The notes beneath the pieces were generated by a model that did no database searches, was not told the DNA's origin, and was given only the letters and a program-made list of their open reading frames with translations. Positions 1-64,000 of a stretch of DNA of 64,000 bases are shown here, one piece after another. Each line of letters begins with the position of its first letter. Positions within the stretch are counted from its first letter, which is position 1. The DNA is from Cycloclasticus sp. 46_120_T64 (GTDB taxonomy: Bacteria > Pseudomonadota > Gammaproteobacteria > Methylococcales > Cycloclasticaceae), in contig MAAM01000001.1 in NCBI GenBank assembly GCA_002162695.1, forward strand, positions 124,001 through 188,000, read 5' to 3'. A program made the position numbers and the translations under genes.

Positions 1-639
1 TTAAACCTGAAAGCAGCGATGCCGAGCCAGCAGTTAACTGGCTTGAATGCCTCAGAAGGCCATGATACGACTCATTTTTCAGTGCTTGATAAAGCGGGTA
101 ACCGAGTCGCGGCAACCTTGTCAATTAATTACCCCTTTGGTTCGGGGTTTGTGCCGCCGGGTACCGGGGTCTTATTAAATGATGAGATGGATGATTTTTC
201 TATCAAACCGGGTACGCCGAATGTATATGGTTTGGTCGGTGGTTTGGCGAATGCGATTCAGCCAAATAAGCGAATGTTATCGAGTATGTCGCCAACATTT
301 ATAGAAACGGAAGGTTCGGTTGGTTTATTGGGAACTCCGGGGGGTAGTCGAATTATTAGTATGTTATTACTCGCTATTTTAGAGGCCGAGAAGGGTGCGC
401 AAGCTAGTTCCTGGGTGGCTTTGCCGCGTTACCACCACCAATACTTGCCGGATGTGATCCAGCATGAGCCCGGGGCTTTAAGTGATGAACTCAAAGCTGG
501 GCTGATTGCAAAAGGTCATCTGCTTGAGTCCGTGGGGCGGACGTATGGCAATATGCACGCTATTTTGTGGGACAAAGAAAACGGACGAGTAACGGCAGCA
601 AGCGACCCTCGGGGCAAAGGCATGGCTCTCGTCGAGTAG
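1..639 (+). CDS. ggt: Gamma-glutamyltransferase, C-terminal part (small subunit)
   Basis: This is the 3' end of a gamma-glutamyltranspeptidase gene whose start lies before the window; the frame is open from base 1. The family hydrolyses or transfers the gamma-glutamyl group of glutathione in the periplasm after autocleavage into two subunits. The motif HDTTHFSV (residues 21-28 of the visible part) holds the cleavage-site nucleophile, the first Thr of the TT pair. LSSMSPT and LGTPGGSR match the conserved substrate-binding and oxyanion segments of the small subunit. From that Thr to the stop is about 190 residues, the usual size of a complete small subunit, so the visible C-terminus is intact. 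The Met codon at 19 is internal and not a start. Confidence 0.93.
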   Translation, partial: LNLKAAMPSQQLTGLNASEGHDTTHFSVLDKAGNRVAATLSINYPFGSGFVPPGTGVLLNDEMDDFSIKPGTPNVYGLVGGLANAIQPNKRMLSSMSPTFIETEGSVGLLGTPGGSRIISMLLLAILEAEKGAQASSWVALPRYHHQYLPDVIQHEPGALSDELKAGLIAKGHLLESVGRTYGNMHAILWDKENGRVTAASDPRGKGMALVE

Positions 640-813
640 GTTTTTGCGGGTTAGCCCACGGAATAAACGGGCCCTTTGCTACTACTGCGTAGTCTGTTGG
701 TTAGATAATCCGATTGAATTGAGGGTAGTGCTGCTGTAGCATGAAAGCGTATTGAGGCCCACACCCCGCCGCAAACAAAGACTAATGGATTGATCTTATT
801 TTTGGAGGATGAT

Positions 814-1467
814 TTGGGCCAAGGGAACCTTATCAATGTCGATGTGTATGGCGTTGAGATGGCGGTGTTTCAGCAGCGGGAAGAAGACTTTCTCGCTATG
901 GGGTACCGCTTACAGTGTCGAACGGAATCGCCGGCTGACGTCTTAACGGCGGATATTTGTATCGTCGATGTGTCTCGGATGAATGATTGTCGAGAGCTTT
1001 TGCAGCAGAAAAACACCCCGTATTTGATTTCAGGGATTAACCTGACACCACCGCTAGCCGAGGAAGTTGAACTGCCGTTGTCGGTATTAAAAAATTCGGT
1101 GGGTTTTTTGAATTCGAAGCCCTTACTCGCCGATATTAGTATTAGCATTCGTTTGGGTTTGTTATGGCATGACGAGCGAGAAAAGTACTCGCAGCGGGTA
1201 CAAAATATCGAGTCGAAAATAAACAATAACCGTGTTAATGGCATCGCCATTGGTATGCTAATGCAGCAATCAGGTTTGCTGGAACAGGCGGTGATGAATT
1301 GCTTAAAACAAACGAGTCGTAATAAACGCCGTCGAATGGTGGACGTTTCGGCGGAGATTATCGATAAACTAGCCTTGTTGGATCAGGCAAAATTTCACAC
1401 CGAGGCTCAATTATTAAACTGGCTAAAGGAGACTGTTTCTTGCAGGCTGGATAGTCAGGGTGAGTAA
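814..1467 (+). CDS. ANTAR-domain protein with degenerate receiver-like N-terminus
   Basis: The C-terminal half (around IGMLMQQSGLLEQA) matches the ANTAR fold, a three-helix RNA-binding domain that acts as a transcription antiterminator in proteins such as NasT and AmiR. The N-terminal ~110 residues have a receiver-like size and strand pattern but no convincing phospho-acceptor motif, so activation by phosphorylation is doubtful. The start is uncertain: the frame opens with a TTG at 790, but GGAGG at 804-808 lies 5 bases before a TTG at 814, which I prefer; an ATG lies at 859. The last 8 bases overlap the next gene, a diguanylate cyclase, which suggests translational coupling. The RNA target is unknown; I saw no paired-hexaloop leader nearby. 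Confidence 0.75.
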   Translation: MGQGNLINVDVYGVEMAVFQQREEDFLAMGYRLQCRTESPADVLTADICIVDVSRMNDCRELLQQKNTPYLISGINLTPPLAEEVELPLSVLKNSVGFLNSKPLLADISISIRLGLLWHDEREKYSQRVQNIESKINNNRVNGIAIGMLMQQSGLLEQAVMNCLKQTSRNKRRRMVDVSAEIIDKLALLDQAKFHTEAQLLNWLKETVSCRLDSQGE

Positions 1468-3628
1468 TGCCCAACCGTTTCATAAGATGAAGGTGTTATT
1501 AGCAGCAACGGGGCAGGCAACAGGGCAACAACTTACTAGCTTGCTTGAACAATGGGGGCACGAGGTTAAGCTGCCGGCTGATGGAACGGCTGTGCTGGAT
1601 GCTTTACAGCACGATCATGCGACTGATGTACTCATTTTAGGTGATGAAATGCCCGCGCATACAAGGCTGGATATTTGTCGGCGAGCGAAGGCGTTGGCAG
1701 GAGTTTATATATTGTTGTTAAGTGCGCCGGTTGATATCGCCGCAACCTCGGATGGTTTGTTGAACGGGGCCGATGATTATATTACGAACCCCGTTGATAG
1801 TGCTGAGCTGCGGTTACGCTTAGCGATGGCGCAGCGAATATTGAAGTATACTCAAGCACCAGCAGAAGCAGCGGTCGTCGCCGCTTTGGAAACATCGAAA
1901 GAGCGATTTAATCCATCGAAAGAATTTGAAGTCATGCTCGATCGGCTCGGCGTGTATGTGTACAGCAAAGATAAACAGGGGCGTTATACATACGTTAATG
2001 AACAAATGTGTGAACTGTTTAATCGCCCGAAAAATGAGATCCTGGGCCAGCAAGACTCGGTATTCTTTTGTTTGCAACAAGCGGCTGACGTCATCAACAA
2101 TGATCGGCAGGTCATCGAGCACGCTAAGACGATTGATGTGGAAGAGGGGTTCATTCTTAGCGAAACCGGGGAAAGCCGTTATTATGCCTCGACAAAAAAA
2201 CCATTATTCAATGAGCACGGGGATGTGGTTGGTTTATTAGGAGTTTCTACGGAGATTACTCGTTTTAAAGAGGCCGAGGAATTTCTTACAAACTCACGGC
2301 AGGAAATTTCACGTCAGGCCGCAAAATTGGAAGAAGATCGAGAGCTGTACGAACTCGCCTTTAAGAACACTCGAGATGCGACCTTGCTGTTAGATACAGA
2401 AACCTTCTGCTTCATAGATTGTAATCAGCAGGCGCTCGATGTGTTGGCCTGTACTTCAAAAACGGAGCTTATTAATAAAACTCCTCAGCATTTTTCACCG
2501 AAATTTCAAGCGGACGGTAGTCGTAGCGAGGATGTGGCTGATGAGATGTGTGCCTTAGCGTTGATCAATGGCTCGCACGTATTCGAATGGCAGCATCGGA
2601 GCAAAGCTAATGAATTATTATGGGCCGAAATTTGCCTAACTTCTGTGGTGTTGAAGGGGCGGGCTATTTTATACGTGGTGTGTAAGGATATTCAGCAACG
2701 AAAAGCGGTCGAAGCAAAGCAAGCGCTGTCAGCTCGGGTGTTTAATGAAGTGCAGGAAGCGATCATCATCACCGATTTAGAAAAAAGAATCATCGATATT
2801 AACCCCGCTTTTTGTGCATTGATGGGATATAAATATGATGAGGCGCTGGGTTTAGGCGGACGAGCCTTGCATTCTGCTGCGCAGTCGGCTGAGTTTTTCA
2901 ATGAAATATGGCGCTACGTTGCGGCGAATGCTTATTGGCGGGGCGAGATCATGGTGAAAACCAAGGCGGGTGAGTTAAAAGCTTGTTTGCTGTCAATTTC
3001 ATCGGTGTTAAATGATGAAGGGCAAGTCATTAATTACTTAGGGACATATGTAGATATCTCACAGAGTAAAGAACAGCAAGAGAAACTGAAATTTTTAGCA
3101 CATTATGACCCGCTAACCGGTCTGCCGAACCGGGAATTGTTTGCCGATAGGTTTCAGCAAGCGATAGCGCATAGCAAACGTAGTGGAGCGCCATTGGCTA
3201 TTTGTTTTATTGATTTAGATGGTTTTAAGGCGGTCAATGATAGTTTTGGTCATGGGGTGGGCGATAGCTTATTGACCGAAGTTGCTCGGCGGATTGCTGC
3301 TAGTATCAGAGATGGTGACACCGTCTCACGACAAGGTGGTGATGAGTTCGTACTCTTGTTAGCAAACCTTGAGTCGGCCGAGCAATGTGAGCGAGTCGTC
3401 AATAGAATGCTCATATCTCTAGCCAAACCGTATGTGCTTGAGGGACATTGGCATCGGGTTACTGCCTCCTGTGGGGTTGCGTTATTCCCTGATGATGCCG
3501 ACGCCTTAGCGGGTTTAATTAAGCGAGCGGATCAAGCGATGTACCACTCTAAGCGGCACGGTAAAAATAGGCTCAGTTTTTATAATAATGACAAAGGAGT
3601 TCTTGTGAGCAAGGACCTCCGTGCTTAA
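1460..3628 (+). CDS. Diguanylate cyclase with pseudo-receiver and PAS domains
   Basis: Predicted cytosolic sensor that makes cyclic di-GMP. Order: receiver-like domain (about residues 10-128), two or three PAS domains (about 150-275, 295-420, 425-540), then GGDEF (about 545-710). The active-site motif GGDEF is intact, and RDGD five residues before it forms the RxxD inhibitory site, so the enzyme should be active and product-inhibited. The receiver is degenerate: in LILGDEMP the position of the phospho-acceptor Asp (three before Met-Pro) is Gly, the acidic pair after strand 1 is missing, and the usual Lys-Pro is Asn-Pro. No EAL domain follows. It starts with GTG inside the ANTAR gene (8-base overlap); an alternative ATG is at 1487. 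Confidence 0.9.
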   Translation: MSNAQPFHKMKVLLAATGQATGQQLTSLLEQWGHEVKLPADGTAVLDALQHDHATDVLILGDEMPAHTRLDICRRAKALAGVYILLLSAPVDIAATSDGLLNGADDYITNPVDSAELRLRLAMAQRILKYTQAPAEAAVVAALETSKERFNPSKEFEVMLDRLGVYVYSKDKQGRYTYVNEQMCELFNRPKNEILGQQDSVFFCLQQAADVINNDRQVIEHAKTIDVEEGFILSETGESRYYASTKKPLFNEHGDVVGLLGVSTEITRFKEAEEFLTNSRQEISRQAAKLEEDRELYELAFKNTRDATLLLDTETFCFIDCNQQALDVLACTSKTELINKTPQHFSPKFQADGSRSEDVADEMCALALINGSHVFEWQHRSKANELLWAEICLTSVVLKGRAILYVVCKDIQQRKAVEAKQALSARVFNEVQEAIIITDLEKRIIDINPAFCALMGYKYDEALGLGGRALHSAAQSAEFFNEIWRYVAANAYWRGEIMVKTKAGELKACLLSISSVLNDEGQVINYLGTYVDISQSKEQQEKLKFLAHYDPLTGLPNRELFADRFQQAIAHSKRSGAPLAICFIDLDGFKAVNDSFGHGVGDSLLTEVARRIAASIRDGDTVSRQGGDEFVLLLANLESAEQCERVVNRMLISLAKPYVLEGHWHRVTASCGVALFPDDADALAGLIKRADQAMYHSKRHGKNRLSFYNNDKGVLVSKDLRA

Positions 3629-3666
3629 ATAATTCTGTTGAGGCTGGCATCTACCGTGGAGTTAAT

Positions 3667-4563
3667 ATGAAAATTGGTTTGGCTCTGGGTAGTGGCTCGT
3701 CTAGAGGTTGGTCACATATAGGCGTTATTAACGCGTTAAGCGCTCAAGGCATCGAGCCTGATATTGTGTGCGGCACCTCTATCGGCTCCTTAGTCGGGGC
3801 TTCTTATGTATCGAATAACTTACCGAAACTAGAACGCTGGGTGCGTTCGTTGAGTAAATTTGAGACAGCGAGGTTCCTTGAGATTAATCGATCCTTGAAT
3901 GGTTTCGTTAATACCGAACGTTTGCACGGGTTTTTAACCGAGTATGTGGCGGATGAACACGCCTGTATTGAGGCACTCGCTAAACAGTATGCCGCAGTGG
4001 CGACTGATTTGGCAACCGGACGCGAAGTTTGGTTGAGCAAGGATTCCGTGCTGGAAGCGGTATGGGCGTCGATTTCCATGCCGGGTTTATTTCCGGCGAT
4101 TAATAATCATAATAAATGGTTGGTTGATGGTGGTTTAGTAAATCCTGTTCCTATTTCGCTGTGTCGAGCCTTGGGTGCGGATATCGTTATTGCGGTGAAT
4201 CTGAATGGTGATATAGTCGGTAAACACTTCAAAAAACCGGCTGCTAATGAGAAGCAAGCGACGGTGGCCGCTAAAATAAGCAATTTTGTTAGTGAATATC
4301 GCGGCTCAATGTTTCCGAATACGAGTTCAGAGCTAGAACCTCCTAATCTTTTTGAAGCGATTGCCGCTTCTGTGAACATTACTCAAGATAGAATAACGCG
4401 CAGCCGTATGGCGGGAGATCCTGCCGATATTCTACTGGCTCCTAAATTATCACATATCGGTTTGTTGGAGTTTTATCGTGCCGATGAAGCGATTGCCGAA
4501 GGGCAGCAATGTGTTGAACGCATGCTGCCCGAAATAAAGCATGTCTTAAAGCAGAATCAATAA
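3667..4563 (+). CDS. rssA: Patatin-like phospholipase, RssA family
   Basis: A 298-residue patatin-fold serine hydrolase. The oxyanion loop (GSGSSRGWSHIG, residues 8-19), the nucleophile elbow GTSIG (about 39-43) and the DGG catalytic-Asp motif (about 155-157) are all present, so it should be a Ser-Asp dyad lipase acting on phospholipids or acyl esters. There is no signal peptide, so it is probably cytosolic. In enterobacteria rssA neighbours the response regulator rssB; here it follows a receiver-PAS-GGDEF protein by 38 bases, so a signalling link is possible but unproven. The physiological substrate is not known for this family. Confidence 0.88.
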   Translation: MKIGLALGSGSSRGWSHIGVINALSAQGIEPDIVCGTSIGSLVGASYVSNNLPKLERWVRSLSKFETARFLEINRSLNGFVNTERLHGFLTEYVADEHACIEALAKQYAAVATDLATGREVWLSKDSVLEAVWASISMPGLFPAINNHNKWLVDGGLVNPVPISLCRALGADIVIAVNLNGDIVGKHFKKPAANEKQATVAAKISNFVSEYRGSMFPNTSSELEPPNLFEAIAASVNITQDRITRSRMAGDPADILLAPKLSHIGLLEFYRADEAIAEGQQCVERMLPEIKHVLKQNQ

Positions 4564-4606
4564 AGCTTAAGAGACGAACAATAAATTTACCTTATAGGAC
4601 ATCAAA

Positions 4607-5344
4607 ATGAACGACGTTATTGAGTTATTAAAATCACACCGATCGATAAGAAAGTTTACCGAACAAGCGGTGAGTGATGAGTTAATTAACGAAATTGTTA
4701 GTTGTGGGCAAGCGGCTGCGAGTTCAAGTAATATTCAGGCAACGACGGTGATACGGGTCCGTGATACCGATAAAAGAGCTCGCTTAGCCGAGTTGGCTGG
4801 CGGTCAGCGTTATGTGAGTAGTGCGGCGGTGTTTTTAGTGTTTTGTGCCGATTTACACCGCCCGCAGCTGGCTTGTGAAATGCAAGGTGGTGATTTCAGT
4901 GTTGGTATGACGGAACACTTTATTGTTGCGACGGCCGATGTAGCGCTGGCAGCACAAAATTGTGTTGTTGCGGCAGAATCGTTGGGTTTGGGCATTTGTT
5001 ATATAGGTGGTTTACGGAATAACCCTCAGGACGTAGCCGATTTACTCGGTTTGCCTGATCAGGTGTACCCGGTGTTTGGTCTATGTTTGGGCTACCCTGA
5101 TCAAGATCCTGAGGTGAAACCGCGTTTACCCTTATCCACTGTATTGAAAGAAAATAGCTATCTGAACCCAAGCGATATCAGCGGCATTGAAGTATATGAT
5201 GAGCATATCCGTGAGTATTATAAATCGCGTACGGGCGGTAAAAAAGACAGTTGCTGGAGCGAAGAAATGAAAGCCTTAGTGGGTAAAGAGTCTCGTCCGC
5301 ATATGCGTGAATTTTTAAAGAAGCGTGGTTTCAGTATGAAATAA
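4607..5344 (+). CDS. nfsA: Flavin-dependent nitroreductase, NfsA/FRP type
   Basis: A 245-residue FMN-dependent oxidoreductase of the NfsA/Frp group, which uses NADPH to reduce nitro compounds, quinones or flavins. The N-terminus SHRSIRKF is the typical FMN-phosphate-binding start of this family, followed by AAASSSNIQATTVIRV; the segment LGLGICYIGGLRNN matches the central FMN-contact region. Length agrees with NfsA (about 240). It is cytosolic with no signal peptide. It stands 43 bases after rssA on the same strand and could be co-transcribed. The in vivo substrate cannot be inferred from the sequence. Confidence 0.88.
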   Translation: MNDVIELLKSHRSIRKFTEQAVSDELINEIVSCGQAAASSSNIQATTVIRVRDTDKRARLAELAGGQRYVSSAAVFLVFCADLHRPQLACEMQGGDFSVGMTEHFIVATADVALAAQNCVVAAESLGLGICYIGGLRNNPQDVADLLGLPDQVYPVFGLCLGYPDQDPEVKPRLPLSTVLKENSYLNPSDISGIEVYDEHIREYYKSRTGGKKDSCWSEEMKALVGKESRPHMREFLKKRGFSMK

Positions 5345-5392
5345 GGTTCAGTATCGGAAGCTTAGCTCCACGCTGTTTGTATAACTTAGGGT

Positions 5393-5430
5393 TTAGTCTA
5401 ACGTGTGTTAGTCTAATGCTCGATCGTTAG
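5393..5430. repeat. Direct and inverted repeat before the thioesterase gene
   Basis: TTAGTCTAA occurs twice (5393-5401 and 5408-5416), and CTAACG (5398-5403) is mirrored by CGTTAG (5425-5430). The cluster lies in a 131-base gap, 46 bases upstream of the thioesterase start, where an operator would be expected. No regulator gene is adjacent, so this is only an operator candidate. Confidence 0.35.
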
Positions 5431-5475
5431 GTATTCGTCTGACGAGGTCATATTACAAAAATCATGGAGATAACG

Positions 5476-5928
5476 ATGTCGGCAGCTGTATCAATTCAAC
5501 AAAAAATGCGACCAAATGGCTGTTTTGGTTGTGGTCAAGATAACCCGTTCGGTTTACAAATAGAAAGCCACTGGGAAGGTGATGAGGTGGTTTGTAAGTG
5601 GACGCCGCAGGAACATATGATTGGCCCACCAGACTGTTTGTACGGCGGTATTTCGGCGAGTTTGATCGACTGTCACTCGGTTAACACCGCATTGGCATAT
5701 GCGTACAAACAACTGGGCGATGATGCGGTGTTTGATAAGGGCATTATGATGGTGACGGGGACCTTGAATGTGCGTTATATGAAACCTGTGCCGATGGCTG
5801 AGGTTGAGCTGCGCGCTAAGGTGGTCAAAGTTGATGGGCGTAAGTATTCTGTGATCACCGAGCTGAAGAGTGAGGGTGTCACCTGTGTTAGCGGTGAAGT
5901 TTTGGCTATTCAGTTAAAAACGAAATAG
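5476..5928 (+). CDS. Hotdog-fold thioesterase, PaaI-like
   Basis: A 150-residue hotdog-fold protein. Features of the PaaI-like acyl-CoA thioesterase group include the opening CFGCGQDNPFGL, the segment YGGISASLID (helix start with the substrate-gating Gly-Gly) and a second half with RYMKPVP. These enzymes hydrolyse acyl-CoA esters in the cytosol. I place the start at ATG 5476 because GGAG at 5466-5469 sits 6 bases before it; the in-frame ATG at 5464 overlaps that ribosome-binding site and lacks one of its own. A strong terminator follows, so this gene ends the transcript. Confidence 0.85.
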   Translation: MSAAVSIQQKMRPNGCFGCGQDNPFGLQIESHWEGDEVVCKWTPQEHMIGPPDCLYGGISASLIDCHSVNTALAYAYKQLGDDAVFDKGIMMVTGTLNVRYMKPVPMAEVELRAKVVKVDGRKYSVITELKSEGVTCVSGEVLAIQLKTK

Positions 5929-5973
5929 AGCTAGAGGCAAGCCTATTTAGCTAGGCGCTAAGATCTTATTGAT

Positions 5974-6011
5974 AAGCCGTGTTTAACCTCTTCCGTTAAA
6001 CGCGGCTTTTT
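5974..6011 (+). terminator. Rho-independent terminator after the thioesterase gene
   Basis: A 14-base stem (5974-5987 pairing with 5995-6008, one G-T pair) with a 7-base loop runs into a T-tract at 6007-6011. It lies 46 bases after the thioesterase stop. Confidence 0.9.
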
Positions 6012-6072
6012 ATTAGCTAGTTTTAGCTTTGAATGGATTAAGAGGGTTTGCCGAGGAAATGTTCAGCTTGTG

Positions 6073-6100
6073 TTGTTTTTTATAAAAGCTTAACTATACT
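6073..6100 (+). promoter_or_regulatory. Sigma-70-like promoter candidate for the chemoreceptor
   Basis: TTGTTT at 6073-6078 and TATACT at 6095-6100 are separated by 16 bases, about 65 bases before the chemoreceptor ATG. I saw no flagellar sigma-28 box of good quality here. Confidence 0.4.
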
Positions 6101-6164
6101 TCCGCACACCATAACCGCCTGCTAGGCACCCATTTCCCACATAAGCTACTGACTACGTTATTAA

Positions 6165-8039
6165 ATGAATCTCAATATAAAAAACAAATTACACCTCATC
6201 GCGTTATTAACTTTCATTGGTGGTGGGGTGTTGGTATTGAATCAATACTTGGCTGATCAGCAATTGAAACGTTTGAGTAACTACCAGCTCAAGCTGGAGA
6301 GGCTTAGCACTCATATGGCTAGTCTGCGGCATAATGAGCAAGGGTTTATTCTCACCCATCAACTGAGTTTTAAAGAAGAATTTGATGAAACCCTGAAAAG
6401 CACTAGACTTATTGCGGCTGACATCGGTTCGGCGATGGCTGCTAAGGGGATTGACCTTAGCAAATTTGATGCGAGTAAGCGTGCTCTTACCCAGTACCAA
6501 CAGCATTTTAATCGCTACGTGGAGGTGCAAAGCAAGATTGGCTTGGATCATAAATCAGGTTTATATGGTGAACTGAGAGCTGCCGTGCACCAATTAGAAG
6601 AGCGGGTCTTTGAGTTGGATGAGAGCCAGTTAATGGCCGATATGTTGATGTTGCGACGCAGAGAAAAAGACTTCATGTTGCGCTGGGACGAAAAATACCT
6701 TGAGAAATTTAACGCAGATTGTTTAGTATTTTCGAGTCACCTGGAAGAGGCCTCGATCGATGCAGACGATAAAGCTAGCATGGAATCGCTGGCACAACGT
6801 TATAAAACTCAGTTTATGGCGTTTGCCGATGGCGCGATAGAGCGAGGTTTGACCACGGATAAAGGTGTTCGGGCTGATATGGACGAGGCGATGGAGAGCG
6901 CAGAAGTATCGTTAGAAATTACCCGTCAACAATTAGAAGCGCTTATTGCTGAGGCCGAGCTAAGCGTCATTTGGCGGATAGCAATTGTCTCTGTACTGAT
7001 GGTGGTCTCCGTGGTAGGGGCTATTCTGTTTTTGGCCGCGAGCATCTTCAAGCCGATTGATGGTTTGACCGAACTGATGGAAAGCGTCAGCTCTTCGTTA
7101 GATCTACGTTTACGCCATGAGACGATTAATCAAGATGAAATTTCGGGCATTGGTGAGGCTTTGAACCGAATGCTAGCGGATGTAGATGATGCGATCGGCC
7201 AAGTTAACCACTCCACGTCTAGTTTGGTTTCCGGTTCTGGTGAGCTAACAACGATTACCTCAGGGCTACGTCAGGACGCCGATTATCAGCAACAAGAAAT
7301 TAATCGTTTGATGAGCGCGATGGATGAGATGTTGCGGAGTACCCAAGAGGTGGCCAATAATGCCAGCCTAGCGACGGACTCCTCACAAGCGGCGGATGAT
7401 GAGGCGAAAAAGGGTGGCACGGTGATTAATGCAACCATCGAGTCGATTAAACAATTGGCGGTAGAAATTGATACCTCATCGGGTGAAATTGATGCGCTGA
7501 ACGTAGAAACAGAGAGTATTAGCAGTGTGCTGGGGGTTATTGCCGGTATTGCCGAGCAAACGAATTTACTCGCCTTGAATGCTGCTATCGAAGCTGCTCG
7601 CGCGGGTGAGCATGGCAGAGGCTTTGCGGTGGTCGCGGATGAGGTGCGTAATTTGGCGTCACGTAGTCAGGACTCAACCCAGCAAATCAAAGATATTATT
7701 GAACGCTTGCAGTCTCGTTCATTAACGGCGGTGGCAGCGATGAAACAAGGTAAAAGTAAGGCGGCCGAATGTGTGGAGCAGGCGGACGTGGCGGCGATAG
7801 CCTTAGTTAATATTACCGAGGCGGTATCGATCATCCATCAAATGAATGTGAGTATTGCTAATAGCGCACAGGAGCAAACTCAGGTGTCGCAAGGAATTAA
7901 CAGCAGTATTCAGGAGATTAATAGTGTTAGCCTGAAAACGACTCAATCGACCGCGCAAACCACCCAAACGATTGATGGTTTGGTATCGCTTGCAGAGCAA
8001 CTGCATAATGTGGTCGCGCGTTTCAAAACGAACGCTTAA
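6165..8039 (+). CDS. Methyl-accepting chemotaxis protein (probable HBM sensor)
   Basis: A 624-residue transmembrane chemoreceptor. It has a first membrane helix at about residues 10-30, a ~235-residue periplasmic helical domain, a second membrane helix at about 270-295, a HAMP domain, and a cytoplasmic methylated coiled coil. The hairpin tip [20 protein letters not shown] (about 461-480) is the invariant CheA/CheW contact region. The periplasmic part contains RHNEQGFIL and [11 protein letters not shown], the paired signatures I associate with helical bimodular (HBM) sensors such as McpS, which bind organic acids; the ligand is inferred only at that level. No C-terminal CheR-tether pentapeptide is seen. 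No che genes are in the window, so it is an orphan receptor. Confidence 0.93.
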
Positions 8040-8048
8040 AAGCTTACT

Positions 8049-8090
8049 CCCGCTAAGTCGCCAGTACGATATGGCTTAGCGGGGTGTTTT
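8049..8090 (+). terminator. Terminator after the chemoreceptor gene
   Basis: CCCGCTAAG (8049-8057) pairs perfectly with CTTAGCGGG (8075-8083), followed by GTGTTTTTA. It sits between the chemoreceptor and the convergent CBS gene and abuts the latter's stop codon. Confidence 0.75.
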
Positions 8091-8503
8091 TAGCAGTAGC
8101 CGGACAGTTCACAGAGGCCGTCTAAGACCAGTTGGATGGGGCTGACGACACCAATAATCTGACCGTTTTCCATCACTGGAGCACGCATTAAATCGTAGCG
8201 GGCGAATAATCTAGAACAATAACGGATATCCATGTCTGGGCTGACTGAAATCAAGGGTTTTTCATTGACCTCATAAACGTTTACGCGCTCGGGTGCACGA
8301 TCTTTTGCGAGTACTTGGCGGGCGATAATGCCGGCGTTGATTACCCCGTATTCATCGTTCTCATGGAACTTATTAACAAATAGCACCGAGGTTTGGTGTT
8401 TCTTCATTTCCCTGACCGCCTCTAAAACAGTACTCTTTCCATCAATCATATAGAAGTCTGTTTTCATGATTTCGCGAACTTTAATGATTGTTGTATTGCT
8501 CAT
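8090..8503 (-). CDS. CBS-pair domain protein
   Basis: A 137-residue protein made almost entirely of two CBS motifs (about residues 8-65 and 78-135; the second contains RAPVMENGQIIGVVSP). Tandem CBS motifs form a Bateman module that usually binds adenine nucleotides and regulates an attached or partner protein. There is no catalytic or membrane domain, so it is presumably a soluble regulatory subunit. Its ATG overlaps the stop of the PII-like gene (ATGA), and it is the last gene of the four-gene DUF1538 operon. Adenylate sensing is inferred from the family, not shown. Confidence 0.85.
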   Translation of the reverse strand: MSNTTIIKVREIMKTDFYMIDGKSTVLEAVREMKKHQTSVLFVNKFHENDEYGVINAGIIARQVLAKDRAPERVNVYEVNEKPLISVSPDMDIRYCSRLFARYDLMRAPVMENGQIIGVVSPIQLVLDGLCELSGYC

Positions 8504-8850
8504 AATTTTTCCTCAATACCCTGAGTGATTTCTTTTACTTGATGTAATACACCAATAGCATCCTCTACGTCGATTTTAATGGCAATGCCGCTACCCGGCT
8601 CTTCATCAAAACGCCCTACACGGGCGATTTCTTCGATAATGGTCCGGCTGAGGTGTTCCTCCACCAAAAAAAGCACCACATCGCGTTGGCTGTCTAAGTT
8701 TAGGCCGAGAAAAGTTTTTTTCTGCATAATGCCCTCACCCCTAGCATTATTGATGATGGTGACGCCGGTAGCGCCTACGTCACGAGCGGCTTCAAGGACC
8801 TTATCGGTTTTTGAATCATCAACAAAGACTAATATAAGTTTAAAATGCAT
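8500..8850 (-). CDS. PII-superfamily regulatory protein
   Basis: A 116-residue protein of PII size and predicted fold. It starts FKLILVFVDDSKTDKVLEAA like the first strand-helix of PII trimers, and RFDEEPGSGIAIKI resembles the nucleotide-binding B-loop. The T-loop region (around IMQKKTFLGLN) lacks the uridylylated Tyr motif of GlnB/GlnK, so control by GlnD is unlikely. It lies 12 bases after a DUF1538 membrane gene and overlaps the CBS gene, mirroring the way GlnK sits beside AmtB and SbtB beside SbtA. I infer that it binds ATP, ADP or a related nucleotide and controls the DUF1538 pair. Confidence 0.85.
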   Translation of the reverse strand: MHFKLILVFVDDSKTDKVLEAARDVGATGVTIINNARGEGIMQKKTFLGLNLDSQRDVVLFLVEEHLSRTIIEEIARVGRFDEEPGSGIAIKIDVEDAIGVLHQVKEITQGIEEKL

Positions 8851-8862
8851 CGTCTAATCTCC

Positions 8863-9645
8863 TTATTCAGGGCTTGTTTTATTGGCTCTTCGAGCGAGCC
8901 ATTCGGTTATTTGAGCGTACGCTAGTACGGCGATAATCGGAAATAAACTGGCGAAGGCGATCAGCCCAAAGCCATCTAATAATGGGTTCCTACCGGGGAT
9001 CGAGGTGGCTAGGCCAATACCGAGCGCGGTCACGAGCGGTACGGTTACGGTGGAGGTGGTGACCCCGCCAGAATCGTAGGCTAGGCCAATAATTAACTTG
9101 GGTGCGAACAGGGTTTGAATAATAACCACGACATAACCGGCGATGATATAGAGGTATAACTCGGTGCCGCTGACGATCCGATACGTGCCAAGCGCAATGC
9201 CGAAGGAAACGCCTAACGACACCGCGAGGCGCAAATACCAAGCATTAATAGCACCAGCAGAGATTTGACTGGCTTTAATAGCAACGGCGATTAAGGAGGG
9301 TTCGGCTAAGGTGGTGGCAAAACCAATACAGGCGGCGAAAATATACACCCAAATGTAATCTTGCCAAGCAATCGAGATGGATTGGTCGGTACTGGGGTTG
9401 ATGAAGGCGCTGCTGGTGAGTTGCTCGGCCATCACGGTACCTAGCGGGAATAAGGCCTTATCTAAACCGACGAGAAAAAAAGTGATGCCGAGAATGACAT
9501 AACTCATGCCGACTGCGAGATCCTTTAAATGACTGAAGGGGCGTCGAATAATGGCTAATTGGAAAAAAACGATCACCATGATGATCGGTGCAACATCACG
9601 TAAGGTGGATAAAAATACGTCGAATACTTCGGTGAGCAAAGACAT
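8863..9645 (-). CDS. DUF1538 membrane protein (second of a pair)
   Basis: A 260-residue polytopic membrane protein of the DUF1538 family with about six to seven hydrophobic segments. Signature parts are TLAEPSLIAVA (about residues 112-122) and [20 protein letters not shown], followed by [17 protein letters not shown]. It shares these motifs with the preceding gene, so the two are paralogues and probably form one complex. The ATG overlaps the previous stop by one base (TAATG). The function is unknown. The conserved Glu in AEP and the Asp-Ser-Gly-Gly segment inside membrane regions would suit an ion or small-solute transporter, but that is inference. Confidence 0.85.
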   Translation of the reverse strand: MSLLTEVFDVFLSTLRDVAPIIMVIVFFQLAIIRRPFSHLKDLAVGMSYVILGITFFLVGLDKALFPLGTVMAEQLTSSAFINPSTDQSISIAWQDYIWVYIFAACIGFATTLAEPSLIAVAIKASQISAGAINAWYLRLAVSLGVSFGIALGTYRIVSGTELYLYIIAGYVVVIIQTLFAPKLIIGLAYDSGGVTTSTVTVPLVTALGIGLATSIPGRNPLLDGFGLIAFASLFPIIAVLAYAQITEWLARRANKTSPE

Positions 9646-10385
9646 TAGATGATCATCCCGTACGCCATCACAAAGATCATCGGGGTGAGCGATGCAAACG
9701 CAATTAAGCCAAAACCATCGGTCATCGGATTGCGCCCCTGAATGGCCGATGCAAGGCCCACACCTAAGGCGGTGACTAGGGGGACGGTGATAGTTGAGGT
9801 GGTGACGCCACCCGAGTCATAGGCAATCCCAATAATTTCCTTAGGGGCAAAGAAGGTCATCAGTACGACCCCGATATAACCGGGGATAATCAGGTAATGT
9901 AGTGGCCAGCCGCGAATAATTCGTAGTACGCCGACTAATATCGCGAAACCAACGGAGGCGGCAACGGTAAACCTTAAACCGAGTGCGTAACTTAATTTAG
10001 CCTTTTCCGTTGTTTCAATCATCCCCCCATCTGCGGCGATTCTGGCGGCTTCATCGGCCACCGCAATGAGCGCCGGTTCGGCGGCGGTGGTGCCAAAACC
10101 TAAGGCGAATGCGAAGGTGAGCAACCAAAACAGGCTGCCTTTTTTAGCGAAGGCGTAAGCCATATGCTCGCCGATTGGGAATAGGCTTTTTTCCAGCCCT
10201 TGAATAAATAAGGTGAGGCCGAGGACGACGAAGGCGGTGCCGATGGCAATGTCGGCTAAGTTGGGCACGGCTTGTTGTAAGACAAATATTTGAAATACAA
10301 AGATGACCGCAAAAATAGGCAGCAGGTCGGTAAAACTGCCGACTAATTGACGTATGAATTTATTTTTTATATTGAACAATCCCAC
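9645..10385 (-). CDS. DUF1538 membrane protein (first of a pair)
   Basis: A 246-residue polytopic membrane protein, first gene of the DUF1538-DUF1538-PII-CBS operon. It carries [14 protein letters not shown] and [20 protein letters not shown], then [17 protein letters not shown], nearly the same as its neighbour. Its central loop ([12 protein letters not shown]) is longer and more polar than in the partner. The frame opens at GTG 10385, but AAGGAG lies only one base before it; the same ribosome-binding site is 7 bases before an in-frame TTG at 10379, which is the more likely start. The function is unknown. Confidence 0.85.
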
Positions 10386-10441
10386 TCTCCTTAAACACTA
10401 CTGTATATGAAGTGCCGAAGGATTCACAATACCGATTTCTC

Positions 10442-11257
10442 TTAATGTTGGCAGTGTGAGCAATAAAAGCTGGAGCGTTGGGCGATCATGACTTGTTTGA
10501 TCGGGCTGTTGCAGACGTGACAGGGCTGTTTACTACGCCCATATACATTTAAGGTTTGTTGGAAATAACCGGGTTTTCCCTCGCTATTAACAAAGTCTTT
10601 GAGGGTGGTGCCGCCTTGCTTGATAGCTAGGGTTAAGACCTTTTTAATTTCATTCAGGAGCTTTTCTAAGCGCTTCCTAGAAATATTATTCGCCGCGCGT
10701 TGTGGGTGAATAGCTGCGGCAAAGAGTGCTTCGCAGGCGTAAATATTACCTACGCCTACGACTACCTTGCCATCCATAATGAGGTTTTTAATCGGCGTTT
10801 TCCGTAATTTGGCCTTGCGGTAGAAGTCGTCAATTTCGAAGTCCGCAGATAGTGGCTCAGGGCCTAGGTGTTGAATCAGCTTATGTTGCTGGATGGGAGC
10901 TGACGTCCATAATAAGCAGCCAAAACGGCGCGGGTCTTTATATCTTAAACAGCTGTTGTCGCTAAATATGATATCGATATGTTCGTGCTTTTCCAGCGGA
11001 CTATCGGCGTTAACGATGCGTAAGCTGCCAGACATGCCAAGGTGAATAATCAAGGTGCCAGCCTCGGTTTCGAGCAATAAATATTTTGCCCGCCGGCGCA
11101 CTCGGCTAATACACAAATTGGGTAATAGACTGCTGATTTCAGGGCTCACTGGCCAGCGTAGCTTGCCCTGGCGGACGATCACCCGCTGAACTTTTTTGCC
11201 TTCTATATGAGGGGCAATACCTCGGCGGGTGGTTTCTACTTCCGGTAATTCAGGCAT
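10442..11257 (-). CDS. mutM: Formamidopyrimidine-DNA glycosylase
   Basis: A 271-residue base-excision repair enzyme that removes 8-oxoguanine and formamidopyrimidines and nicks the strand by beta/delta elimination. The N-terminus MPELPEVET supplies the catalytic Pro (after Met removal) and Glu. The conserved beta-hairpin Lys is in RRRAKYLLL. The C-terminal zinc finger has two Cys pairs (CHVC and CSHC) around the intercalating-loop Arg. The length is normal. It lies 3 bases after the DUF4340 gene at the end of the ABC-transporter operon, so it may be co-transcribed with it, though the functions look unrelated. Confidence 0.97.
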   Translation of the reverse strand: MPELPEVETTRRGIAPHIEGKKVQRVIVRQGKLRWPVSPEISSLLPNLCISRVRRRAKYLLLETEAGTLIIHLGMSGSLRIVNADSPLEKHEHIDIIFSDNSCLRYKDPRRFGCLLWTSAPIQQHKLIQHLGPEPLSADFEIDDFYRKAKLRKTPIKNLIMDGKVVVGVGNIYACEALFAAAIHPQRAANNISRKRLEKLLNEIKKVLTLAIKQGGTTLKDFVNSEGKPGYFQQTLNVYGRSKQPCHVCNSPIKQVMIAQRSSFYCSHCQH

Positions 11258-11260
11258 GTT

Positions 11261-12106
11261 CTACTCGAGTTCACTTAAGGTGCTCATCTGTTGATATTTG
11301 GTTAGGCTAAATTGATAAGCTAGCCGTGTATTGTTATCGACCAATAAGACCTTGTTTTGCTGCCTTATAAGGTTAAATTGTCTGACTTGTTGGTTGCTGA
11401 GTTGCAGGCGGATGCTCTCGCCAGTCTCAGTGCCGAGTTGCTCGTTAACGCTGATGGCGCGGGCAAAACGCCATTCATCGAATAATATTTGCACCGCGTC
11501 GGCCGATACTGACTGTGTCGGGCGGAATTTATTCTGCCAACTATTATCATCGCCTCGTTGTAAATTCAGGCTGGCTGTTTGTAAGGCGATAATCTGCGCA
11601 CCATCGGCTAATAAACGGTTGTCGATATAGGCGCTTAGCGGTGCTGTTAAATGATGTAAGAAGGTGTCGTCCAGTAAATGAAGTTGCCCGCTACTGCTAG
11701 CGTAACGTCGAGAGTTCACGCTTTCGGTACGGCCAATCAATACCTCTATATCATTAAAATAAATTTTGGCCACGGCGGCTTGTAGGCCAAAACGTTGCAT
11801 CGACTCAGGGTCTAAGGGGTAACTACTAACGGGCTTTATTTGTGATATTTTCAATAAACGCTCAAGCTTGCCCGCCAAGGCGTTTGCTTTAAGCGGTGCG
11901 ATTAACCGCCATTGTTGCTGTTGTTTGTTTAATTCAATTGTTTCCGCTTGGGCACGCTCGATACGAATTGAATCGATGTTCGCGATGTCAATGGGCACTA
12001 AAGCAGGTTGCTCGCTGATTTGTTGCCCCGGTTTTAACCACGCGATTGCGGCCAAGCTGAGCAATAAAATGAGCAGGCTGAGATTGATGATGAGGCGTTT
12101 TTTCAT
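11261..12106 (-). CDS. DUF4340 protein, accessory of a Gld-like ABC system
   Basis: A 281-residue protein with one N-terminal membrane helix (about residues 5-23) and a periplasmic body; DUF4340 is the family I recognise from length, layout and context. It follows the GldG-like gene by 3 bases. In other bacteria DUF4340 proteins are encoded beside an ATPase, a permease and an auxiliary protein of the Gld type, as here. The biochemical function is unknown. One possibility is a periplasmic scaffold or substrate-binding part of the transporter. Confidence 0.75.
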   Translation of the reverse strand: MKKRLIINLSLLILLLSLAAIAWLKPGQQISEQPALVPIDIANIDSIRIERAQAETIELNKQQQQWRLIAPLKANALAGKLERLLKISQIKPVSSYPLDPESMQRFGLQAAVAKIYFNDIEVLIGRTESVNSRRYASSSGQLHLLDDTFLHHLTAPLSAYIDNRLLADGAQIIALQTASLNLQRGDDNSWQNKFRPTQSVSADAVQILFDEWRFARAISVNEQLGTETGESIRLQLSNQQVRQFNLIRQQNKVLLVDNNTRLAYQFSLTKYQQMSTLSELE

Positions 12107-12109
12107 TGC

Positions 12110-13465
12110 TTAGAGTTTTTTTCTTTTTAACCAAATGACCACGCCGCTGCCAATAAAGATTAACGGCAGTAACAATAAAAAACCTAAACCAAAAATGATC
12201 GACCAGCGGCTATCAATCTCTAACTGGCTGTCATGGGCGGTTTTTGCCGGAATGTCGATCAGGCTGTCGTCATGGTTCAGCCATTGGATAAGGCTTAAAC
12301 CTAGGTCTAAATTAGCGCCGTTGCCGAGAAATGAATTAGACAGAAAGTCGGCGTCGGCGATGACGATAATTCGCTGTTGGCGCAGCTTAGCCGCATCAAG
12401 GGGTTTTGTTAAGGCATAACCGATATCAATTGGGCCGGCTCGTTCTTCGCTATCAGGGTCGAAATGAATATCTCCCTCAATATTACCGGTTTCGGTCCAC
12501 GAACGTGGCTGGGTCGATAATATGGCCACACTGGAGTAAGGCGAACGGGGAGCGATGACGAGTCCAGCGGCACCCGGAAATAAGCTCATGGTATTGAGGT
12601 GTTGGGTGCTTAAGTGTTCTGGATATTGACTGACTAAGGCGAATGTTGGGTCGTCGATGCCAAATAATTGGCTACTTGCGTCGACCACCGTACCGGCGAG
12701 CATGCTGATCGCTAATTCATCGCTGAGTGTCTGGATGGCTTGGTGTTGTTTCGGTTCGCTGAGCAATAATAATGGCCGGCCGGCGGCGAGATAGTCTTTG
12801 ACTAAAGCGAGTTCGCCGTCTAGTAAGGGGATTTTGGGATCGGCGATTACCAATAAAGAGGTATTGTGTGGAATAACAGGGGTCTCAACGAGGTTGATGA
12901 CTTGGCTGTTGATACCCTTATTACGCAGCTCTTGGCTGAAAATTGAATAATCGAAATTTGCGATGCCCGCGGGATCACGTTCGCCGTGTCCACTCAGAAA
13001 GACCACCCAGCGTTGTTCACTATTGGCTAAGCGCTGCAGTGCGTTGCTGAGCGTTTGTTCATCTAGGCGGTGGATTGATTCACGCCGGTCGTCGTAATAA
13101 ATGACTAATTCGCCATCGCTACTAATGCCCTCTGCACGTGCTTGGTCGGGGCGCATATCGGGGTTAATGATGGTGAGCTTTATATTATTCTTATGGCGTT
13201 GATATTTATTGATCAACTCGCTGATTTGTCGGCGCAACACCTCGTTTTCAGAAGCGTAGGCGGTTACCTCGATGGGTTGGTCTAATTTGGCCAATAATTG
13301 CACGCTAGTGGCTGATAATGAATTTCTAGCGTTGTCGGTCCAATCGGATTGCAGCTGATAAACTGTGCTGAGCCAAGCGGCTAGCCCGATACTGCCGAGC
13401 AATAATAAGGTGAATAGAATATTCTGCAGGCGAATAAATAAATGTGTTTTAGCGGATATTTTCAT
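12110..13465 (-). CDS. GldG-like ABC transporter auxiliary protein
   Basis: A 451-residue protein anchored by membrane helices at both ends (about residues 12-33 and 423-447) with a large periplasmic domain between. The segment VVFLSGHGERDP and the following Rossmann-like pattern match the GldG/ABC_transp_aux family, whose members work with a GldA-type ATPase and GldF-type permease. Charged KRKKL at the C-terminus fits a cytoplasmic tail. It overlaps the permease stop by 4 bases (ATGA). In Bacteroidota this system is tied to gliding; no other gliding genes are here, so its role in this bacterium is open. Confidence 0.85.
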   Translation of the reverse strand: MKISAKTHLFIRLQNILFTLLLLGSIGLAAWLSTVYQLQSDWTDNARNSLSATSVQLLAKLDQPIEVTAYASENEVLRRQISELINKYQRHKNNIKLTIINPDMRPDQARAEGISSDGELVIYYDDRRESIHRLDEQTLSNALQRLANSEQRWVVFLSGHGERDPAGIANFDYSIFSQELRNKGINSQVINLVETPVIPHNTSLLVIADPKIPLLDGELALVKDYLAAGRPLLLLSEPKQHQAIQTLSDELAISMLAGTVVDASSQLFGIDDPTFALVSQYPEHLSTQHLNTMSLFPGAAGLVIAPRSPYSSVAILSTQPRSWTETGNIEGDIHFDPDSEERAGPIDIGYALTKPLDAAKLRQQRIIVIADADFLSNSFLGNGANLDLGLSLIQWLNHDDSLIDIPAKTAHDSQLEIDSRWSIIFGLGFLLLLPLIFIGSGVVIWLKRKKL

Positions 13466-14217
13466 TTTTGTAGGCGATCATTATCCAGCCGACGAATGCT
13501 GAGAATTAAAAAACTGGCGATAAATAATATGAAATAAAGCAAATCGCTACTATTGACCAAACCACGTAATAGATTTTCATAGTGACGCATGAGGGAGATA
13601 TAAGCGAACAGTTCGCTACTATTACCACTATTACTGCCCGCCCAGTCAATAATCCATAACAGCAATAATGCCCCAAAGCTGGCGACGGCAGCGACCGTCG
13701 GTTGCGGTGAAATAGCCGACATATAAAGCCCTAAGGCGCTAAAAGCCGCCATTAATAGTGCTAGCGCGAGGATACAGGCTAGGAACTTCCCGTTATCGAG
13801 CTCGCCAACGGTTAATAAAGATAAGGGCATTAAGACAATAAGGCCAAGAATCAGTAGTAAAAAGGCATAAATGGCGAGGAATTTGCCGATCACGATGTCA
13901 CTCATGTTAATGGGCGCAGAAAACAATAGGCTGATGGTTTTATTGCGGCGTTCATCGCTGATGACCCGCATCGTTAATAACGGCGTGATGAGTAATAAAA
14001 TGACCGCTGCATTACCAAATAGCGGGGCCACGACTAAGTCGGCCACACCGGGTGCACCGGCGATACCGATTAGCTTGGGTTGAATGCTGAGGTAATAATC
14101 AATTTGGGTTAAAAACATATAAGCAAGAATGAGCTGGCTAACACCAAGCAGAGTCCAGGCCAAGGGCGATAGGAATAGGGTACGAAACTCGCGCCCAGCA
14201 ATAATAAAACTATTCAT
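13462..14217 (-). CDS. ABC transporter permease, GldF-like
   Basis: A 251-residue integral membrane protein with about six hydrophobic segments, of the ABC-2 type permease group that accompanies GldA-type ATPases. The segment MRVISDERRNKTISLLFSAP is the usual cytoplasmic coupling region of this family. It overlaps the ATPase gene by 8 bases and is followed by the GldG-like gene with a 4-base overlap, so all three are surely co-translated. The substrate and direction of transport are unknown; ABC-2 permeases are normally exporters. Confidence 0.88.
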   Translation of the reverse strand: MNSFIIAGREFRTLFLSPLAWTLLGVSQLILAYMFLTQIDYYLSIQPKLIGIAGAPGVADLVVAPLFGNAAVILLLITPLLTMRVISDERRNKTISLLFSAPINMSDIVIGKFLAIYAFLLLILGLIVLMPLSLLTVGELDNGKFLACILALALLMAAFSALGLYMSAISPQPTVAAVASFGALLLLWIIDWAGSNSGNSSELFAYISLMRHYENLLRGLVNSSDLLYFILFIASFLILSIRRLDNDRLQK

Positions 14218-15142
14218 GATTGTTTGTCGATTGGGTGATGGATAAGAAAATATGTTCCATATCGTGTTTTTCGGGGCTTAGCTCAAGTAGCCCCCAAGCG
14301 TTATTGACCACCAGCTTGGCTAAGGTTTCGGCAAGGTTGATGCCTTGATCATGGTGTACCCGGTAATGGTTGCTCGCCAGCTCATCTATCGAATGGATAT
14401 GGCTAATGTTATTGAGCATCGCGAGGTCGGCGGGTTGGGCGGTGCGTAGCAATAGGCTCGATGAACTCATTCGTCGAGACAAGCCTTCTGTGCTCTCATT
14501 GAGCACCAGCTTGCCGTGATGGATGATTTGTACACGACTGCAAGACTGTTGCACTTCGGGCAAGATGTGGGTCGATAAAATAACGCTATGTTGTTGCCCC
14601 AGTTCAGCAATCAGCTGACGAATCTCGAGGATTTGAATCGGGTCTAAGCCCACCGTCGGCTCATCTAAAATAATTACCGAGGGGTTATGCAGGATAGCTT
14701 GCGCGATGCCAATGCGTTGCTGATACCCCTTCGATAGATTATTAATTAAGCGTTTTCCCATATCGGCTAAACCGCACTTTTCTTTGCTATGGTTGAGTGC
14801 TTTGTTAATCGAAGCTTTGCGTAAACCGTGTAGTTTTGCACAATAAATGAGGAATTCATCAACTGTTAAGTCGGGGTATAGCGGTGGAGTTTCTGCTAGA
14901 AAGCCGAGTTCTGCTTTAGCTAATTTTGGTTGCTCAATAATATCGTAACCACCAATTTTGACCTCGCCAAGGCTTGGGGCAAGGTTGCCGCAAATCATTT
15001 TCATGGTGGTCGATTTGCCCGCACCATTAGGGCCTAAAAAACCGAGTACCTCGCCTTTATTCAGCGAAAAGCTCAGGTTATCCACCGCGCAATGTTCGCC
15101 AAACCAGCGGCTTAAATTATTCACTTCGATTAATCTACTCAT
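14210..15142 (-). CDS. ABC transporter ATPase, GldA-like
   Basis: A 310-residue cytosolic ATPase. Walker A is GPNGAGKS (about residues 38-45), followed by a Q-loop region, the signature LSKGYQQRIGIAQA, Walker B with VIILDEPTVGLDP, and the H-loop STHILPEV. The C-terminal ~90 residues form the extension usual in ABC-2 ATPases. It is the first gene of a five-gene minus-strand operon (ATPase, permease, GldG-like, DUF4340, mutM) and is divergent from the HyuA-like gene across a 155-base gap that should hold both promoters. Confidence 0.92.
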   Translation of the reverse strand: MSRLIEVNNLSRWFGEHCAVDNLSFSLNKGEVLGFLGPNGAGKSTTMKMICGNLAPSLGEVKIGGYDIIEQPKLAKAELGFLAETPPLYPDLTVDEFLIYCAKLHGLRKASINKALNHSKEKCGLADMGKRLINNLSKGYQQRIGIAQAILHNPSVIILDEPTVGLDPIQILEIRQLIAELGQQHSVILSTHILPEVQQSCSRVQIIHHGKLVLNESTEGLSRRMSSSSLLLRTAQPADLAMLNNISHIHSIDELASNHYRVHHDQGINLAETLAKLVVNNAWGLLELSPEKHDMEHIFLSITQSTNNHE

Positions 15143-15297
15143 AGGGCGAGTATATATTATTTTATTCGCGAGTCAGCTGGGGAGCAGCTGTTGCGGGGGT
15201 ATATTTTGCATCGTAGGCGAATTGGCGGGAGCTTAATTATCGTGGCGGAGGGGTGTTTTCGTGTGAAAATAGCCTTTTTAATCAATCGAGACGAGAT

Positions 15298-17244
15298 ATG
15301 TTACTAGGCGTGGATACCGGCGGCACATTTACTGACTTTGTATATATCAGCGAAGAAGGTATTCGTATTCATAAGGTCTTGTCGACGCCTAGTTCGCCTG
15401 AACAAGCGATTTTGCAAGGGATTGCCGAGCTGGGTGTCGATAATGAAAGCCTATTGATTGTGCACGGCTCTACGGTGGCGACCAATGCGGTGCTGGAAAA
15501 AAAAGGGGTACGTTGCTGCTTCGTTACCAATCATGGTCTGGCCGATATGTTGACGATTGGGCGGCAGGCGCGGAAAGAGCTTTATAACTTAAACCCAGCC
15601 CCGGAAGAACCACCGGTCGCAGCAGAACTATGTTTGGAAACGGGTGGGCGGGTATCGGCCAGTGGAGAGTTGATTGAGCCTTTAACGAATGCGCAGTTGG
15701 ATGACTTAGTCGCACAAATAAAGCAGCTAGCGCCGCGTTCGGTAGCGATTAATTTATTGTTTTCATTTTTAAATGATGAAGCGGAAAAACGCCTTGCGGC
15801 GGCGATGCCAGCGGGTGTTTTTGTCTCACGTTCATCGAATGTATTGGCAGAATATAAGGAATATGAACGAGGTATGGCGACGTGGCTTAACGCCTATGTT
15901 GGGCCATTGGTTGAGGGGTATTTAACGCGTTTATGCGATTCGGTTAAAGCGGCGGCGGTGTCGGTGATGCAAAGCTCGGCGGGAACCATTGCCGCGGAGC
16001 AAGCAGCTGAACAGGCGGTTCGAATGTTATTGTCTGGCCCTGCAGGTGGTTTGATGGCGGCCTTACATATCGGCGAGATGGCGGGTTATAAACATTTATT
16101 AACCTTGGATATGGGTGGAACGTCCACCGATGTATCGTTATTAGATGGTGCTATATCGTTAACCAATGAAGGCAAGGTGGCGGGTTACCCCGTTGCTGTA
16201 CCGATGGTTGATATGCATACGATTGGCGCGGGTGGTGGTTCTATTGCCAGCGTCGATGCGGGCGGTTTGTTATGCGTAGGGCCAGAATCGGCGGGGGCCT
16301 CACCTGGGCCGGCGTGTTATGGCAACGGTGGCTGCCGAGTGACGGTGACGGATGCCAATTTATACCTGGGGCGGATTAGTCCGCAATACTTCTTAGGCGG
16401 TAAGATGACTCTGGATGCCGATGCTTGCGATAAGGCTATGACACAACTAGCCAGCGAGCTGGCTTGCTCGCCAATCGAGGCGGCAAGGGGGGTTATTAAA
16501 CTGGCTAATGAGCATATGGCGCGCGCACTACGGGTTATTTCTATTCAACGAGGGATTGACCCGCGGCCGTATGCCTTGATGACGTTTGGTGGGGCCGGTG
16601 GTTTGCACGTTTGTGCCTTGGCGGATGCGCTAGGGATGACAACGGCGATCGTGCCTGTGTACTCGGGCGTTCTGTCGGCGTTCGGCATGTTGGCCGCGCC
16701 GCGCTCACGCGAGTTATCGCGTAGTTTTGTGGTGCCCTTACTCGAGGCCCCCAGAGGCGAATTGGCAGCGGCGTTTTCACTGTTGGTTGAACAAGGGCAG
16801 CAACAACTGCAGGCTGAAGGGGTTCCTTTAGCGAAAATTAATACCCGTTACTGGGTGGATTTAAGATACTTAGGGCAGTCTTATACCCTAGCGCTTGTCT
16901 GGGGAAGCAGTGCTGAACTGATTGAAGCCTTTCATCAGTTACACAAGGCGCGTTATGGGCACCGCTTAGAATTGGCTGTTGAACTGGTCAATTTACGGGT
17001 CAGTTTGTCGGCAGAAATGGCCAAGCCTGAGTTGTTGAAAATACCCGCACGTGCGGTTGCAGAACCGTTAGTGCCTGAGAAATCGGATGGTTTAGCGGTT
17101 TATCGGCGAGAGTTGTTGTTAGCAGGGGATATCATCGAGGGGGAGGCGCTAATTGTGGAACAGGTGGCGACAACCCACCTCGCTGCGAATTGGCGCTGTG
17201 AGGTGGATGAGAGAGGCAATATGATTTTGACGCTAAATCAATAA
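15298..17244 (+). CDS. hyuA: Hydantoinase/oxoprolinase family protein (HyuA-like)
   Basis: A 648-residue cytosolic protein of the ATP-dependent hydantoinase A/5-oxoprolinase family, with an actin-like ATPase fold. GVDTGGTFTDFV at the N-terminus and LDMGGTSTDVSLLDG mid-protein are the two phosphate-binding loops; HGSTVATNAVLEKKG is also diagnostic. It normally works with a HyuB partner, which is absent here, so the reaction (hydantoin, oxoproline, acetone or another ring or ketone) cannot be named. I chose ATG 15298 because the translated start then matches the family; the upstream GTG at 15253 directly abuts a purine-rich run with no spacing. The 3' end overlaps the convergent DUF1269 gene by 7 bases. 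Confidence 0.85.
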   Translation: MLLGVDTGGTFTDFVYISEEGIRIHKVLSTPSSPEQAILQGIAELGVDNESLLIVHGSTVATNAVLEKKGVRCCFVTNHGLADMLTIGRQARKELYNLNPAPEEPPVAAELCLETGGRVSASGELIEPLTNAQLDDLVAQIKQLAPRSVAINLLFSFLNDEAEKRLAAAMPAGVFVSRSSNVLAEYKEYERGMATWLNAYVGPLVEGYLTRLCDSVKAAAVSVMQSSAGTIAAEQAAEQAVRMLLSGPAGGLMAALHIGEMAGYKHLLTLDMGGTSTDVSLLDGAISLTNEGKVAGYPVAVPMVDMHTIGAGGGSIASVDAGGLLCVGPESAGASPGPACYGNGGCRVTVTDANLYLGRISPQYFLGGKMTLDADACDKAMTQLASELACSPIEAARGVIKLANEHMARALRVISIQRGIDPRPYALMTFGGAGGLHVCALADALGMTTAIVPVYSGVLSAFGMLAAPRSRELSRSFVVPLLEAPRGELAAAFSLLVEQGQQQLQAEGVPLAKINTRYWVDLRYLGQSYTLALVWGSSAELIEAFHQLHKARYGHRLELAVELVNLRVSLSAEMAKPELLKIPARAVAEPLVPEKSDGLAVYRRELLLAGDIIEGEALIVEQVATTHLAANWRCEVDERGNMILTLNQ

Positions 17245-17765
17245 ACGCCTGCCAAAGGGTATGCTGCGGCTTTTGAATCACAGGCGTGAACTTCAACTTC
17301 AGGGTGGAGTTGTTTGACATTGGCGGTGATGGTTTTGACTTTATTGATGGCGACATCTACTAGCATCAAGTACTGCCCATCTTGCACCGCCTGTTGAAAG
17401 TTTTTCAGCCGAGAATTCGGCGCGCTGATGCCAATCATTGCTGAACCCCAGGAACCAATGCCGGCCCCCATTAAGGTGATCCCTAGCACTGCGCCGCCAC
17501 CTAAGGCTAGCCCAGCAGGAGGGAATGTTAGTGCCGCTAGACCGGCCAATACGCCAGTAACACCACCGACTGCGGCGCCTATTTCTACGCTATGGATGAA
17601 ATCACTAGATTGTAATAGGTTTGCTTCGGGCAGGCTTTCCATGTCCGCACCGGCTTTGGCGATTAAATGAATATTTGATTCATTAATACGTGCTAGCAGC
17701 ATTTCGTCGACGAGTTGTGCCGCACTGTCGTGATTGGGTAATAAAAAATATAAGCGTCTCTTCAT
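17238..17765 (-). CDS. DUF1269 glycine-zipper protein
   Basis: A 175-residue protein with a RLYFLLPN start and a central glycine- and alanine-rich hydrophobic stretch (about residues 62-112) with GxxxG spacing (AAVGGVTGVLAGLAAL and GGGAVLGITLMGAGIG), flanked by a ferredoxin-like half on each side (SAAQLVDEMLLARI and QYLMLVDVAINKVKTI). This is the layout of DUF1269 proteins, some of which are annotated as stress-related. The hydrophobic part could insert into or associate with a membrane. No function is established. It is monocistronic on the minus strand and convergent with the HyuA-like gene. Confidence 0.75.
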   Translation of the reverse strand: MKRRLYFLLPNHDSAAQLVDEMLLARINESNIHLIAKAGADMESLPEANLLQSSDFIHSVEIGAAVGGVTGVLAGLAALTFPPAGLALGGGAVLGITLMGAGIGSWGSAMIGISAPNSRLKNFQQAVQDGQYLMLVDVAINKVKTITANVKQLHPEVEVHACDSKAAAYPLAGVY

Positions 17766-17773
17766 TTTTATGG

Positions 17774-17945
17774 CCTCTTGTCTTTACGGAAGTACGTACA
17801 CCTCCAAGAGGTTAGTCGGTGGAAGTCCTTTAAAGTTCATTAAGTTTCATGGCTTTTCAGCGAAGTCAGCAAGCTGAGTAGCGATCAGTAGGGTGAGAGT
17901 TCAGCCCTAGTCAAGGCAGATATAACGTAGTAATCTGCTGTTTTT
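17774..17945 (+). other. Hairpin-rich leader before the copper ATPase
   Basis: This 230-base gap between the DUF1269 and copper-ATPase genes holds no ORF but several inverted repeats. CCTCTTG 17774-17780 pairs with CAAGAGG 17805-17811. TCAG 17866-17869 pairs with CTGA 17874-17877. TAGGG 17889-17893 pairs with CCCTA 17905-17909. GCAGAT 17916-17921 pairs with ATCTGC 17933-17938, followed by TGTTTTT. The last looks like a weak intrinsic terminator on the + strand, ahead of the ATPase gene. It could be an attenuating leader RNA, or a remnant of a structured mobile RNA such as a group II intron 5' part (GTCGGTGGAAGTCC looks reminiscent). I cannot decide by eye. Confidence 0.35.
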
Positions 17946-17996
17946 AATATAAGGCTATGGTGTAACCGATATAGCTAACTATGCTGACGTTTAAAT

Positions 17997-20426
17997 ATGG
18001 ATAAAAAACAGATTTGTTGTGCTGCTTCTTCAGGTGGCGTTGTTGATGAGTTGAAAGACCCCGTTTGTGGGATGAGTGTTACTGCAGACGCTAAACACCA
18101 TACGATGTATAAGGAGCAGTGGTACGGCTTTTGTTGCGACGGCTGTTTAAAAAAGTTTAGTAAAGATCCTGAGGTTTATTTATCGGCTAAGCCTCGCCCA
18201 GAACCGGTTGTCGTTGAGGGCGCTAAGTATATATGCCCGATGTGCCCCGGTATCGAAAGTGATGGCCCTGATGTTTGCTCTAAGTGTGGTATGGCGCTAG
18301 AACCCGAGGCTTTTATTCCCCCGTCTACACAAACCGATTATATTTGTCCAATGCACCCCGAGATGGTTGCAGAACAGCCCGGTAACTGCCCTAGTTGCGG
18401 CTTGGCTTTAGAAGAAAGAACCGTGGTGCTAGAGGAGGAAAATCCAGAGCTTGATGATATGAAACGGCGCTTTAACATCAGTCTGTTTTTTACCCTGCCA
18501 CTCTTTGTTATAGCCATGTCCGACATGCTAATGGGTAAAAGCTTATTTGGCTTGGTCTCTGCCTCAGCCGCGCAATGGGTTCAATTAGTGTTAGCCGCTC
18601 CCGTTGTTTTATGGGCAGGATTTCCCTTTTTTGAACGTGCTGTGCAATCGGTAAGAAGCTGGAACTTAAACATGTTTACCCTGATTGGTTTAGGGGTAAC
18701 GGTGGCGTGGATTTATAGCTTAGTGGCGGTCACCATGCCGAGCATATTTCCAGCAACCATGCTTAATGAAGAAAGCGTAGTTGCAGTTTATTTTGAAGCG
18801 GCGGCGGTTATTATCACCCTTGTTTTATTGGGGCAGGTGCTGGAATTAAAAGCACGTGGTCAAACCAATAAAGCGATTCATTTATTGGTCGGTTTGTCAC
18901 CGAATACGGCAAGGCGAGTTAGCCATTGCGGTAAAGAGGAAGACGTGGTCTTGGATGACGTTATGGTGGGTGATTTACTGCGCGTAAGACCGGGCGAGAA
19001 AATCCCCGTTGATGGTGACATAGTGGAAGGTAATAGCGCTATTGATGAGTCGATGGTGACGGGTGAGCCTATTCCTGTTGAAAAACTTGCGGGTGATCGT
19101 GTTGTTGGCGGTACGGTGAATGGTACGGGGGCGTTTGTTTTTAAAGCGCAACGTGTGGGTGGTGAAACGTTATTGGCGCAAATTATCCAAATGGTGAGTG
19201 AGGCGCAACGTAGCCGAGCGCCTATTCAACGCGTTGCCGATGTGGTGGCGGCTTGGTTTGTGCCTATTGTGGTGAGTGTTTCAATCATTACCTTTTTTGC
19301 ATGGTATTTATTAGCAACAGAATACGCCTTGGGTTTAGCGGTAGTTAATGCCGTGGCGGTGCTTATTATTGCTTGCCCTTGTGCGCTTGGTTTGGCAACA
19401 CCGATGTCAATTATGGTGGGGATGGGGCGTGGAGCCAGCATGGGCGTGTTGATTAAAGATGCCGCGGTATTAGAAGTGATGGAAAAAATAGATACCTTAG
19501 TGGTTGATAAAACAGGCACGTTAACGGAAGGCAAGCCCAGTGTTGTATCGATTAAAACACGGGGTGTTATTAACGAAGAATCGGCATTAATTTTAGCGGC
19601 TAGCTTAGAAAAAGTAAGTGAGCACCCCTTAGCTGAAGCGGTTGTTCGCGCAGCGGAGGGTGAAACCTTGTTTGATGTGACAGACTTTGCAGCAACACCG
19701 GGCAAAGGTGTTTCCGGTCGGGTTAATAAACAAACTGTGTTATTGGGGAATCAGCGTTTCTTAGAAGAAAACAACATTGATATAACGGACTTAACTAAGC
19801 TGTGTTCAGGCGCGGAGACACCACTTTATATGGCAGTGGATGCACAGGCAGCGGGTGTTTTCTTACTGAAAGACGAGGTTAAATCAACCACTGCTGACGC
19901 GATTACCCAGTTGCGCGAGAATGGAATTAACGTTGTGATGCTAACGGGTGATCAGCAAGGCGCGGCAGAACAAGTCGCCAAGCAACTGGGTATTGATGAT
20001 TTTAGAGCCGGTGTTTTACCCGCAGAAAAAGCAGAGTTTGTTAAGGAATTACAAGCCGCGGGGCATCTTGTTGCAATGGCGGGCGATGGGGTTAATGATG
20101 CGCCTGCTTTAGCGCAAGCCGATGTTGGAATTGCAATGGGTAATGGCTCCGATGTGGCGATTGAAAGCACCAGCGTTGTGTTGGTTAAAGGTGATTTGCG
20201 CGGTATTATTCGAGCGAAAAAATTGAGTCAAGCAACCATGGGTAATATTCGGCAAAACCTTGTTTTTGCCTTTCTCTATAACAGTTTAGGTGTGCCGGTA
20301 GCCGCGGGTGTTTTATACCCGTTTTTTGGTTTATTGTTATCCCCTATGCTGGCAGCAGCGGCAATGAGCTTAAGCTCTGTTTCAGTTATTGGGAATGCGC
20401 TGCGTTTAAAACATACCAAGCTATAA
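17997..20426 (+). CDS. copA: Copper-type P1B-ATPase with YHS and metal-binding motifs
   Basis: An 809-residue inner-membrane pump that should export Cu(I) or Ag(I) to the periplasm. N-terminus: a YHS domain (KDPVCGMSV ... [11 protein letters not shown], about residues 20-62), then two short Cys-rich modules (YICPMCPG ... CSKCGM and YICPMHPE ... CPSCGL, about 73-140); there is no classical HMA domain. Core: TGEPIP actuator loop, CPC in IIACPCALG (about 458-460), phosphorylated Asp in DKTGTLT (about 504), and GDGVNDAP hinge (about 695). The YN in FLYNSLG and the MSLSS late helix match Cu(I) pumps. It stands between hyuA/DUF1269 and glnE, an unusual position, behind a hairpin-rich leader, suggesting acquisition. 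Confidence 0.92.
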
Positions 20427-20454
20427 GTTATTGGCCTTAATAAGTGGTGGGAAA

Positions 20455-23313
20455 ATGCTAAATATATCCGAGGTTTTACCTGTGGGTTCTGCTGAACTGC
20501 TGAGTGAAGTGAATCATACGAACACTGGTTTATTGGCTCTTTTTGAAAGCCAGAAAATAACCGTTGATTCCACGGCTTATCAGAATTTTATTCCTATTTT
20601 GGCTTGTAGCACTTTTGTCCAGCGGCAAGCGCTGCGTTTTCCAGAGCTAGTTGCGGATACGTTAATGTTAGGTATTGAAAATACCCCTTGGGATTCGGCT
20701 GAGCAGCTTGATAGCCTAATGGCGCAAGTGCTAGCGCTTGATGATGAGGCGGCGGTTATGCGCCTGTTACGCCAGTTTAGAAATCAAAAAATGATGTTGT
20801 TAGCATGGCATGACTTGCTGGGTGCAGAACTAAACCTTATTCTAAAACGGCTATCAACATTGGCGGAGGTGCTTATTCAAAGTGCCGTCGCTTGGGCAAC
20901 TCAGGCGGCTGTTAAGCGTTGGGGGGTGCCTCGAGACGAAGACGGCCGTGAACAAGAATTAATGGTGATTGGAATGGGTAAGCTCGGTGCGTATGAGCTT
21001 AATTTTTCATCTGATATTGACCTTATCTTTTGTTATCCATCTGCGGGTGAAACAGATGGCCGCCGTTCAACCACAAATGGAGAGTTTTTTACCCGTGTTT
21101 GCCAAACCTTGGTGCGCTTACTCGATAAACAAACAATGGACGGTTTTGTATTCCGCGTAGATACTCGCTTACGACCTTATGGCGATAGTGGTGCCTTGGT
21201 GCTAAACCATGATGCGATGGAAATTTATTATCAAAGCCATGCGCGTGAGTGGGAGCGTTACGCGATGGTGAAAGCGCGGTTAATTACCGGTGATGACGAG
21301 GGGAAAGCCTCCTTGGACGCAATGTTGACCTCGTTTGTGTATCGGCGGTATTTAGACTACGGAGTGTTTGATTCCATTCGGGTGATGAAGCGGCAGATTG
21401 AAGCCCAGTTAAAACGAAAAGGGGTGGAGAATAACGTCAAACTTGGCCCCGGTGGGATTCGTGAAATTGAGTTTATTGGTCAAGCTTTTCAGTTGATTAG
21501 AGGTGGGCGTGATAAACCCTTGCAAGAACGAGGTATCTTGAAGGTCTTAACCTTATTAGGTGAAAGGAACTGTATTCCTGAGCAGGCGGCGGATGAGCTT
21601 AAACGCGATTATGATTATTTGCGTCGTTTAGAAAATCATATTCAACAAATTGATGATAAACAGACTCACCTATTGCCAAGCACCACGATAGATCAAGAAC
21701 GTTTGATATTGGCAATGAAGGTTGATGATTGGGCTGCTTTGTTGGAGCAAGCGCAAGAGGTGATGGCGCGGGTGCATGGCTACTTTGATAGTTTGGTCGA
21801 TTTTGCTCCGGTATTACAGGTGAATCATGAGCTTAACTGGCTTGAGTTGGCTGAGGAGGAATTGACGGATTACTTGCAAACTGAGGAGGTCCCTGCAAGT
21901 GCCGCGATTCAGCGCGATATTATTGAATTTTGTCAAAGTTACCCGGTTAGGCAATTGCAAGAAAAAGGTCAGCAGTATTTTATGTTGTTGATGCCGGCAT
22001 TACTCGATGCATTGTTAGCGAAAGAGAGGCATGAACGAACCTTATCGGCCTTTTTGCAGATGCTGGAGAAAATTTGTAACCGAACCGCTTATTTGGTGTT
22101 GTTGGTTGAAAATACGCAGGTTTTTGAGCAGCTGTTGAGTTTGGCAAAGCTCAGCCCATGGATTATTAGCCAAGTGACTCGTTCGCCGATTTTGTTGGAT
22201 GAATTGATTGATCCAGATAGTTTGTTCAACCCGCCGAAGAAAGCTGAGTTAATCGTTGAGTTAGATCAAGCGCTAGCCTTGATAGCGGAGGAGGATGTTG
22301 AGGGGCAAATGGAGGCCTTGAGAATCTTTAAGCAGGTTAATGTGTTGCGCGTTGCGGCGGCTGATTTAACTGGGGTGATCCCCTTAATGGTGGTGAGTGA
22401 TAAGTTAACTGCGATTGCCGAAGTGATTGTTGAAAAGTCACTGAGCTTGGCTTGGCGCTCGGTGTGTGGGGTATATGGCTGTCCAACTGAGGCAGTAACC
22501 GAGACGGTTAGCGGTTTTGCGGTATTGGGTTTTGGTAAGATGGGCGGCTTGGAATTGGGTTTCCGCTCCGACCTCGATATGGTGTTTTTACATCGGGATG
22601 CGCCAATAGATGAGACTACGGTGGGCGGGCGTGAAGTTTCCTTGGCAGAGTTTTATACCCGACTGAGCCGAAAACTGCTGAGCTTGTTAACCACCCGGAC
22701 ATTCTCTGGCCCCTTGTATGAAATAGACTTGCGACTCAGGCCTAATGGCGGTTCAGGTCTAATGGTCAGCAGTGAAACGGCGTTCACCGAGTATCAGCAA
22801 AATAATGCTTGGACCTGGGAGCATCAAGCGTTGATTCGGGCTCGCTGCGTCGCGGGTTGCCAACAACTTGGCGAAGTATTTGAGCGGGTTCGTGCGCAAG
22901 TCTTAGCGAAACCACGGACAAGCGAGGCCTTGAAAAATGAGATTATTGGCATGCGAGAAAAGATGCGAACGGCTTTGTCGCGGTCGAAACAGGGCTGTTT
23001 CGATTTAAAACATGGTGTTGGTGGTATTGTCGATATTGAGTTTATTGTACAATTCGGGGTATTGGCTAATGCGAGTCGCTATCCGGCGTTATTGCTGTAC
23101 ACCGACAATATCCGTTTATTGCTAGAGTTGAATAAGATAAGTTTCTTATCCGATTCGCAACAAAACCTGCTTAGCCTAGCTTATAAAACGTATCGAGAAG
23201 CGTCGCATCACGCCTCCTTAGCCGAAGGTTCAACCTTGGTTGCTATGGAAGGGGTCGACAATCACGTCCGTGCTGTCAGCTCGATATGGAATGAAATTAT
23301 TTTAACTAATTAA
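20455..23313 (+). CDS. glnE: Bifunctional glutamine synthetase adenylyltransferase/deadenylase
   Basis: A 952-residue cytosolic regulator of glutamine synthetase that adds or removes AMP under PII control. Two nucleotidyltransferase halves are visible: the N-terminal adenylyl-removing domain with GMGKLGAYELNFSSDIDL and the C-terminal adenylylating domain with GFGKMGGLELGFRSDLDM, each with the paired Asp for metal binding and linked by helical regions. The length agrees with E. coli GlnE (946). I prefer ATG 20455 over the TTG at 20431. Only 28 bases separate it from copA; ilvE, waaF and waaC follow as in Pseudomonas. Confidence 0.96.
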   Translation: MLNISEVLPVGSAELLSEVNHTNTGLLALFESQKITVDSTAYQNFIPILACSTFVQRQALRFPELVADTLMLGIENTPWDSAEQLDSLMAQVLALDDEAAVMRLLRQFRNQKMMLLAWHDLLGAELNLILKRLSTLAEVLIQSAVAWATQAAVKRWGVPRDEDGREQELMVIGMGKLGAYELNFSSDIDLIFCYPSAGETDGRRSTTNGEFFTRVCQTLVRLLDKQTMDGFVFRVDTRLRPYGDSGALVLNHDAMEIYYQSHAREWERYAMVKARLITGDDEGKASLDAMLTSFVYRRYLDYGVFDSIRVMKRQIEAQLKRKGVENNVKLGPGGIREIEFIGQAFQLIRGGRDKPLQERGILKVLTLLGERNCIPEQAADELKRDYDYLRRLENHIQQIDDKQTHLLPSTTIDQERLILAMKVDDWAALLEQAQEVMARVHGYFDSLVDFAPVLQVNHELNWLELAEEELTDYLQTEEVPASAAIQRDIIEFCQSYPVRQLQEKGQQYFMLLMPALLDALLAKERHERTLSAFLQMLEKICNRTAYLVLLVENTQVFEQLLSLAKLSPWIISQVTRSPILLDELIDPDSLFNPPKKAELIVELDQALALIAEEDVEGQMEALRIFKQVNVLRVAAADLTGVIPLMVVSDKLTAIAEVIVEKSLSLAWRSVCGVYGCPTEAVTETVSGFAVLGFGKMGGLELGFRSDLDMVFLHRDAPIDETTVGGREVSLAEFYTRLSRKLLSLLTTRTFSGPLYEIDLRLRPNGGSGLMVSSETAFTEYQQNNAWTWEHQALIRARCVAGCQQLGEVFERVRAQVLAKPRTSEALKNEIIGMREKMRTALSRSKQGCFDLKHGVGGIVDIEFIVQFGVLANASRYPALLLYTDNIRLLLELNKISFLSDSQQNLLSLAYKTYREASHHASLAEGSTLVAMEGVDNHVRAVSSIWNEIILTN

Positions 23314-23314
23314 C

Positions 23315-23335
23315 GTTAAACCCTTTGGGTTTAAC
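23315..23335. repeat. Perfect 9-base palindrome between glnE and ilvE
   Basis: GTTAAACCC (23315-23323), a 3-base loop, and GGGTTTAAC (23327-23335) form a perfect hairpin. It starts two bases after the glnE stop and ends 21 bases before the ilvE ATG. No T-tract follows, so it is not a typical terminator; it could stabilise the glnE mRNA end or be a protein-binding site. Confidence 0.5.
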
Positions 23336-23356
23336 ATGAAAAATGGGGAGTCAAAT

Positions 23357-24277
23357 ATGGGAATGGATGACAGAGATGGCGTCATCTGGTTAGATGGCGA
23401 GTGGGTGGACTGGCGTGAAGCCAAGGTTCATGTATTAACGCATACCTTGCATTATGGCATGGGTGTGTTTGAAGGAACCCGCGCTTATGAAACCAGTGAA
23501 GGGCCAGCAATTTTCCGCTTGCAGGATCATACTGACCGCTTATTTAGATCAGCGCACATTTTAAATATGAAAGTCCCTTTTGATAAGGAAACCTTGAATC
23601 AAGCGCAATGTGATGCTGTTTCTAAAAACAACTTAAAATCAGCCTACCTACGTCCAATGTGTTTTTACGGCTCGGAAGGCATGGGTATTCGTGCCGATAG
23701 TTTGAAGGTTCACGTGATGGTTGCTGCATGGGAATGGGGTAAATACCTCGGTGAAGACGGTATTGAAAAAGGTATTCGTATTCGTACCTCGTCTTATACC
23801 CGTAATCACGTCAACAGCGTGATGTGCAAAGCCAAAGCCAATGGTAATTACATGAATTCCATTTTAGCGCTGCAAGAAGCTATTTCATGTGGTTATGATG
23901 AAGCGATGTTATTAGACCACGAAGGGTTTGTTGCCGAGGGCAGTGGCGAAAATATCTTTATCGTACGTAATGGCAAGTTGATTACCCCAGACCTCACGTC
24001 TGCCCTAGAAGGCATTACTCGTGACACCATTTTCCAATTGGCTGAAGAGTGTAACTTGGAAGTGGTTGAGAAAAGAATTACCCGTGATGAAGTGTATGTA
24101 GCCGATGAAGCATTCTTCACCGGTACTGCTGCAGAGGTTACGCCAATTCGTGAAGTGGATGATCGCACCATTGGTAATGGTGGCAGAGGACCTATTACTG
24201 AACGCTTACAGACCCTCTATTTCGATGCGGTTCAAGGGCGTTCGCCAGAGCGCAGTGATTGGTTAACGTTAGTTTAA
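23357..24277 (+). CDS. ilvE: Branched-chain amino acid aminotransferase
   Basis: A 306-residue fold-type IV PLP aminotransferase that makes Leu, Ile and Val from their keto acids. The early segment THTLHYGMGVFEGTRAY is typical of IlvE. The PLP-binding Lys lies in VMCKAKANGNYMNS (about residue 160), and EGSGENIFIV with EGITRDTI complete the family pattern. The start at ATG 23357 is chosen because GGGGAG at 23345-23350 lies 6 bases upstream; an earlier in-frame ATG at 23336 precedes that site. The length then equals the usual 305-309. It sits between glnE and waaF. Confidence 0.96.
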   Translation: MGMDDRDGVIWLDGEWVDWREAKVHVLTHTLHYGMGVFEGTRAYETSEGPAIFRLQDHTDRLFRSAHILNMKVPFDKETLNQAQCDAVSKNNLKSAYLRPMCFYGSEGMGIRADSLKVHVMVAAWEWGKYLGEDGIEKGIRIRTSSYTRNHVNSVMCKAKANGNYMNSILALQEAISCGYDEAMLLDHEGFVAEGSGENIFIVRNGKLITPDLTSALEGITRDTIFQLAEECNLEVVEKRITRDEVYVADEAFFTGTAAEVTPIREVDDRTIGNGGRGPITERLQTLYFDAVQGRSPERSDWLTLV

Positions 24278-24284
24278 TCTTTAA

Positions 24285-25301
24285 TTGACCTCGGCAGTTT
24301 ATCGCATACTGATCGTTGGCCCTTCATGGGTCGGCGATATGGTGATGGCGCAAAGTTTGTTTATGGCGCTAAAACAGCGACATAAAAATTGTTGTATTGA
24401 TGTGTTGGCGCCTGAGTGGTCGTTGGCACTCATTGAGCGAATGCCCGAAGTCCGTAAAGCGATTGTTATGCCGCTAGGGCATGGGCAATTTGATTTTAAA
24501 GGTCGCAAAGCCTTGGGTAAAAGCTTGATCGGTGAGGGCTATGATGAGTCGATCGTGCTGCCTAACTCATGGAAGTCGGCGTTAACCCCTTATTTCGCTA
24601 ACGTTAAAAAGCGTACGGGTTACTTGGGTGAGATGCGTTGGGGTTTATTAAACAACTCTCGTAAACTGGATAAATTGTTCTTAACTAAAACCGTTCAGCG
24701 TTTTGTCGCTTTGGCGTTTGAACCAAGTCATCAATTGCCGAATATTCCCCAGCCTCGTTTGTTGATTGATCCGACTAGTGTGGCAGAAGTCGCGGTGAAA
24801 TTTGCGATTGCTGATCACTCTTCTAAGGTCTTGGGTTTATGCCCTGGTGCTGAATATGGCCCAGCCAAACGTTGGCCGGAAGAACACTACGCCGCGGTGG
24901 CTAAAAATGCGTTGGCAAAGGGCTGGCAGGTGTATTTATTTGGTTCAGCGAAGGACATTCCCGTTAGCGCTAAAATAAATGAATTGGCGGGTGGCGGCTG
25001 CGAAGATTTCGCGGGTAAAACCAGCTTAACCGAAGCGCTAGACTTAATGTCTTTATGTGATGTGGTGGTGAGTAATGATTCGGGTTTGATGCACGTCGCA
25101 GCCGCGCTTAATATTAAAACCATCGCGTTATATGGTTCATCCGATCCAAACTTTACCCCACCGTTACACCCCGATGCAGAACTGATCAGTTTGAACCTAG
25201 AGTGTTCACCTTGTTTTGAACGTGAGTGCCCCTTGCATCACCTTGATTGTTTACGCGGTATTACACCAGAGCGAGTTGAGTCGTTAATTGATGCGGCTTA
25301 A
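24285..25301 (+). CDS. waaF: ADP-heptose:LPS heptosyltransferase II
   Basis: A 338-residue GT9 glycosyltransferase that adds the second heptose to the LPS inner core on the cytoplasmic face. RILIVGPSWVGDMVMAQ is the WaaF N-terminal signature; SNDSGLMHVAAAL and YGSSDPNFTPP match the ADP-heptose binding C-terminal domain. The start is a TTG directly after an in-frame stop, with no clear ribosome-binding site, and lies 8 bases after the ilvE stop, so it may depend on coupling. waaC follows after 15 bases. Confidence 0.95.
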   Translation: MTSAVYRILIVGPSWVGDMVMAQSLFMALKQRHKNCCIDVLAPEWSLALIERMPEVRKAIVMPLGHGQFDFKGRKALGKSLIGEGYDESIVLPNSWKSALTPYFANVKKRTGYLGEMRWGLLNNSRKLDKLFLTKTVQRFVALAFEPSHQLPNIPQPRLLIDPTSVAEVAVKFAIADHSSKVLGLCPGAEYGPAKRWPEEHYAAVAKNALAKGWQVYLFGSAKDIPVSAKINELAGGGCEDFAGKTSLTEALDLMSLCDVVVSNDSGLMHVAAALNIKTIALYGSSDPNFTPPLHPDAELISLNLECSPCFERECPLHHLDCLRGITPERVESLIDAA

Positions 25302-25316
25302 TTGAGATTCTAGCCG

Positions 25317-26336
25317 ATGAAAGTACTGATTATTAAAACATCGTCCTTGGGTGACGTGATTCATACCTTACCCGCGTTAACGGATGCGGCCAAAGCGATT
25401 AAGAATATTTCATTTGACTGGGTGGTCGAGGATTCATTTCAAGATATTCCTCGTTTACACCCCAATGTAGAGCGTGTTATCCCTGTTGCAATACGTCGCT
25501 GGCGGAAAAATCCTTGGGCGGCTCGTGCGGAGATTCGTGCCAGTATTACAGCTATTCAGCAGCAACACTATGACTTGGTGATTGATGCGCAGGGTTTGAT
25601 TAAAAGTGCTTTTATCACTCGTTTTGCTCAAGGTAAACGTTGCGGTTTATCTAAAACAAGCTGTCGAGAACCCTTGGCGGCACTGGCTTATCAACAAACG
25701 GTGGATGTAGCGAAAGGCCAGCACGCCATTTATCGTGTTCGCCAACTCTTTGCTCAGCTGCTCGGCTACGATATTGTCGAAGACGAGTTAGCGTACGGCT
25801 TAGACAAGGCTCACTTTAAACCCGCGCTTGGTTTAGTAAAACCCTATCTGGTTTTTTTGCACGGCACCACTTGGGACAGCAAACATTGGCCGGAGGTTTA
25901 TTGGCAAGACCTGCTCGAATTAGCGGTGGCGGAAGGCTTTAATGTTTATTTACCGTGGGGCAATGAACAAGAAAAACAGCGTGCGGAGAGCTTATCCCAG
26001 GCCTCAGCGAGCGCTCATGTGCTACCGCGTTCGAGTATTCAGGCGTTAACCGCTGTGCTCATGCACGCAAAGGGCGTGGTAGGCGTGGATAGTGGTTTGG
26101 CACACCTAACCGCCGCCTGTGGTACGCCATCGGTGAGTTTGTATGGTTCAACCAGTGCCAAGTTAACCGCTACGATGGGGTTAAATAACCTAGCTTTGCA
26201 AACCGACTTCGGATGCTCGCCTTGTTTGCAGCGAGTTTGTAATTACGCTGAAGAGTCGGAGGTGCAGCCTGCTTGTTATCAAACACTCAATGCCGCAAAG
26301 GTTTGGTCCTCACTCAAGCCATTAATGTCAGCTTGA
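25317..26336 (+). CDS. waaC: ADP-heptose:LPS heptosyltransferase I
   Basis: A 339-residue GT9 enzyme that transfers the first L-glycero-D-manno-heptose onto Kdo2-lipid A. The N-terminus KVLIIKTSSLGDVIHTLPAL is the diagnostic WaaC start. GVDSGLAHLTAACG and VSLYGSTSA form the donor-binding C-terminal region. The length is normal. It follows waaF closely and its TGA overlaps the proposed TTG start of the next gene, so these LPS genes form one operon. Confidence 0.96.
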   Translation: MKVLIIKTSSLGDVIHTLPALTDAAKAIKNISFDWVVEDSFQDIPRLHPNVERVIPVAIRRWRKNPWAARAEIRASITAIQQQHYDLVIDAQGLIKSAFITRFAQGKRCGLSKTSCREPLAALAYQQTVDVAKGQHAIYRVRQLFAQLLGYDIVEDELAYGLDKAHFKPALGLVKPYLVFLHGTTWDSKHWPEVYWQDLLELAVAEGFNVYLPWGNEQEKQRAESLSQASASAHVLPRSSIQALTAVLMHAKGVVGVDSGLAHLTAACGTPSVSLYGSTSAKLTATMGLNNLALQTDFGCSPCLQRVCNYAEESEVQPACYQTLNAAKVWSSLKPLMSA

Positions 26337-27232
26337 TTTCTTCATTTCTACAGAAACGGCGTATGCAGGGCTGGTCAGTCGTTGATCGTGCCGCTTATCT
26401 GCAGGCATATCAGCAGTTTGGTGGCAGTGTGTTATCGCACCCAGAGGTCTTAACGGCGATTGAAGCGGTAGCCGATTTACCGATTCAATATTATGCTTTT
26501 GAGCAAGCAGGTGAATTACAGGCGGTGATTCCCGTTTGGAAAAAGTATATTGCCGGCAGTAAGCTAGGTTTGAAGAAGATGTCGCGCAAAGGCTTGGTGG
26601 ATTTTGGCAATGCCGAATTTATCTTACCGATTTCTGCTAACACACAGCTTGAACTACCGGTCCAAGTCGATAACCTATCTCGGTTACACGCGGATAATGT
26701 TAGTAATGCAGCGCCAAGCAATACGGCTATTTGTCTGAGTAAACCGCATAGCGAATTTTCCAAAAAGTTCCGTTATAACCGTAAGCGTGAACTGCGTTTG
26801 TTAGAAGAACAGGGCGGAGAGATTAAATCAATTGATAGCTTGTCGAATGAAGAGCTGGTAGATATTTACAGCCGTTTATTTGAATTGCGTTGGGGCTTTA
26901 AACCTAAGGCCTACCAAGGGTTGGTTGCTTTATTGACTGACCTTCGCCCCTTACTATTTGGCTGTTTTATTGAAATGGAGGGACAGGCGATTGCCTTTCA
27001 GTTGATTTACAAGACGGAGTGTCAGTCGCATATTTCGATGGAATATGTGAATGGCGGGGTTGACCCAGCCTTTAAATCACTGAGTCCTGGGAGCGTGTTG
27101 ACTTACCTTAATACCCAGCAAGCTTGGGCCTTGAGTGAATCAACGGGTAAAACATTGCGTTACTCATTTGGTAAGGCCGATAATGAATATAAAGACCGCT
27201 GGTGTTCACAGAGTGCCATTTATTCAGTATGA
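26333..27232 (+). CDS. Mig-14-like protein (FemAB/GNAT fold)
   Basis: A 299-residue protein resembling Mig-14, an inner-membrane-associated factor linked to antimicrobial-peptide resistance in Salmonella and encoded beside the LPS core locus in Pseudomonas. The C-terminal half (FRYNRKRELRLLEEQGG, then LFELRWGFKP) has the look of a GNAT/FemAB acyltransferase-like domain; the N-terminal QGWSVVDRAAYLQAYQQFGG also fits Mig-14. I place the start at TTG 26333, which overlaps the waaC stop (TTGA); ATG 26363 is the alternative. The stop overlaps the next start (ATGA). The enzymatic activity of the family is not known to me. Confidence 0.75.
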   Translation: MISSFLQKRRMQGWSVVDRAAYLQAYQQFGGSVLSHPEVLTAIEAVADLPIQYYAFEQAGELQAVIPVWKKYIAGSKLGLKKMSRKGLVDFGNAEFILPISANTQLELPVQVDNLSRLHADNVSNAAPSNTAICLSKPHSEFSKKFRYNRKRELRLLEEQGGEIKSIDSLSNEELVDIYSRLFELRWGFKPKAYQGLVALLTDLRPLLFGCFIEMEGQAIAFQLIYKTECQSHISMEYVNGGVDPAFKSLSPGSVLTYLNTQQAWALSESTGKTLRYSFGKADNEYKDRWCSQSAIYSV

Positions 27233-28671
27233 GCAAAAAATTAAATAAAGGGTTTAAACAAAAGAAACGGCAAGCGCTTATTCGTTTGTTATTGGCGGCT
27301 GTATTGGCTGCATATTTAGTGTTCAGTGGCCAGTTTGCCTTATTGCTCGCCTTCCTTATGGTGTTATTTATTGCGAATGAATTATTTTTCGCCGATCATA
27401 ATTTTTATGAGCCCGGTAGCGATTATTTATACAGTTTTGACTCGTCAGAGACATTAGCGGCCGAATGGTCGACCGATGGTGCGCAGCTCAAACCAACGTG
27501 GGCTGCGGCTGAGTGTGATACTGCGCTGCTAGCGATAGAGGTGCGTCATCAATGGCTGGGTAAACTATTGGACCCATTCGTTACCTTAAGTTCGGCGGGT
27601 ATTGAGCGTCAGCAGTATTTTGAACGCTCGGTGAATGGCTTGCGCTATATTAATATCAGCGAGTTTATTCATACTGCTGAGCCGATCACCATTAAAGGTT
27701 GTCGTTGCCAATTAACAATAGAAAATAGTCAGGTTTTATTGTTTGTTAATCCCAGTTTGGATAATAAAAAAATATTAGTGCTTGCGCCACACGCCGACGA
27801 TGCAGAAATAGCCGCGTTTGGCCTATACAGCACAAACAACAGCGCGATAGTGACACTGACCGCCGGTGAGGTGGATGCTAAAGTATATGAATCAACGCAT
27901 ACCAGTGCTCAGCAGGCATCTTTATTGAAAGGGCGTTTACGAGCATGGGATAGCATGGCTGTGCCGCAGTGGGCAGGCTTAAGAAGCGATGATGTTATTC
28001 AGCTGGGGTATTTTTGTTTGCGTTTGAAAGCGATGCATGAAGCGCCGAATGAGCTAATCGCCTCTAAAACCGCTGGGGTGGATGATACACGAGTTTTTAG
28101 AGAATTTAATAGACAAACTTTGGCAACAGATCAGCATGGGCAGTCTAATTGGCTGAGCTTGATTGCTGATTTAGTCGAGTGTATAGAGCGCATCAAACCG
28201 GACATTATTGTGACCCCGCATCTGCAACTCGATCCGCACGAAGATCATCGCTATACGAGCTTAGCCTTGCGACAAGCCTTAATGCAATCGAGTCACCAGC
28301 CGAACGATATCTATTTTTATGCTAACCACTTGGTGAGCAGCGATATATTCCCATTTGGCCCTGAGCATAGCCTTGCTTCGTTAGTGCCGAATGTCGATGA
28401 GACGCTTTCGTTAGGTTCGGTGGTGTCGGTTCCATTGAGTATGGATACGCAGAAAAACAAAGCGGCCTCCTTGGCGATGATGCATGATTTGCAAACACCT
28501 TTGCGCTGGAAAAAACGTTTACGCTTTAAATTGCAATCGTGGTTTATTGGCCGCCCGTTGTCACCCTACGGTGATGATGAGTTTTTTAGAAAAGCGGTTC
28601 GTTCGAATGAATTGTTTTATCGTCAATCGCGGAATGATTTTATGCAGAAAACCTTGGTTAAGGACGTATAG
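27229..28671 (+). CDS. dnpA: PIG-L-family de-N-acetylase, DnpA-like
   Basis: A 480-residue protein with one N-terminal membrane segment pair (about residues 17-45), a ~130-residue middle part, and a PIG-L/LmbE zinc deacetylase domain. LAPHADDAEIAAFG holds the His-Asp-Asp motif and DPHEDHRYTS the second zinc His pair. It pairs with a Mig-14-like gene with a 4-base overlap, exactly the context of DnpA in the Pseudomonas LPS core cluster, where it affects antibiotic tolerance. The likely substrate is an N-acetylated sugar of the LPS core or surface glycan, inferred from context. ATG 27229 is chosen over an upstream in-frame GTG inside the previous gene. Confidence 0.82.
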   Translation: MSKKLNKGFKQKKRQALIRLLLAAVLAAYLVFSGQFALLLAFLMVLFIANELFFADHNFYEPGSDYLYSFDSSETLAAEWSTDGAQLKPTWAAAECDTALLAIEVRHQWLGKLLDPFVTLSSAGIERQQYFERSVNGLRYINISEFIHTAEPITIKGCRCQLTIENSQVLLFVNPSLDNKKILVLAPHADDAEIAAFGLYSTNNSAIVTLTAGEVDAKVYESTHTSAQQASLLKGRLRAWDSMAVPQWAGLRSDDVIQLGYFCLRLKAMHEAPNELIASKTAGVDDTRVFREFNRQTLATDQHGQSNWLSLIADLVECIERIKPDIIVTPHLQLDPHEDHRYTSLALRQALMQSSHQPNDIYFYANHLVSSDIFPFGPEHSLASLVPNVDETLSLGSVVSVPLSMDTQKNKAASLAMMHDLQTPLRWKKRLRFKLQSWFIGRPLSPYGDDEFFRKAVRSNELFYRQSRNDFMQKTLVKDV

Positions 28672-28679
28672 GCGCTGAT

Positions 28680-30122
28680 ATGTCTGATCTTGAATTAAAT
28701 AGCAGCGATTTAATCGCCATCAACGACGAGTCGGCGATTGAGCTGCCTTTCTGTATTAATACCGGCTCCTCACGCTTGTACTGTTCACAACTATTGCGTT
28801 TATTGGCTGGCAAAAGGCTGGTATGCAAAGGCAGTTACCAAGGGCAAACCGTGTTGCTGAAAATCTTCTTTGGTGCGTCGTATAAAAGGCGCTGTCAACG
28901 GGAGCTGGATGGCGTCAGGTTGATTCAGCGCGAAGGAATAAACACCCCGCGTTTAATTGCTTCGAATATTGATCATCAGGCAGAACTGGCTTATATCGTT
29001 TTTGAGTATATCGACGAAGTTGAAAGTCTCGATGAGCGTTTAAAAAAATCCTCGACAATTGAGCAACGTTTGACTGTTTTTAAACAAGCGCTAGAGCTCA
29101 TTGCACAAATGCATGCCGCATCCATTTATCAGCGAGATGTGCATTTGGATAATTTCCTGCTGGATGACTTAACCGTGTACTTAATCGACGGCGATCAAAT
29201 AGAAAGGGAAGCCGGTGATAATGGTCTAGCGGATGAGTTTGCGGTGAAAAATTTGGCGATGTTTTTTACCCAGCTGTACGCCTGGGAGCACTCGCATATT
29301 GAACCCCTGTTAGACTTTTATGTTGAATCGAGAGGGCAAGACTTTTCAACGAGTTTTTACCAGGATATCAAACGGCAATTGCTTGAGTATAAACAATGGC
29401 GAGAAAAGAAATATATCGAGAAAAAAGTATTCCGCCGCTGTAGTGCTTTCGATGTCATTAAAAATTGGCAGCAGTACTGTGTTTATTCTCGTGAGTTTGA
29501 TCAAGCGAGTGTTGAGCAGTTTATTGATAACCCTGATAAAGCCATCGCTCAGGGCGAGGTGCTAAAAAGCGGTCGAACCGCGATTGTGGTGAAGCTTGAG
29601 CTGAACGGGCAAAACTATGTCGTTAAACGCTACAATAAAAAAAGTCATTTACACCAATTCGCTAGAAGCTTAATGCCGAGCCGAGCGGCGGTGAGTTGGA
29701 AGAATGGCCACCTGCTTGAGTTTAACCATATCCCAACCGCCAAACCCTTGTTGATGTTGGAAAACCGTTGGGCTGCTTTTCGTGGGCGCTCTTACATACT
29801 GACTGAGTATATTGAAGGCTGCCACGCTTTTGATTATTTTGAAAGCAATCAACCCTTTGATGAGCGTGAAGCGGTAGCGGTAAAGATCAATACCTTGGTT
29901 AAACATCTGCATCTATCAGGTTTTGTACATGGAGATTTGAAGGCGCACAATATTTGGATTAAGGGAAATGAACCGATATTAATAGACCTAGATGGTATGC
30001 AAAAGGACAGTTCTAAAGATGCGACTATGGATGATTGGCAACGTTTATATCGAGAGCTAGCGAACAGTGATATCAAACAGGCCTTGTTTGCAGGTATTAA
30101 TTTGGCCGAGCTAAGCGAATAA
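28680..30122 (+). CDS. Tandem-kinase-domain protein of the LPS core locus
   Basis: A 480-residue cytosolic protein built of two protein-kinase-like folds. In the first (about residues 35-200) the catalytic loop reads QRDVHLDNF and the metal Asp is in YLIDGDQI. In the second (about 290-475) the loop is HGDLKAHNIW and the metal Asp is in LIDLDGM. Both keep the catalytic Asp and the Asn five residues later, so both may be active; the first has Gln-Arg in place of His-Gly. Pseudomonas has a similar-sized kinase-like protein in its LPS core cluster. The likely role is phosphorylating core heptoses, but the substrate is inferred. The next gene starts within its stop codon. Confidence 0.8.
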   Translation: MSDLELNSSDLIAINDESAIELPFCINTGSSRLYCSQLLRLLAGKRLVCKGSYQGQTVLLKIFFGASYKRRCQRELDGVRLIQREGINTPRLIASNIDHQAELAYIVFEYIDEVESLDERLKKSSTIEQRLTVFKQALELIAQMHAASIYQRDVHLDNFLLDDLTVYLIDGDQIEREAGDNGLADEFAVKNLAMFFTQLYAWEHSHIEPLLDFYVESRGQDFSTSFYQDIKRQLLEYKQWREKKYIEKKVFRRCSAFDVIKNWQQYCVYSREFDQASVEQFIDNPDKAIAQGEVLKSGRTAIVVKLELNGQNYVVKRYNKKSHLHQFARSLMPSRAAVSWKNGHLLEFNHIPTAKPLLMLENRWAAFRGRSYILTEYIEGCHAFDYFESNQPFDEREAVAVKINTLVKHLHLSGFVHGDLKAHNIWIKGNEPILIDLDGMQKDSSKDATMDDWQRLYRELANSDIKQALFAGINLAELSE

Positions 30123-31216
30123 TGAAAATTTTACAAATATCACACGGATATAATGCGCCATTTTTAGGTGTCAGCAACCACTATGCTCGTATGCTAGCCT
30201 CGAAAGGTGAGGTAACTACCTTGTACCTATCGGGTGACGAAGATGAGGCTGTGCGCCAGCAAACAGAGGGTGGGCAAGTACTCTTCTGGCAGCAAGATGC
30301 AAAACGTTTAAAAGGGGCAAAAATAGGCCTGATTTCTAAATTGTACAAACTGATTCGTGACGAGCAGTTCGACTTGGTTGTATGCCATCGCTATAAAGCG
30401 ATTTATATGAGTGCTATTTGCCAGCTATTAGGCCTCAAGTTTAAGCAAATAGGTGTTATTCATGGTTTTGGTGATTTCAAGCGGGTTGCCAGGCGTGCCT
30501 TTTTATCGCTATTTAAACAGCGTTTGTTACTGCTGGGCGTGTCGAACTCAGTACGTGATGATATTCGCCACTCGATGCCGGCATTTCCGGCTGATAAGGT
30601 ACAAACACTGTATAACGCCATCGACGTGGCCGAGGTTGAGTCAAAACAACTAGACAAGAAACCAGCACGCGCCTTTTTGGGCTTAGATGATGAAAAGTTT
30701 ATTATTGCTAATGTCGGGCGTTTACACCCCGATAAGGACCAAGCGACCTTAATAAAAGCCTTTGCTAGATTCAATAAACAAGTAGCCAATAGCCAACTGG
30801 TTATTTTAGGCAGCGGGCGTTTAGAGCAAACCTTGAAGACATTAGCTAGCGAATTAGCCGTGCAAGACAAGGTGATCTTTTTAGGGCAAGTGGCCGATGC
30901 GGTTAACTATTATAAAGCCTTTGATTTATTTGCCTTGTCATCGAATAAGGAACCTTTTGGCTTGGTGCTGCTAGAAGCAATGGTAGCAAAAGTACCTGTT
31001 GTCGCGAGTGATTGTGGTGGAGCCTCTGAGGTGGTGGCTGATGTCGGTTACTTATTTGAGTTTGCCGATGTCCCAGCCTTGAGCAAAGCGATGTTTGATG
31101 CCTATTCTGACGATAGCCAAGTATTAATTGAACGTGCCTACGCAAAGCTGCATGAACAGTACTCAATTACAGCAACGAGCCAGGTGATGGCTGAAAGACT
31201 ATTAAACAATAACTAA
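30122..31216 (+). CDS. Glycosyltransferase family 4 protein
   Basis: A 364-residue GT-B fold retaining glycosyltransferase. The N-terminal domain has KILQISHGYNAPFLGVSNHY; the C-terminal GT1/GT4 domain has IANVGRLHPDKDQATLIKAF and the nucleotide-sugar motif KEPFGLVLLEAMVAKVPVVA (EX7E type). It should add a sugar to the LPS core on the cytoplasmic face. Its ATG overlaps the previous stop by one base (TAATG). It is related in sequence to the following gene (shared HGFGDF and LEAMVAKxPVVAS), suggesting a tandem duplication. The donor and acceptor sugars are not predictable. Confidence 0.9.
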   Translation: MKILQISHGYNAPFLGVSNHYARMLASKGEVTTLYLSGDEDEAVRQQTEGGQVLFWQQDAKRLKGAKIGLISKLYKLIRDEQFDLVVCHRYKAIYMSAICQLLGLKFKQIGVIHGFGDFKRVARRAFLSLFKQRLLLLGVSNSVRDDIRHSMPAFPADKVQTLYNAIDVAEVESKQLDKKPARAFLGLDDEKFIIANVGRLHPDKDQATLIKAFARFNKQVANSQLVILGSGRLEQTLKTLASELAVQDKVIFLGQVADAVNYYKAFDLFALSSNKEPFGLVLLEAMVAKVPVVASDCGGASEVVADVGYLFEFADVPALSKAMFDAYSDDSQVLIERAYAKLHEQYSITATSQVMAERLLNNN

Positions 31217-31232
31217 AAAAGAAGATACTCAG

Positions 31233-32357
31233 ATGACAGCGCGAATTAAAGTAATGCAATTACAGCAAAAGTACTACGTGCGGGAAACTGACCTGCATGA
31301 GGAAATTGTTAAGGGTTTGCCAAGAAGCGAGTTCGACGTCAGTTCTGTTTATATGCGTGATAGGCCTAAAACTGGCGAGCTAGAAAGTGCCAGCGAGCAT
31401 ATCAAGTACTTTGGCTTATCTGCTAAGCAGATGAAAGGTTTGAGGATTAAGGCAAAAAAATATTTATTGCAATACAGCTCTAACGAGCAGTTTGATGTGA
31501 TGATTAGTCACCGCTTTAAACCACTCGATTTAATGTTAAAACTAAATAGAAAACTGAATATTCCACGTTGTATCAATGTTGTACATGGCTTTGGTGATTT
31601 TGACCGGTTTTATCGACGAGCCACATTAAGGCGTTATGTAGATGAAAAATGGCGTTTTGTGGCGGTATCTAACCCAGTGAAAGATTATTTGTTAGACCTG
31701 AAGTGCGGGTTTAATGAAGATAATGTCCGAGTCATTAAAAATGCAATTGATATTGATAAGGCGGTTATAGGCTTGCTGAGTAAGGAAGAAGCAAGAGCTA
31801 GGCTGGGGCTTGGCGAAAATGATTATGTATTTGGCACAATAGGGCGCTTAGTTAAGGTCAAGGGGCATACGTTTTTACTAAAGTCTTTTGCGCAAACCTT
31901 ACAGCATGTGCCGAATGCTAAGCTGGTAATTATTGGTGATGGCGGCTTGCGTGATGAGCTGAATATGGAAATTGAGCAACTAAGTCTCTCTGGCAAAGTG
32001 GTTATGGCTGGACATATTGAAAGTGCGTACCAGCTAATGAGTGCGTTAGATGTATTTGTTTTACCGTCACTAGAAGAAGGTTTTGGGCTGGTTTTATTAG
32101 AAGCGATGGTTGCAAAACTGCCGGTTGTTGCTAGTAAGGTGGGCGGGATCCCTGATGTTGTCGGTGAGTCTCTCGGCTCACTGGTTGAAGCACGTGATGT
32201 GGACGGGCTGGCTCAAGCAATGGTTGCGACGAATGAACTTAGTCCGCAGCAGCGCCGAGATGAAGGTGAAAAAATGTTTGCAAGGCTATTGAATGAGTAT
32301 TCAACGGTTGATTATAGGGATTCATATCGAGCACTAATTGATGGCAACGATTGGTAA
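31233..32357 (+). CDS. Glycosyltransferase family 4 protein
   Basis: A 374-residue GT-B glycosyltransferase, paralogous to the preceding gene. It has VVHGFGDFDRFYRRA in the N-terminal domain and GTIGRLVKVKGHTFLLKSF plus the EX7E-type motif EEGFGLVLLEAMVAKLPVVA in the C-terminal domain. It is the last gene of the long plus-strand run from glnE and converges on the DUF6625 gene 14 bases away. It probably extends the LPS outer core; the sugar specificity is unknown. Confidence 0.9.
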   Translation: MTARIKVMQLQQKYYVRETDLHEEIVKGLPRSEFDVSSVYMRDRPKTGELESASEHIKYFGLSAKQMKGLRIKAKKYLLQYSSNEQFDVMISHRFKPLDLMLKLNRKLNIPRCINVVHGFGDFDRFYRRATLRRYVDEKWRFVAVSNPVKDYLLDLKCGFNEDNVRVIKNAIDIDKAVIGLLSKEEARARLGLGENDYVFGTIGRLVKVKGHTFLLKSFAQTLQHVPNAKLVIIGDGGLRDELNMEIEQLSLSGKVVMAGHIESAYQLMSALDVFVLPSLEEGFGLVLLEAMVAKLPVVASKVGGIPDVVGESLGSLVEARDVDGLAQAMVATNELSPQQRRDEGEKMFARLLNEYSTVDYRDSYRALIDGNDW

Positions 32358-32371
32358 ATAGAGCCGGTTTA

Positions 32372-33262
32372 TCATAGCGGGTGAAAGCCCGTTCGGTTGA
32401 TGGTGAAACCTTTACCTGCTGAGCCAGTGGCTACATGGTTTAGCGTGTTCAAGCCGTCCCATGCAGCAGTTTCACCGCGTGACTTATCAAGCCAAGTATT
32501 AGACTTCCAATTCATAAAATGTAAATACATGAATTCTCTATTATCGGTGGAGTTGTGTAACTTACCATCCTTCCATATCCACTCTTCTGGGTGCTGCCAT
32601 TGACCATCAAACCACGGTTGAGGAGATAAAATAGTACTGTACTGTTCGGCAAAATAAGCGTGTCGTTGCAGAGGGTCGGTTAATCCGTATATCTTACGTA
32701 GCCAGGCTGGGTATTTTTTATGCCGGAGAAATACTTTGGAAAATTTAGACTCATCAATGCCGTGGTGTTTTTGATCTTCAAGTAGTTGCTGCCAACTGGG
32801 AATCTGCATGAAGGCCTCGCGAAATATAGCGCTATTCTTCATTAGGAATAAATGCCCCGATACCCGGTCCCAATGGCTAGAAAGCGAGCTGTACTTAGCT
32901 AGAAGTTCATCGGTATAAAAGTGCCGAATATCACCGTAAATAACGTCAATATCACCAAAACCCCAAAAATCATAAGTCTTGAGTAGTTCTTGGTGGATAT
33001 AACCGTAGGCGGGTTTTAGGTCACAAAGTTTATAGGCTGATGAAGGGTTAAATTTGATGCCAAGCTTTTCACTAACAAGGCTTTTATAGTCATCAAAGCT
33101 TGTATGGATAAATCGAGTATTGTCAGGGGCGTTATTAGGAGCGCTGCAGTCGCTAATAAATATCCAATTTACGCTGCTATTGGAACGGCAGGATTCTAGG
33201 TATAGGTCAAACCATTCAGGCCATTGGCCAAAATACGGGGTTAGAATAGCTATTGATTTCAT
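32372..33262 (-). CDS. DUF6625-type putative glycosyltransferase
   Basis: A 296-residue protein starting KSIAILTPYFGQWPEWFDLY, a pattern I associate with the DUF6625 family, which has a GT-A-like fold and is found in polysaccharide loci. A candidate metal-binding Asp-x-Asp occurs in FGDIDVIYGDI (about residue 107). There is no membrane segment. It is the last gene of the minus-strand block that includes an acetyltransferase, an O-antigen ligase, a GT2 and msbA. Glycosyl transfer to surface glycan is inferred from fold and context. Confidence 0.7.
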   Translation of the reverse strand: MKSIAILTPYFGQWPEWFDLYLESCRSNSSVNWIFISDCSAPNNAPDNTRFIHTSFDDYKSLVSEKLGIKFNPSSAYKLCDLKPAYGYIHQELLKTYDFWGFGDIDVIYGDIRHFYTDELLAKYSSLSSHWDRVSGHLFLMKNSAIFREAFMQIPSWQQLLEDQKHHGIDESKFSKVFLRHKKYPAWLRKIYGLTDPLQRHAYFAEQYSTILSPQPWFDGQWQHPEEWIWKDGKLHNSTDNREFMYLHFMNWKSNTWLDKSRGETAAWDGLNTLNHVATGSAGKGFTINRTGFHPL

Positions 33263-33266
33263 CGAT

Positions 33267-33887
33267 TTATTTACCGGTTTTTATTGTTTTGGCAAACGCT
33301 AGAAATGCCTGAATATCGGTGCTTAGTATTTTGTCCATATGTTGACGTAAAATATCTTCAGGCCAATTCCACCAAGAAATGCTTAATAACTGCTCAATGA
33401 CGTTCGCTGAAAAACGATAACGAAGGTGTTTTGCGGGGTTGCCAGCAACGATGCTATACGGTGCTACATCACGGGAAACGAGCGCACCATTGCCAATGAC
33501 GGCGCCGTGACCTATGGTGACGCCAGACAGGATAACTGCGTTGCCACAGATCCAAACATCATTACCAATGATGACGTCACCTTTAGTTTTCTCATGCTCG
33601 AAACCGTCTTTTTGCTCAAAAAAAACATTCAGCGGAGAGGTGCTGACCCAGTCGGAGCGGTGGTTACCACCCAAGTAAATTTGTACATTGGAGGATATTG
33701 AGCAAAAGGAACCAACTTTCAGTGTGGCACCACCATAGGACGGGTGAACCATGGGGACGCCGTAACTACCCCTGCCAATATCGAACTGTGGGTAGTCGCG
33801 CTTAAATCGTCTTGTTTGTCGTTCAAACTTAGACGGTTTTTCTTTAGCTCTAAAAAAACCAGCGATGAACGTTTTAATCTTTATCAT
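33267..33887 (-). CDS. CatB-type O-acetyltransferase
   Basis: A 206-residue left-handed beta-helix acetyltransferase of the hexapeptide (xenobiotic/CatB-related) group. Repeated hexapeptides are visible in IGNDVWICGNAVILSGVTIG and IGNGALVSRDVAPYSIVAGN, and the probable catalytic His is in GGNHRSDWVS. It should transfer acetyl from acetyl-CoA to a hydroxyl on a sugar, here most likely in the surface glycan. I chose ATG 33887, a 14-base overlap with the O-antigen ligase gene, rather than the earlier ATG 33926, which would overlap it by 53 bases; neither has a clear ribosome-binding site. Confidence 0.85.
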   Translation of the reverse strand: MIKIKTFIAGFFRAKEKPSKFERQTRRFKRDYPQFDIGRGSYGVPMVHPSYGGATLKVGSFCSISSNVQIYLGGNHRSDWVSTSPLNVFFEQKDGFEHEKTKGDVIIGNDVWICGNAVILSGVTIGHGAVIGNGALVSRDVAPYSIVAGNPAKHLRYRFSANVIEQLLSISWWNWPEDILRQHMDKILSTDIQAFLAFAKTIKTGK

Positions 33888-35058
33888 TATAGCGTTGAGA
33901 GTGTTTATGAATATCCGCGGCGGCAAGCATGGCGATAGGTAACCAGGTTAAAAACCATACCTCTTTCGGGCGGCTGAAAAAACTGCCACCCTCGGTCATA
34001 CCCGCAGCAATTCCATATATAAACATAGGGAAACCGGTTGCGACCAATAAATTGTGGGTGTTTTTTAGGTAAAGGCGAAACAGGTAAGCAATCAGGCTCA
34101 GCCAAATGACTAGACCAACTAAACCTAGTTGATAAATAAGGCCGATATGTAGGTTATGGCTATCAGAAAATGTAATGTTTAACGAGGGAATGAAGAATGA
34201 CATTTTGCTGCCAATACCATGGCCAAAAAATGGTTTGTTTTGAATATCATTGAATGCTGTGAGCCATATTTCTGGTCGGTAAGAAAATCCGCGTAGGATC
34301 AGTAAGTCATAATTGAATAGAGCGTAAACAGCAAAAGAGGCTATAAGGAGTAAAGTCACGTAGCTGACTTGTTTGTTTCTATGTTTTAACAACAGACAGC
34401 CAAAAGCCGCGGCCATTGCTAATAAGGGGGTGCGGGAATGGGTTTGTATAATAAATACTAATAGGCTTAAAAATATGACTATATAGAGTATTTGGTAACG
34501 ATGGTATTTCTTGCTTGTTAGGTAATGGCTGGCGATAAATGTGGCGAAGGCCCCGTATACATGCGAGGTTAATAGGGTGTTGGAAAGGCTGCCCGAACCT
34601 ACGATGCGTGAAGAGAGCGGAAGGCCTTGTTGGTAGTAAATCTCATACAGCTCAAGCAAGCCGAACCCGGCCCAGACGATTGCGGCGAGAAAGAGCGATT
34701 TCTCCAGAGTATCTTGCCGGTAGTGATGCAGGTAGATAACAGCAAGGCTGAATAGGACGATGTTGATGAGGTACCTAATGTCGCGCAAGTCGGCTACCTC
34801 GGTTTCATTCCAGAGTGCGCTGAACATAGCAAAAGCGCAGAGTAAAACAATCATTTGAAATGCGGTCGATTTCAGTGCCTTGAGAAAGAGCTTGGGTTGG
34901 ATGATGCTTATTAGCAGTGCTGGCAGTGATATAAAGAGGTAGAGCCGCGTATGGTAGCCGCTCCTGCTTTCGATAATGCATAAGAAGGTGAGGAACATCA
35001 TAAAGCCAATAGGTAGAATATATTGGCCTATTAGCCTAGCTATGGCAGGGTGACTCAT
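33874..35058 (-). CDS. waaL: O-antigen ligase/polymerase family membrane protein
   Basis: A 394-residue polytopic inner-membrane protein with about ten to twelve hydrophobic segments. The conserved periplasmic region near residues 270-310 (GHGIGSKMSFFIP, then SDSHNLHIGLIYQLGLVG) is typical of the Wzy_C/WaaL family, in which the His of HN-x-L is essential for ligating undecaprenyl-linked O-antigen to the lipid A core. Context with msbA and LPS core genes supports a ligase, but a polymerase role cannot be excluded by sequence. Its ATG overlaps the GT2 stop by 4 bases. Confidence 0.82.
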   Translation of the reverse strand: MSHPAIARLIGQYILPIGFMMFLTFLCIIESRSGYHTRLYLFISLPALLISIIQPKLFLKALKSTAFQMIVLLCAFAMFSALWNETEVADLRDIRYLINIVLFSLAVIYLHHYRQDTLEKSLFLAAIVWAGFGLLELYEIYYQQGLPLSSRIVGSGSLSNTLLTSHVYGAFATFIASHYLTSKKYHRYQILYIVIFLSLLVFIIQTHSRTPLLAMAAAFGCLLLKHRNKQVSYVTLLLIASFAVYALFNYDLLILRGFSYRPEIWLTAFNDIQNKPFFGHGIGSKMSFFIPSLNITFSDSHNLHIGLIYQLGLVGLVIWLSLIAYLFRLYLKNTHNLLVATGFPMFIYGIAAGMTEGGSFFSRPKEVWFLTWLPIAMLAAADIHKHSQRYNDKD

Positions 35059-35957
35059 TGTTTTTTATCGGGTAAGGCTAGGTGACCGATACCCCTAAGC
35101 ACCTTCATATTGTAGTTTTTTAGAGGGATTCGTTTTAGCAGCGAGAAGGCATAGCCCCGGTCTTTTTTTGAGGTCTTTAAAAACATCGTAATGAGTGTTT
35201 TGTTTTTAATGTAGTCATAACCGGGTTCGGATGAAAAGTAGCCATACGTTTGTAACAGGCTGTCGGTCATGAACTTGTAGTTTTTGTAGGTATTACTGCC
35301 GTGCTCACGATAATGAGCAACGATATCTTTTAATACGGCTATTTTATGACCAGCATGGGTGATCGTTAACCAAAGGTATAAATCCTCTAACCGGCATTCG
35401 GTATTGTAACCGCCAATTTCATTCAGAACGTCTGCCCGAATCATTACCGAGGGTGCGGCGGGAATGAGTTTAGCTTGTTTGAAAATAGTCTTGAAATCAA
35501 CCTCTCGATACTCTTTATGGCGTTGTTTCTGTTTTATGTTGCCATCTTGATCAATGCAGGTGATGTTTCCACCAACAACAGCAATATCATTTCTTTTTTC
35601 AAGGTAGTCGACTTGGATGGCCGTTTTGTTGGGCAAAATAATATCATCAGATCCTAATGGGGCGATGTATTTTCCCTTAGCCATTTTTATCGCTTTATTG
35701 AGGGTTTTGGTTAAGCCTTGGTTTGTTTGTCGTTCAAAATAGAAAGAGTGTTCTTGCTGTAATTTTTCGAGTATTTCAGCGCTACTGTCGCTAGATCCAT
35801 CATCGATAACAATGAGTTCTATATTGTAATAAGTTTGATTGAGAATGCTTAGAATGCACTCCTCAATATAATCTTGGTGGTTATAACAAGATACGATAAT
35901 GCTAACTAAGGGAGAGTCACCAGTCATTGAGGGGTTAACCGTCGGTGTTTTTTGCAT
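35055..35957 (-). CDS. Glycosyltransferase family 2 protein
   Basis: A 300-residue GT-A fold enzyme. PLVSIIVSCYNHQDYIEECI at the N-terminus, VIDDGSSDSSAEIL (nucleotide-binding Asp) and GSDDIILP (metal-binding Asp-Asp) are the standard GT2 motifs. It should add a sugar to lipid-linked or core oligosaccharide on the cytoplasmic side. The frame opens at ATG 35957, which overlaps msbA by 23 bases; an ATG at 35927, 8 bases after the msbA stop, gives a more typical start just before the first beta strand. Neither has a good ribosome-binding site. Translation is probably coupled to msbA. Confidence 0.9.
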   Translation of the reverse strand: MQKTPTVNPSMTGDSPLVSIIVSCYNHQDYIEECILSILNQTYYNIELIVIDDGSSDSSAEILEKLQQEHSFYFERQTNQGLTKTLNKAIKMAKGKYIAPLGSDDIILPNKTAIQVDYLEKRNDIAVVGGNITCIDQDGNIKQKQRHKEYREVDFKTIFKQAKLIPAAPSVMIRADVLNEIGGYNTECRLEDLYLWLTITHAGHKIAVLKDIVAHYREHGSNTYKNYKFMTDSLLQTYGYFSSEPGYDYIKNKTLITMFLKTSKKDRGYAFSLLKRIPLKNYNMKVLRGIGHLALPDKKQ

Positions 35958-37698
35958 TTTGTAGTTTGGCGTAAATTGCCGATGACTGTTGCAGGGATTG
36001 GTGGCTTCCTAGGTCAACAATGCGGCCCTTATCCATCACGGCGATAATGTCTGCCCGCTCAATGGTCGATAAACGATGGGCAATAACCAAGGTGGTTCTA
36101 CCTTTCATGGCTATTTCCAGAGCGGCTTGTATTTTTCTTTCAGATTCTGTATCTAGCGCAGAGGTGGCTTCATCTAAGATGAGCAAGGGCGCGTCTTTAA
36201 GCAGTGCGCGAGCAATGGCTAGTCGCTGTCGTTGACCGCCAGATAACTTTAAGCCGTTTTCGCCAATCAAGGTATCTAAGCCATCAGGCAGTTGTTCGAT
36301 AAACTCCATCGCGTGTGCCTTGGTTGCTGCGTCGATAACTTGCTCTCTGGAATATGAACCAAGGGAACCGTAGGCTATATTGCGCTCAATGGTGTCGTTA
36401 AATAGGGTGACGTGCTGGGTAACGAGGGATATGTGGCTACGCAGATTACTCAGTTCGTAATCATTGATTTCAACACCATCCAGTAATATTTCACCGTCTG
36501 AATGGTCATAAAACCGGGGTATAAGGTTAGCTAGGGTGGTTTTTCCGCTGCCTGAATGACCAACTAAGGCAATGGTTTTTCCGGCTTCTACGTTGAAGGA
36601 TATGCTGTCAAGAACTTGTTTTTCTGTGCCTTGGTAACGATAACAAAGGTTTTTGAATTCGAGCCGTCCTTCGATTCGTTTTACTTGGTGATTCCCTGTG
36701 TTTTTTTCTATTTCTTCATCTAATACGTCAAAAACACTTTCCGCAGCGGTAATGCCTTTTTGGATGGTGGCGTTCACCTCGCTCAGTTGGCGGATGGGTT
36801 TGGGGATCATTCCCGCCGCAGTAATGTAGGCAATAAAGGCGCCGGTTGATGAATCTTCCATGAGTAGTAAAGATAGGAAAATTAATGTTCCTAGAGCAGC
36901 GCTAACGATAAGTTGTAATACGGGGGTCTGGATGGCCGATGTTTTTACCATCCGCATGGACTGTTGAAAGCTGTATTTACTGGCACTAAGAAAACGTTCT
37001 TGTTCGTATGGTTCACCGCCAAAGCTTTTTACCACGCGGTTACCGACAACCATTTCCGAGGAAATATGGGTTAGATCGCCCATCGAATTCTGGATTTTTT
37101 TGCTGATACTGCGGAAACGTTTGGTGGCAACTTTTACCACCATGCCAATGAGCGGCATGATGAAGATGAAAATCAACGACAACATCCAGTTCATATAGAA
37201 CAAGTAGCCAAACAAACCGATAACGGTAAAGCCTTCGCGTGCAACAACCTTAATAGCATCCGTGGCAGCCCCAGTCACTTGCTGGACGTTGTAGGTGATT
37301 CGAGAGATTAAGTGCCCCGAATTGTTGTCATCAAAAAAATGACTCGGTAATACGGTATAGCGGTCGAATAGTTCGCAGCGTAGGGTGTGGACCACGTTGT
37401 TGGAAACGAGGGCAATAAAATAACTACCAAGAAAAGAACCCACACCACGGATAATGACGATGCCAACGGTAGCCAGTGGTATCCAATAGATGGCGTCGCG
37501 TTGATTGGCGTTTAAAGAGTCCACCATGTATTTCATCAGTGCGGCAAACATGGGTTGGGTCGAGGCAAAGATTAAGAAGCCAATTAAGCTCAGGCTGAAA
37601 ATCTTCCAATACGGTTTAACGTATTCTAATAACCGCAGATAAACGGCTAGGCTAGAGGTTTTTTCAGATGGGGGTGAGGGTTTAGAGGCGTCTGTCAC
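35935..37698 (-). CDS. msbA: Lipid A export ABC transporter MsbA
   Basis: A 587-residue half-transporter that flips lipid A-core across the inner membrane. It has an N-terminal six-helix ABC exporter domain (about residues 25-320) and a C-terminal ATPase with Walker A GHSGSGKTTL (about 382-391), signature LSGGQRQRLAIARALL, Walker B LLILDEATSALD and H-loop AHRLS. The length equals E. coli MsbA (582). It starts with GTG. It is the first gene of a five-gene minus-strand operon and is divergent from waaG across about 100 bases. Confidence 0.94.
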   Translation of the reverse strand: MTDASKPSPPSEKTSSLAVYLRLLEYVKPYWKIFSLSLIGFLIFASTQPMFAALMKYMVDSLNANQRDAIYWIPLATVGIVIIRGVGSFLGSYFIALVSNNVVHTLRCELFDRYTVLPSHFFDDNNSGHLISRITYNVQQVTGAATDAIKVVAREGFTVIGLFGYLFYMNWMLSLIFIFIMPLIGMVVKVATKRFRSISKKIQNSMGDLTHISSEMVVGNRVVKSFGGEPYEQERFLSASKYSFQQSMRMVKTSAIQTPVLQLIVSAALGTLIFLSLLLMEDSSTGAFIAYITAAGMIPKPIRQLSEVNATIQKGITAAESVFDVLDEEIEKNTGNHQVKRIEGRLEFKNLCYRYQGTEKQVLDSISFNVEAGKTIALVGHSGSGKTTLANLIPRFYDHSDGEILLDGVEINDYELSNLRSHISLVTQHVTLFNDTIERNIAYGSLGSYSREQVIDAATKAHAMEFIEQLPDGLDTLIGENGLKLSGGQRQRLAIARALLKDAPLLILDEATSALDTESERKIQAALEIAMKGRTTLVIAHRLSTIERADIIAVMDKGRIVDLGSHQSLQQSSAIYAKLQNAKNTDG

Positions 37699-37801
37699 AA
37701 TGAATCTTCATAGCTGTATTTCCTTTTATTTTAACGCATACTTAAGCTAATACTAAGTCGTTTAGAGGTAAAATACATCGTTTAACCAAGTGTTACACGA
37801 T

Positions 37802-38935
37802 ATGCGTTTAGCTTTTGCACTGTATAAATACTTTCCTTACGGCGGTTTAGCGCGTGATTTTATGCGCATTGCGAACGTATGTATCAGCCATGGGCATACG
37901 GTGGATGTGTATGTGATGGAATGGCACGGTGATAAGATCGCCGACTACGGGGTCCATGTGTTGCCGGGCAAAGGCTGGAGTAATCACGCCAAGGTCGCCG
38001 ATTTTCATCGACAGTTGGCACAACAGTTAGCCGATAATCACTATGACGGGGTGATTGGTTTTAATAAAATCCCAGATATTGATGTTTATTATGCAGCCGA
38101 CCCTTGTTATATCGATAGGTTTGCAGAGGTATTTAGCTTGAGCAAGCTAACGTCTCGTTATCGTTTTTATGCGGGGGTGGAAAAGGCGGTATTCGCGGCA
38201 GATAGCAAGACCTTATGCCTGATGATTTCTGATGTGCAGGCCGCCTTATTTAAACAGCACTACGATACTCCAGAACAGCGTTTGTTGATGTTACCTCCGG
38301 GGATAGACCCTAACCGGCGCAGACCGGCGAATGCGCAACAACGGCGTACCGATTTTCGCCGAGCTGAGCGGATAAATGAGGATGACTTAGTGGTACTCAT
38401 GGTGGGGACTGGCTTTAAAACCAAAGGGGTGGATCGAGCCCTAACGGCGCTGGCGGCCTTGCCTCAACCATTGCAGGAAAAAACCTGTTTAATGGTGGTG
38501 GGTGAGGATGATCTTGTGCATTATCAACGTTTAGCGGCCGATAAAGGCATTGCCAATCAGGTTAGGTTTATGGGCGGACGAGCGGATGTGCCCGACTTTC
38601 TATTAGCCGCAGATTTATTATTGCACCCAGCGCGCAAAGACAATACCGGTACGGTGATTCTTGAGGCCTTGGTCGCAGGGTTGCCGGTGTTAGTCACGGA
38701 TGTATGTGGTTATGCAAAACACGTTAAGCAGTCGCAGGCCGGGTTATTGCTGGCCTCACCTTTTAAACAAGATGAGTTGAACCAACAATTAACGATGATG
38801 TTATTGAGTGAAGATAAGGAACAATGGTCAGCGAATGGTTTGGCCTATGCTGATCAGCAAGACTTATACAGTATGCCTGAGAAAGCAACGGCAGCGATCG
38901 AGCAGCGCTTAGGAGATGACAACCATGTCGTTTGA
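37802..38935 (+). CDS. waaG: LPS core glycosyltransferase WaaG
   Basis: A 377-residue GT4 enzyme that adds the first hexose of the outer core to heptose II. The N-terminus RLAFALYKYFPYGGLARDFM is nearly the same as the E. coli WaaG start; VLMVGTGFKTKGVDRALTAL and the EX7E-like region with TGTVILEALVAGLPVLVTD belong to the donor-binding domain. I chose ATG 37802, which matches family starts, over a TTG 12 bases upstream. It overlaps waaP by 11 bases. Confidence 0.94.
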   Translation: MRLAFALYKYFPYGGLARDFMRIANVCISHGHTVDVYVMEWHGDKIADYGVHVLPGKGWSNHAKVADFHRQLAQQLADNHYDGVIGFNKIPDIDVYYAADPCYIDRFAEVFSLSKLTSRYRFYAGVEKAVFAADSKTLCLMISDVQAALFKQHYDTPEQRLLMLPPGIDPNRRRPANAQQRRTDFRRAERINEDDLVVLMVGTGFKTKGVDRALTALAALPQPLQEKTCLMVVGEDDLVHYQRLAADKGIANQVRFMGGRADVPDFLLAADLLLHPARKDNTGTVILEALVAGLPVLVTDVCGYAKHVKQSQAGLLLASPFKQDELNQQLTMMLLSEDKEQWSANGLAYADQQDLYSMPEKATAAIEQRLGDDNHVV

Positions 38936-39728
38936 ACTGAGTAATAAGTTTAAGGAGCACTGGGCGGGTTCACCTTCCTTCGATGAATTAATGGCCTTAG
39001 ACGGTGAGGTATACCGACAAGTTGCACGGCGTAAGACCTTTAAATTTAGTTTGCAGGGGCATGAGTACTTTGCCAAACTGCATAAAGGTGTGGGCTGGGC
39101 GGAGATCATTAAAAACTGGTTGTTATTACGCAAGCCGGTACTCGGTGCGGTTAATGAATACGAGGCGATTAAGGCGCTGAGCAAGCTGGGTATCAATACG
39201 ATGACCTTAGCGGCGTATGGGCAACGGGGAACGAACCCCGCTGAGTTAGATTCATTTGTGATTACCGAGTCGTTAGAGCCGGCGCTTAGCTTGGAGGACT
39301 TGTCGTTAAACTGGAGTAAACAGCCCCCTGAGCCACGGCTCAAGCGCGCGTTGATTAAATGTGTGGCATCGATGAGCGGGCAATTGCACCGTAACGGCAT
39401 TAATCACCGGGACTTGTACATCTGTCACTTTCTATTGAAACAAGACGAACTCACAGCCTTGAGTGATATCAATGAGCTGCAGTTGTATTTAATTGATCTG
39501 CATCGAGTGCAGATGCGTGCGCAACTGCCTCGACGCTGGCAAGTGAAAGACTTGGCAGCGTTATATTTTTCGAGTATGGATATTGGTTTGAGTCAGCGTG
39601 ATTTTTTGCGTTTTATTCGTGCCTATAGCGGCCGCGATTTAGCCACGGAGTTAACGGAAAACAAGCGGCTTTGGCTGGACGTTGAGCGTAAGGCGCGGCT
39701 ATTGAAATCGAAGCCCGTTAAAGACTAG
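38925..39728 (+). CDS. waaP: LPS core heptose I kinase WaaP
   Basis: A 267-residue kinase-fold enzyme that phosphorylates heptose I of the LPS inner core, needed for outer-membrane integrity. The catalytic loop NHRDLYICHFLL (about residues 162-173) is the WaaP signature, the metal-binding Asp is in LYLIDLHRVQ, and the early segment GEVYRQVARRKTFKF also matches. The start at ATG 38925 has AGGAG nine bases upstream; the ATG at 38916 follows that AGGAG directly, so it is not usable. It overlaps waaG, and its 3' end overlaps the convergent kinase gene by 4 bases. Confidence 0.94.
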   Translation: MSFELSNKFKEHWAGSPSFDELMALDGEVYRQVARRKTFKFSLQGHEYFAKLHKGVGWAEIIKNWLLLRKPVLGAVNEYEAIKALSKLGINTMTLAAYGQRGTNPAELDSFVITESLEPALSLEDLSLNWSKQPPEPRLKRALIKCVASMSGQLHRNGINHRDLYICHFLLKQDELTALSDINELQLYLIDLHRVQMRAQLPRRWQVKDLAALYFSSMDIGLSQRDFLRFIRAYSGRDLATELTENKRLWLDVERKARLLKSKPVKD

Positions 39729-40543
39729 CGGTTTTGTTTTTGAGGTAAGCGCCGGCCTAAGTGCTTGGCGATATCAACAAACAGTTTTCTCGCCTCGGCT
39801 TTACTGCTGCCCTGACCTAAGTATTGGCGTAGCATTCGATACAGTTGTTGCGGCGAAAAGAAGCTTAAGGCTTTGCGGCTGAAACCACTTAAGTCGGCGA
39901 CTTTTAATCGGTGATTAAAATGCCGGCGTTGAATACCGCGTGGGCAATCAATCCAGATCGGTTGATAGTTGTCACCGTGTTGCTGAATAAGAATATTCCG
40001 CCACTTTAAGTCAAGATGAAAAAAACCAGCGTCATGGGCCTTTTTTAGTTGCTGAAATAGCTGCGTCTTGAGGCTGTTAAAGACCCGCTCGGCCTGCTTT
40101 TTAGGCATTTTTAATAAGACTTGTTGGTAAAAGTCATCGAGCTGCATCGTATTTGGCAGCTCTTGGGTGATGATGCAGGCGAATTTTAATCGGCCGAATG
40201 AGCGTTGTTCGTATAAGGCGACGGACTCCAAGGTGGGGATGCCCAGTTTTTTCAGGCGTTGATAATTAATAAATTCATTGGCGGCCTTGCTGCGGCGTAA
40301 GAAGAATTCCCAGATGTTTTTTTTATAGAGGTAGCGTTTAAAGTAAACGGTGTCGGCTTGCGTAGTTGGTTTTACTTTCAAACACACTGTTTTACCGACC
40401 GATAATGCTTCGCCCTGATCAAAACCGCTCCAGGCAGATAAATCATCGAGCCCAATGCTTGTTAAGTAACTTTGGTAAGCTGGGTCCACAGATAATCGAG
40501 TGCCGTGAAATATATACCGATATAATAAAGAATTCGATGACAT
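39725..40543 (-). CDS. LPS-locus kinase (WaaP/InaA superfamily)
   Basis: A 272-residue kinase-fold protein. The catalytic loop FFHLDLKWRNILI (about residues 169-181) keeps the Asp and the Asn five residues later; the metal-binding position is in IWIDCPRG. It resembles the second of the kinases that follow waaP in the Pseudomonas core locus, which are thought to phosphorylate inner-core heptoses. Here it is inverted relative to waaP and divergent from the next kinase with only 23 bases between the two start codons. The substrate is inferred. Confidence 0.82.
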   Translation of the reverse strand: MSSNSLLYRYIFHGTRLSVDPAYQSYLTSIGLDDLSAWSGFDQGEALSVGKTVCLKVKPTTQADTVYFKRYLYKKNIWEFFLRRSKAANEFINYQRLKKLGIPTLESVALYEQRSFGRLKFACIITQELPNTMQLDDFYQQVLLKMPKKQAERVFNSLKTQLFQQLKKAHDAGFFHLDLKWRNILIQQHGDNYQPIWIDCPRGIQRRHFNHRLKVADLSGFSRKALSFFSPQQLYRMLRQYLGQGSSKAEARKLFVDIAKHLGRRLPQKQNR

Positions 40544-40566
40544 GCAATGACTAGGTAAGTAATTAA

Positions 40567-41343
40567 GTGAAACATTATATAGCTGAAAAATGGCGAGACC
40601 TACTCGTTTTTAATGGCTTAGATACACGAGAAAAAATATGGGCTTTAGAAGCTGAGTGGTTTGAAGAGCCAAATTACCGCCGAGGTGGTTGGAGTGGTGT
40701 CTCACGTATAGAGCTAAAGTTACCTTTAGGCGGTGTTGTTGGGGTGTTTCTTAAGCGCCAGCAAAATCATATTACACGTACCCTAGCTCACCCCTTTAAG
40801 GGTGTGGCAACATTTGCACGTGAATATAAAGTGATTAGTGACTTTCAGCAGCACAATATCCCATCGCTTGATCCGATCTTCTTTGAGCAATGGAAAGACA
40901 AAGGACGTAAGCGTGCAGTGATTATGACCGAGGAGTTGGCGGGGTATAGACCGCTGTCTGCCGAAGAATATCAGCATGGGGGAAAGATTTTATCCAGCGA
41001 TGAGAGTAAACAAGCGCTGTTTGCTAAGCTGGCTGAACTAATGCACGCAATGCATGAACGTCGATTTCAACACAATTGTTTTTATCCCAAACACGTATTC
41101 GTTAAGCAGCTCGGCAAGAGTGCATTCGACTTGCGGGTGATTGATTTAGAAAAGGTTAAACAACCGTGGTGTAAGCGGCGTGCGGTGTTTCGCGATCTTT
41201 CCACCTTATTGCGTCATTCACACGGCTGGACAGCAGAGGATAAATACAGCTTCTTTCAGCTGTATCGCGGCGAACAACGCTTAAGCGGCAGCTCTCAACG
41301 ATTATGGGATAAGCTCTGCGCGGAAACCGAGAAAAAGAAATAA
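40567..41343 (+). CDS. InaA-like kinase-fold protein lacking the catalytic Asp
   Basis: A 258-residue member of the LPS kinase/InaA group, as judged by the YRRGGWSGVSRIEL start, ATFAREYKVI and MTEELAGY. The catalytic loop reads FQHNCFYPKHVFV (about residues 166-178): the His is kept but the Asp is Cys and the Asn is His. The metal-binding Asp survives in RVIDLEKV. The same HxC pattern is familiar from InaA-type proteins, so it may be a subfamily trait rather than decay. It may be a pseudokinase or use a changed mechanism. It starts with GTG, with AGGTAA about ten bases upstream. Confidence 0.78.
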   Translation: MKHYIAEKWRDLLVFNGLDTREKIWALEAEWFEEPNYRRGGWSGVSRIELKLPLGGVVGVFLKRQQNHITRTLAHPFKGVATFAREYKVISDFQQHNIPSLDPIFFEQWKDKGRKRAVIMTEELAGYRPLSAEEYQHGGKILSSDESKQALFAKLAELMHAMHERRFQHNCFYPKHVFVKQLGKSAFDLRVIDLEKVKQPWCKRRAVFRDLSTLLRHSHGWTAEDKYSFFQLYRGEQRLSGSSQRLWDKLCAETEKKK

Positions 41344-41487
41344 GCCTTAGTTCGCTTCGGTAATTCTAGCAAGGCTAAGGCCAGCAGCTGATGGCTAATT
41401 AAAATTAGCACGATGGCATTAGCAGGCTGTAAAATAGATCAATTATTATCGTTTCGGCGATTAACAGACATTTAAAACGGGTTTAGT

Positions 41488-43221
41488 ATGAAAGTTTTGG
41501 GTTTATCGGGGGCTGTGAGCCACGATGCATCGGCAGCACTTTATATCGATGGTAAATTAGTCGCGGCAGCGGAAGAAGAGCGTTTCCTTCGTGATAAACA
41601 CGCGAAGGGGAAATACCCTTATGAATCGACTAAATTCTGTTTGCAGTACGCTGGAATAGACCCTAGCGAAATTGATGTGGTGGCTTTCCCGTATGCCAAA
41701 ATAGGCCTTTCGAGTCCTGCACGTTGGCATTATGCAAAACGTTACTGGTATGCGCCAGACCGTGCTTTGATGGCGTTATTCAATGGCAATCGCCGTTATG
41801 AACGTAACTTTAAAAATGTCATGAAAATGCTTGATGATTTAGGCATTGCTTCGCAGCGGGTTAAATTCGTACCGGTTGAGCACCATCTAGCGCACGCGAG
41901 TAGCGCTTATCACCTCAGTGGCTTTAAAGAGAAAACCGCTATTTTAGGCATTGATGGTAAGGGTGAATACGCCACTACTTTTTTTGGTTATGGTGAAAAT
42001 GGCAAAATTCATAAGATTAAAGAATTTTATGACCCCGATTCTTTAGGCGGCGTGTATGGTGCCATTACCGAGTTTTTAGGTTTTGAAATGCTCGATGGTG
42101 AGTTTAAAGTGATGGGAATGGCACCGTATGGTGATCCAACACGCTTCGATTTTTCACGCTTGATTGATACGGATGGTAAAGACTTTAAAGTCAATACGCA
42201 GTTGGTAAACTGCCTAGGTTTACGCCGCTATAAAGAAAACGGTAAAGGCTATTATTTCAGTCCAAAATTAATTGAATGGTTAGGCCCAAGGCGTAAGGGT
42301 GATGAAATTGACGACCCCTATATCGATTATGCAGCGAGTATTCAAGCCTTGTTAGAAAAAGTAGCCTTGGGTCTTATTGATAACTACTTGGGCGATACGC
42401 TGAAGGAAACCGGTAAATTATGTTACGCCGGCGGGGTTGCGTTAAACGTTAAGCTGAATCAGCGCATTATCGCTCGCCCAGATGTTAAAGAGCTCTTCGT
42501 GCAACCGGCTTCTAGTGATGCCGGCACCGCGATCGGTGCGGCTAGTTACGCGGCGCAAGAACTGGGTGAAAACATTGAGAAAATGGAGCATGTTTATCTA
42601 GGCCCTAAATATAGCAATGAAGAATGTATACAGGCCTGTTTAGATCACCCCAATAAACCAGCCTACGAAGTATTAGAAAACACTACGGAATATACCGCTA
42701 AGTTACTGGCGGATGGAAACCCTATTTCTTGGTTTCAGGGGCGTATGGAATTTGGCCCGCGTGCACTGGGTAATCGAAGCATTATTGGTAACCCTAGTAG
42801 CAAGGGCGTGGCGGATAGAATTAACGCGCAAATTAAGTACCGTGAACGCTGGCGCCCATTTTGCCCGAGTATTCTCGATAGTATTGCCGAAGATATTCTG
42901 CAAACCGATCACCCAAGTCCTTATATGACGTTTACCTTCGATGTGGCGGAAAGTTGGAAAGCGCGAATCCCCGAAGTTGTTCATGAAGATGGTACCGCTC
43001 GTGCGCAGATTGTGACGAAGAAAACCAACCCGCGTTATCACTCATTATTGACTGAAGTTGAAAAGCTAACGGGCAATGGGGTGGTATTGAATACCTCGTT
43101 GAACCGTCGGGGTGAGCCGATGGTTTGTTCACCAACGGATGCGTTGAATATGTTTTATGGCTCAGACTTAGAATATTTAGTCATGGAAGATATCTTAGTG
43201 AAGAAGCCTACTGAAGGGTAG
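41488..43221 (+). CDS. Carbamoyltransferase of the NodU/CmcH family
   Basis: A 577-residue cytosolic O-carbamoyltransferase. The N-terminal Kae1/YrdC-like part has LGLSGAVSHDASAALY and the metal-binding HHLAHASSAY; the C-terminal part has GRMEFGPRALGNRSIIGNP, the carbamoyl-adenylate binding signature. Carbamoyl phosphate and ATP are the usual co-substrates. A homologue in the Pseudomonas LPS core locus carbamoylates heptose II, and the setting here between core kinases argues for the same role. The 3' end overlaps the convergent kinase-like gene by 14 bases. Confidence 0.92.
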   Translation: MKVLGLSGAVSHDASAALYIDGKLVAAAEEERFLRDKHAKGKYPYESTKFCLQYAGIDPSEIDVVAFPYAKIGLSSPARWHYAKRYWYAPDRALMALFNGNRRYERNFKNVMKMLDDLGIASQRVKFVPVEHHLAHASSAYHLSGFKEKTAILGIDGKGEYATTFFGYGENGKIHKIKEFYDPDSLGGVYGAITEFLGFEMLDGEFKVMGMAPYGDPTRFDFSRLIDTDGKDFKVNTQLVNCLGLRRYKENGKGYYFSPKLIEWLGPRRKGDEIDDPYIDYAASIQALLEKVALGLIDNYLGDTLKETGKLCYAGGVALNVKLNQRIIARPDVKELFVQPASSDAGTAIGAASYAAQELGENIEKMEHVYLGPKYSNEECIQACLDHPNKPAYEVLENTTEYTAKLLADGNPISWFQGRMEFGPRALGNRSIIGNPSSKGVADRINAQIKYRERWRPFCPSILDSIAEDILQTDHPSPYMTFTFDVAESWKARIPEVVHEDGTARAQIVTKKTNPRYHSLLTEVEKLTGNGVVLNTSLNRRGEPMVCSPTDALNMFYGSDLEYLVMEDILVKKPTEG

Positions 43222-43864
43222 ACTCAATACTTCGCCTGAGCTGGGTTATTAGCTTGGGCGAAAGCTTACTGCTGTCGGTATAAATAGAGATGAAATTCTC
43301 TAATTGAGGCGTCAATAAATCCTTATCTTCTTGGTAACGAAGAATATGCTCGAAGTTGCGTTTACGTAAGGCTAACGATAAAGCTTTAGCTTTAATTTGC
43401 ATATCAGAAATATCAATCAGCGCCAGTTCGCCATTCGGTTGAACTAGGATGTTACGTAAGTGAGCCGAGCGGAAATAAACCCCCGATTGGTGTAGCTGTG
43501 CAATAAACGCGGCGAATTTTTCAAATGTCGTTTTGCTCTGCGTTGTTTTTTCGCTAAGAACATCGCGTAATAACTCGCCTTCAAGGCGTTGGTAAATAAC
43601 GATGTGGCGTTGTATCTCTGCGCACCAGAGTAGTCTATTGACGGTAATACTGGGAATGCCCAGCGCACGTAACTGTTGGGCATTGTCTGCAAAACGTAGC
43701 GCATAGGGTTTAAAAAGGGCGGTGGAGAATAGGCGTTTGCGGCGGAATAACTTAATCATTTCACCTTTTTTTGTATCAAGAACCTTTAACCCAAAACCAT
43801 CTTTTTCGAGCACCTCCGCGCCAGCAATGAGCTCTAAATATTGTGTTTGAGTAATTTTTTCCAT
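43208..43864 (-). CDS. Kinase-fold protein, toluene-tolerance/InaA type
   Basis: A 218-residue kinase-fold protein similar to the small LPS-locus protein annotated as toluene tolerance protein in Pseudomonas. In the catalytic loop VYFRSAHLRNILV (about residues 131-143) the Asn is kept but the catalytic Asp is replaced by Ser; the metal-site Asp remains in LALIDISDM. Catalysis is therefore doubtful or altered. Its ATG overlaps the stop of the DUF465 gene by one base (TAATG), and it converges on the carbamoyltransferase gene. Confidence 0.78.
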   Translation of the reverse strand: MEKITQTQYLELIAGAEVLEKDGFGLKVLDTKKGEMIKLFRRKRLFSTALFKPYALRFADNAQQLRALGIPSITVNRLLWCAEIQRHIVIYQRLEGELLRDVLSEKTTQSKTTFEKFAAFIAQLHQSGVYFRSAHLRNILVQPNGELALIDISDMQIKAKALSLALRKRNFEHILRYQEDKDLLTPQLENFISIYTDSSKLSPKLITQLRRSIESTLQ

Positions 43865-44070
43865 TAGGCATCGATATCGGGAATTAATGAACTTCTAAGG
43901 TGTGCAATTTGGTCTTTTACGTACAGCCGACGTTTTTTTAGCCGCCGAATACGAATTTGATCGGGGTTAAGTTCATCGGTTAGGTGATCAATAATGTAGT
44001 GCAAGTCTTGATGTTCTTGATTGAGCTCAATGATTTTGAATGTTACGAGTTCGTTTTGACTGAATATCAT
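43864..44070 (-). CDS. DUF465 (YdcH-like) small protein
   Basis: A 68-residue, highly charged helical-hairpin protein. EHQDLHYIIDHLTD and IRRLKKRRLYVKDQIAHL match the DUF465/YdcH pattern (His-x-x-Leu in the first helix and LKKxxLxxKDxI in the second). The function is unknown in all cases I know. It is co-translated with the kinase-like gene downstream and divergent from a membrane protein gene 34 bases away. Confidence 0.8.
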   Translation of the reverse strand: MIFSQNELVTFKIIELNQEHQDLHYIIDHLTDELNPDQIRIRRLKKRRLYVKDQIAHLRSSLIPDIDA

Positions 44071-44104
44071 CTCAATTCACGTAAGCGATGTTGAATAAGC
44101 TGCA

Positions 44105-44656
44105 ATGGTACAGCATACTTGGCTTATGAATGAGAATTATAGGTCACTGCTGAAAACAATTTGTCGGATTTGCCTGTTGAGAAAAGGCCCACGTGATGTA
44201 GTAGAGTCTGCTTATTTGCAGCGGATGATGCTTTACTGTTACCTGTTTTCCGGTAGCTGCAGTATTTATTTTGGCAGCCAAGTTAGTTTATGGACTGCCG
44301 TCGGGCAGGCAAGCTTAGATGCGTTGATCTTGACCCTATTCAGTTATTTATTACTGGCTTATTTTTCATTCTCCAGCCGTTTCAAGCAAGTGATGACAGC
44401 CTTGTATGCTAGTGGTGCGCTGATGAGTATGCTCAGCATCCCCTTGGTCTATCGCTTGGAACTATTGTCGAGTAAGCAGCAAGACATAGGCCTGTTGGGC
44501 TGGTTAGTCTTCATTATTATGTGTTGGAGCTTCGTGGTGATGGCGCATATTTTGCGAGAGGCGATACAAAAGCATTTAACGACCTGCTTATTACTGACAT
44601 TTTGTTATATCTATCTCAGCTACCAACTGATTAACCTCGTTTATCCGCAAATGTAG
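44105..44656 (+). CDS. Unrecognised membrane protein, Yip1-like
   Basis: A 183-residue protein with about four to five hydrophobic helices (near residues 42-62, 70-90, 96-118, 130-150, 158-178). The N-terminal ICLLRKGPRDV fits a group of small gammaproteobacterial membrane proteins that I think are Yip1-like, but I am not certain. ATG 44126 (giving NENYRSLLKTICRICLL) may be the true start rather than 44105; neither has a clear ribosome-binding site. It converges on rsmA, 3 bases away. Confidence 0.65.
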   Translation: MVQHTWLMNENYRSLLKTICRICLLRKGPRDVVESAYLQRMMLYCYLFSGSCSIYFGSQVSLWTAVGQASLDALILTLFSYLLLAYFSFSSRFKQVMTALYASGALMSMLSIPLVYRLELLSSKQQDIGLLGWLVFIIMCWSFVVMAHILREAIQKHLTTCLLLTFCYIYLSYQLINLVYPQM

Positions 44657-44659
44657 GCC

Positions 44660-45448
44660 TTATAGCTCCTGACTGAGTTGATTGCTGAGTTCGACGAACT
44701 GTTCAATTGCTAAGGCTTCGGCGCGTGCTCCGGGGTCTATTCCCGCAAGGCGTAATACGTCCTCATCACAGACTTCTTTTAGGTTATTCCGTATCGTTTT
44801 GCGACGCTGTGCGAAGGCTGCTTTAACGATTTTTTCGAATAAGCTTAGATCGTCTATGCGGTATTTAGTTTGAGTATGGGGTCTTAGGCGGACGATACTC
44901 GACATGACTTTTGGTTTGGGATCAAAGCTCTCGGGGTCTACGTCGAATAAGGCTTCAACCTCGCAATGTATTTGAATCATGATGCTCAAACGACCAAACT
45001 GTTTGCTACCGGGTCTAGCCTGTAGACGGTTGACGATTTCTTTTTGCAGCATGAAGTACATATCTTCGATATGCTCAGCTTGCTCCATCAAATGAAATAA
45101 TAGCGGGGTTGAAATGTTGTAGGGGAGGTTGCCCACAATACGTAATTTCTCCCCGTCAGATAAGCTGGAAAAATCGAAGCTGAGAGCGTCTGCACTGTGT
45201 AAATTAAATCGCGGATATTGTGAGAACTGAACGGCTAAACGGCTGACCAAGTCTCGATCCAGTTCAACAACGTCTAATTGACACTGACTGGCGAGCAGTG
45301 GTTCGGTAATAGCACCTTGCCCAGGGCCAATTTCAATTACGTGATCGCTCGCAGACGGGTTAATCGCCATGATGATTTGATGAATAACTCGACTGTCGTT
45401 GAGGAAATTTTGGCCGAATCGTTTACGTGCTTTATGTGGTTTATTCAA
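44660..45448 (-). CDS. rsmA: 16S rRNA dimethyladenosine transferase
   Basis: A 262-residue SAM-dependent methyltransferase (KsgA) that dimethylates two adjacent adenines near the 3' end of 16S rRNA during 30S assembly. RKRFGQNFLND is the family N-terminus, VIEIGPGQGAITEPLL the SAM-binding motif I, and NLPYNISTPLLF the catalytic motif IV. It starts with TTG four bases after the pdxA stop, without a clear ribosome-binding site, so it probably depends on coupling. Order lptD-surA-pdxA-rsmA is as in E. coli; apaG and apaH do not follow. Confidence 0.97.
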   Translation of the reverse strand: MNKPHKARKRFGQNFLNDSRVIHQIIMAINPSASDHVIEIGPGQGAITEPLLASQCQLDVVELDRDLVSRLAVQFSQYPRFNLHSADALSFDFSSLSDGEKLRIVGNLPYNISTPLLFHLMEQAEHIEDMYFMLQKEIVNRLQARPGSKQFGRLSIMIQIHCEVEALFDVDPESFDPKPKVMSSIVRLRPHTQTKYRIDDLSLFEKIVKAAFAQRRKTIRNNLKEVCDEDVLRLAGIDPGARAEALAIEQFVELSNQLSQEL

Positions 45449-45452
45449 AATA

Positions 45453-46430
45453 TTAGTGTGTTGATAAATTTATTGCCATCTGTAGGGCGGATTGTAAACT
45501 AGTTGCGCTGGCTTTGCCGCTACCAGCGAGCTCTAAAGCGGTTCCGTGGTCGACGGAGGTGCGGATGATATTGAGCCCTAGGGTAATATTGACGGCGTCA
45601 CCAAAGGCTGAATACTTGAGGGTGGGCAGGCCTTGATCGTGGTACATGGCTAATACGGCATCGTGCTGGCTTAAGATGGCAGGGGTGAAAACGGTATCGG
45701 CCGGCAAGGGGCCGCTTAGCAGAAAACCCTGCTGGCGAAGCTCCTCTAAACACGGGCTGATGGTGTTAATTTCCTCATCACCTAGGTGGCCATTTTCCCC
45801 TGCGTGGGGGTTCAAGCCGCAGACCGCGATACGCGGTTGTTGAATGGAAAATTTATCGATTAGGTCACGTTGTAGTACCCTTATAACCTTTTCTAGTAAC
45901 GGACGGGTAATGGTGGCGCTGACGTCCTTAAGGGGTAAATGGGTGCAGGCTAATGCAACGCGCAGCTCATTGCTGGCTAGCATCATGACCGGGTAACCAC
46001 CGCAATATTCAGCAAAAAACTCGGTATGCCCCGAAAAGGCGATACCAGCCTCGTTGATAATGCTTTTTTGTACGGGGCCGGTAACGAGTGCTTGGCAGTG
46101 CTGATCTAGGCAGAGCTGAGCCGCTACGGTTAATGTTTCAAGCACGTAATGAGCATTAGCTGGGTTTAACTGGCCGCAGTGTTCAGCTTGTTTCAGTTTG
46201 ACCGGAAGGACTAACATCTTGCTGGGTCTATGTGTGCGGCTAGCTTGAGATAAATCAACCAGTTGAATGTCGATCGATAACCCCAGTTTTTCTGCTCGAC
46301 GCTGTAATAAATCGGGGTCGGCGATGAAGATGAGTTCATAGGGCCAAGCTTGTTGGCATATTTGCAAACAAACATCGGGGCCAATACCAGCCGGTTCACC
46401 GGGGGTTATGGCGATTCTTGCTAGGCTCAT
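45453..46430 (-). CDS. pdxA: 4-hydroxythreonine-4-phosphate dehydrogenase
   Basis: A 325-residue NAD-dependent enzyme of pyridoxal 5'-phosphate synthesis. ITPGEPAGIGPDV is the PdxA N-terminus. Metal-binding His residues lie in SGHTEFFAE, NPHAGENG and MYHDQGLPTLK. The length is normal. It lies between surA (21-base gap) and rsmA (4-base gap) in the usual operon. Confidence 0.97.
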   Translation of the reverse strand: MSLARIAITPGEPAGIGPDVCLQICQQAWPYELIFIADPDLLQRRAEKLGLSIDIQLVDLSQASRTHRPSKMLVLPVKLKQAEHCGQLNPANAHYVLETLTVAAQLCLDQHCQALVTGPVQKSIINEAGIAFSGHTEFFAEYCGGYPVMMLASNELRVALACTHLPLKDVSATITRPLLEKVIRVLQRDLIDKFSIQQPRIAVCGLNPHAGENGHLGDEEINTISPCLEELRQQGFLLSGPLPADTVFTPAILSQHDAVLAMYHDQGLPTLKYSAFGDAVNITLGLNIIRTSVDHGTALELAGSGKASATSLQSALQMAINLSTH

Positions 46431-46451
46431 GCTCTAGTTGATGGGGCAGAT

Positions 46452-47741
46452 CTAATCATTGAGGCGGTATTCTATATAAGCTTCGTCGCGCAATTTGGTT
46501 AACCAGGCTTCAATGGCCGCATCGGCCTTGCGTTTTTGTAATTGTGAGCGAGCCTGAGCTTTGCGCATTAATTGAGTATTGTCTTGTTGTTCGCGACCTA
46601 GGACTTGGATCAAGTGCCAACCAAACTGGCTTTGAATAGGCTCGCCAACTTCATTGATTGCAAGTTTATTCATTGCTTCTTCAAAGGCGGGAACGAGTGC
46701 ACCGGGTTGTACCCAATTGAGGTCGCCGCCAGTAATGGCAGAACCTCGATCTTCCGAGTTTGCGCGTGCTAAGGTGGCGAAATCATCACCGTCAGCGATA
46801 CGTTGTTTAAGCCCTAATAGACGTTTCTCAGCAGCTTGATCGCTGACTAAGGCGTTGATCTTAATTAATATATGGCGGACATGGGTTTTAGTGACGATTA
46901 CTTTTTTCGGTCCACGAACCGAAAATAACTGAATAATATGGAATCCGCTGGGACTTTGAATTGAAGGCGAAATATCGCCTTGTTGCATTTTTTCCACGTA
47001 GGGTTTTAGTAAAGATGGCATTTGAGTGAGCTTCATCCAGCCGAGGTCGCCGCCTTCTAATGCATTGCTGGCGTCGGATTGGCTGATTGATACGGTCGCA
47101 AATTTCTTACCCGCTCGTAATTGCTTTAGCAGTTGATCGGCTTTTTGCTCGGCTTGCTGAATTTGTTGGCTAGTGGCGTTTTCAGGGGTGGCAATGAGGA
47201 TATGCCCAAGGTGGTACTCACTGGATTGGTCGGCATTGTTTTGTTCTAGCAGTTTTAAGAAGCTGTTTACTTCTTGTTCAGATACCTTGACTTCGTGGTG
47301 TACGAAGCTTGATTGAATACGTCTGACCAGTATTTGCTCGCGCACCGATTGTTTGAAGGCTGGTAAGCTAATGTCGTCTTTTGCTAACACTGCTACAAAT
47401 TTGTCGATACTCAGTTTATTGCTGCTGGCAATGCGCTCGATGGCGGCATCAACTTCAGTTGTCGTGATGTTTATGCCACTACGCCGGGCGATTTGTAACT
47501 GTAATTCGGTGATGATGATCTTATCGAGTACGCGTTTTTTTATATCGTTGGCGGATAGCGCAGCTCGTTGTTCAGGTGACATGCGCTGGTACATTTGTTT
47601 GATTTTCTCATCGAGCTGGTTTTGCAAGATGACGCTTTGGTCGACAACCGCGATAATGCGATTAACGGAGTCGTTAGCAAGGGTTACAGAGCAAGTCAGA
47701 GTTAATAATAAGCTGAGTATGGCGGGTTGCAATCGTTTCAT
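46452..47741 (-). CDS. surA: Periplasmic peptidyl-prolyl isomerase chaperone SurA
   Basis: A 429-residue outer-membrane-protein chaperone. The signal peptide (about residues 1-22) has a cleavage region VTLA-NDS. The N-terminal chaperone domain is followed by two parvulin domains (about 170-275, around YHLGHILIATP, and 283-385, around THVRHILIKI), then the C-terminal helix. The length matches E. coli SurA (428). It helps fold beta-barrel proteins, including LptD, which is encoded just upstream. Confidence 0.97.
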   Translation of the reverse strand: MKRLQPAILSLLLTLTCSVTLANDSVNRIIAVVDQSVILQNQLDEKIKQMYQRMSPEQRAALSANDIKKRVLDKIIITELQLQIARRSGINITTTEVDAAIERIASSNKLSIDKFVAVLAKDDISLPAFKQSVREQILVRRIQSSFVHHEVKVSEQEVNSFLKLLEQNNADQSSEYHLGHILIATPENATSQQIQQAEQKADQLLKQLRAGKKFATVSISQSDASNALEGGDLGWMKLTQMPSLLKPYVEKMQQGDISPSIQSPSGFHIIQLFSVRGPKKVIVTKTHVRHILIKINALVSDQAAEKRLLGLKQRIADGDDFATLARANSEDRGSAITGGDLNWVQPGALVPAFEEAMNKLAINEVGEPIQSQFGWHLIQVLGREQQDNTQLMRKAQARSQLQKRKADAAIEAWLTKLRDEAYIEYRLND

Positions 47742-47816
47742 ATCGGGGTGTTTTATTTAACGGTGTCAGTTGACCGATGGACTCAGGTTGTCCATCGGCG
47801 TTATAGCGAATGGGGT

Positions 47817-50513
47817 TTATTGCTCGGGTATTTGGTAACCTAAAATACCTTCTTCGAGGAAAGAATCTAGTTTTTCACCAAAGCTGGTCAGTCCTTTGAG
47901 TTCGAACTGGAAGAAGATGCCTTGTTTAGGTTCTTCATCGAGGGCGTCGTTGACGTATTGACGCGCAATAACGCGTAAACGCCAGCAGCAAGTATCTTTT
48001 TCAAGACCGAGGAAGGTATCGAGCGCTACGTTGTGTTCTTCTGAGTAATTCCAACGTCCTACCGTGCTCCATTCTTTATTGATTGGCCACTTGAAGGATA
48101 GGTCGGTTTGCTCAATATCGTTAGAGTGACCCAAGCTATCAACCGTACCCGCATAGCGTGAACGATAGGTGGCATTGAATAGGCGGTTTGCGCCATCCCT
48201 ATAATGTAGTCCTAGTGTCGCTTTTTGGGTAATGCCGGCGTGTGGGTCGTACTGGAAGGCGGAGCGAGCAGACCAGTTATCGGTGATCTTTGTTGAAAGC
48301 TCGGCTACGAGATCGGAACTGTCTTTGTTAATTGTTTTACTGTTTGCATTAAGCCCTACCTGCAGATCATCGAAATAAACGATCGTACCGAGGCTGGCTC
48401 GCAGTCGCTCTTTACCGGTGTCAGCTTCGATAAATCTTGAGGTGACGGCTAAGGTCAGCTGATTTGCATCACCGACTCGATCGGCGCCGGAAAAACGGTT
48501 TTCTCGGAAGAGTTGGTTGTAGCTGAAGTCGTACTCAGAACTATCGAAGAGGGGTATCTCATCTTGTTTTTCATAAGGAACATATAAGTAAAACGCACGC
48601 GGTTCTAAGGTTTGGATCATACCACCGGCAAGCTTTAGCTCCCTTTCAAAGAACAGACCAGAGTCTAGGGATAGTATCGGCAGGGTGCGTTCAATATGAT
48701 TGCTCACGCCGCTAGCCTGTTTATCTAAGCGGTAACTGGTATGGCGAACACTCAGTTTAGGGGTGATGAAGCCCGCAGGGTTACGCAACGGCGCACTGAT
48801 GCTGGGTTGTAGGTCGATTCGCTTGGCGGTGGTGGCGCTGCTGTGGTCAAAATAGACAAATTCGTTACGCATATTAACTTTGGCGATGTCGAATACGGTT
48901 TGTTCGTTGAGGTTAAATAGGAGCTGAGGTAACCGACGGTGGGGGCGTGAGGCCTTGCTGATCGTTTCATCAATCGAATCGTAATTATCAATCCTCGTTA
49001 ACAGTCTCCAGTTGTCGGCACGATAATTCAAGTTAGCATGGCTTTTTAGGTAGCGGTCGCTGGAGATGCTAAGGCTGTTGCCAAAATCTTCTAGGTAGTC
49101 ATCGTCCGACAGGGCCTTTAGTTCAATATCCGATGTTAACCGTGAGTTCCAACGACTTTCATCTTCGAATGTGAACTGGCCTCGAAACTCTTCAGTGTCG
49201 GTGTCATTGAGTGCTTCAAATGATATTCTGCCTTCACTACGAGGGCTGAGGTAACGAAACTCTGTGCCGAGCATCAAGCCTCGGCTGCTCATGATACGCG
49301 GGGTAATGGTGGCGTCGTAATTAGGCGCGATATTCCAATAATAAGGCACAGCAAGGTCGGTGCCCGTGGTATCGGAATTACCAAAGGTCGGGGCTAAAAT
49401 GCCCGATTGGCGTCGATCATCGATTGGGAAGCTGATATAGGGGGTGTAAAGTAGCGGCATATCGAAGACTTCGACCCATACATTGCGCCCAGTACCCCGG
49501 CCGGTTTCGCTGTTTAATTCTAATGTTTCTGCCTGCAGTTCCCAATCATTGACGCTAGGAGCACAGGTGGTATAGATTACTTGTTTTGATCGTGTAATAC
49601 CGCGTTTTAGCAGTTGGGTAGTCTGGGTGCTGGCTCTGGCGTGGTTACCCGCGATAATCAACTGATTGTTGTCGAATTGGCCGGTGTTACCGTTGAGCTG
49701 TAATTGGGCGCGATCACTATGCATGGAAAAGCCTTGTTGCATATAGAAGACATCGCCGGATGCCGTCGCTATTTGTTGTTGATTTTGGTAGTCCACTTGG
49801 TCGGCGGTAATGAGTTGATCGGCACGTTTAATCAACACATCACCACTAAAGCGGGCATCATCCTTGTTTAAGATTTCAGCATAGTCGGCTTCGATATTGA
49901 CCTCGGCATCTAAACGCTGCTGTTGAATCGCTGGTGAGTCGGCGCTAGCTTTTTCATCAGTAATAACGTCACAGTTATCCCAAGGGTTAACCGCAAGCTG
50001 CTGCACCATTTGTTGGAACAAGGTCTCATTTCTTAGACGGCTGCTGGCGTAATCGATAAATAGACCGCTTTCGCTTGTTTCGGCGCTGACCAAGGTGCGC
50101 GCTACGGGGCTCTTCGTTTGTGCGCAATCCCAACTGCCATCGACTGCCGCTTGACAGTTCCATGCGCCCTTACTCGCTAAATCGGTGACCCTTTGGGGTT
50201 GTTGGGTAGCTGTTTTTGCGGCGACTTGTCGGCTTAATTGAACGCGTGGAATAGGCGCAGGCGGAGTTTTGTGTTGAGGTTTGTTTTGTGCACTAAGAAT
50301 GGCCTCTTTACTGACGGCAGTTTTATTAGCAGCCGTTGGTGTGGTTGGTGCTGGAGGTGCTTTGAGTAGCGGTTTTGAGCCGGCTGAACAGTCCCAGGTT
50401 TTACCGTCGTGCTGTAATGTGCAATCCCATTGAGAGTTATTGTAGGCAACTGCTTGTGAGGCGGTCAATAAAAGGCTGAAGCCAAGGATAAAATGTTTAT
50501 ACGAGCAGTTAAT
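47817..50513 (-). CDS. lptD: LPS-assembly protein LptD, probable ATT start
   Basis: Outer-membrane beta-barrel that, with LptE, inserts LPS into the outer leaflet. An OstA/LptA-like periplasmic domain lies at about residues 205-340, followed by the barrel; the barrel Cys pair in KDTCCWRL and an N-terminal Cys in NPWDNCD fit the disulfides of the family. The first canonical start, TTG 50468, would leave only a nine-residue stub before AVA. The same frame runs 15 codons upstream from ATT 50513 and encodes a good signal peptide (NCSYKHFILGFSLLLTASQA, then VA) with AAGG seven bases before the ATT. An in-frame TAG lies at 50535-50537. A Pro/Ala-rich N-terminal region contains two WxC repeats. Length is about 898 residues. 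Confidence 0.92.
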   Translation of the reverse strand: MNCSYKHFILGFSLLLTASQAVAYNNSQWDCTLQHDGKTWDCSAGSKPLLKAPPAPTTPTAANKTAVSKEAILSAQNKPQHKTPPAPIPRVQLSRQVAAKTATQQPQRVTDLASKGAWNCQAAVDGSWDCAQTKSPVARTLVSAETSESGLFIDYASSRLRNETLFQQMVQQLAVNPWDNCDVITDEKASADSPAIQQQRLDAEVNIEADYAEILNKDDARFSGDVLIKRADQLITADQVDYQNQQQIATASGDVFYMQQGFSMHSDRAQLQLNGNTGQFDNNQLIIAGNHARASTQTTQLLKRGITRSKQVIYTTCAPSVNDWELQAETLELNSETGRGTGRNVWVEVFDMPLLYTPYISFPIDDRRQSGILAPTFGNSDTTGTDLAVPYYWNIAPNYDATITPRIMSSRGLMLGTEFRYLSPRSEGRISFEALNDTDTEEFRGQFTFEDESRWNSRLTSDIELKALSDDDYLEDFGNSLSISSDRYLKSHANLNYRADNWRLLTRIDNYDSIDETISKASRPHRRLPQLLFNLNEQTVFDIAKVNMRNEFVYFDHSSATTAKRIDLQPSISAPLRNPAGFITPKLSVRHTSYRLDKQASGVSNHIERTLPILSLDSGLFFERELKLAGGMIQTLEPRAFYLYVPYEKQDEIPLFDSSEYDFSYNQLFRENRFSGADRVGDANQLTLAVTSRFIEADTGKERLRASLGTIVYFDDLQVGLNANSKTINKDSSDLVAELSTKITDNWSARSAFQYDPHAGITQKATLGLHYRDGANRLFNATYRSRYAGTVDSLGHSNDIEQTDLSFKWPINKEWSTVGRWNYSEEHNVALDTFLGLEKDTCCWRLRVIARQYVNDALDEEPKQGIFFQFELKGLTSFGEKLDSFLEEGILGYQIPEQ

Positions 50514-50543
50514 GGGACGGCCTTTTGGTTGATTCTAACGTAG

Positions 50544-50571
50544 AGTATATAAAATCGCATAGAATGGGTAA
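50544..50571 (-). promoter_or_regulatory. Promoter candidate for lptD
   Basis: On the minus strand TTACCC (50571-50566) and TATACT (50549-50544) are 16 bases apart. Transcription would begin near 50537, leaving a leader of about 24 bases before ATT 50513 and excluding the out-of-frame ATG at 50560 from the message. Confidence 0.4.
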
Positions 50572-50641
50572 TTCTTCAACGAGACTTTTATAGTTTTTTT
50601 GTATTTTAGCACGTGACTTTCGCTATTAGTTAATTTGGTCA

Positions 50642-51673
50642 ATGAGAGTGGTTTATATGGGTACAGATAGGCGTAAACAATTACTTCTAGAGTGGTTGCG
50701 GGGTGTTTTTGGCACGGATGAATTTAGTTGTGAAGCGGCCTCGGCAGATGCCAGTTTTAGGCGCTATTTTAGGCTGGTTTTACGGGGGGAGTCCTATGTT
50801 GTGATGGATGCACCGCCTGATAAGGAGGATTGCCAGCCGTTTATTGCGATAGCTAATGTATTGTTCCAGCAAGGGGTTAATACGCCGGTTGTTTTTCAGC
50901 AGTCGCTAGAACTAGGTTTTTTAGTATTAACTGACCTAGGTTCCCGTTGTTATTTAGATGAGTTGAAGCCAGAGACCGCGCCTGCTTTATACACGGATGC
51001 CGTTCAGGCCTTGCATAAAATGCATCAATTAGTGCCGGCTGAGCTTGAAATACCGGTCTATGACGCTGCTTTATTGCAGCAAGAGATGGACTTGTTCAAT
51101 GATTGGTTTTTAGTCGAATTATTAGGCATTCAGTTGTCCGCCGGGGAATTGGAAGGTTTAGCCCTTATCCAACAAAAATTACTGGAGTCGGCGTTAGCGC
51201 AGCCACAGGTTTTTGTGCATAGAGACTATCACTCGAGGAATTTGATGTGCTGTGAACTCGGCAACCCGGGGGTTATTGATTTTCAAGATGCGGTGCTTGG
51301 GCCGTTAAGTTATGACTTGGCGTCCTTATACCGAGATTGTTATATCGAATGGCCCGATGAGCAGGTGTATGCTTGGCTGGATGAGTTCCTGCAGCAACGT
51401 CAGCAAATGGGCTGTGATGACGAGTTCGACTCTGCGTGTTTTTATCAATGGTTTGACTGGATGGGGATGCAGCGGCATATGAAGGCCGTTGGTATTTTTT
51501 GTCGTTTATTATTACGCGATGGTAAGGCCGGGTATTTAAAGGATATTCCGCGTACCCTGAGCTATGTATTGAAGGTTGCTCAGGCTTACGATGAATTAAA
51601 ACCGCTGGCCGATTTGTTGTTATCACACGCGGTGGAGGCTAAGTTCGACCAGCACTTACGAGGTTTATCGTAA
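50642..51673 (+). CDS. amgK: Cell-wall sugar kinase AmgK
   Basis: A 343-residue aminoglycoside-phosphotransferase-fold kinase. VFVHRDYHSRNLM is the catalytic loop and VIDFQDAVLGP the metal-binding segment. AmgK phosphorylates N-acetylmuramate (and GlcNAc) at the anomeric carbon in the peptidoglycan recycling route that bypasses early synthesis. It is followed after one base by murU, its pathway partner, and is divergent from lptD as in Pseudomonas. ATG 50657 is an alternative start. Confidence 0.92.
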   Translation: MRVVYMGTDRRKQLLLEWLRGVFGTDEFSCEAASADASFRRYFRLVLRGESYVVMDAPPDKEDCQPFIAIANVLFQQGVNTPVVFQQSLELGFLVLTDLGSRCYLDELKPETAPALYTDAVQALHKMHQLVPAELEIPVYDAALLQQEMDLFNDWFLVELLGIQLSAGELEGLALIQQKLLESALAQPQVFVHRDYHSRNLMCCELGNPGVIDFQDAVLGPLSYDLASLYRDCYIEWPDEQVYAWLDEFLQQRQQMGCDDEFDSACFYQWFDWMGMQRHMKAVGIFCRLLLRDGKAGYLKDIPRTLSYVLKVAQAYDELKPLADLLLSHAVEAKFDQHLRGLS

Positions 51674-51674
51674 G

Positions 51675-52340
51675 ATGAAGGTGATGATTCTAGCCGCCGG
51701 TCGTGGGCAACGGATGGGGAGTTTGACCGAGCACTGCCCTAAGCCGCTATTAGAGATAAGCGGACGTAGCCTTATTGAGCACCAGTTGTTGGCGCTCAAG
51801 CAACAGGGTTTTTCCGAGTTCGTGATAAACCTGGCTTATTTAGGTGGGAAAATCAAGCAAGCCCTAGGCTCTGGTGAGCGATGGGGGGTGACGATCGAGT
51901 ATTCCGATGAAGGTGAGCTAGCGCTTGAAACCGGGGGTGGCATCCATAAGGCGTTACCGCTGCTGGGGCAGGAGCACTTTTTACTGGTGAACGCGGATGT
52001 TTGGACAGACTTTCCGTATGCCAGTTTGCGCGATCAAACGGCTAAAAAAATACATTTAGTTTTAGTGGATAATCCCCGGCATAACCATGCCGGTGATTTT
52101 CAGTTGCACGACGGTCGAGTGTTGAATGAAGGTGGTGAATGCTTGACCTATAGTGGGATAGGAGTTTTTCACCCTTCGGTGTTTGTAGCTGAATCGGCAG
52201 GGGTGTTTCCTTTGGCGCCGCTTATTCGACGGCAAATAGCCGCTGATCAGGTGAGTGGTCAGCGGCATCAAGGTGTGTGGGTTGACGTTGGAACCCCAGA
52301 GCGACTGGCATCGCTAGGATCAACGTTGCCTAGTCAATAA
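51675..52340 (+). CDS. murU: N-acetylmuramate-1-phosphate uridylyltransferase MurU
   Basis: A 221-residue nucleotidyltransferase. [20 protein letters not shown] followed by [10 protein letters not shown] is the NTP-binding signature; [11 protein letters not shown] holds the metal Asp. It makes UDP-MurNAc from MurNAc-1-phosphate, the step after AmgK in fosfomycin-tolerant peptidoglycan recycling. One base separates it from amgK. Its 3' end overlaps the convergent lipA by 11 bases. Confidence 0.92.
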
Positions 52341-53304
52341 CCGAGGATGCTTGTTCGTCGGCGTGATATGACGAACGCACCATAGGTCCGCTGGCGACGT
52401 GAGAAAAACCCATTTCGTTACCTAGCCTTGCTAGTTCATCAAACTCTTCAGGTGTTACATAACGCTCAACCGCTAAATGATCCTTACTGGGCTGCAAGTA
52501 TTGCCCTAGGGTCAGCATATCGCAATCATGTGCGCGTAAATCACGCATCACCCCAAGCGTTTCTTCCATGGTTTCACCGAGGCCGAGCATCAGCCCCGAT
52601 TTTGTTGCGACTTCGGGGTGCACCGCTTTATAACGTTTGATCAAGTTTAATGACCATTGGAAATCGGAACCGGGTCTGGCTTTTTTATATAAACGTGGCA
52701 CGGTTTCGAGGTTATGATTGAAAACATTGGGCGGTGTTGTCGCCAAAATATCGACCGCCACGTCCATCCGGCCGCGGAAGTCAGGTACTAGAATTTCGAT
52801 TTGGATGTCTGGATTGTGTTGGCGAATAGCGCTAATGCACTGTGCAAAGTGGTCGGCACCGCCGTCACGCAAGTCATCTCTGTCCACCGAGGTGATGACC
52901 ACATAACGCAGCTTCATATCTTTAATGGTCGCGGCGAGTTTTTGCGGTTCTTCGGTATCGAGTGGTTTTGGCCGACCGTGTGCGACGTCACAAAATGGGC
53001 AGCGACGGGTACAAATATCACCCATGATCATGAAGGTCGCGGTGCCATTATTGAAACATTCACCTAGGTTGGGGCAGGCGGCTTCCTCGCAGACTGAATA
53101 TAAACCGTGCTCACGCAGTGCTTTTTTGATCGCGTTAACGCGTGGGCCACTGGGGACTTTGGCACGAATCCAAGAGGGCTTGCGTAAGACTTCGCCCGTA
53201 TTTTCAACCTTAATGGGAATACGTGAAAGTTTAGACTCATTACGCTGGTGGGTCTCGGGGGTAGCGCGTGAAGGGGCTTTTAAAGTATCGGTATCTTGTG
53301 ACAT
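52330..53304 (-). CDS. lipA: Lipoyl synthase
   Basis: A 324-residue radical-SAM enzyme that inserts two sulfurs into protein-bound octanoyl groups. CTRRCPFC binds the radical-SAM cluster; [12 protein letters not shown] binds the auxiliary sacrificial cluster; the terminal RSSYHADE supplies its Ser ligand. ATG 53304 is taken as the start, 10 bases after the lipB stop. The longer frame to 53391 would run 77 bases into lipB. Confidence 0.97.
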
Positions 53305-53314
53305 TGAATTAGTT

Positions 53315-53977
53315 CTAGAGTGAGTTAGTGCCGAGTAATAGCGGTGCGTAATTAAGTTCGTTTTGCAGTTGTTGCAATAACACGGCGGCAAAGTCTGCGG
53401 GCTGGCAGTTTACGCTATATTCGGCGAGTTGGGTAATCTCTAAGCCCTCATAACCGCAGGGGTTGATTAAACGAAAGGGGTTCAAGTCCATGTCGATGTT
53501 GACACTCAAACCGTGGTAACTACAGCCTTTTTTGACCCGCAAACCGAGTGAGGCAATTTTCTTTTCGGCAATATACACGCCGGGGGCATCTTGACGTGAT
53601 ACGGCACTGAGGCCGTAGAGTTTCAAGCTGGCGATGGTGATGTTCTCTAATAAATCGACCAAGGCGCGCACGCCGATTCCTAAGCGGCGTAGGTCGAATA
53701 ATACATACATCACTAACTGCCCAGGGCCGTGATAAGTCACTTGCCCGCCACGGTCTGTTTGCACGATAGGGATCTCACTGCTGCCGAGAATATGTTCGGC
53801 TTTACCGCTGATGCCTTGGGTGAACACGGCAGGGTGCTCGACAAACCAAACCTCGTCGATGCTTTTAGCACCTCGCTCGCTGCAAAAGGTTTTCATTGCG
53901 GCCCAGGTTGATTGGTAGTCTTGCTGGCCGAGCTGACGAATTTTGAGCGCTTGGCTGGCAGGTTTGTTTGTTATCAC
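53315..53977 (-). CDS. lipB: Octanoyltransferase
   Basis: A 220-residue enzyme that moves octanoate from acyl carrier protein to lipoyl domains, feeding Lip[19 protein letters not shown] is the family signature; the catalytic Lys is in [11 protein letters not shown] and the Cys in INPCGYEGL. It starts with GTG overlapping the ybeD stop (GTGA). The order ybeD-lipB-lipA is as in E. coli. Confidence 0.97.
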
Positions 53978-54258
53978 AATGACATCAATACCTGTTCACA
54001 ATCGCTCAGGTCTTGGTAAATAGCATCCATTTGTTGTTTGCTTTTCGCGGTTAGAGTGATGCTCAAGGAAACAAATTTATTGGTTTTACTGAGTTTCGAG
54101 GCGATCGATGATGACTCAACTTCGGGCGCGTGTCGTTGGACAATGTCCAAGGCGATTTCTTCAAAGCCGCTGCCGGCTAAGCCCATCGTTTTAATGGTAA
54201 AGGCGCAAGGATAGTCCATTAATGCGTTGTGTTGTTGGTCGTTTGTGGTATCAGACAT
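53974..54258 (-). CDS. ybeD: DUF493 protein YbeD
   Basis: A 94-residue ferredoxin-like (ACT-like) protein. [13 protein letters not shown] near the N-terminus and [20 protein letters not shown] are typical of the DUF493/YbeD family, which is regularly encoded before lipB. A regulatory role in lipoate metabolism has been proposed from context but is not established. It overlaps the dat gene by 8 bases and lipB by 4. Confidence 0.9.
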
Positions 54259-55123
54259 GGGCTTGTTTCCTCAGGTCGGTCTTAAATTCGCTATAGCGCT
54301 TAGCCATCCGCTGCCAGAGCTCGCCGGGTTGTCCATTGCCGACGATTTGTCGGTTTAGTTTGATCACCGGCATGATTTCCTTGGTTGAGCTGGTTAACCA
54401 TATTTCATCGGCCGTGCCGAGTTGTTGTTCGGAAATTTCTGCTTCTATGCAATCGACCCCATCGGCGCTGGCGAGCTCCAAGACGAGGTCTCGGGTAATG
54501 CCAGGGAGCAGGTTGTGGCTCTTCGGTGGGGTGATGAGTTGTTTGTTTTTGACGATAAATAAATTACTCGCGGAGCCTTCGTTGGCATAACCGTCGCGCA
54601 ACAAAATGGCTTCTCCGCATTGCTGATCGGCGGCCTGCTGTTTTAATAAGATGTTTCCGAGTAGGGCAACGGACTTTATATGGCACCAGTCCCAGCGGAT
54701 ATCATCTAGGGTGATGGCGTGAACCCCTTTCGCGATATGCGCAAGATTGTCGTTGGCGATGCTTTGGCACATTGCAAAGATGGTGGGCTGATACTCGCTC
54801 GGTAATTGATGGTCGCGAGTGTTAGCGGCTCCACGGCTGACTTGGATGTAGACCGATTGATCTGATTGGCTGTGTGTTTGCAGCAGCCGGTTTAATACCT
54901 CGGTCCATTGTTGCTCGTTCATAACCGGCGGCATACGAATCGCCGCTAAACTATTATTAAGCCGCTCTAGGTGTTGCTGTAGGCGAAAAAGTTTACCGGC
55001 GTAGGCGGGGATGACCTCGTACACCCCGTCGGCAAATAAAAAGCCACGGTCTAAGACCGATATTTTGGCCTCAGCTAAGGGCAGGAATTCGCCGTTTAAA
55101 AATACCTCAGGTTGGGATGACAC
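54251..55123 (-). CDS. dat: D-amino acid aminotransferase
   Basis: A 290-residue fold-type IV PLP enzyme that interconverts D-alanine and D-glutamate with their keto acids. VLDRGFLFADGVYEVIPAY is the D-aminotransferase signature; the PLP Lys is in WCHIKSVALLGNIL (about residue 146) and NEGSASNLFIVK follows. It could supply D-Glu or D-Ala for peptidoglycan, fitting its place after the carboxypeptidase gene. It starts with GTG, with AGGAG six bases upstream. Confidence 0.92.
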   Translation of the reverse strand: MSSQPEVFLNGEFLPLAEAKISVLDRGFLFADGVYEVIPAYAGKLFRLQQHLERLNNSLAAIRMPPVMNEQQWTEVLNRLLQTHSQSDQSVYIQVSRGAANTRDHQLPSEYQPTIFAMCQSIANDNLAHIAKGVHAITLDDIRWDWCHIKSVALLGNILLKQQAADQQCGEAILLRDGYANEGSASNLFIVKNKQLITPPKSHNLLPGITRDLVLELASADGVDCIEAEISEQQLGTADEIWLTSSTKEIMPVIKLNRQIVGNGQPGELWQRMAKRYSEFKTDLRKQAHV

Positions 55124-55136
55124 GATAAACTCCTGT

Positions 55137-56261
55137 TTATTCCAGCATTAATAGAGCTTCGTCCTTTAATACATCCATCAATGAACCCTCATCAATCTCG
55201 TGCAAGGCGATTAATGGGCGCTGCTCGATGATCTCGCCGTTTAATTTAATAATGGCATGGCCAATCTGTTGATTCTGTTTGATGGGTGCGAGTAATTGTG
55301 GGTCGATTTTAAGACTGGCATCTAATGCCTTGTATTGGTTGCGAGGAATACTCAGGTATAAATCTTCGTTTAGACCCACTTGCAACATTTTCTGCGCACC
55401 TTTCCATACTCTTGCATTACTCAAGGTTTGTTGGGCTTTATATAAACGATGGGTTTTATAAAAACGATAACCATAATTCAGCAGAGTTTGATTGGTGTCG
55501 TTACGTGCTTCGACACTGTCGGTGCCCATGACCACAGAAATTAAGCGCATATTGTCGCGTACCGCAGAGGATACCAAGCAGTAGCCTGCGTCTTCGGTAT
55601 GCCCAGTTTTAACGCCATCGACGCTGCTATCGCGCCAGAGTAGTTTGTTTCTATTTCTTTGGGTGATGCCGTTAAAGGTGTACTGCTTAATTGAGTTGAT
55701 CTTGTAAAGTTCAGGCGACTCGGTGATTAACGCGCGGGTTAATATCGATAGGTCTTTTGCAGTACTGTAGTGTTCCTTATGTGGTAGCCCAGAGCTGTTC
55801 ATGAAGTGGCTGTTGAGCATGCCTAATTCGACCGCTAGTTGGTTCATCAGCTGGGCGAAGGTGGCTTCATCGCCGGCGATATGTTCGGCTAGCGCAACGG
55901 TGGCGTCATTACCGGATTGCACCAGCATGCCGTGCAAAAGTTTATCAATGCTGACGAATTTGTTGACCTCGACGAACATCCTAGAACCGGGCGTGCGCCA
56001 GGCTTTCTCGCTGATTCTAACGTTTTCTTCGAGACGTAAATTGCCGTGTCTGAGTTCGCGAAAAACGATTAAGGCGGTCATGATTTTAGTCATGCTCGCT
56101 GGGGCGAGTTTGAGGTCGGGATTCTTAGAGGCCAGCACTTTACCACTATGGTAATCGATTAAATGATAGCTGCGGGCTTTCAGCTCGGGTGCTGATGGAA
56201 TCGGTAGGGCTTGAGCTTGGAATGAAAAAAACAAGCAGAAAATGAGGATGAATCGTTTCAT
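55137..56261 (-). CDS. dacA: D-alanyl-D-alanine carboxypeptidase (PBP5 type)
   Basis: A 374-residue penicillin-binding protein that trims the terminal D-Ala from peptidoglycan stem peptides. It has a signal peptide ending near AQA-LPIP (residue 18), SMTK active site (Ser56), SGN motif in MLVQSGNDATVALAE, and KTGHTEDAGYCLV. The C-terminal beta domain and a short amphipathic tail for membrane anchoring follow. The length matches E. coli DacA after processing. Confidence 0.95.
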   Translation of the reverse strand: MKRFILIFCLFFSFQAQALPIPSAPELKARSYHLIDYHSGKVLASKNPDLKLAPASMTKIMTALIVFRELRHGNLRLEENVRISEKAWRTPGSRMFVEVNKFVSIDKLLHGMLVQSGNDATVALAEHIAGDEATFAQLMNQLAVELGMLNSHFMNSSGLPHKEHYSTAKDLSILTRALITESPELYKINSIKQYTFNGITQRNRNKLLWRDSSVDGVKTGHTEDAGYCLVSSAVRDNMRLISVVMGTDSVEARNDTNQTLLNYGYRFYKTHRLYKAQQTLSNARVWKGAQKMLQVGLNEDLYLSIPRNQYKALDASLKIDPQLLAPIKQNQQIGHAIIKLNGEIIEQRPLIALHEIDEGSLMDVLKDEALLMLE

Positions 56262-56340
56262 GAGCGGGCTGGTTATTGGTTAACTGTATCGTCGACCGAC
56301 TATCATAGCATGACCATGATGTCGATTGGCTGGGGTATAA

Positions 56341-57183
56341 CTATTGGCTGACAAAGTGACTGTGGTGGATGCCCAGCCGTTGCAGCTTGAGTCGGTCGAG
56401 CTCTGCTTGAGCCATCGTGGGGTACGGACCGATACGCACTAAATATAGAGTAGAGGCCGTTTTTTCAAGTTGCTTGATGTTGCTCTGTAGGGCGAGTTGA
56501 TGGCTTAATTTAGCCTTCAGTCGGTTCGCGTTTTGCAGTGTGTTGAAGGCCCCCAGTTGCAGGTAAATGCCGGGGGGGATTTGCTGAGAGTATTCTTGAG
56601 CTGGTGGACTAAGGTACTTAAGCTGTGCCGCCGGAGCCGTTGTTACGTTGGCGGTGTTCGTGGGATCGATGGCAGTGACCTTAACCGGGCTGGTTCCATG
56701 TTTTAGAGTGCCTAGTTTAGCCGCGGCGGCGTATGATAAGTCGATGATCCTGCCGGGGTGAAACGGCCCTCGATCATTAACCCGCACGATAATGGTTTTG
56801 CCGTTGGATAGGTTTTTTACTTCGACATAGCTGGGGATAGGCAAGGACTTATGCGCCGCGGTCATCGCATACATATTGTAGATTTCGCCATTAGAGGTTT
56901 TATGGCCGTGAAACTTGCTGCCGTACCATGAAGCAATACCCTGTTCTACAAAACCACGGCTTGAGTTAAGCACGTGGTAGGTTTTACCGAAAACCTGGTA
57001 GGACGGAGGATTCCCACCACGGCTTTTTGCTTCAACGCGGGGAATCGCATCGGGGATATTTTCAATATTCGCTGGAACATTGCTCGGTGCGCTATCGTGA
57101 ATAGCGCTATATCGTTGGCTACAGGCGCTCAATAGTGCTACCGCGATGAGGCTACAGAATACCCCAGCTAACGGATGTTTCAT
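56341..57183 (-). CDS. rlpA: Septal-ring lytic transglycosylase RlpA
   Basis: A 280-residue outer-membrane lipoprotein with lipobox LLSACS (Cys about residue 21). The double-psi beta-barrel domain (about 80-170) contains EQGIASWYGSKFHGHKTSNG (the catalytic region) and VNDRGPFHPGRIIDLS; a SPOR domain for denuded glycan binding is at about 205-280. RlpA cleaves glycan strands lacking stem peptides. It overlaps mltB by 4 bases (ATGA). Confidence 0.95.
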   Translation of the reverse strand: MKHPLAGVFCSLIAVALLSACSQRYSAIHDSAPSNVPANIENIPDAIPRVEAKSRGGNPPSYQVFGKTYHVLNSSRGFVEQGIASWYGSKFHGHKTSNGEIYNMYAMTAAHKSLPIPSYVEVKNLSNGKTIIVRVNDRGPFHPGRIIDLSYAAAAKLGTLKHGTSPVKVTAIDPTNTANVTTAPAAQLKYLSPPAQEYSQQIPPGIYLQLGAFNTLQNANRLKAKLSHQLALQSNIKQLEKTASTLYLVRIGPYPTMAQAELDRLKLQRLGIHHSHFVSQ

Positions 57184-58193
57184 GATGATTTGGCGTAGCC
57201 TTTTTTGATTTCTTGGCTGAGTTGGTATACCGCCATCGCGTACAAGTGGCTGTGGTTATAACGAGTGATGACATAGAAGTTATCAAACGCTAACCAGTAG
57301 TCGGCACCTTTAACTTGTTTGAGCTTTAATAGTTTGACCGCTGTTGCCGGGGGGACGTTGGCCGGCACCTCGACCGCTAAGGATTGTAGTTGTTGGAGGG
57401 TGTGTTTCGGTTTAAGAGAGGTGTTGAGTGCGGTACTGAACGCAGTGCCGGTTAGGCTGGTTTGTTGGGTGATTAGCGAGCTGTTTTTCCAGCCGTGTTT
57501 GGCGAAGTAGTAGGCGATACTATGAATAATATCCGCATCGCTGCTCCATAAATCACGTTTTTTGTCGTCATCCCCGTCTACCGCATAAGCACGGTAACTG
57601 CTGGCGATGAATTGTGATTTACCCATCGCACCGGCATAGGATCCCTTTGGTTTAGCTGGATCAAAGCCTTCTTCGCGACAGAGTAATAAGAAGTGTTCGA
57701 GCTCGCTTTTGAAGAAACGTGCGCGTTTAGGGAAGTGGAAACCCAAGGTGGTTAATGCATCGAGCACTCTATATGAGCCGGTATTGCTGCCGTAACGTGT
57801 TTCAACTCCAATAATGGCGACGATGATTTCTGCCGGCACGCCATATTTCGCCGATGCGGCTTCGAGTATCGCCTTATTGTCTTGCCAAAACTTCACCCCG
57901 CCATTGATGCGGGTCGGTTTTAAAAATATTTTTCGGTAGCTGTGCCACTGTAAACGCTTTTCAGCGGGAGAAGACATCGCCTTCAAAATGCTCTGCTGCT
58001 TTTCTGCTCCGCTCAGTAATTGCGTTAATTGTTCGCGGTCAAATTGATGTTTGACCACCATTTGGTCGATAAACTCGGCATATATATTCGTGTTTGGTGT
58101 TGTGGCGGGAATTGCCGAGCAAGCCGATAAGCCGCTGAGGCTGAGTAGACAGATCCATAAGAGACGAGCGGCGTGAGATTTTATTAACAACAT
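57180..58193 (-). CDS. mltB: Membrane-bound lytic murein transglycosylase B
   Basis: A 337-residue lipoprotein (lipobox LSGLSACS, Cys about residue 25) of family GH103 that cleaves glycan strands to anhydromuropeptides. The catalytic Glu lies in IIGVETRYGSNTGSYRVLDA (about residue 130); YAGAMGKSQFIASSYRAYAV is the second signature. It lies between rodA and rlpA in the elongasome block. Confidence 0.95.
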   Translation of the reverse strand: MLLIKSHAARLLWICLLSLSGLSACSAIPATTPNTNIYAEFIDQMVVKHQFDREQLTQLLSGAEKQQSILKAMSSPAEKRLQWHSYRKIFLKPTRINGGVKFWQDNKAILEAASAKYGVPAEIIVAIIGVETRYGSNTGSYRVLDALTTLGFHFPKRARFFKSELEHFLLLCREEGFDPAKPKGSYAGAMGKSQFIASSYRAYAVDGDDDKKRDLWSSDADIIHSIAYYFAKHGWKNSSLITQQTSLTGTAFSTALNTSLKPKHTLQQLQSLAVEVPANVPPATAVKLLKLKQVKGADYWLAFDNFYVITRYNHSHLYAMAVYQLSQEIKKGYAKSS

Positions 58194-58201
58194 AGTTGGT
58201 C

Positions 58202-59341
58202 CTAAGATGAGAGTAGTTTTCGGTGGGTGTGAATAGACATCAAGATGCCAAAACCAATTAATAGGGTGACCATCGAGGTGCCACCATAACTAACCAGCGG
58301 CAAGGGCACGCCGACCACGGGTAAAATCCCGGTGACCATGCCAACATTGACGAATAAGTAGATGAAAAAGGTAAATGAAAGGCTGCCTGCGAGTAATCTG
58401 CAGAAGGTGTCTTGTGCTTGGGTGGCGATATAGATTGAGCGCATAAATATCAATAGATAAATCGATAATAAAGCGATGCCACCAATTAGGCCGAACTCTT
58501 CGGAGAACACGGCGAAGATGAAGTCGGTTGAACTTTCCGGTAAGAACTCTAAACGTGCTTGTGAACCGTGCATCCAGCCCTTGCCGTCGAGGCCGCCAGA
58601 GCCGATCGCAATTTTCGATTGGATGATATGGTAGCCGCTGCCCAAGGGGTCTTCTTCTGGGTTGAGGAAGGTGAGTACACGCTGCTTTTGATAGGCCTTC
58701 ATGAAGAACGTCCACAGCAAAGGTGCTAGTGCGCCGCAGGCCGCGGCTACGGCAAAAATAATACGCCAGGATATACCGGCTAAAAATAAGACCGCGATGC
58801 CCGAGCTGGCGATCAGGATTGCGGTGCCTAGGTCGGGTTGTTTGGCGATCAGTACGGTGGGTATTGCAATGAAGAGGGTCGCTATTACGGTGTGTTTGAA
58901 GCTGGGTGGCAGGCGTCGTTCAGCCAAGTACCAGGCAACCATCATCGGAGTGGCGAGTTTCAATAATTCGGAGGGTTGAAAACGGAAGAAACCTAGGTTT
59001 AACCAACGCTGTGCACCCTTGCCCATATCACCGATAAAAAGCACCCCGAGCAATAGCAGGGTGCCGAGCAAAAACAGCCAGGGGGCGAACATCTTCAGAA
59101 TATGTGGGGGGATTTGCGCCATGATAAACATCGCAAAAAAGGCAAGACCGAGACGGGTTACTTGCCGTTGTAGCAGGTTCCAATCTTCATGCCCTGCGCT
59201 CATTAACACGATAATGCCAATAGACGATAGGCAGATTAATAAGAACAAGAGGCTTAGATCGATGTGTAAGCGTTGCAGTAAGCCACTTTTCCTATGGTGA
59301 TAATGGCTGCGGTGCTGCTTCGTTGGAAATAAGCCGTTCAT
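58202..59341 (-). CDS. rodA: Peptidoglycan glycosyltransferase RodA
   Basis: A 379-residue SEDS-family polytopic membrane protein (about ten helices) that polymerises glycan strands for cell elongation together with PBP2. FFRFQPSELLKLATPMMVAW, HIIQSKIAIGSGGLDGKGWM and PLVSYGGTSMVTLL are the SEDS signatures; the catalytic Asp is expected in FLPESSTDFIF. The ATG overlaps the mrdA stop (ATGA). Confidence 0.97.
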   Translation of the reverse strand: MNGLFPTKQHRSHYHHRKSGLLQRLHIDLSLLFLLICLSSIGIIVLMSAGHEDWNLLQRQVTRLGLAFFAMFIMAQIPPHILKMFAPWLFLLGTLLLLGVLFIGDMGKGAQRWLNLGFFRFQPSELLKLATPMMVAWYLAERRLPPSFKHTVIATLFIAIPTVLIAKQPDLGTAILIASSGIAVLFLAGISWRIIFAVAAACGALAPLLWTFFMKAYQKQRVLTFLNPEEDPLGSGYHIIQSKIAIGSGGLDGKGWMHGSQARLEFLPESSTDFIFAVFSEEFGLIGGIALLSIYLLIFMRSIYIATQAQDTFCRLLAGSLSFTFFIYLFVNVGMVTGILPVVGVPLPLVSYGGTSMVTLLIGFGILMSIHTHRKLLSS

Positions 59342-61167
59342 GGTTGAACCTTTATATATTGATCGAAAATTTCGCGGGCGATAGGCGCGGCAATGGAGCC
59401 GCCATGACTGCCGTTTTCAACGATAACGGCAATCGCTAATTGAGGTTTTTCAATCGGCGCGAAGGCGATAAATAAGGCGTGGTCTTTGAGGTGTTCAGAG
59501 GTGTTTTCTTCGTCATATTTTTCACCTTGTTTGATGCTGAAGACCTGTGCGGTGCCGGTTTTACCGGCGATTTCGAACGCCGCACCGCGGTTAATTCGGC
59601 GTGCCGTACCGCGTGCACCACTGACGACCGCCCGCATCGCATCGATGACGATATCCCAGTGCTTAGGGTCGTTTAATTTAATCGGGGTGGAGAGCTCACT
59701 GCTCCGTTCGTGTTGGTCAATTTTACTGACTAACAGGGGTTTGAAGGCTGTTCCCTTATTGGCGAGGATGGCTGTTGCATGGGCCAGTTGCAAAGGGGTT
59801 GTTAGATTGAACCCCTGGCCTATGCCTGCGATGAGGGTTTCGCCGGGGTACCAAGCTTGGTTGAGCTTGCGTTTTTTCCACTCCCTAGAGGGCAGTAGTC
59901 CGCTTTTTTCGCCGTTGATGTCGAGTCCGCTCTTTTGCCCGAAGCCAAATTGGCTCAAGAAACTATGCATACGGTCAATCTTTAATTGATGTGCTAGTTG
60001 GTAATAATAAACATCACAGGATTGCTCAATAGCCTGATGCAGCTTGGTATGGCCGTGGCCCGATTTTTTCCAATCTCGGTACTTATGACTTTGTTTGGGA
60101 AGTTGGTAATAACCCGGGCAAAATACTTTTTGTTCAGGATGGATGGTTAAATAATCTAACCCAGCGAGGCCTAAAAATGGCTTCATGGTGGAGCCTGGAG
60201 GGTATTGGCCGCGTAAGGAGCGGTTAAATAATGGTCGCCTAGACGAGTTTTGTAAGGCGCTGTAAGAACCCTGGTCGATGCCGCGGGCAAATAAATTGGT
60301 ATTGAAACCGGGTTTGCTGACTAATACACGCAAAGCGCCTGTTTGGGTGTCTATTGCGGCCACAGTACCGTTGAATTTGCCGAGAGCATCGTAGGCGATT
60401 TTCTGTAGCTCAATATCAATGTTTAAGGTTAGGTTGCTGCCGGATGTGGGGGCGATGTGGTTGAGAACCTTGATAGCCCGACCTTGCGCCGTGTTTTCGG
60501 TTTGTTGGTAGCCGACTTCGCCGTGCAACTCGCTTTCGTAGGTTTTTTCGATGCCTGTTTTACCAATAAAACGGGAGGCTCGATATTTTACTGGGTCAAT
60601 TTTTTTCAACTCCTGCTCATTGATGGCACCCACATAACCGACGACGTGGGAACTCAATTCGGGGTAAGGGTAGTACCTGAGCGGGCGTGCTTGAATGTCA
60701 ACCCCTGGGAAGAGGTGTCGATGGGCGGAAAAGGTGGCCACTTCCTTATCATTAAGACGGTTACGTAAAGCGATGCTGGAAAAACGTTTTTGTCGTTTTC
60801 GGCGTTTTTCGAAGCGCGCCACTTCTTTGTCAGAAATGGAAATTATTTCCCGTAGCGCTTGGATCGTAGCGGGTAGGTCTTTAATCTGTTCGGGGATGAG
60901 TTCTAAGCTGTAGCTGGGGTTATTTTCGGCTAGTACGCGGCCTTGGCTATCAAAAATTAAACCGCGTACGGGGCTGATGGCAGATAGTTTTACCCGGTTG
61001 TTTTGCGCGAGGTTGCTATATTTTTCGTGGGTTTCGATTTGTAGGTAAGCCAATCGTGCGATCAGCGAGAAAAATAACAGGGAGACAAAAATAACGAGAA
61101 TGATCGCGCGGCTGAAGAATAGCTGGCTTTCCTGTTGTGAATTTTTGAGGTCAAAATGTGTTCTCAT
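59338..61167 (-). CDS. mrdA: Peptidoglycan transpeptidase PBP2
   Basis: A 609-residue class B penicillin-binding protein that crosslinks peptidoglycan during elongation. It has one N-terminal membrane helix (about residues 20-45), a dimerisation/pedestal domain, and a transpeptidase domain with PPGSTMKP (active Ser about 326), EQSCDVYYY (SxN-type motif) and KTGTAQVF. The length is slightly below E. coli PBP2 (633). It follows mreD by 5 bases and overlaps rodA. Confidence 0.97.
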   Translation of the reverse strand: MRTHFDLKNSQQESQLFFSRAIILVIFVSLLFFSLIARLAYLQIETHEKYSNLAQNNRVKLSAISPVRGLIFDSQGRVLAENNPSYSLELIPEQIKDLPATIQALREIISISDKEVARFEKRRKRQKRFSSIALRNRLNDKEVATFSAHRHLFPGVDIQARPLRYYPYPELSSHVVGYVGAINEQELKKIDPVKYRASRFIGKTGIEKTYESELHGEVGYQQTENTAQGRAIKVLNHIAPTSGSNLTLNIDIELQKIAYDALGKFNGTVAAIDTQTGALRVLVSKPGFNTNLFARGIDQGSYSALQNSSRRPLFNRSLRGQYPPGSTMKPFLGLAGLDYLTIHPEQKVFCPGYYQLPKQSHKYRDWKKSGHGHTKLHQAIEQSCDVYYYQLAHQLKIDRMHSFLSQFGFGQKSGLDINGEKSGLLPSREWKKRKLNQAWYPGETLIAGIGQGFNLTTPLQLAHATAILANKGTAFKPLLVSKIDQHERSSELSTPIKLNDPKHWDIVIDAMRAVVSGARGTARRINRGAAFEIAGKTGTAQVFSIKQGEKYDEENTSEHLKDHALFIAFAPIEKPQLAIAVIVENGSHGGSIAAPIAREIFDQYIKVQP

Positions 61168-61173
61168 ACTGCT

Positions 61174-61668
61174 TTATTGGACGTTGAGGCGGCGTCTGAT
61201 GTTACGCAGTAGAAAAAATACCAGCGGCCAAGCGGTGGCACTGGAGATGGCTTGGTACCAATAACTGTAGTTATGCTTGTAGCCTTGGTTTTCGGCTAGA
61301 TGACTGATCAACAGGGATAATAACTGCATTGCCAATAGCGATAATAGAATGAACATGGCCTGTTGCCAGAGCCGGTAGTTCCTCAGGCGTAAATAGAGTT
61401 TATGAGCAAAGAAGGCGATAATGCTGAAAATCAGCGCGTTTTGCCCCAGTAGGCTATCGCTGAGTGCATCGACTAGGAGGCCGGTGATCCAACCGGTGCC
61501 GACACTGACTTTATGCGGCAGCGCGATACACCAGTACATCAGGCTGAGTAACACCCAATTGGGCATGTAACAGGCAAGGGGGTTAGGCCAGGGGATGATG
61601 CTGAGGCCCATGGCGGCAAACAGGGTTAAGTAAATAACCGAGCTGCCGGATGATTTCTTAGTGTGCAT
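61174..61668 (-). CDS. mreD: Rod shape-determining protein MreD
   Basis: A 164-residue inner-membrane protein with about five helices, part of the elongasome with MreB and MreC. IPWPNPLACYMPNWVLLSLM, then GWITGLLVDALSDSLLGQNA, are typical of proteobacterial MreD. It overlaps the 3' end of mreC by 11 bases. Confidence 0.94.
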   Translation of the reverse strand: MHTKKSSGSSVIYLTLFAAMGLSIIPWPNPLACYMPNWVLLSLMYWCIALPHKVSVGTGWITGLLVDALSDSLLGQNALIFSIIAFFAHKLYLRLRNYRLWQQAMFILLSLLAMQLLSLLISHLAENQGYKHNYSYWYQAISSATAWPLVFFLLRNIRRRLNVQ

Positions 61669-62548
61669 TAGCGCGATTAGCTTGAGTCGCTAGCGGTGTT
61701 TTTTTGGCCGGTAATAACGGGATCGGTTGTTGTTTGCTCCACACCAGTAAAATGTTACGGGTCGTTTCGGTTTTTGCAATAGTCTGCGCCTCAGCATGGA
61801 TAAAGGCCTCACCAGGCATTGGCTGAAGTTTTGAAATGCGCGCAACGGGGTAGCCCTGAGGGAATACACCGCCCAGACCTGAAGTGATAAGCAGGTCTCC
61901 CACTTTAATATCGGCGTTATGCGGTAAATAAGGCAGGCTTAGGGTGTTTTGTGCGCCACTACCAGAGGCAATGGTTCTCAAGCCGGTACGATTGATTTCA
62001 ACGGGGATCGCGTGGTTTGGGTCGGTGATAAGGATGATTGACGAGGTGAGAGGGTGTACCTTGATGATTTGGCCAATAATACCGCTATCATTGAGTGCTG
62101 CCTGGCCTTCATATAAGTTAAAGCGGCTGCCCTTATCAATCAGTATGTGCTGCTTGTTTGGGTTTTGATTGACCTTGATCAGCGAGGCGGCAATAAATTG
62201 TTCGCCGAGTTTGAAGGACGATTCTAATAAACTATGTAGGCGAGTGTTTTCCTGTGCTAAGGCGGAAAATTTTTGTAATTTGGCTTTGAGTAATAGGGCC
62301 TCAGCCTTTAGTGTGCGATTCTGTGCAATTAACTCGCTGCGTTCTGTAGTCTGTTCGTTAAACCAGTGTTGTAGCCTTGAGGGCAGGTCGATGCTGACGA
62401 TTATCGGGTGGACGACAAAAGACAGCGCATCCTTAAGGGGTTTGAGCTGTTGGGTTTGATTGGCCAGTAGCAGCAGTAGGATGGAAATTATAGCCGCGGC
62501 TATAAAACGAGTGCTGGTCGACGGGCCCTTTGAAAACAGAGGTTTTAT
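61658..62548 (-). CDS. mreC: Rod shape-determining protein MreC, probable ATA start
   Basis: A membrane-anchored elongasome scaffold of about 296 residues: a short cytoplasmic start, a membrane helix (about residues 16-32), a coiled coil (about 65-115) and beta domains (ASLIKVNQNPNKQHILIDKG, then LLITSGLGGVFPQGYPVARI). The frame is open from the mreB stop, but it contains no ATG, GTG or TTG until TTG 61981, about 190 codons in. Starting at ATA 62548 gives KPLFSKGPS, which aligns with the E. coli MreC start KPIFSRGPS right after its Met, so ATA is the likely start, 18 bases after the mreB stop; AGG lies nine bases upstream. Calling only 61658-61981 would miss two thirds of the gene. Confidence 0.88.
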   Translation of the reverse strand: MKPLFSKGPSTSTRFIAAAIISILLLLLANQTQQLKPLKDALSFVVHPIIVSIDLPSRLQHWFNEQTTERSELIAQNRTLKAEALLLKAKLQKFSALAQENTRLHSLLESSFKLGEQFIAASLIKVNQNPNKQHILIDKGSRFNLYEGQAALNDSGIIGQIIKVHPLTSSIILITDPNHAIPVEINRTGLRTIASGSGAQNTLSLPYLPHNADIKVGDLLITSGLGGVFPQGYPVARISKLQPMPGEAFIHAEAQTIAKTETTRNILLVWSKQQPIPLLPAKKTPLATQANRANAH

Positions 62549-62566
62549 GGCGATAGACCTAGCTGA

Positions 62567-63613
<1,047 letters not shown>

Positions 63614-63736
63614 TTACAAAATAATTAAGTTGAGTTCAATTTTTCTACTTTAACAACCCTTTACCCCTTTGGGCAAGGCGCGAATTGTGTTAATTTGCAC
63701 GGTTTCACAGTAGCAATTAAGCAAGGGGGGCATTTT

Positions 63737-64000
63737 ATGTCAATTCAAACGGAAGATGTATTGAAAATCGCACATTTGGCTAGGCTAGGTCTGGAGCAAG
63801 ATCGGCTGGCTGGGTATGCCTCGGACCTGTCGAATATCATGGGGATGGTTGAGCAGATGAATCAAACTGATACCACCGGCATTGAACCGATGGCGCACCC
63901 TCTGGATCAAGTGCAGCGCTTAAGGTCTGATCGTGTGACGGAAACGGATCAACGGCAAGTGCTGCAGCAAAATGCACCGAATACTGAGGATGGATTATTC
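63737..64000 (+). CDS. gatC: Glutamyl/aspartyl-tRNA amidotransferase subunit C (partial)
   Basis: The first 88 codons of gatC, open to the window end; the family is about 95 residues, so only a few are missing. EDVLKIAHLARLGLEQDRL and GIEPMAHPLDQVQRLRSDRV are the GatC signatures. GatC stabilises the GatAB amidotransferase that makes Gln-tRNA(Gln) or Asn-tRNA(Asn) from mischarged precursors. AAGGGGGG lies six bases before the ATG. gatA and gatB are expected next; divergence from mreB is common in this class. Confidence 0.93.
   Translation, partial: MSIQTEDVLKIAHLARLGLEQDRLAGYASDLSNIMGMVEQMNQTDTTGIEPMAHPLDQVQRLRSDRVTETDQRQVLQQNAPNTEDGLF

Follow-up and report, generated by a model that had tools for sequence, protein, structure and literature searches.

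Background

Within the 64,000-nucleotide stretch of Cycloclasticus sp. 46_120_T64 analysed here (contig MAAM01000001.1, positions 124,001 to 188,000; hereafter the window), the gene lptD has no usable ATG, GTG or TTG start, which raises the question of where its translation begins and what such a start would do. The original prediction, made from the window alone, offered two answers, an ATT codon at 50513 or an ATG at 50560 joined to lptD by one base missing from an AAAA run; in either case it held the TTG at 50468 to be the wrong start, and it listed mreC as a second envelope gene of the window lacking a normal start.

Results

The lptD start in the window

The product of lptD was assigned by Pfam to the LptD family through PF04453 (E 1.5e-105), PF19838 and PF03968, which cover the barrel and the N-terminal jellyroll, and the signal peptide that belongs to the family is supplied by the signal core of the form starting at ATT. 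Translated from this codon, the N-terminus reads INCSYKHFILGFSLLLTASQA-VAYNNS, which has the make-up of a normal signal peptide, with fMet as first residue if AUU-started and with a cleavage place judged by eye. From the in-frame TAG (50537-50535) to the hydrophobic core the frame lacks any ATG, GTG or TTG, and ATT 50513-50511 is the sole near-cognate start codon in that interval. Re-reading of the sequence agreed with the original placement of this ATT 15 codons before TTG 50468 and seven bases after a Shine-Dalgarno sequence (AAAAGG, 50526-50521). The form starting at TTG 50468 begins within the cleavage region and lacks the hydrophobic core, its best 10-residue Kyte-Doolittle mean being 0.17, whereas the ATT form reaches 2.34. 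The claim that this start is wrong is borne out. Folding of the leader RNA gave a structure that was not unusual (z -0.22), and AAAAGG can pair with CCUUUU in the signal-peptide region. Divergent from lptD, at 50642-52340 (+), are genes that we take to encode a phosphotransferase-type kinase and a nucleotidyltransferase, resembling the amgK-murU cell-wall recycling pair.

Table 1 Features of the lptD and mreC loci, in positions of the window
Feature	Position	Strand	Basis or remark
surA-type gene downstream of lptD	46452..47741	-	probably co-transcribed with lptD; ORF order
lptD, corrected coding sequence	47817..50513	-	898 aa; Pfam LptD (E 1.5e-105), LptD_2, LptD_N
Signal peptide INCSYKHFILGFSLLLTASQA	50451..50513	-	17 genomes share the hydrophobic core and the third-position variation
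lptD start codon, ATT (mRNA: AUU)	50511..50513	-	AT[T/C] at the equivalent place in 17/18 genus genomes
AAAAGG Shine-Dalgarno, 7-base spacer to ATT	50521..50526	-	invariant in 17/17 AT[T/C]-start genomes
TAG stop, in frame, closing the lptD frame upstream	50535..50537	-	
Promoter-like element TTGAAG-N17-GATTTT containing TATGCGATTTTAT	50549..50579	-	conservation before lptD
ATG, alternative start of the original prediction	50558..50560	-	inside promoter-like box; open in frame to lptD in 4/18 genus genomes
mreC, ATA start (62548-62546)	61658..62548	-	ATA AAA in 15/15 readable genus genomes

Conservation of the start across Cycloclasticus

The 5′ end of lptD was compared between the window genome and 17 same-genus genomes obtained by whole-genome search, the 5′ ends of G009 and G013 having been fetched separately; the LptD proteins of the genus are ~56-70% identical to that of the window. 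An AT[T/C] codon stands exactly 28 codons before a conserved Trp in 17 of the 18 genomes (15 ATT and 2 ATC, the latter in G011 and G015), and all 17 carry AAAAGG and the 7-base spacer before it. The exception, G012, is the only genome of the genus with an ATG, which lies 29 codons before the Trp. Judged by this retention, the combination of AT[T/C], AAAAGG and spacing is not a product of chance. Mean pairwise differences at the three codon positions were 0.44/0.29/0.59 over the 27 codons after AT[T/C] and 0.42/0.35/0.39 over the eight triplets before it; codon-type variation thus starts right after AT[T/C], indicating that coding begins at this codon.

These data bear on the explanation that LptD starts at a canonical codon, either further in at TTG 50468 or upstream, and that the ATT is an ordinary internal isoleucine codon. 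TTG is a permitted start codon, the one at 50468 is what gene callers would pick, and some genomes of the genus do carry upstream or internal GTG, TTG or ATG codons at lptD. Against this, not a single in-frame ATG, GTG or TTG is found from the nearest upstream stop to the Trp in six genomes (G002, G005, G006, G007, G008 and G013), none precedes the hydrophobic core in 12 of the 18, and the TTG 50468 form would lack a secretion signal. A canonical start is therefore very unlikely, and the absence of any canonical codon in six genomes, together with the invariant spacing in the 17, points to a bona fide AUH start. From comparison with close relatives, which gives the ATT strong support, we place the start of lptD at ATT 50513 (AUC in two species) with high confidence; the same comparison establishes its Shine-Dalgarno sequence, the restored signal peptide, their conservation and the failure of canonical alternatives in several genomes.

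The upstream ATG and the promoter-like box

As originally described, the ATG at 50560 opens a frame of 31 codons that ends at TGA 50467-50465, and an AAAA run lies at 50470-50473. On this rests the explanation by a sequencing error or real frameshift, in which the ATG is the true start and one base is missing from the run. The frame of the ATG closes shortly after the signal region, its product would carry a hydrophobic leader, and in four of the 18 genus genomes (G003, G014, G015 and G017) the frame reaches lptD unshifted and without a stop. In the other 14, which it does not link to lptD, the frame is closed by a stop, is out of frame, has GTG in place of ATG (G010) or was not recognised (G009). 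The distance from the box around the ATG to the ATT also varies in the genus by non-multiples of three, and no conserved shift site for the upstream ATG frame was seen in the 18 genomes, so that lptD does not qualify as a frameshift gene. Moreover, the present lptD frame agrees with the signal peptides of relatives codon by codon; this half of the original prediction falls, as a frame that already gives a signal peptide matching relatives residue by residue is in no need of the missing base, which the relatives contradict. We consider such a shift barely credible.

The ATG itself is part of CATTCTATGCGATTTTAT, within a conserved DNA box. Each of the six genomes searched has a single perfect copy of TTYTATGCGATTTTAT, at lptD, and G011 has one further copy elsewhere, carrying 1 mismatch. 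The box TTGAAG-N17-GATTTTAT, with core TATGCGATTTTAT, recurs before lptD in several families (L233-L261, L017, L019, L020), and of 40 non-genus loci (28 drawn at class level and 12 of the order) 12 have TATGCGATTTTAT, with at most 2 mismatches, close to where the lptD frame begins, as against 4 of 800 shuffled stretches. Within the box, TTGAAG-17-GATTTT is preceded by TATGC, and the box is conserved throughout lptD loci of the genus as well as in two genomes belonging to family f7 and part of the class. It is also present in G023 and G029, whose lptD clearly uses another ATG further downstream, which points to a DNA-level, promoter-like sequence and not to a start and counts further against the frameshift. 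The promoter-like pair of the original prediction is upheld in part: a consensus promoter scan of 50440-50660 returned 0 sites, so the case for a promoter is drawn from the conservation of TTGAAG-17-GATTTT before lptD. The box is best read as a putative promoter from which the transcript would begin at ~50540-50544, leaving ATG 50560 outside the mRNA, though a transcript starting upstream of 50560 may exist. As a start for lptD, the upstream ATG was rejected on account of its place in the box and its open path to lptD in only 4 of the 18 genomes.

lptD starts outside the genus

Among the non-genus lptD loci of the order, 12 of 13 have an ATG no more than 40 codons ahead of their strongest hydrophobic core, indicating that the AUU of lptD was derived in the genus; the thirteenth (L022, G018) has only a TTG before a core whose call is uncertain. 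In two genomes of family f7, lptD starts at an ATG a few codons below the promoter-like box. The ATG of G012 may be ancestral or regained, and both appear compatible with the LptD tree, which places G012, G015 and G009 at its base in an order that it does not resolve. At class level, 114 genomes were searched and the 30 top matches, less the window's own, gave 29 loci, which are not a fair sample and include one genome of the same order (G020); by a hydrophobic-core heuristic only, 27 of them have ATG, GTG or TTG within ~45 codons before the signal core. The locus of G112 is cut by a contig end. The lptD of a distant genome, G145 (L241), has no ATG, GTG or TTG before its signal core, and carries instead an ATC behind an AGAGAG-like stretch that may be an independent AUC start.

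A non-AUG start for mreC

The open frame of mreC in the window begins ATA AAA CCT where its E. coli counterpart reads ATG AAG CCA (MKPIFSRGPS), and the first ATG, GTG or TTG of the frame is at codon 196. The earlier observation that mreC lacks a normal start thus holds, with a reading frame from ATA 62548, and it extends much further than the window alone could reveal. The genus count in Table 1 omits G003 (cut by a contig end), G009 (no match) and G013 (only a second, divergent copy read). Elsewhere in the order (G018-G040), 20 of 23 genomes have AT[T/C/A] at the position of E. coli Met1, and 14 of these 20 lack any ATG, GTG or TTG in mreC between the stop and the membrane segment; of the remaining three, two have a TTG two codons earlier and one has an ATC at a spacing missed by the search pattern.

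For a class-wide view, 115 genomes were drawn and 105 gave a match, of which 100, as family representatives, were analysed; G000 and G020 were omitted as already counted in genus and order, and G085, G088 and G112 as poor or cut. The anchor position holds AT[T/C/A] in 46 of the 100 and a canonical codon in 13, and 41 did not fit the anchor, most of these having ATG, GTG or TTG nearby. Forty of the 46 AUH genes are free of ATG, GTG and TTG between stop and membrane segment, among them that of G109, which meets a contig end without a stop. Because the anchor was matched by a pattern (xKx[LI]F-like, lying 6-24 residues ahead of the membrane segment), these counts may be off by a few; the mreC loci read in genus, order and class were L036-L065 and L106-L208. 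From these alignments, mreC appears to use an equivalent non-AUG device (AUA in the window), kept over much of the class.

The copy read in G013 (L043, G013:C125) is a second, divergent mreC-like gene, ~40% identical to that of the window, and may stem from contamination or be a genuine extra copy.

Other start codons in these genomes

The positive control, infC, began with ATC in every one of the 24 genomes read, of which 15 belong to the genus (G006 gave no match), indicating that the translation machinery uses such codons in these genomes. The pcnB gene of E. coli is another with an AUU start, reportedly described by Binns and Masters in 2002. In the pcnB loci read (L209-L229), judged by eye, the genus keeps TTG or GTG at the likely start and outgroup families of the order show ATT or ATC there; pcnB as a further AUU gene of the genus was therefore not supported. 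A start census covering lptD to mreB in 11 genomes of the genus returned rows for mreC in 11, for lptD in 6 and for lipA in 6, other genes giving 0-2 rows, opposite-strand shadow frames apart. The rows of the gene that we take to be lipA were put down to overlap with a presumptive lipB.

Discussion

Taken as a whole, the locus is very probably best explained by a conserved AUU start, at which weak, IF3-discriminated initiation would limit LptD synthesis. The AUU behind a strong AAAAGG would be read by initiator fMet-tRNA with a mismatch, and IF3 would often reject the AUU initiation complexes, giving a yield that is a fraction of that from AUG; initiation at lptD would then be weak, as at infC, because IF3 discriminates against AUU. 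lptD is the probable first gene of an operon, followed by genes that we take, from E. coli gene order, to be surA, pdxA and rsmA, the first of them presumably surA by its protein sequence as well. From this position it follows that translational coupling to an upstream gene is unlikely to explain initiation, and that a weak start on the first gene would reduce LptD but not SurA. The AUU could thus set a low synthesis of LptD relative to the SurA chaperone encoded downstream on what is probably the same transcript, and LptD output could follow the IF3 level and the state of the ribosomes. This dosage and IF3 role is proposed tentatively, at somewhat less than an even chance.

A neutral origin of the AUU accepts the same start site and denies only its supposed purpose: the codon would be a real but drifted weak start, offset by the strong Shine-Dalgarno sequence and free of any regulatory role. 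The strength and invariance of AAAAGG are the pattern expected of such compensation. Yet ATT is one base from ATG, and that change has been made by only 1 of 18 diverged species, which suggests selection for a weak lptD start; mreC and infC, in addition, hold the equivalent codon class over far greater distance. Neutral drift is an appreciable possibility, if on balance a doubtful one. For the proposed regulatory role, the ATG of G012 means that a weak lptD start is not indispensable in the genus.

Well-described bacterial AUH starts are, to our knowledge, few, comprising infC, pcnB and recent cases in S. aureus. The infC gene, which has ATC in these genomes, shares with lptD the AUH codon class and a Shine-Dalgarno sequence; it is autoregulated by IF3, whereas lptD has no self-feedback loop, as it encodes an outer-membrane protein. 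The AUU and AUC starts of infC and their control by IF3 are treated as established in an excerpt of PMC5472188, in which the GTC start of Streptomyces sigR is likewise repressed by IF3 and required for correct protein proportions. That genus-wide non-canonical start, setting protein stoichiometry, is comparable to the proposal for lptD, but its codon is GTC, its product a sigma factor and its IF3 control demonstrated, where that of lptD is a proposal. E. coli pcnB, whose start is AUU according to an excerpt of PMC4245954, is a single chromosomal gene with an output limited by its start, as proposed for lptD, though a different gene. In S. aureus, as given in an excerpt of PMC13009471, AUU and AUA starts with an extended Shine-Dalgarno sequence deliver ~10-30% of the AUG yield, and cvfC1 (AUU) and ccpN (AUA), like lptD, have conserved non-canonical starts behind a strong Shine-Dalgarno sequence, with the lowered yield measured there. 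These are regulatory genes of a Gram-positive organism with an extended Shine-Dalgarno sequence, in contrast to lptD, which encodes an essential outer-membrane protein. In E. coli K-12 the orthologues of lptD and mreC both start at ATG, and Met1 of E. coli MreC aligns with the AUA of the window.

AUH starts are thus of an already known kind, and a full-text search of open-licence papers found none on a non-AUG start of lptD or mreC, the excerpt of PMC11445065 dealing with GTG and ATG starts of carbohydrate regulators; neither the genus-wide lptD case nor the class-wide mreC case was found in that literature, and of the two the mreC case is the more unexpected. Through a whole genus lptD, which is essential for outer-membrane biogenesis, would stand on an AUH start. 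Ordinary gene-finding software would misplace the starts of both genes, so that start annotation, proteomics and gene constructs for lptD and mreC would be wrong in many species; if the mreC device is real, it was overlooked because gene callers refuse ATA, ATT and ATC. More speculatively, and on present evidence improbably, the AUH starts of infC, mreC and, in the genus, lptD may form one IF3-responsive set, in which free IF3 would tune the cell-wall elongation scaffold and the LPS-export pore together and so couple envelope growth to the translation apparatus, the mreC part being an ancient device in nearly half of gammaproteobacterial families. The AUH starts of lptD and mreC would offer a ready test of IF3 control over envelope growth.
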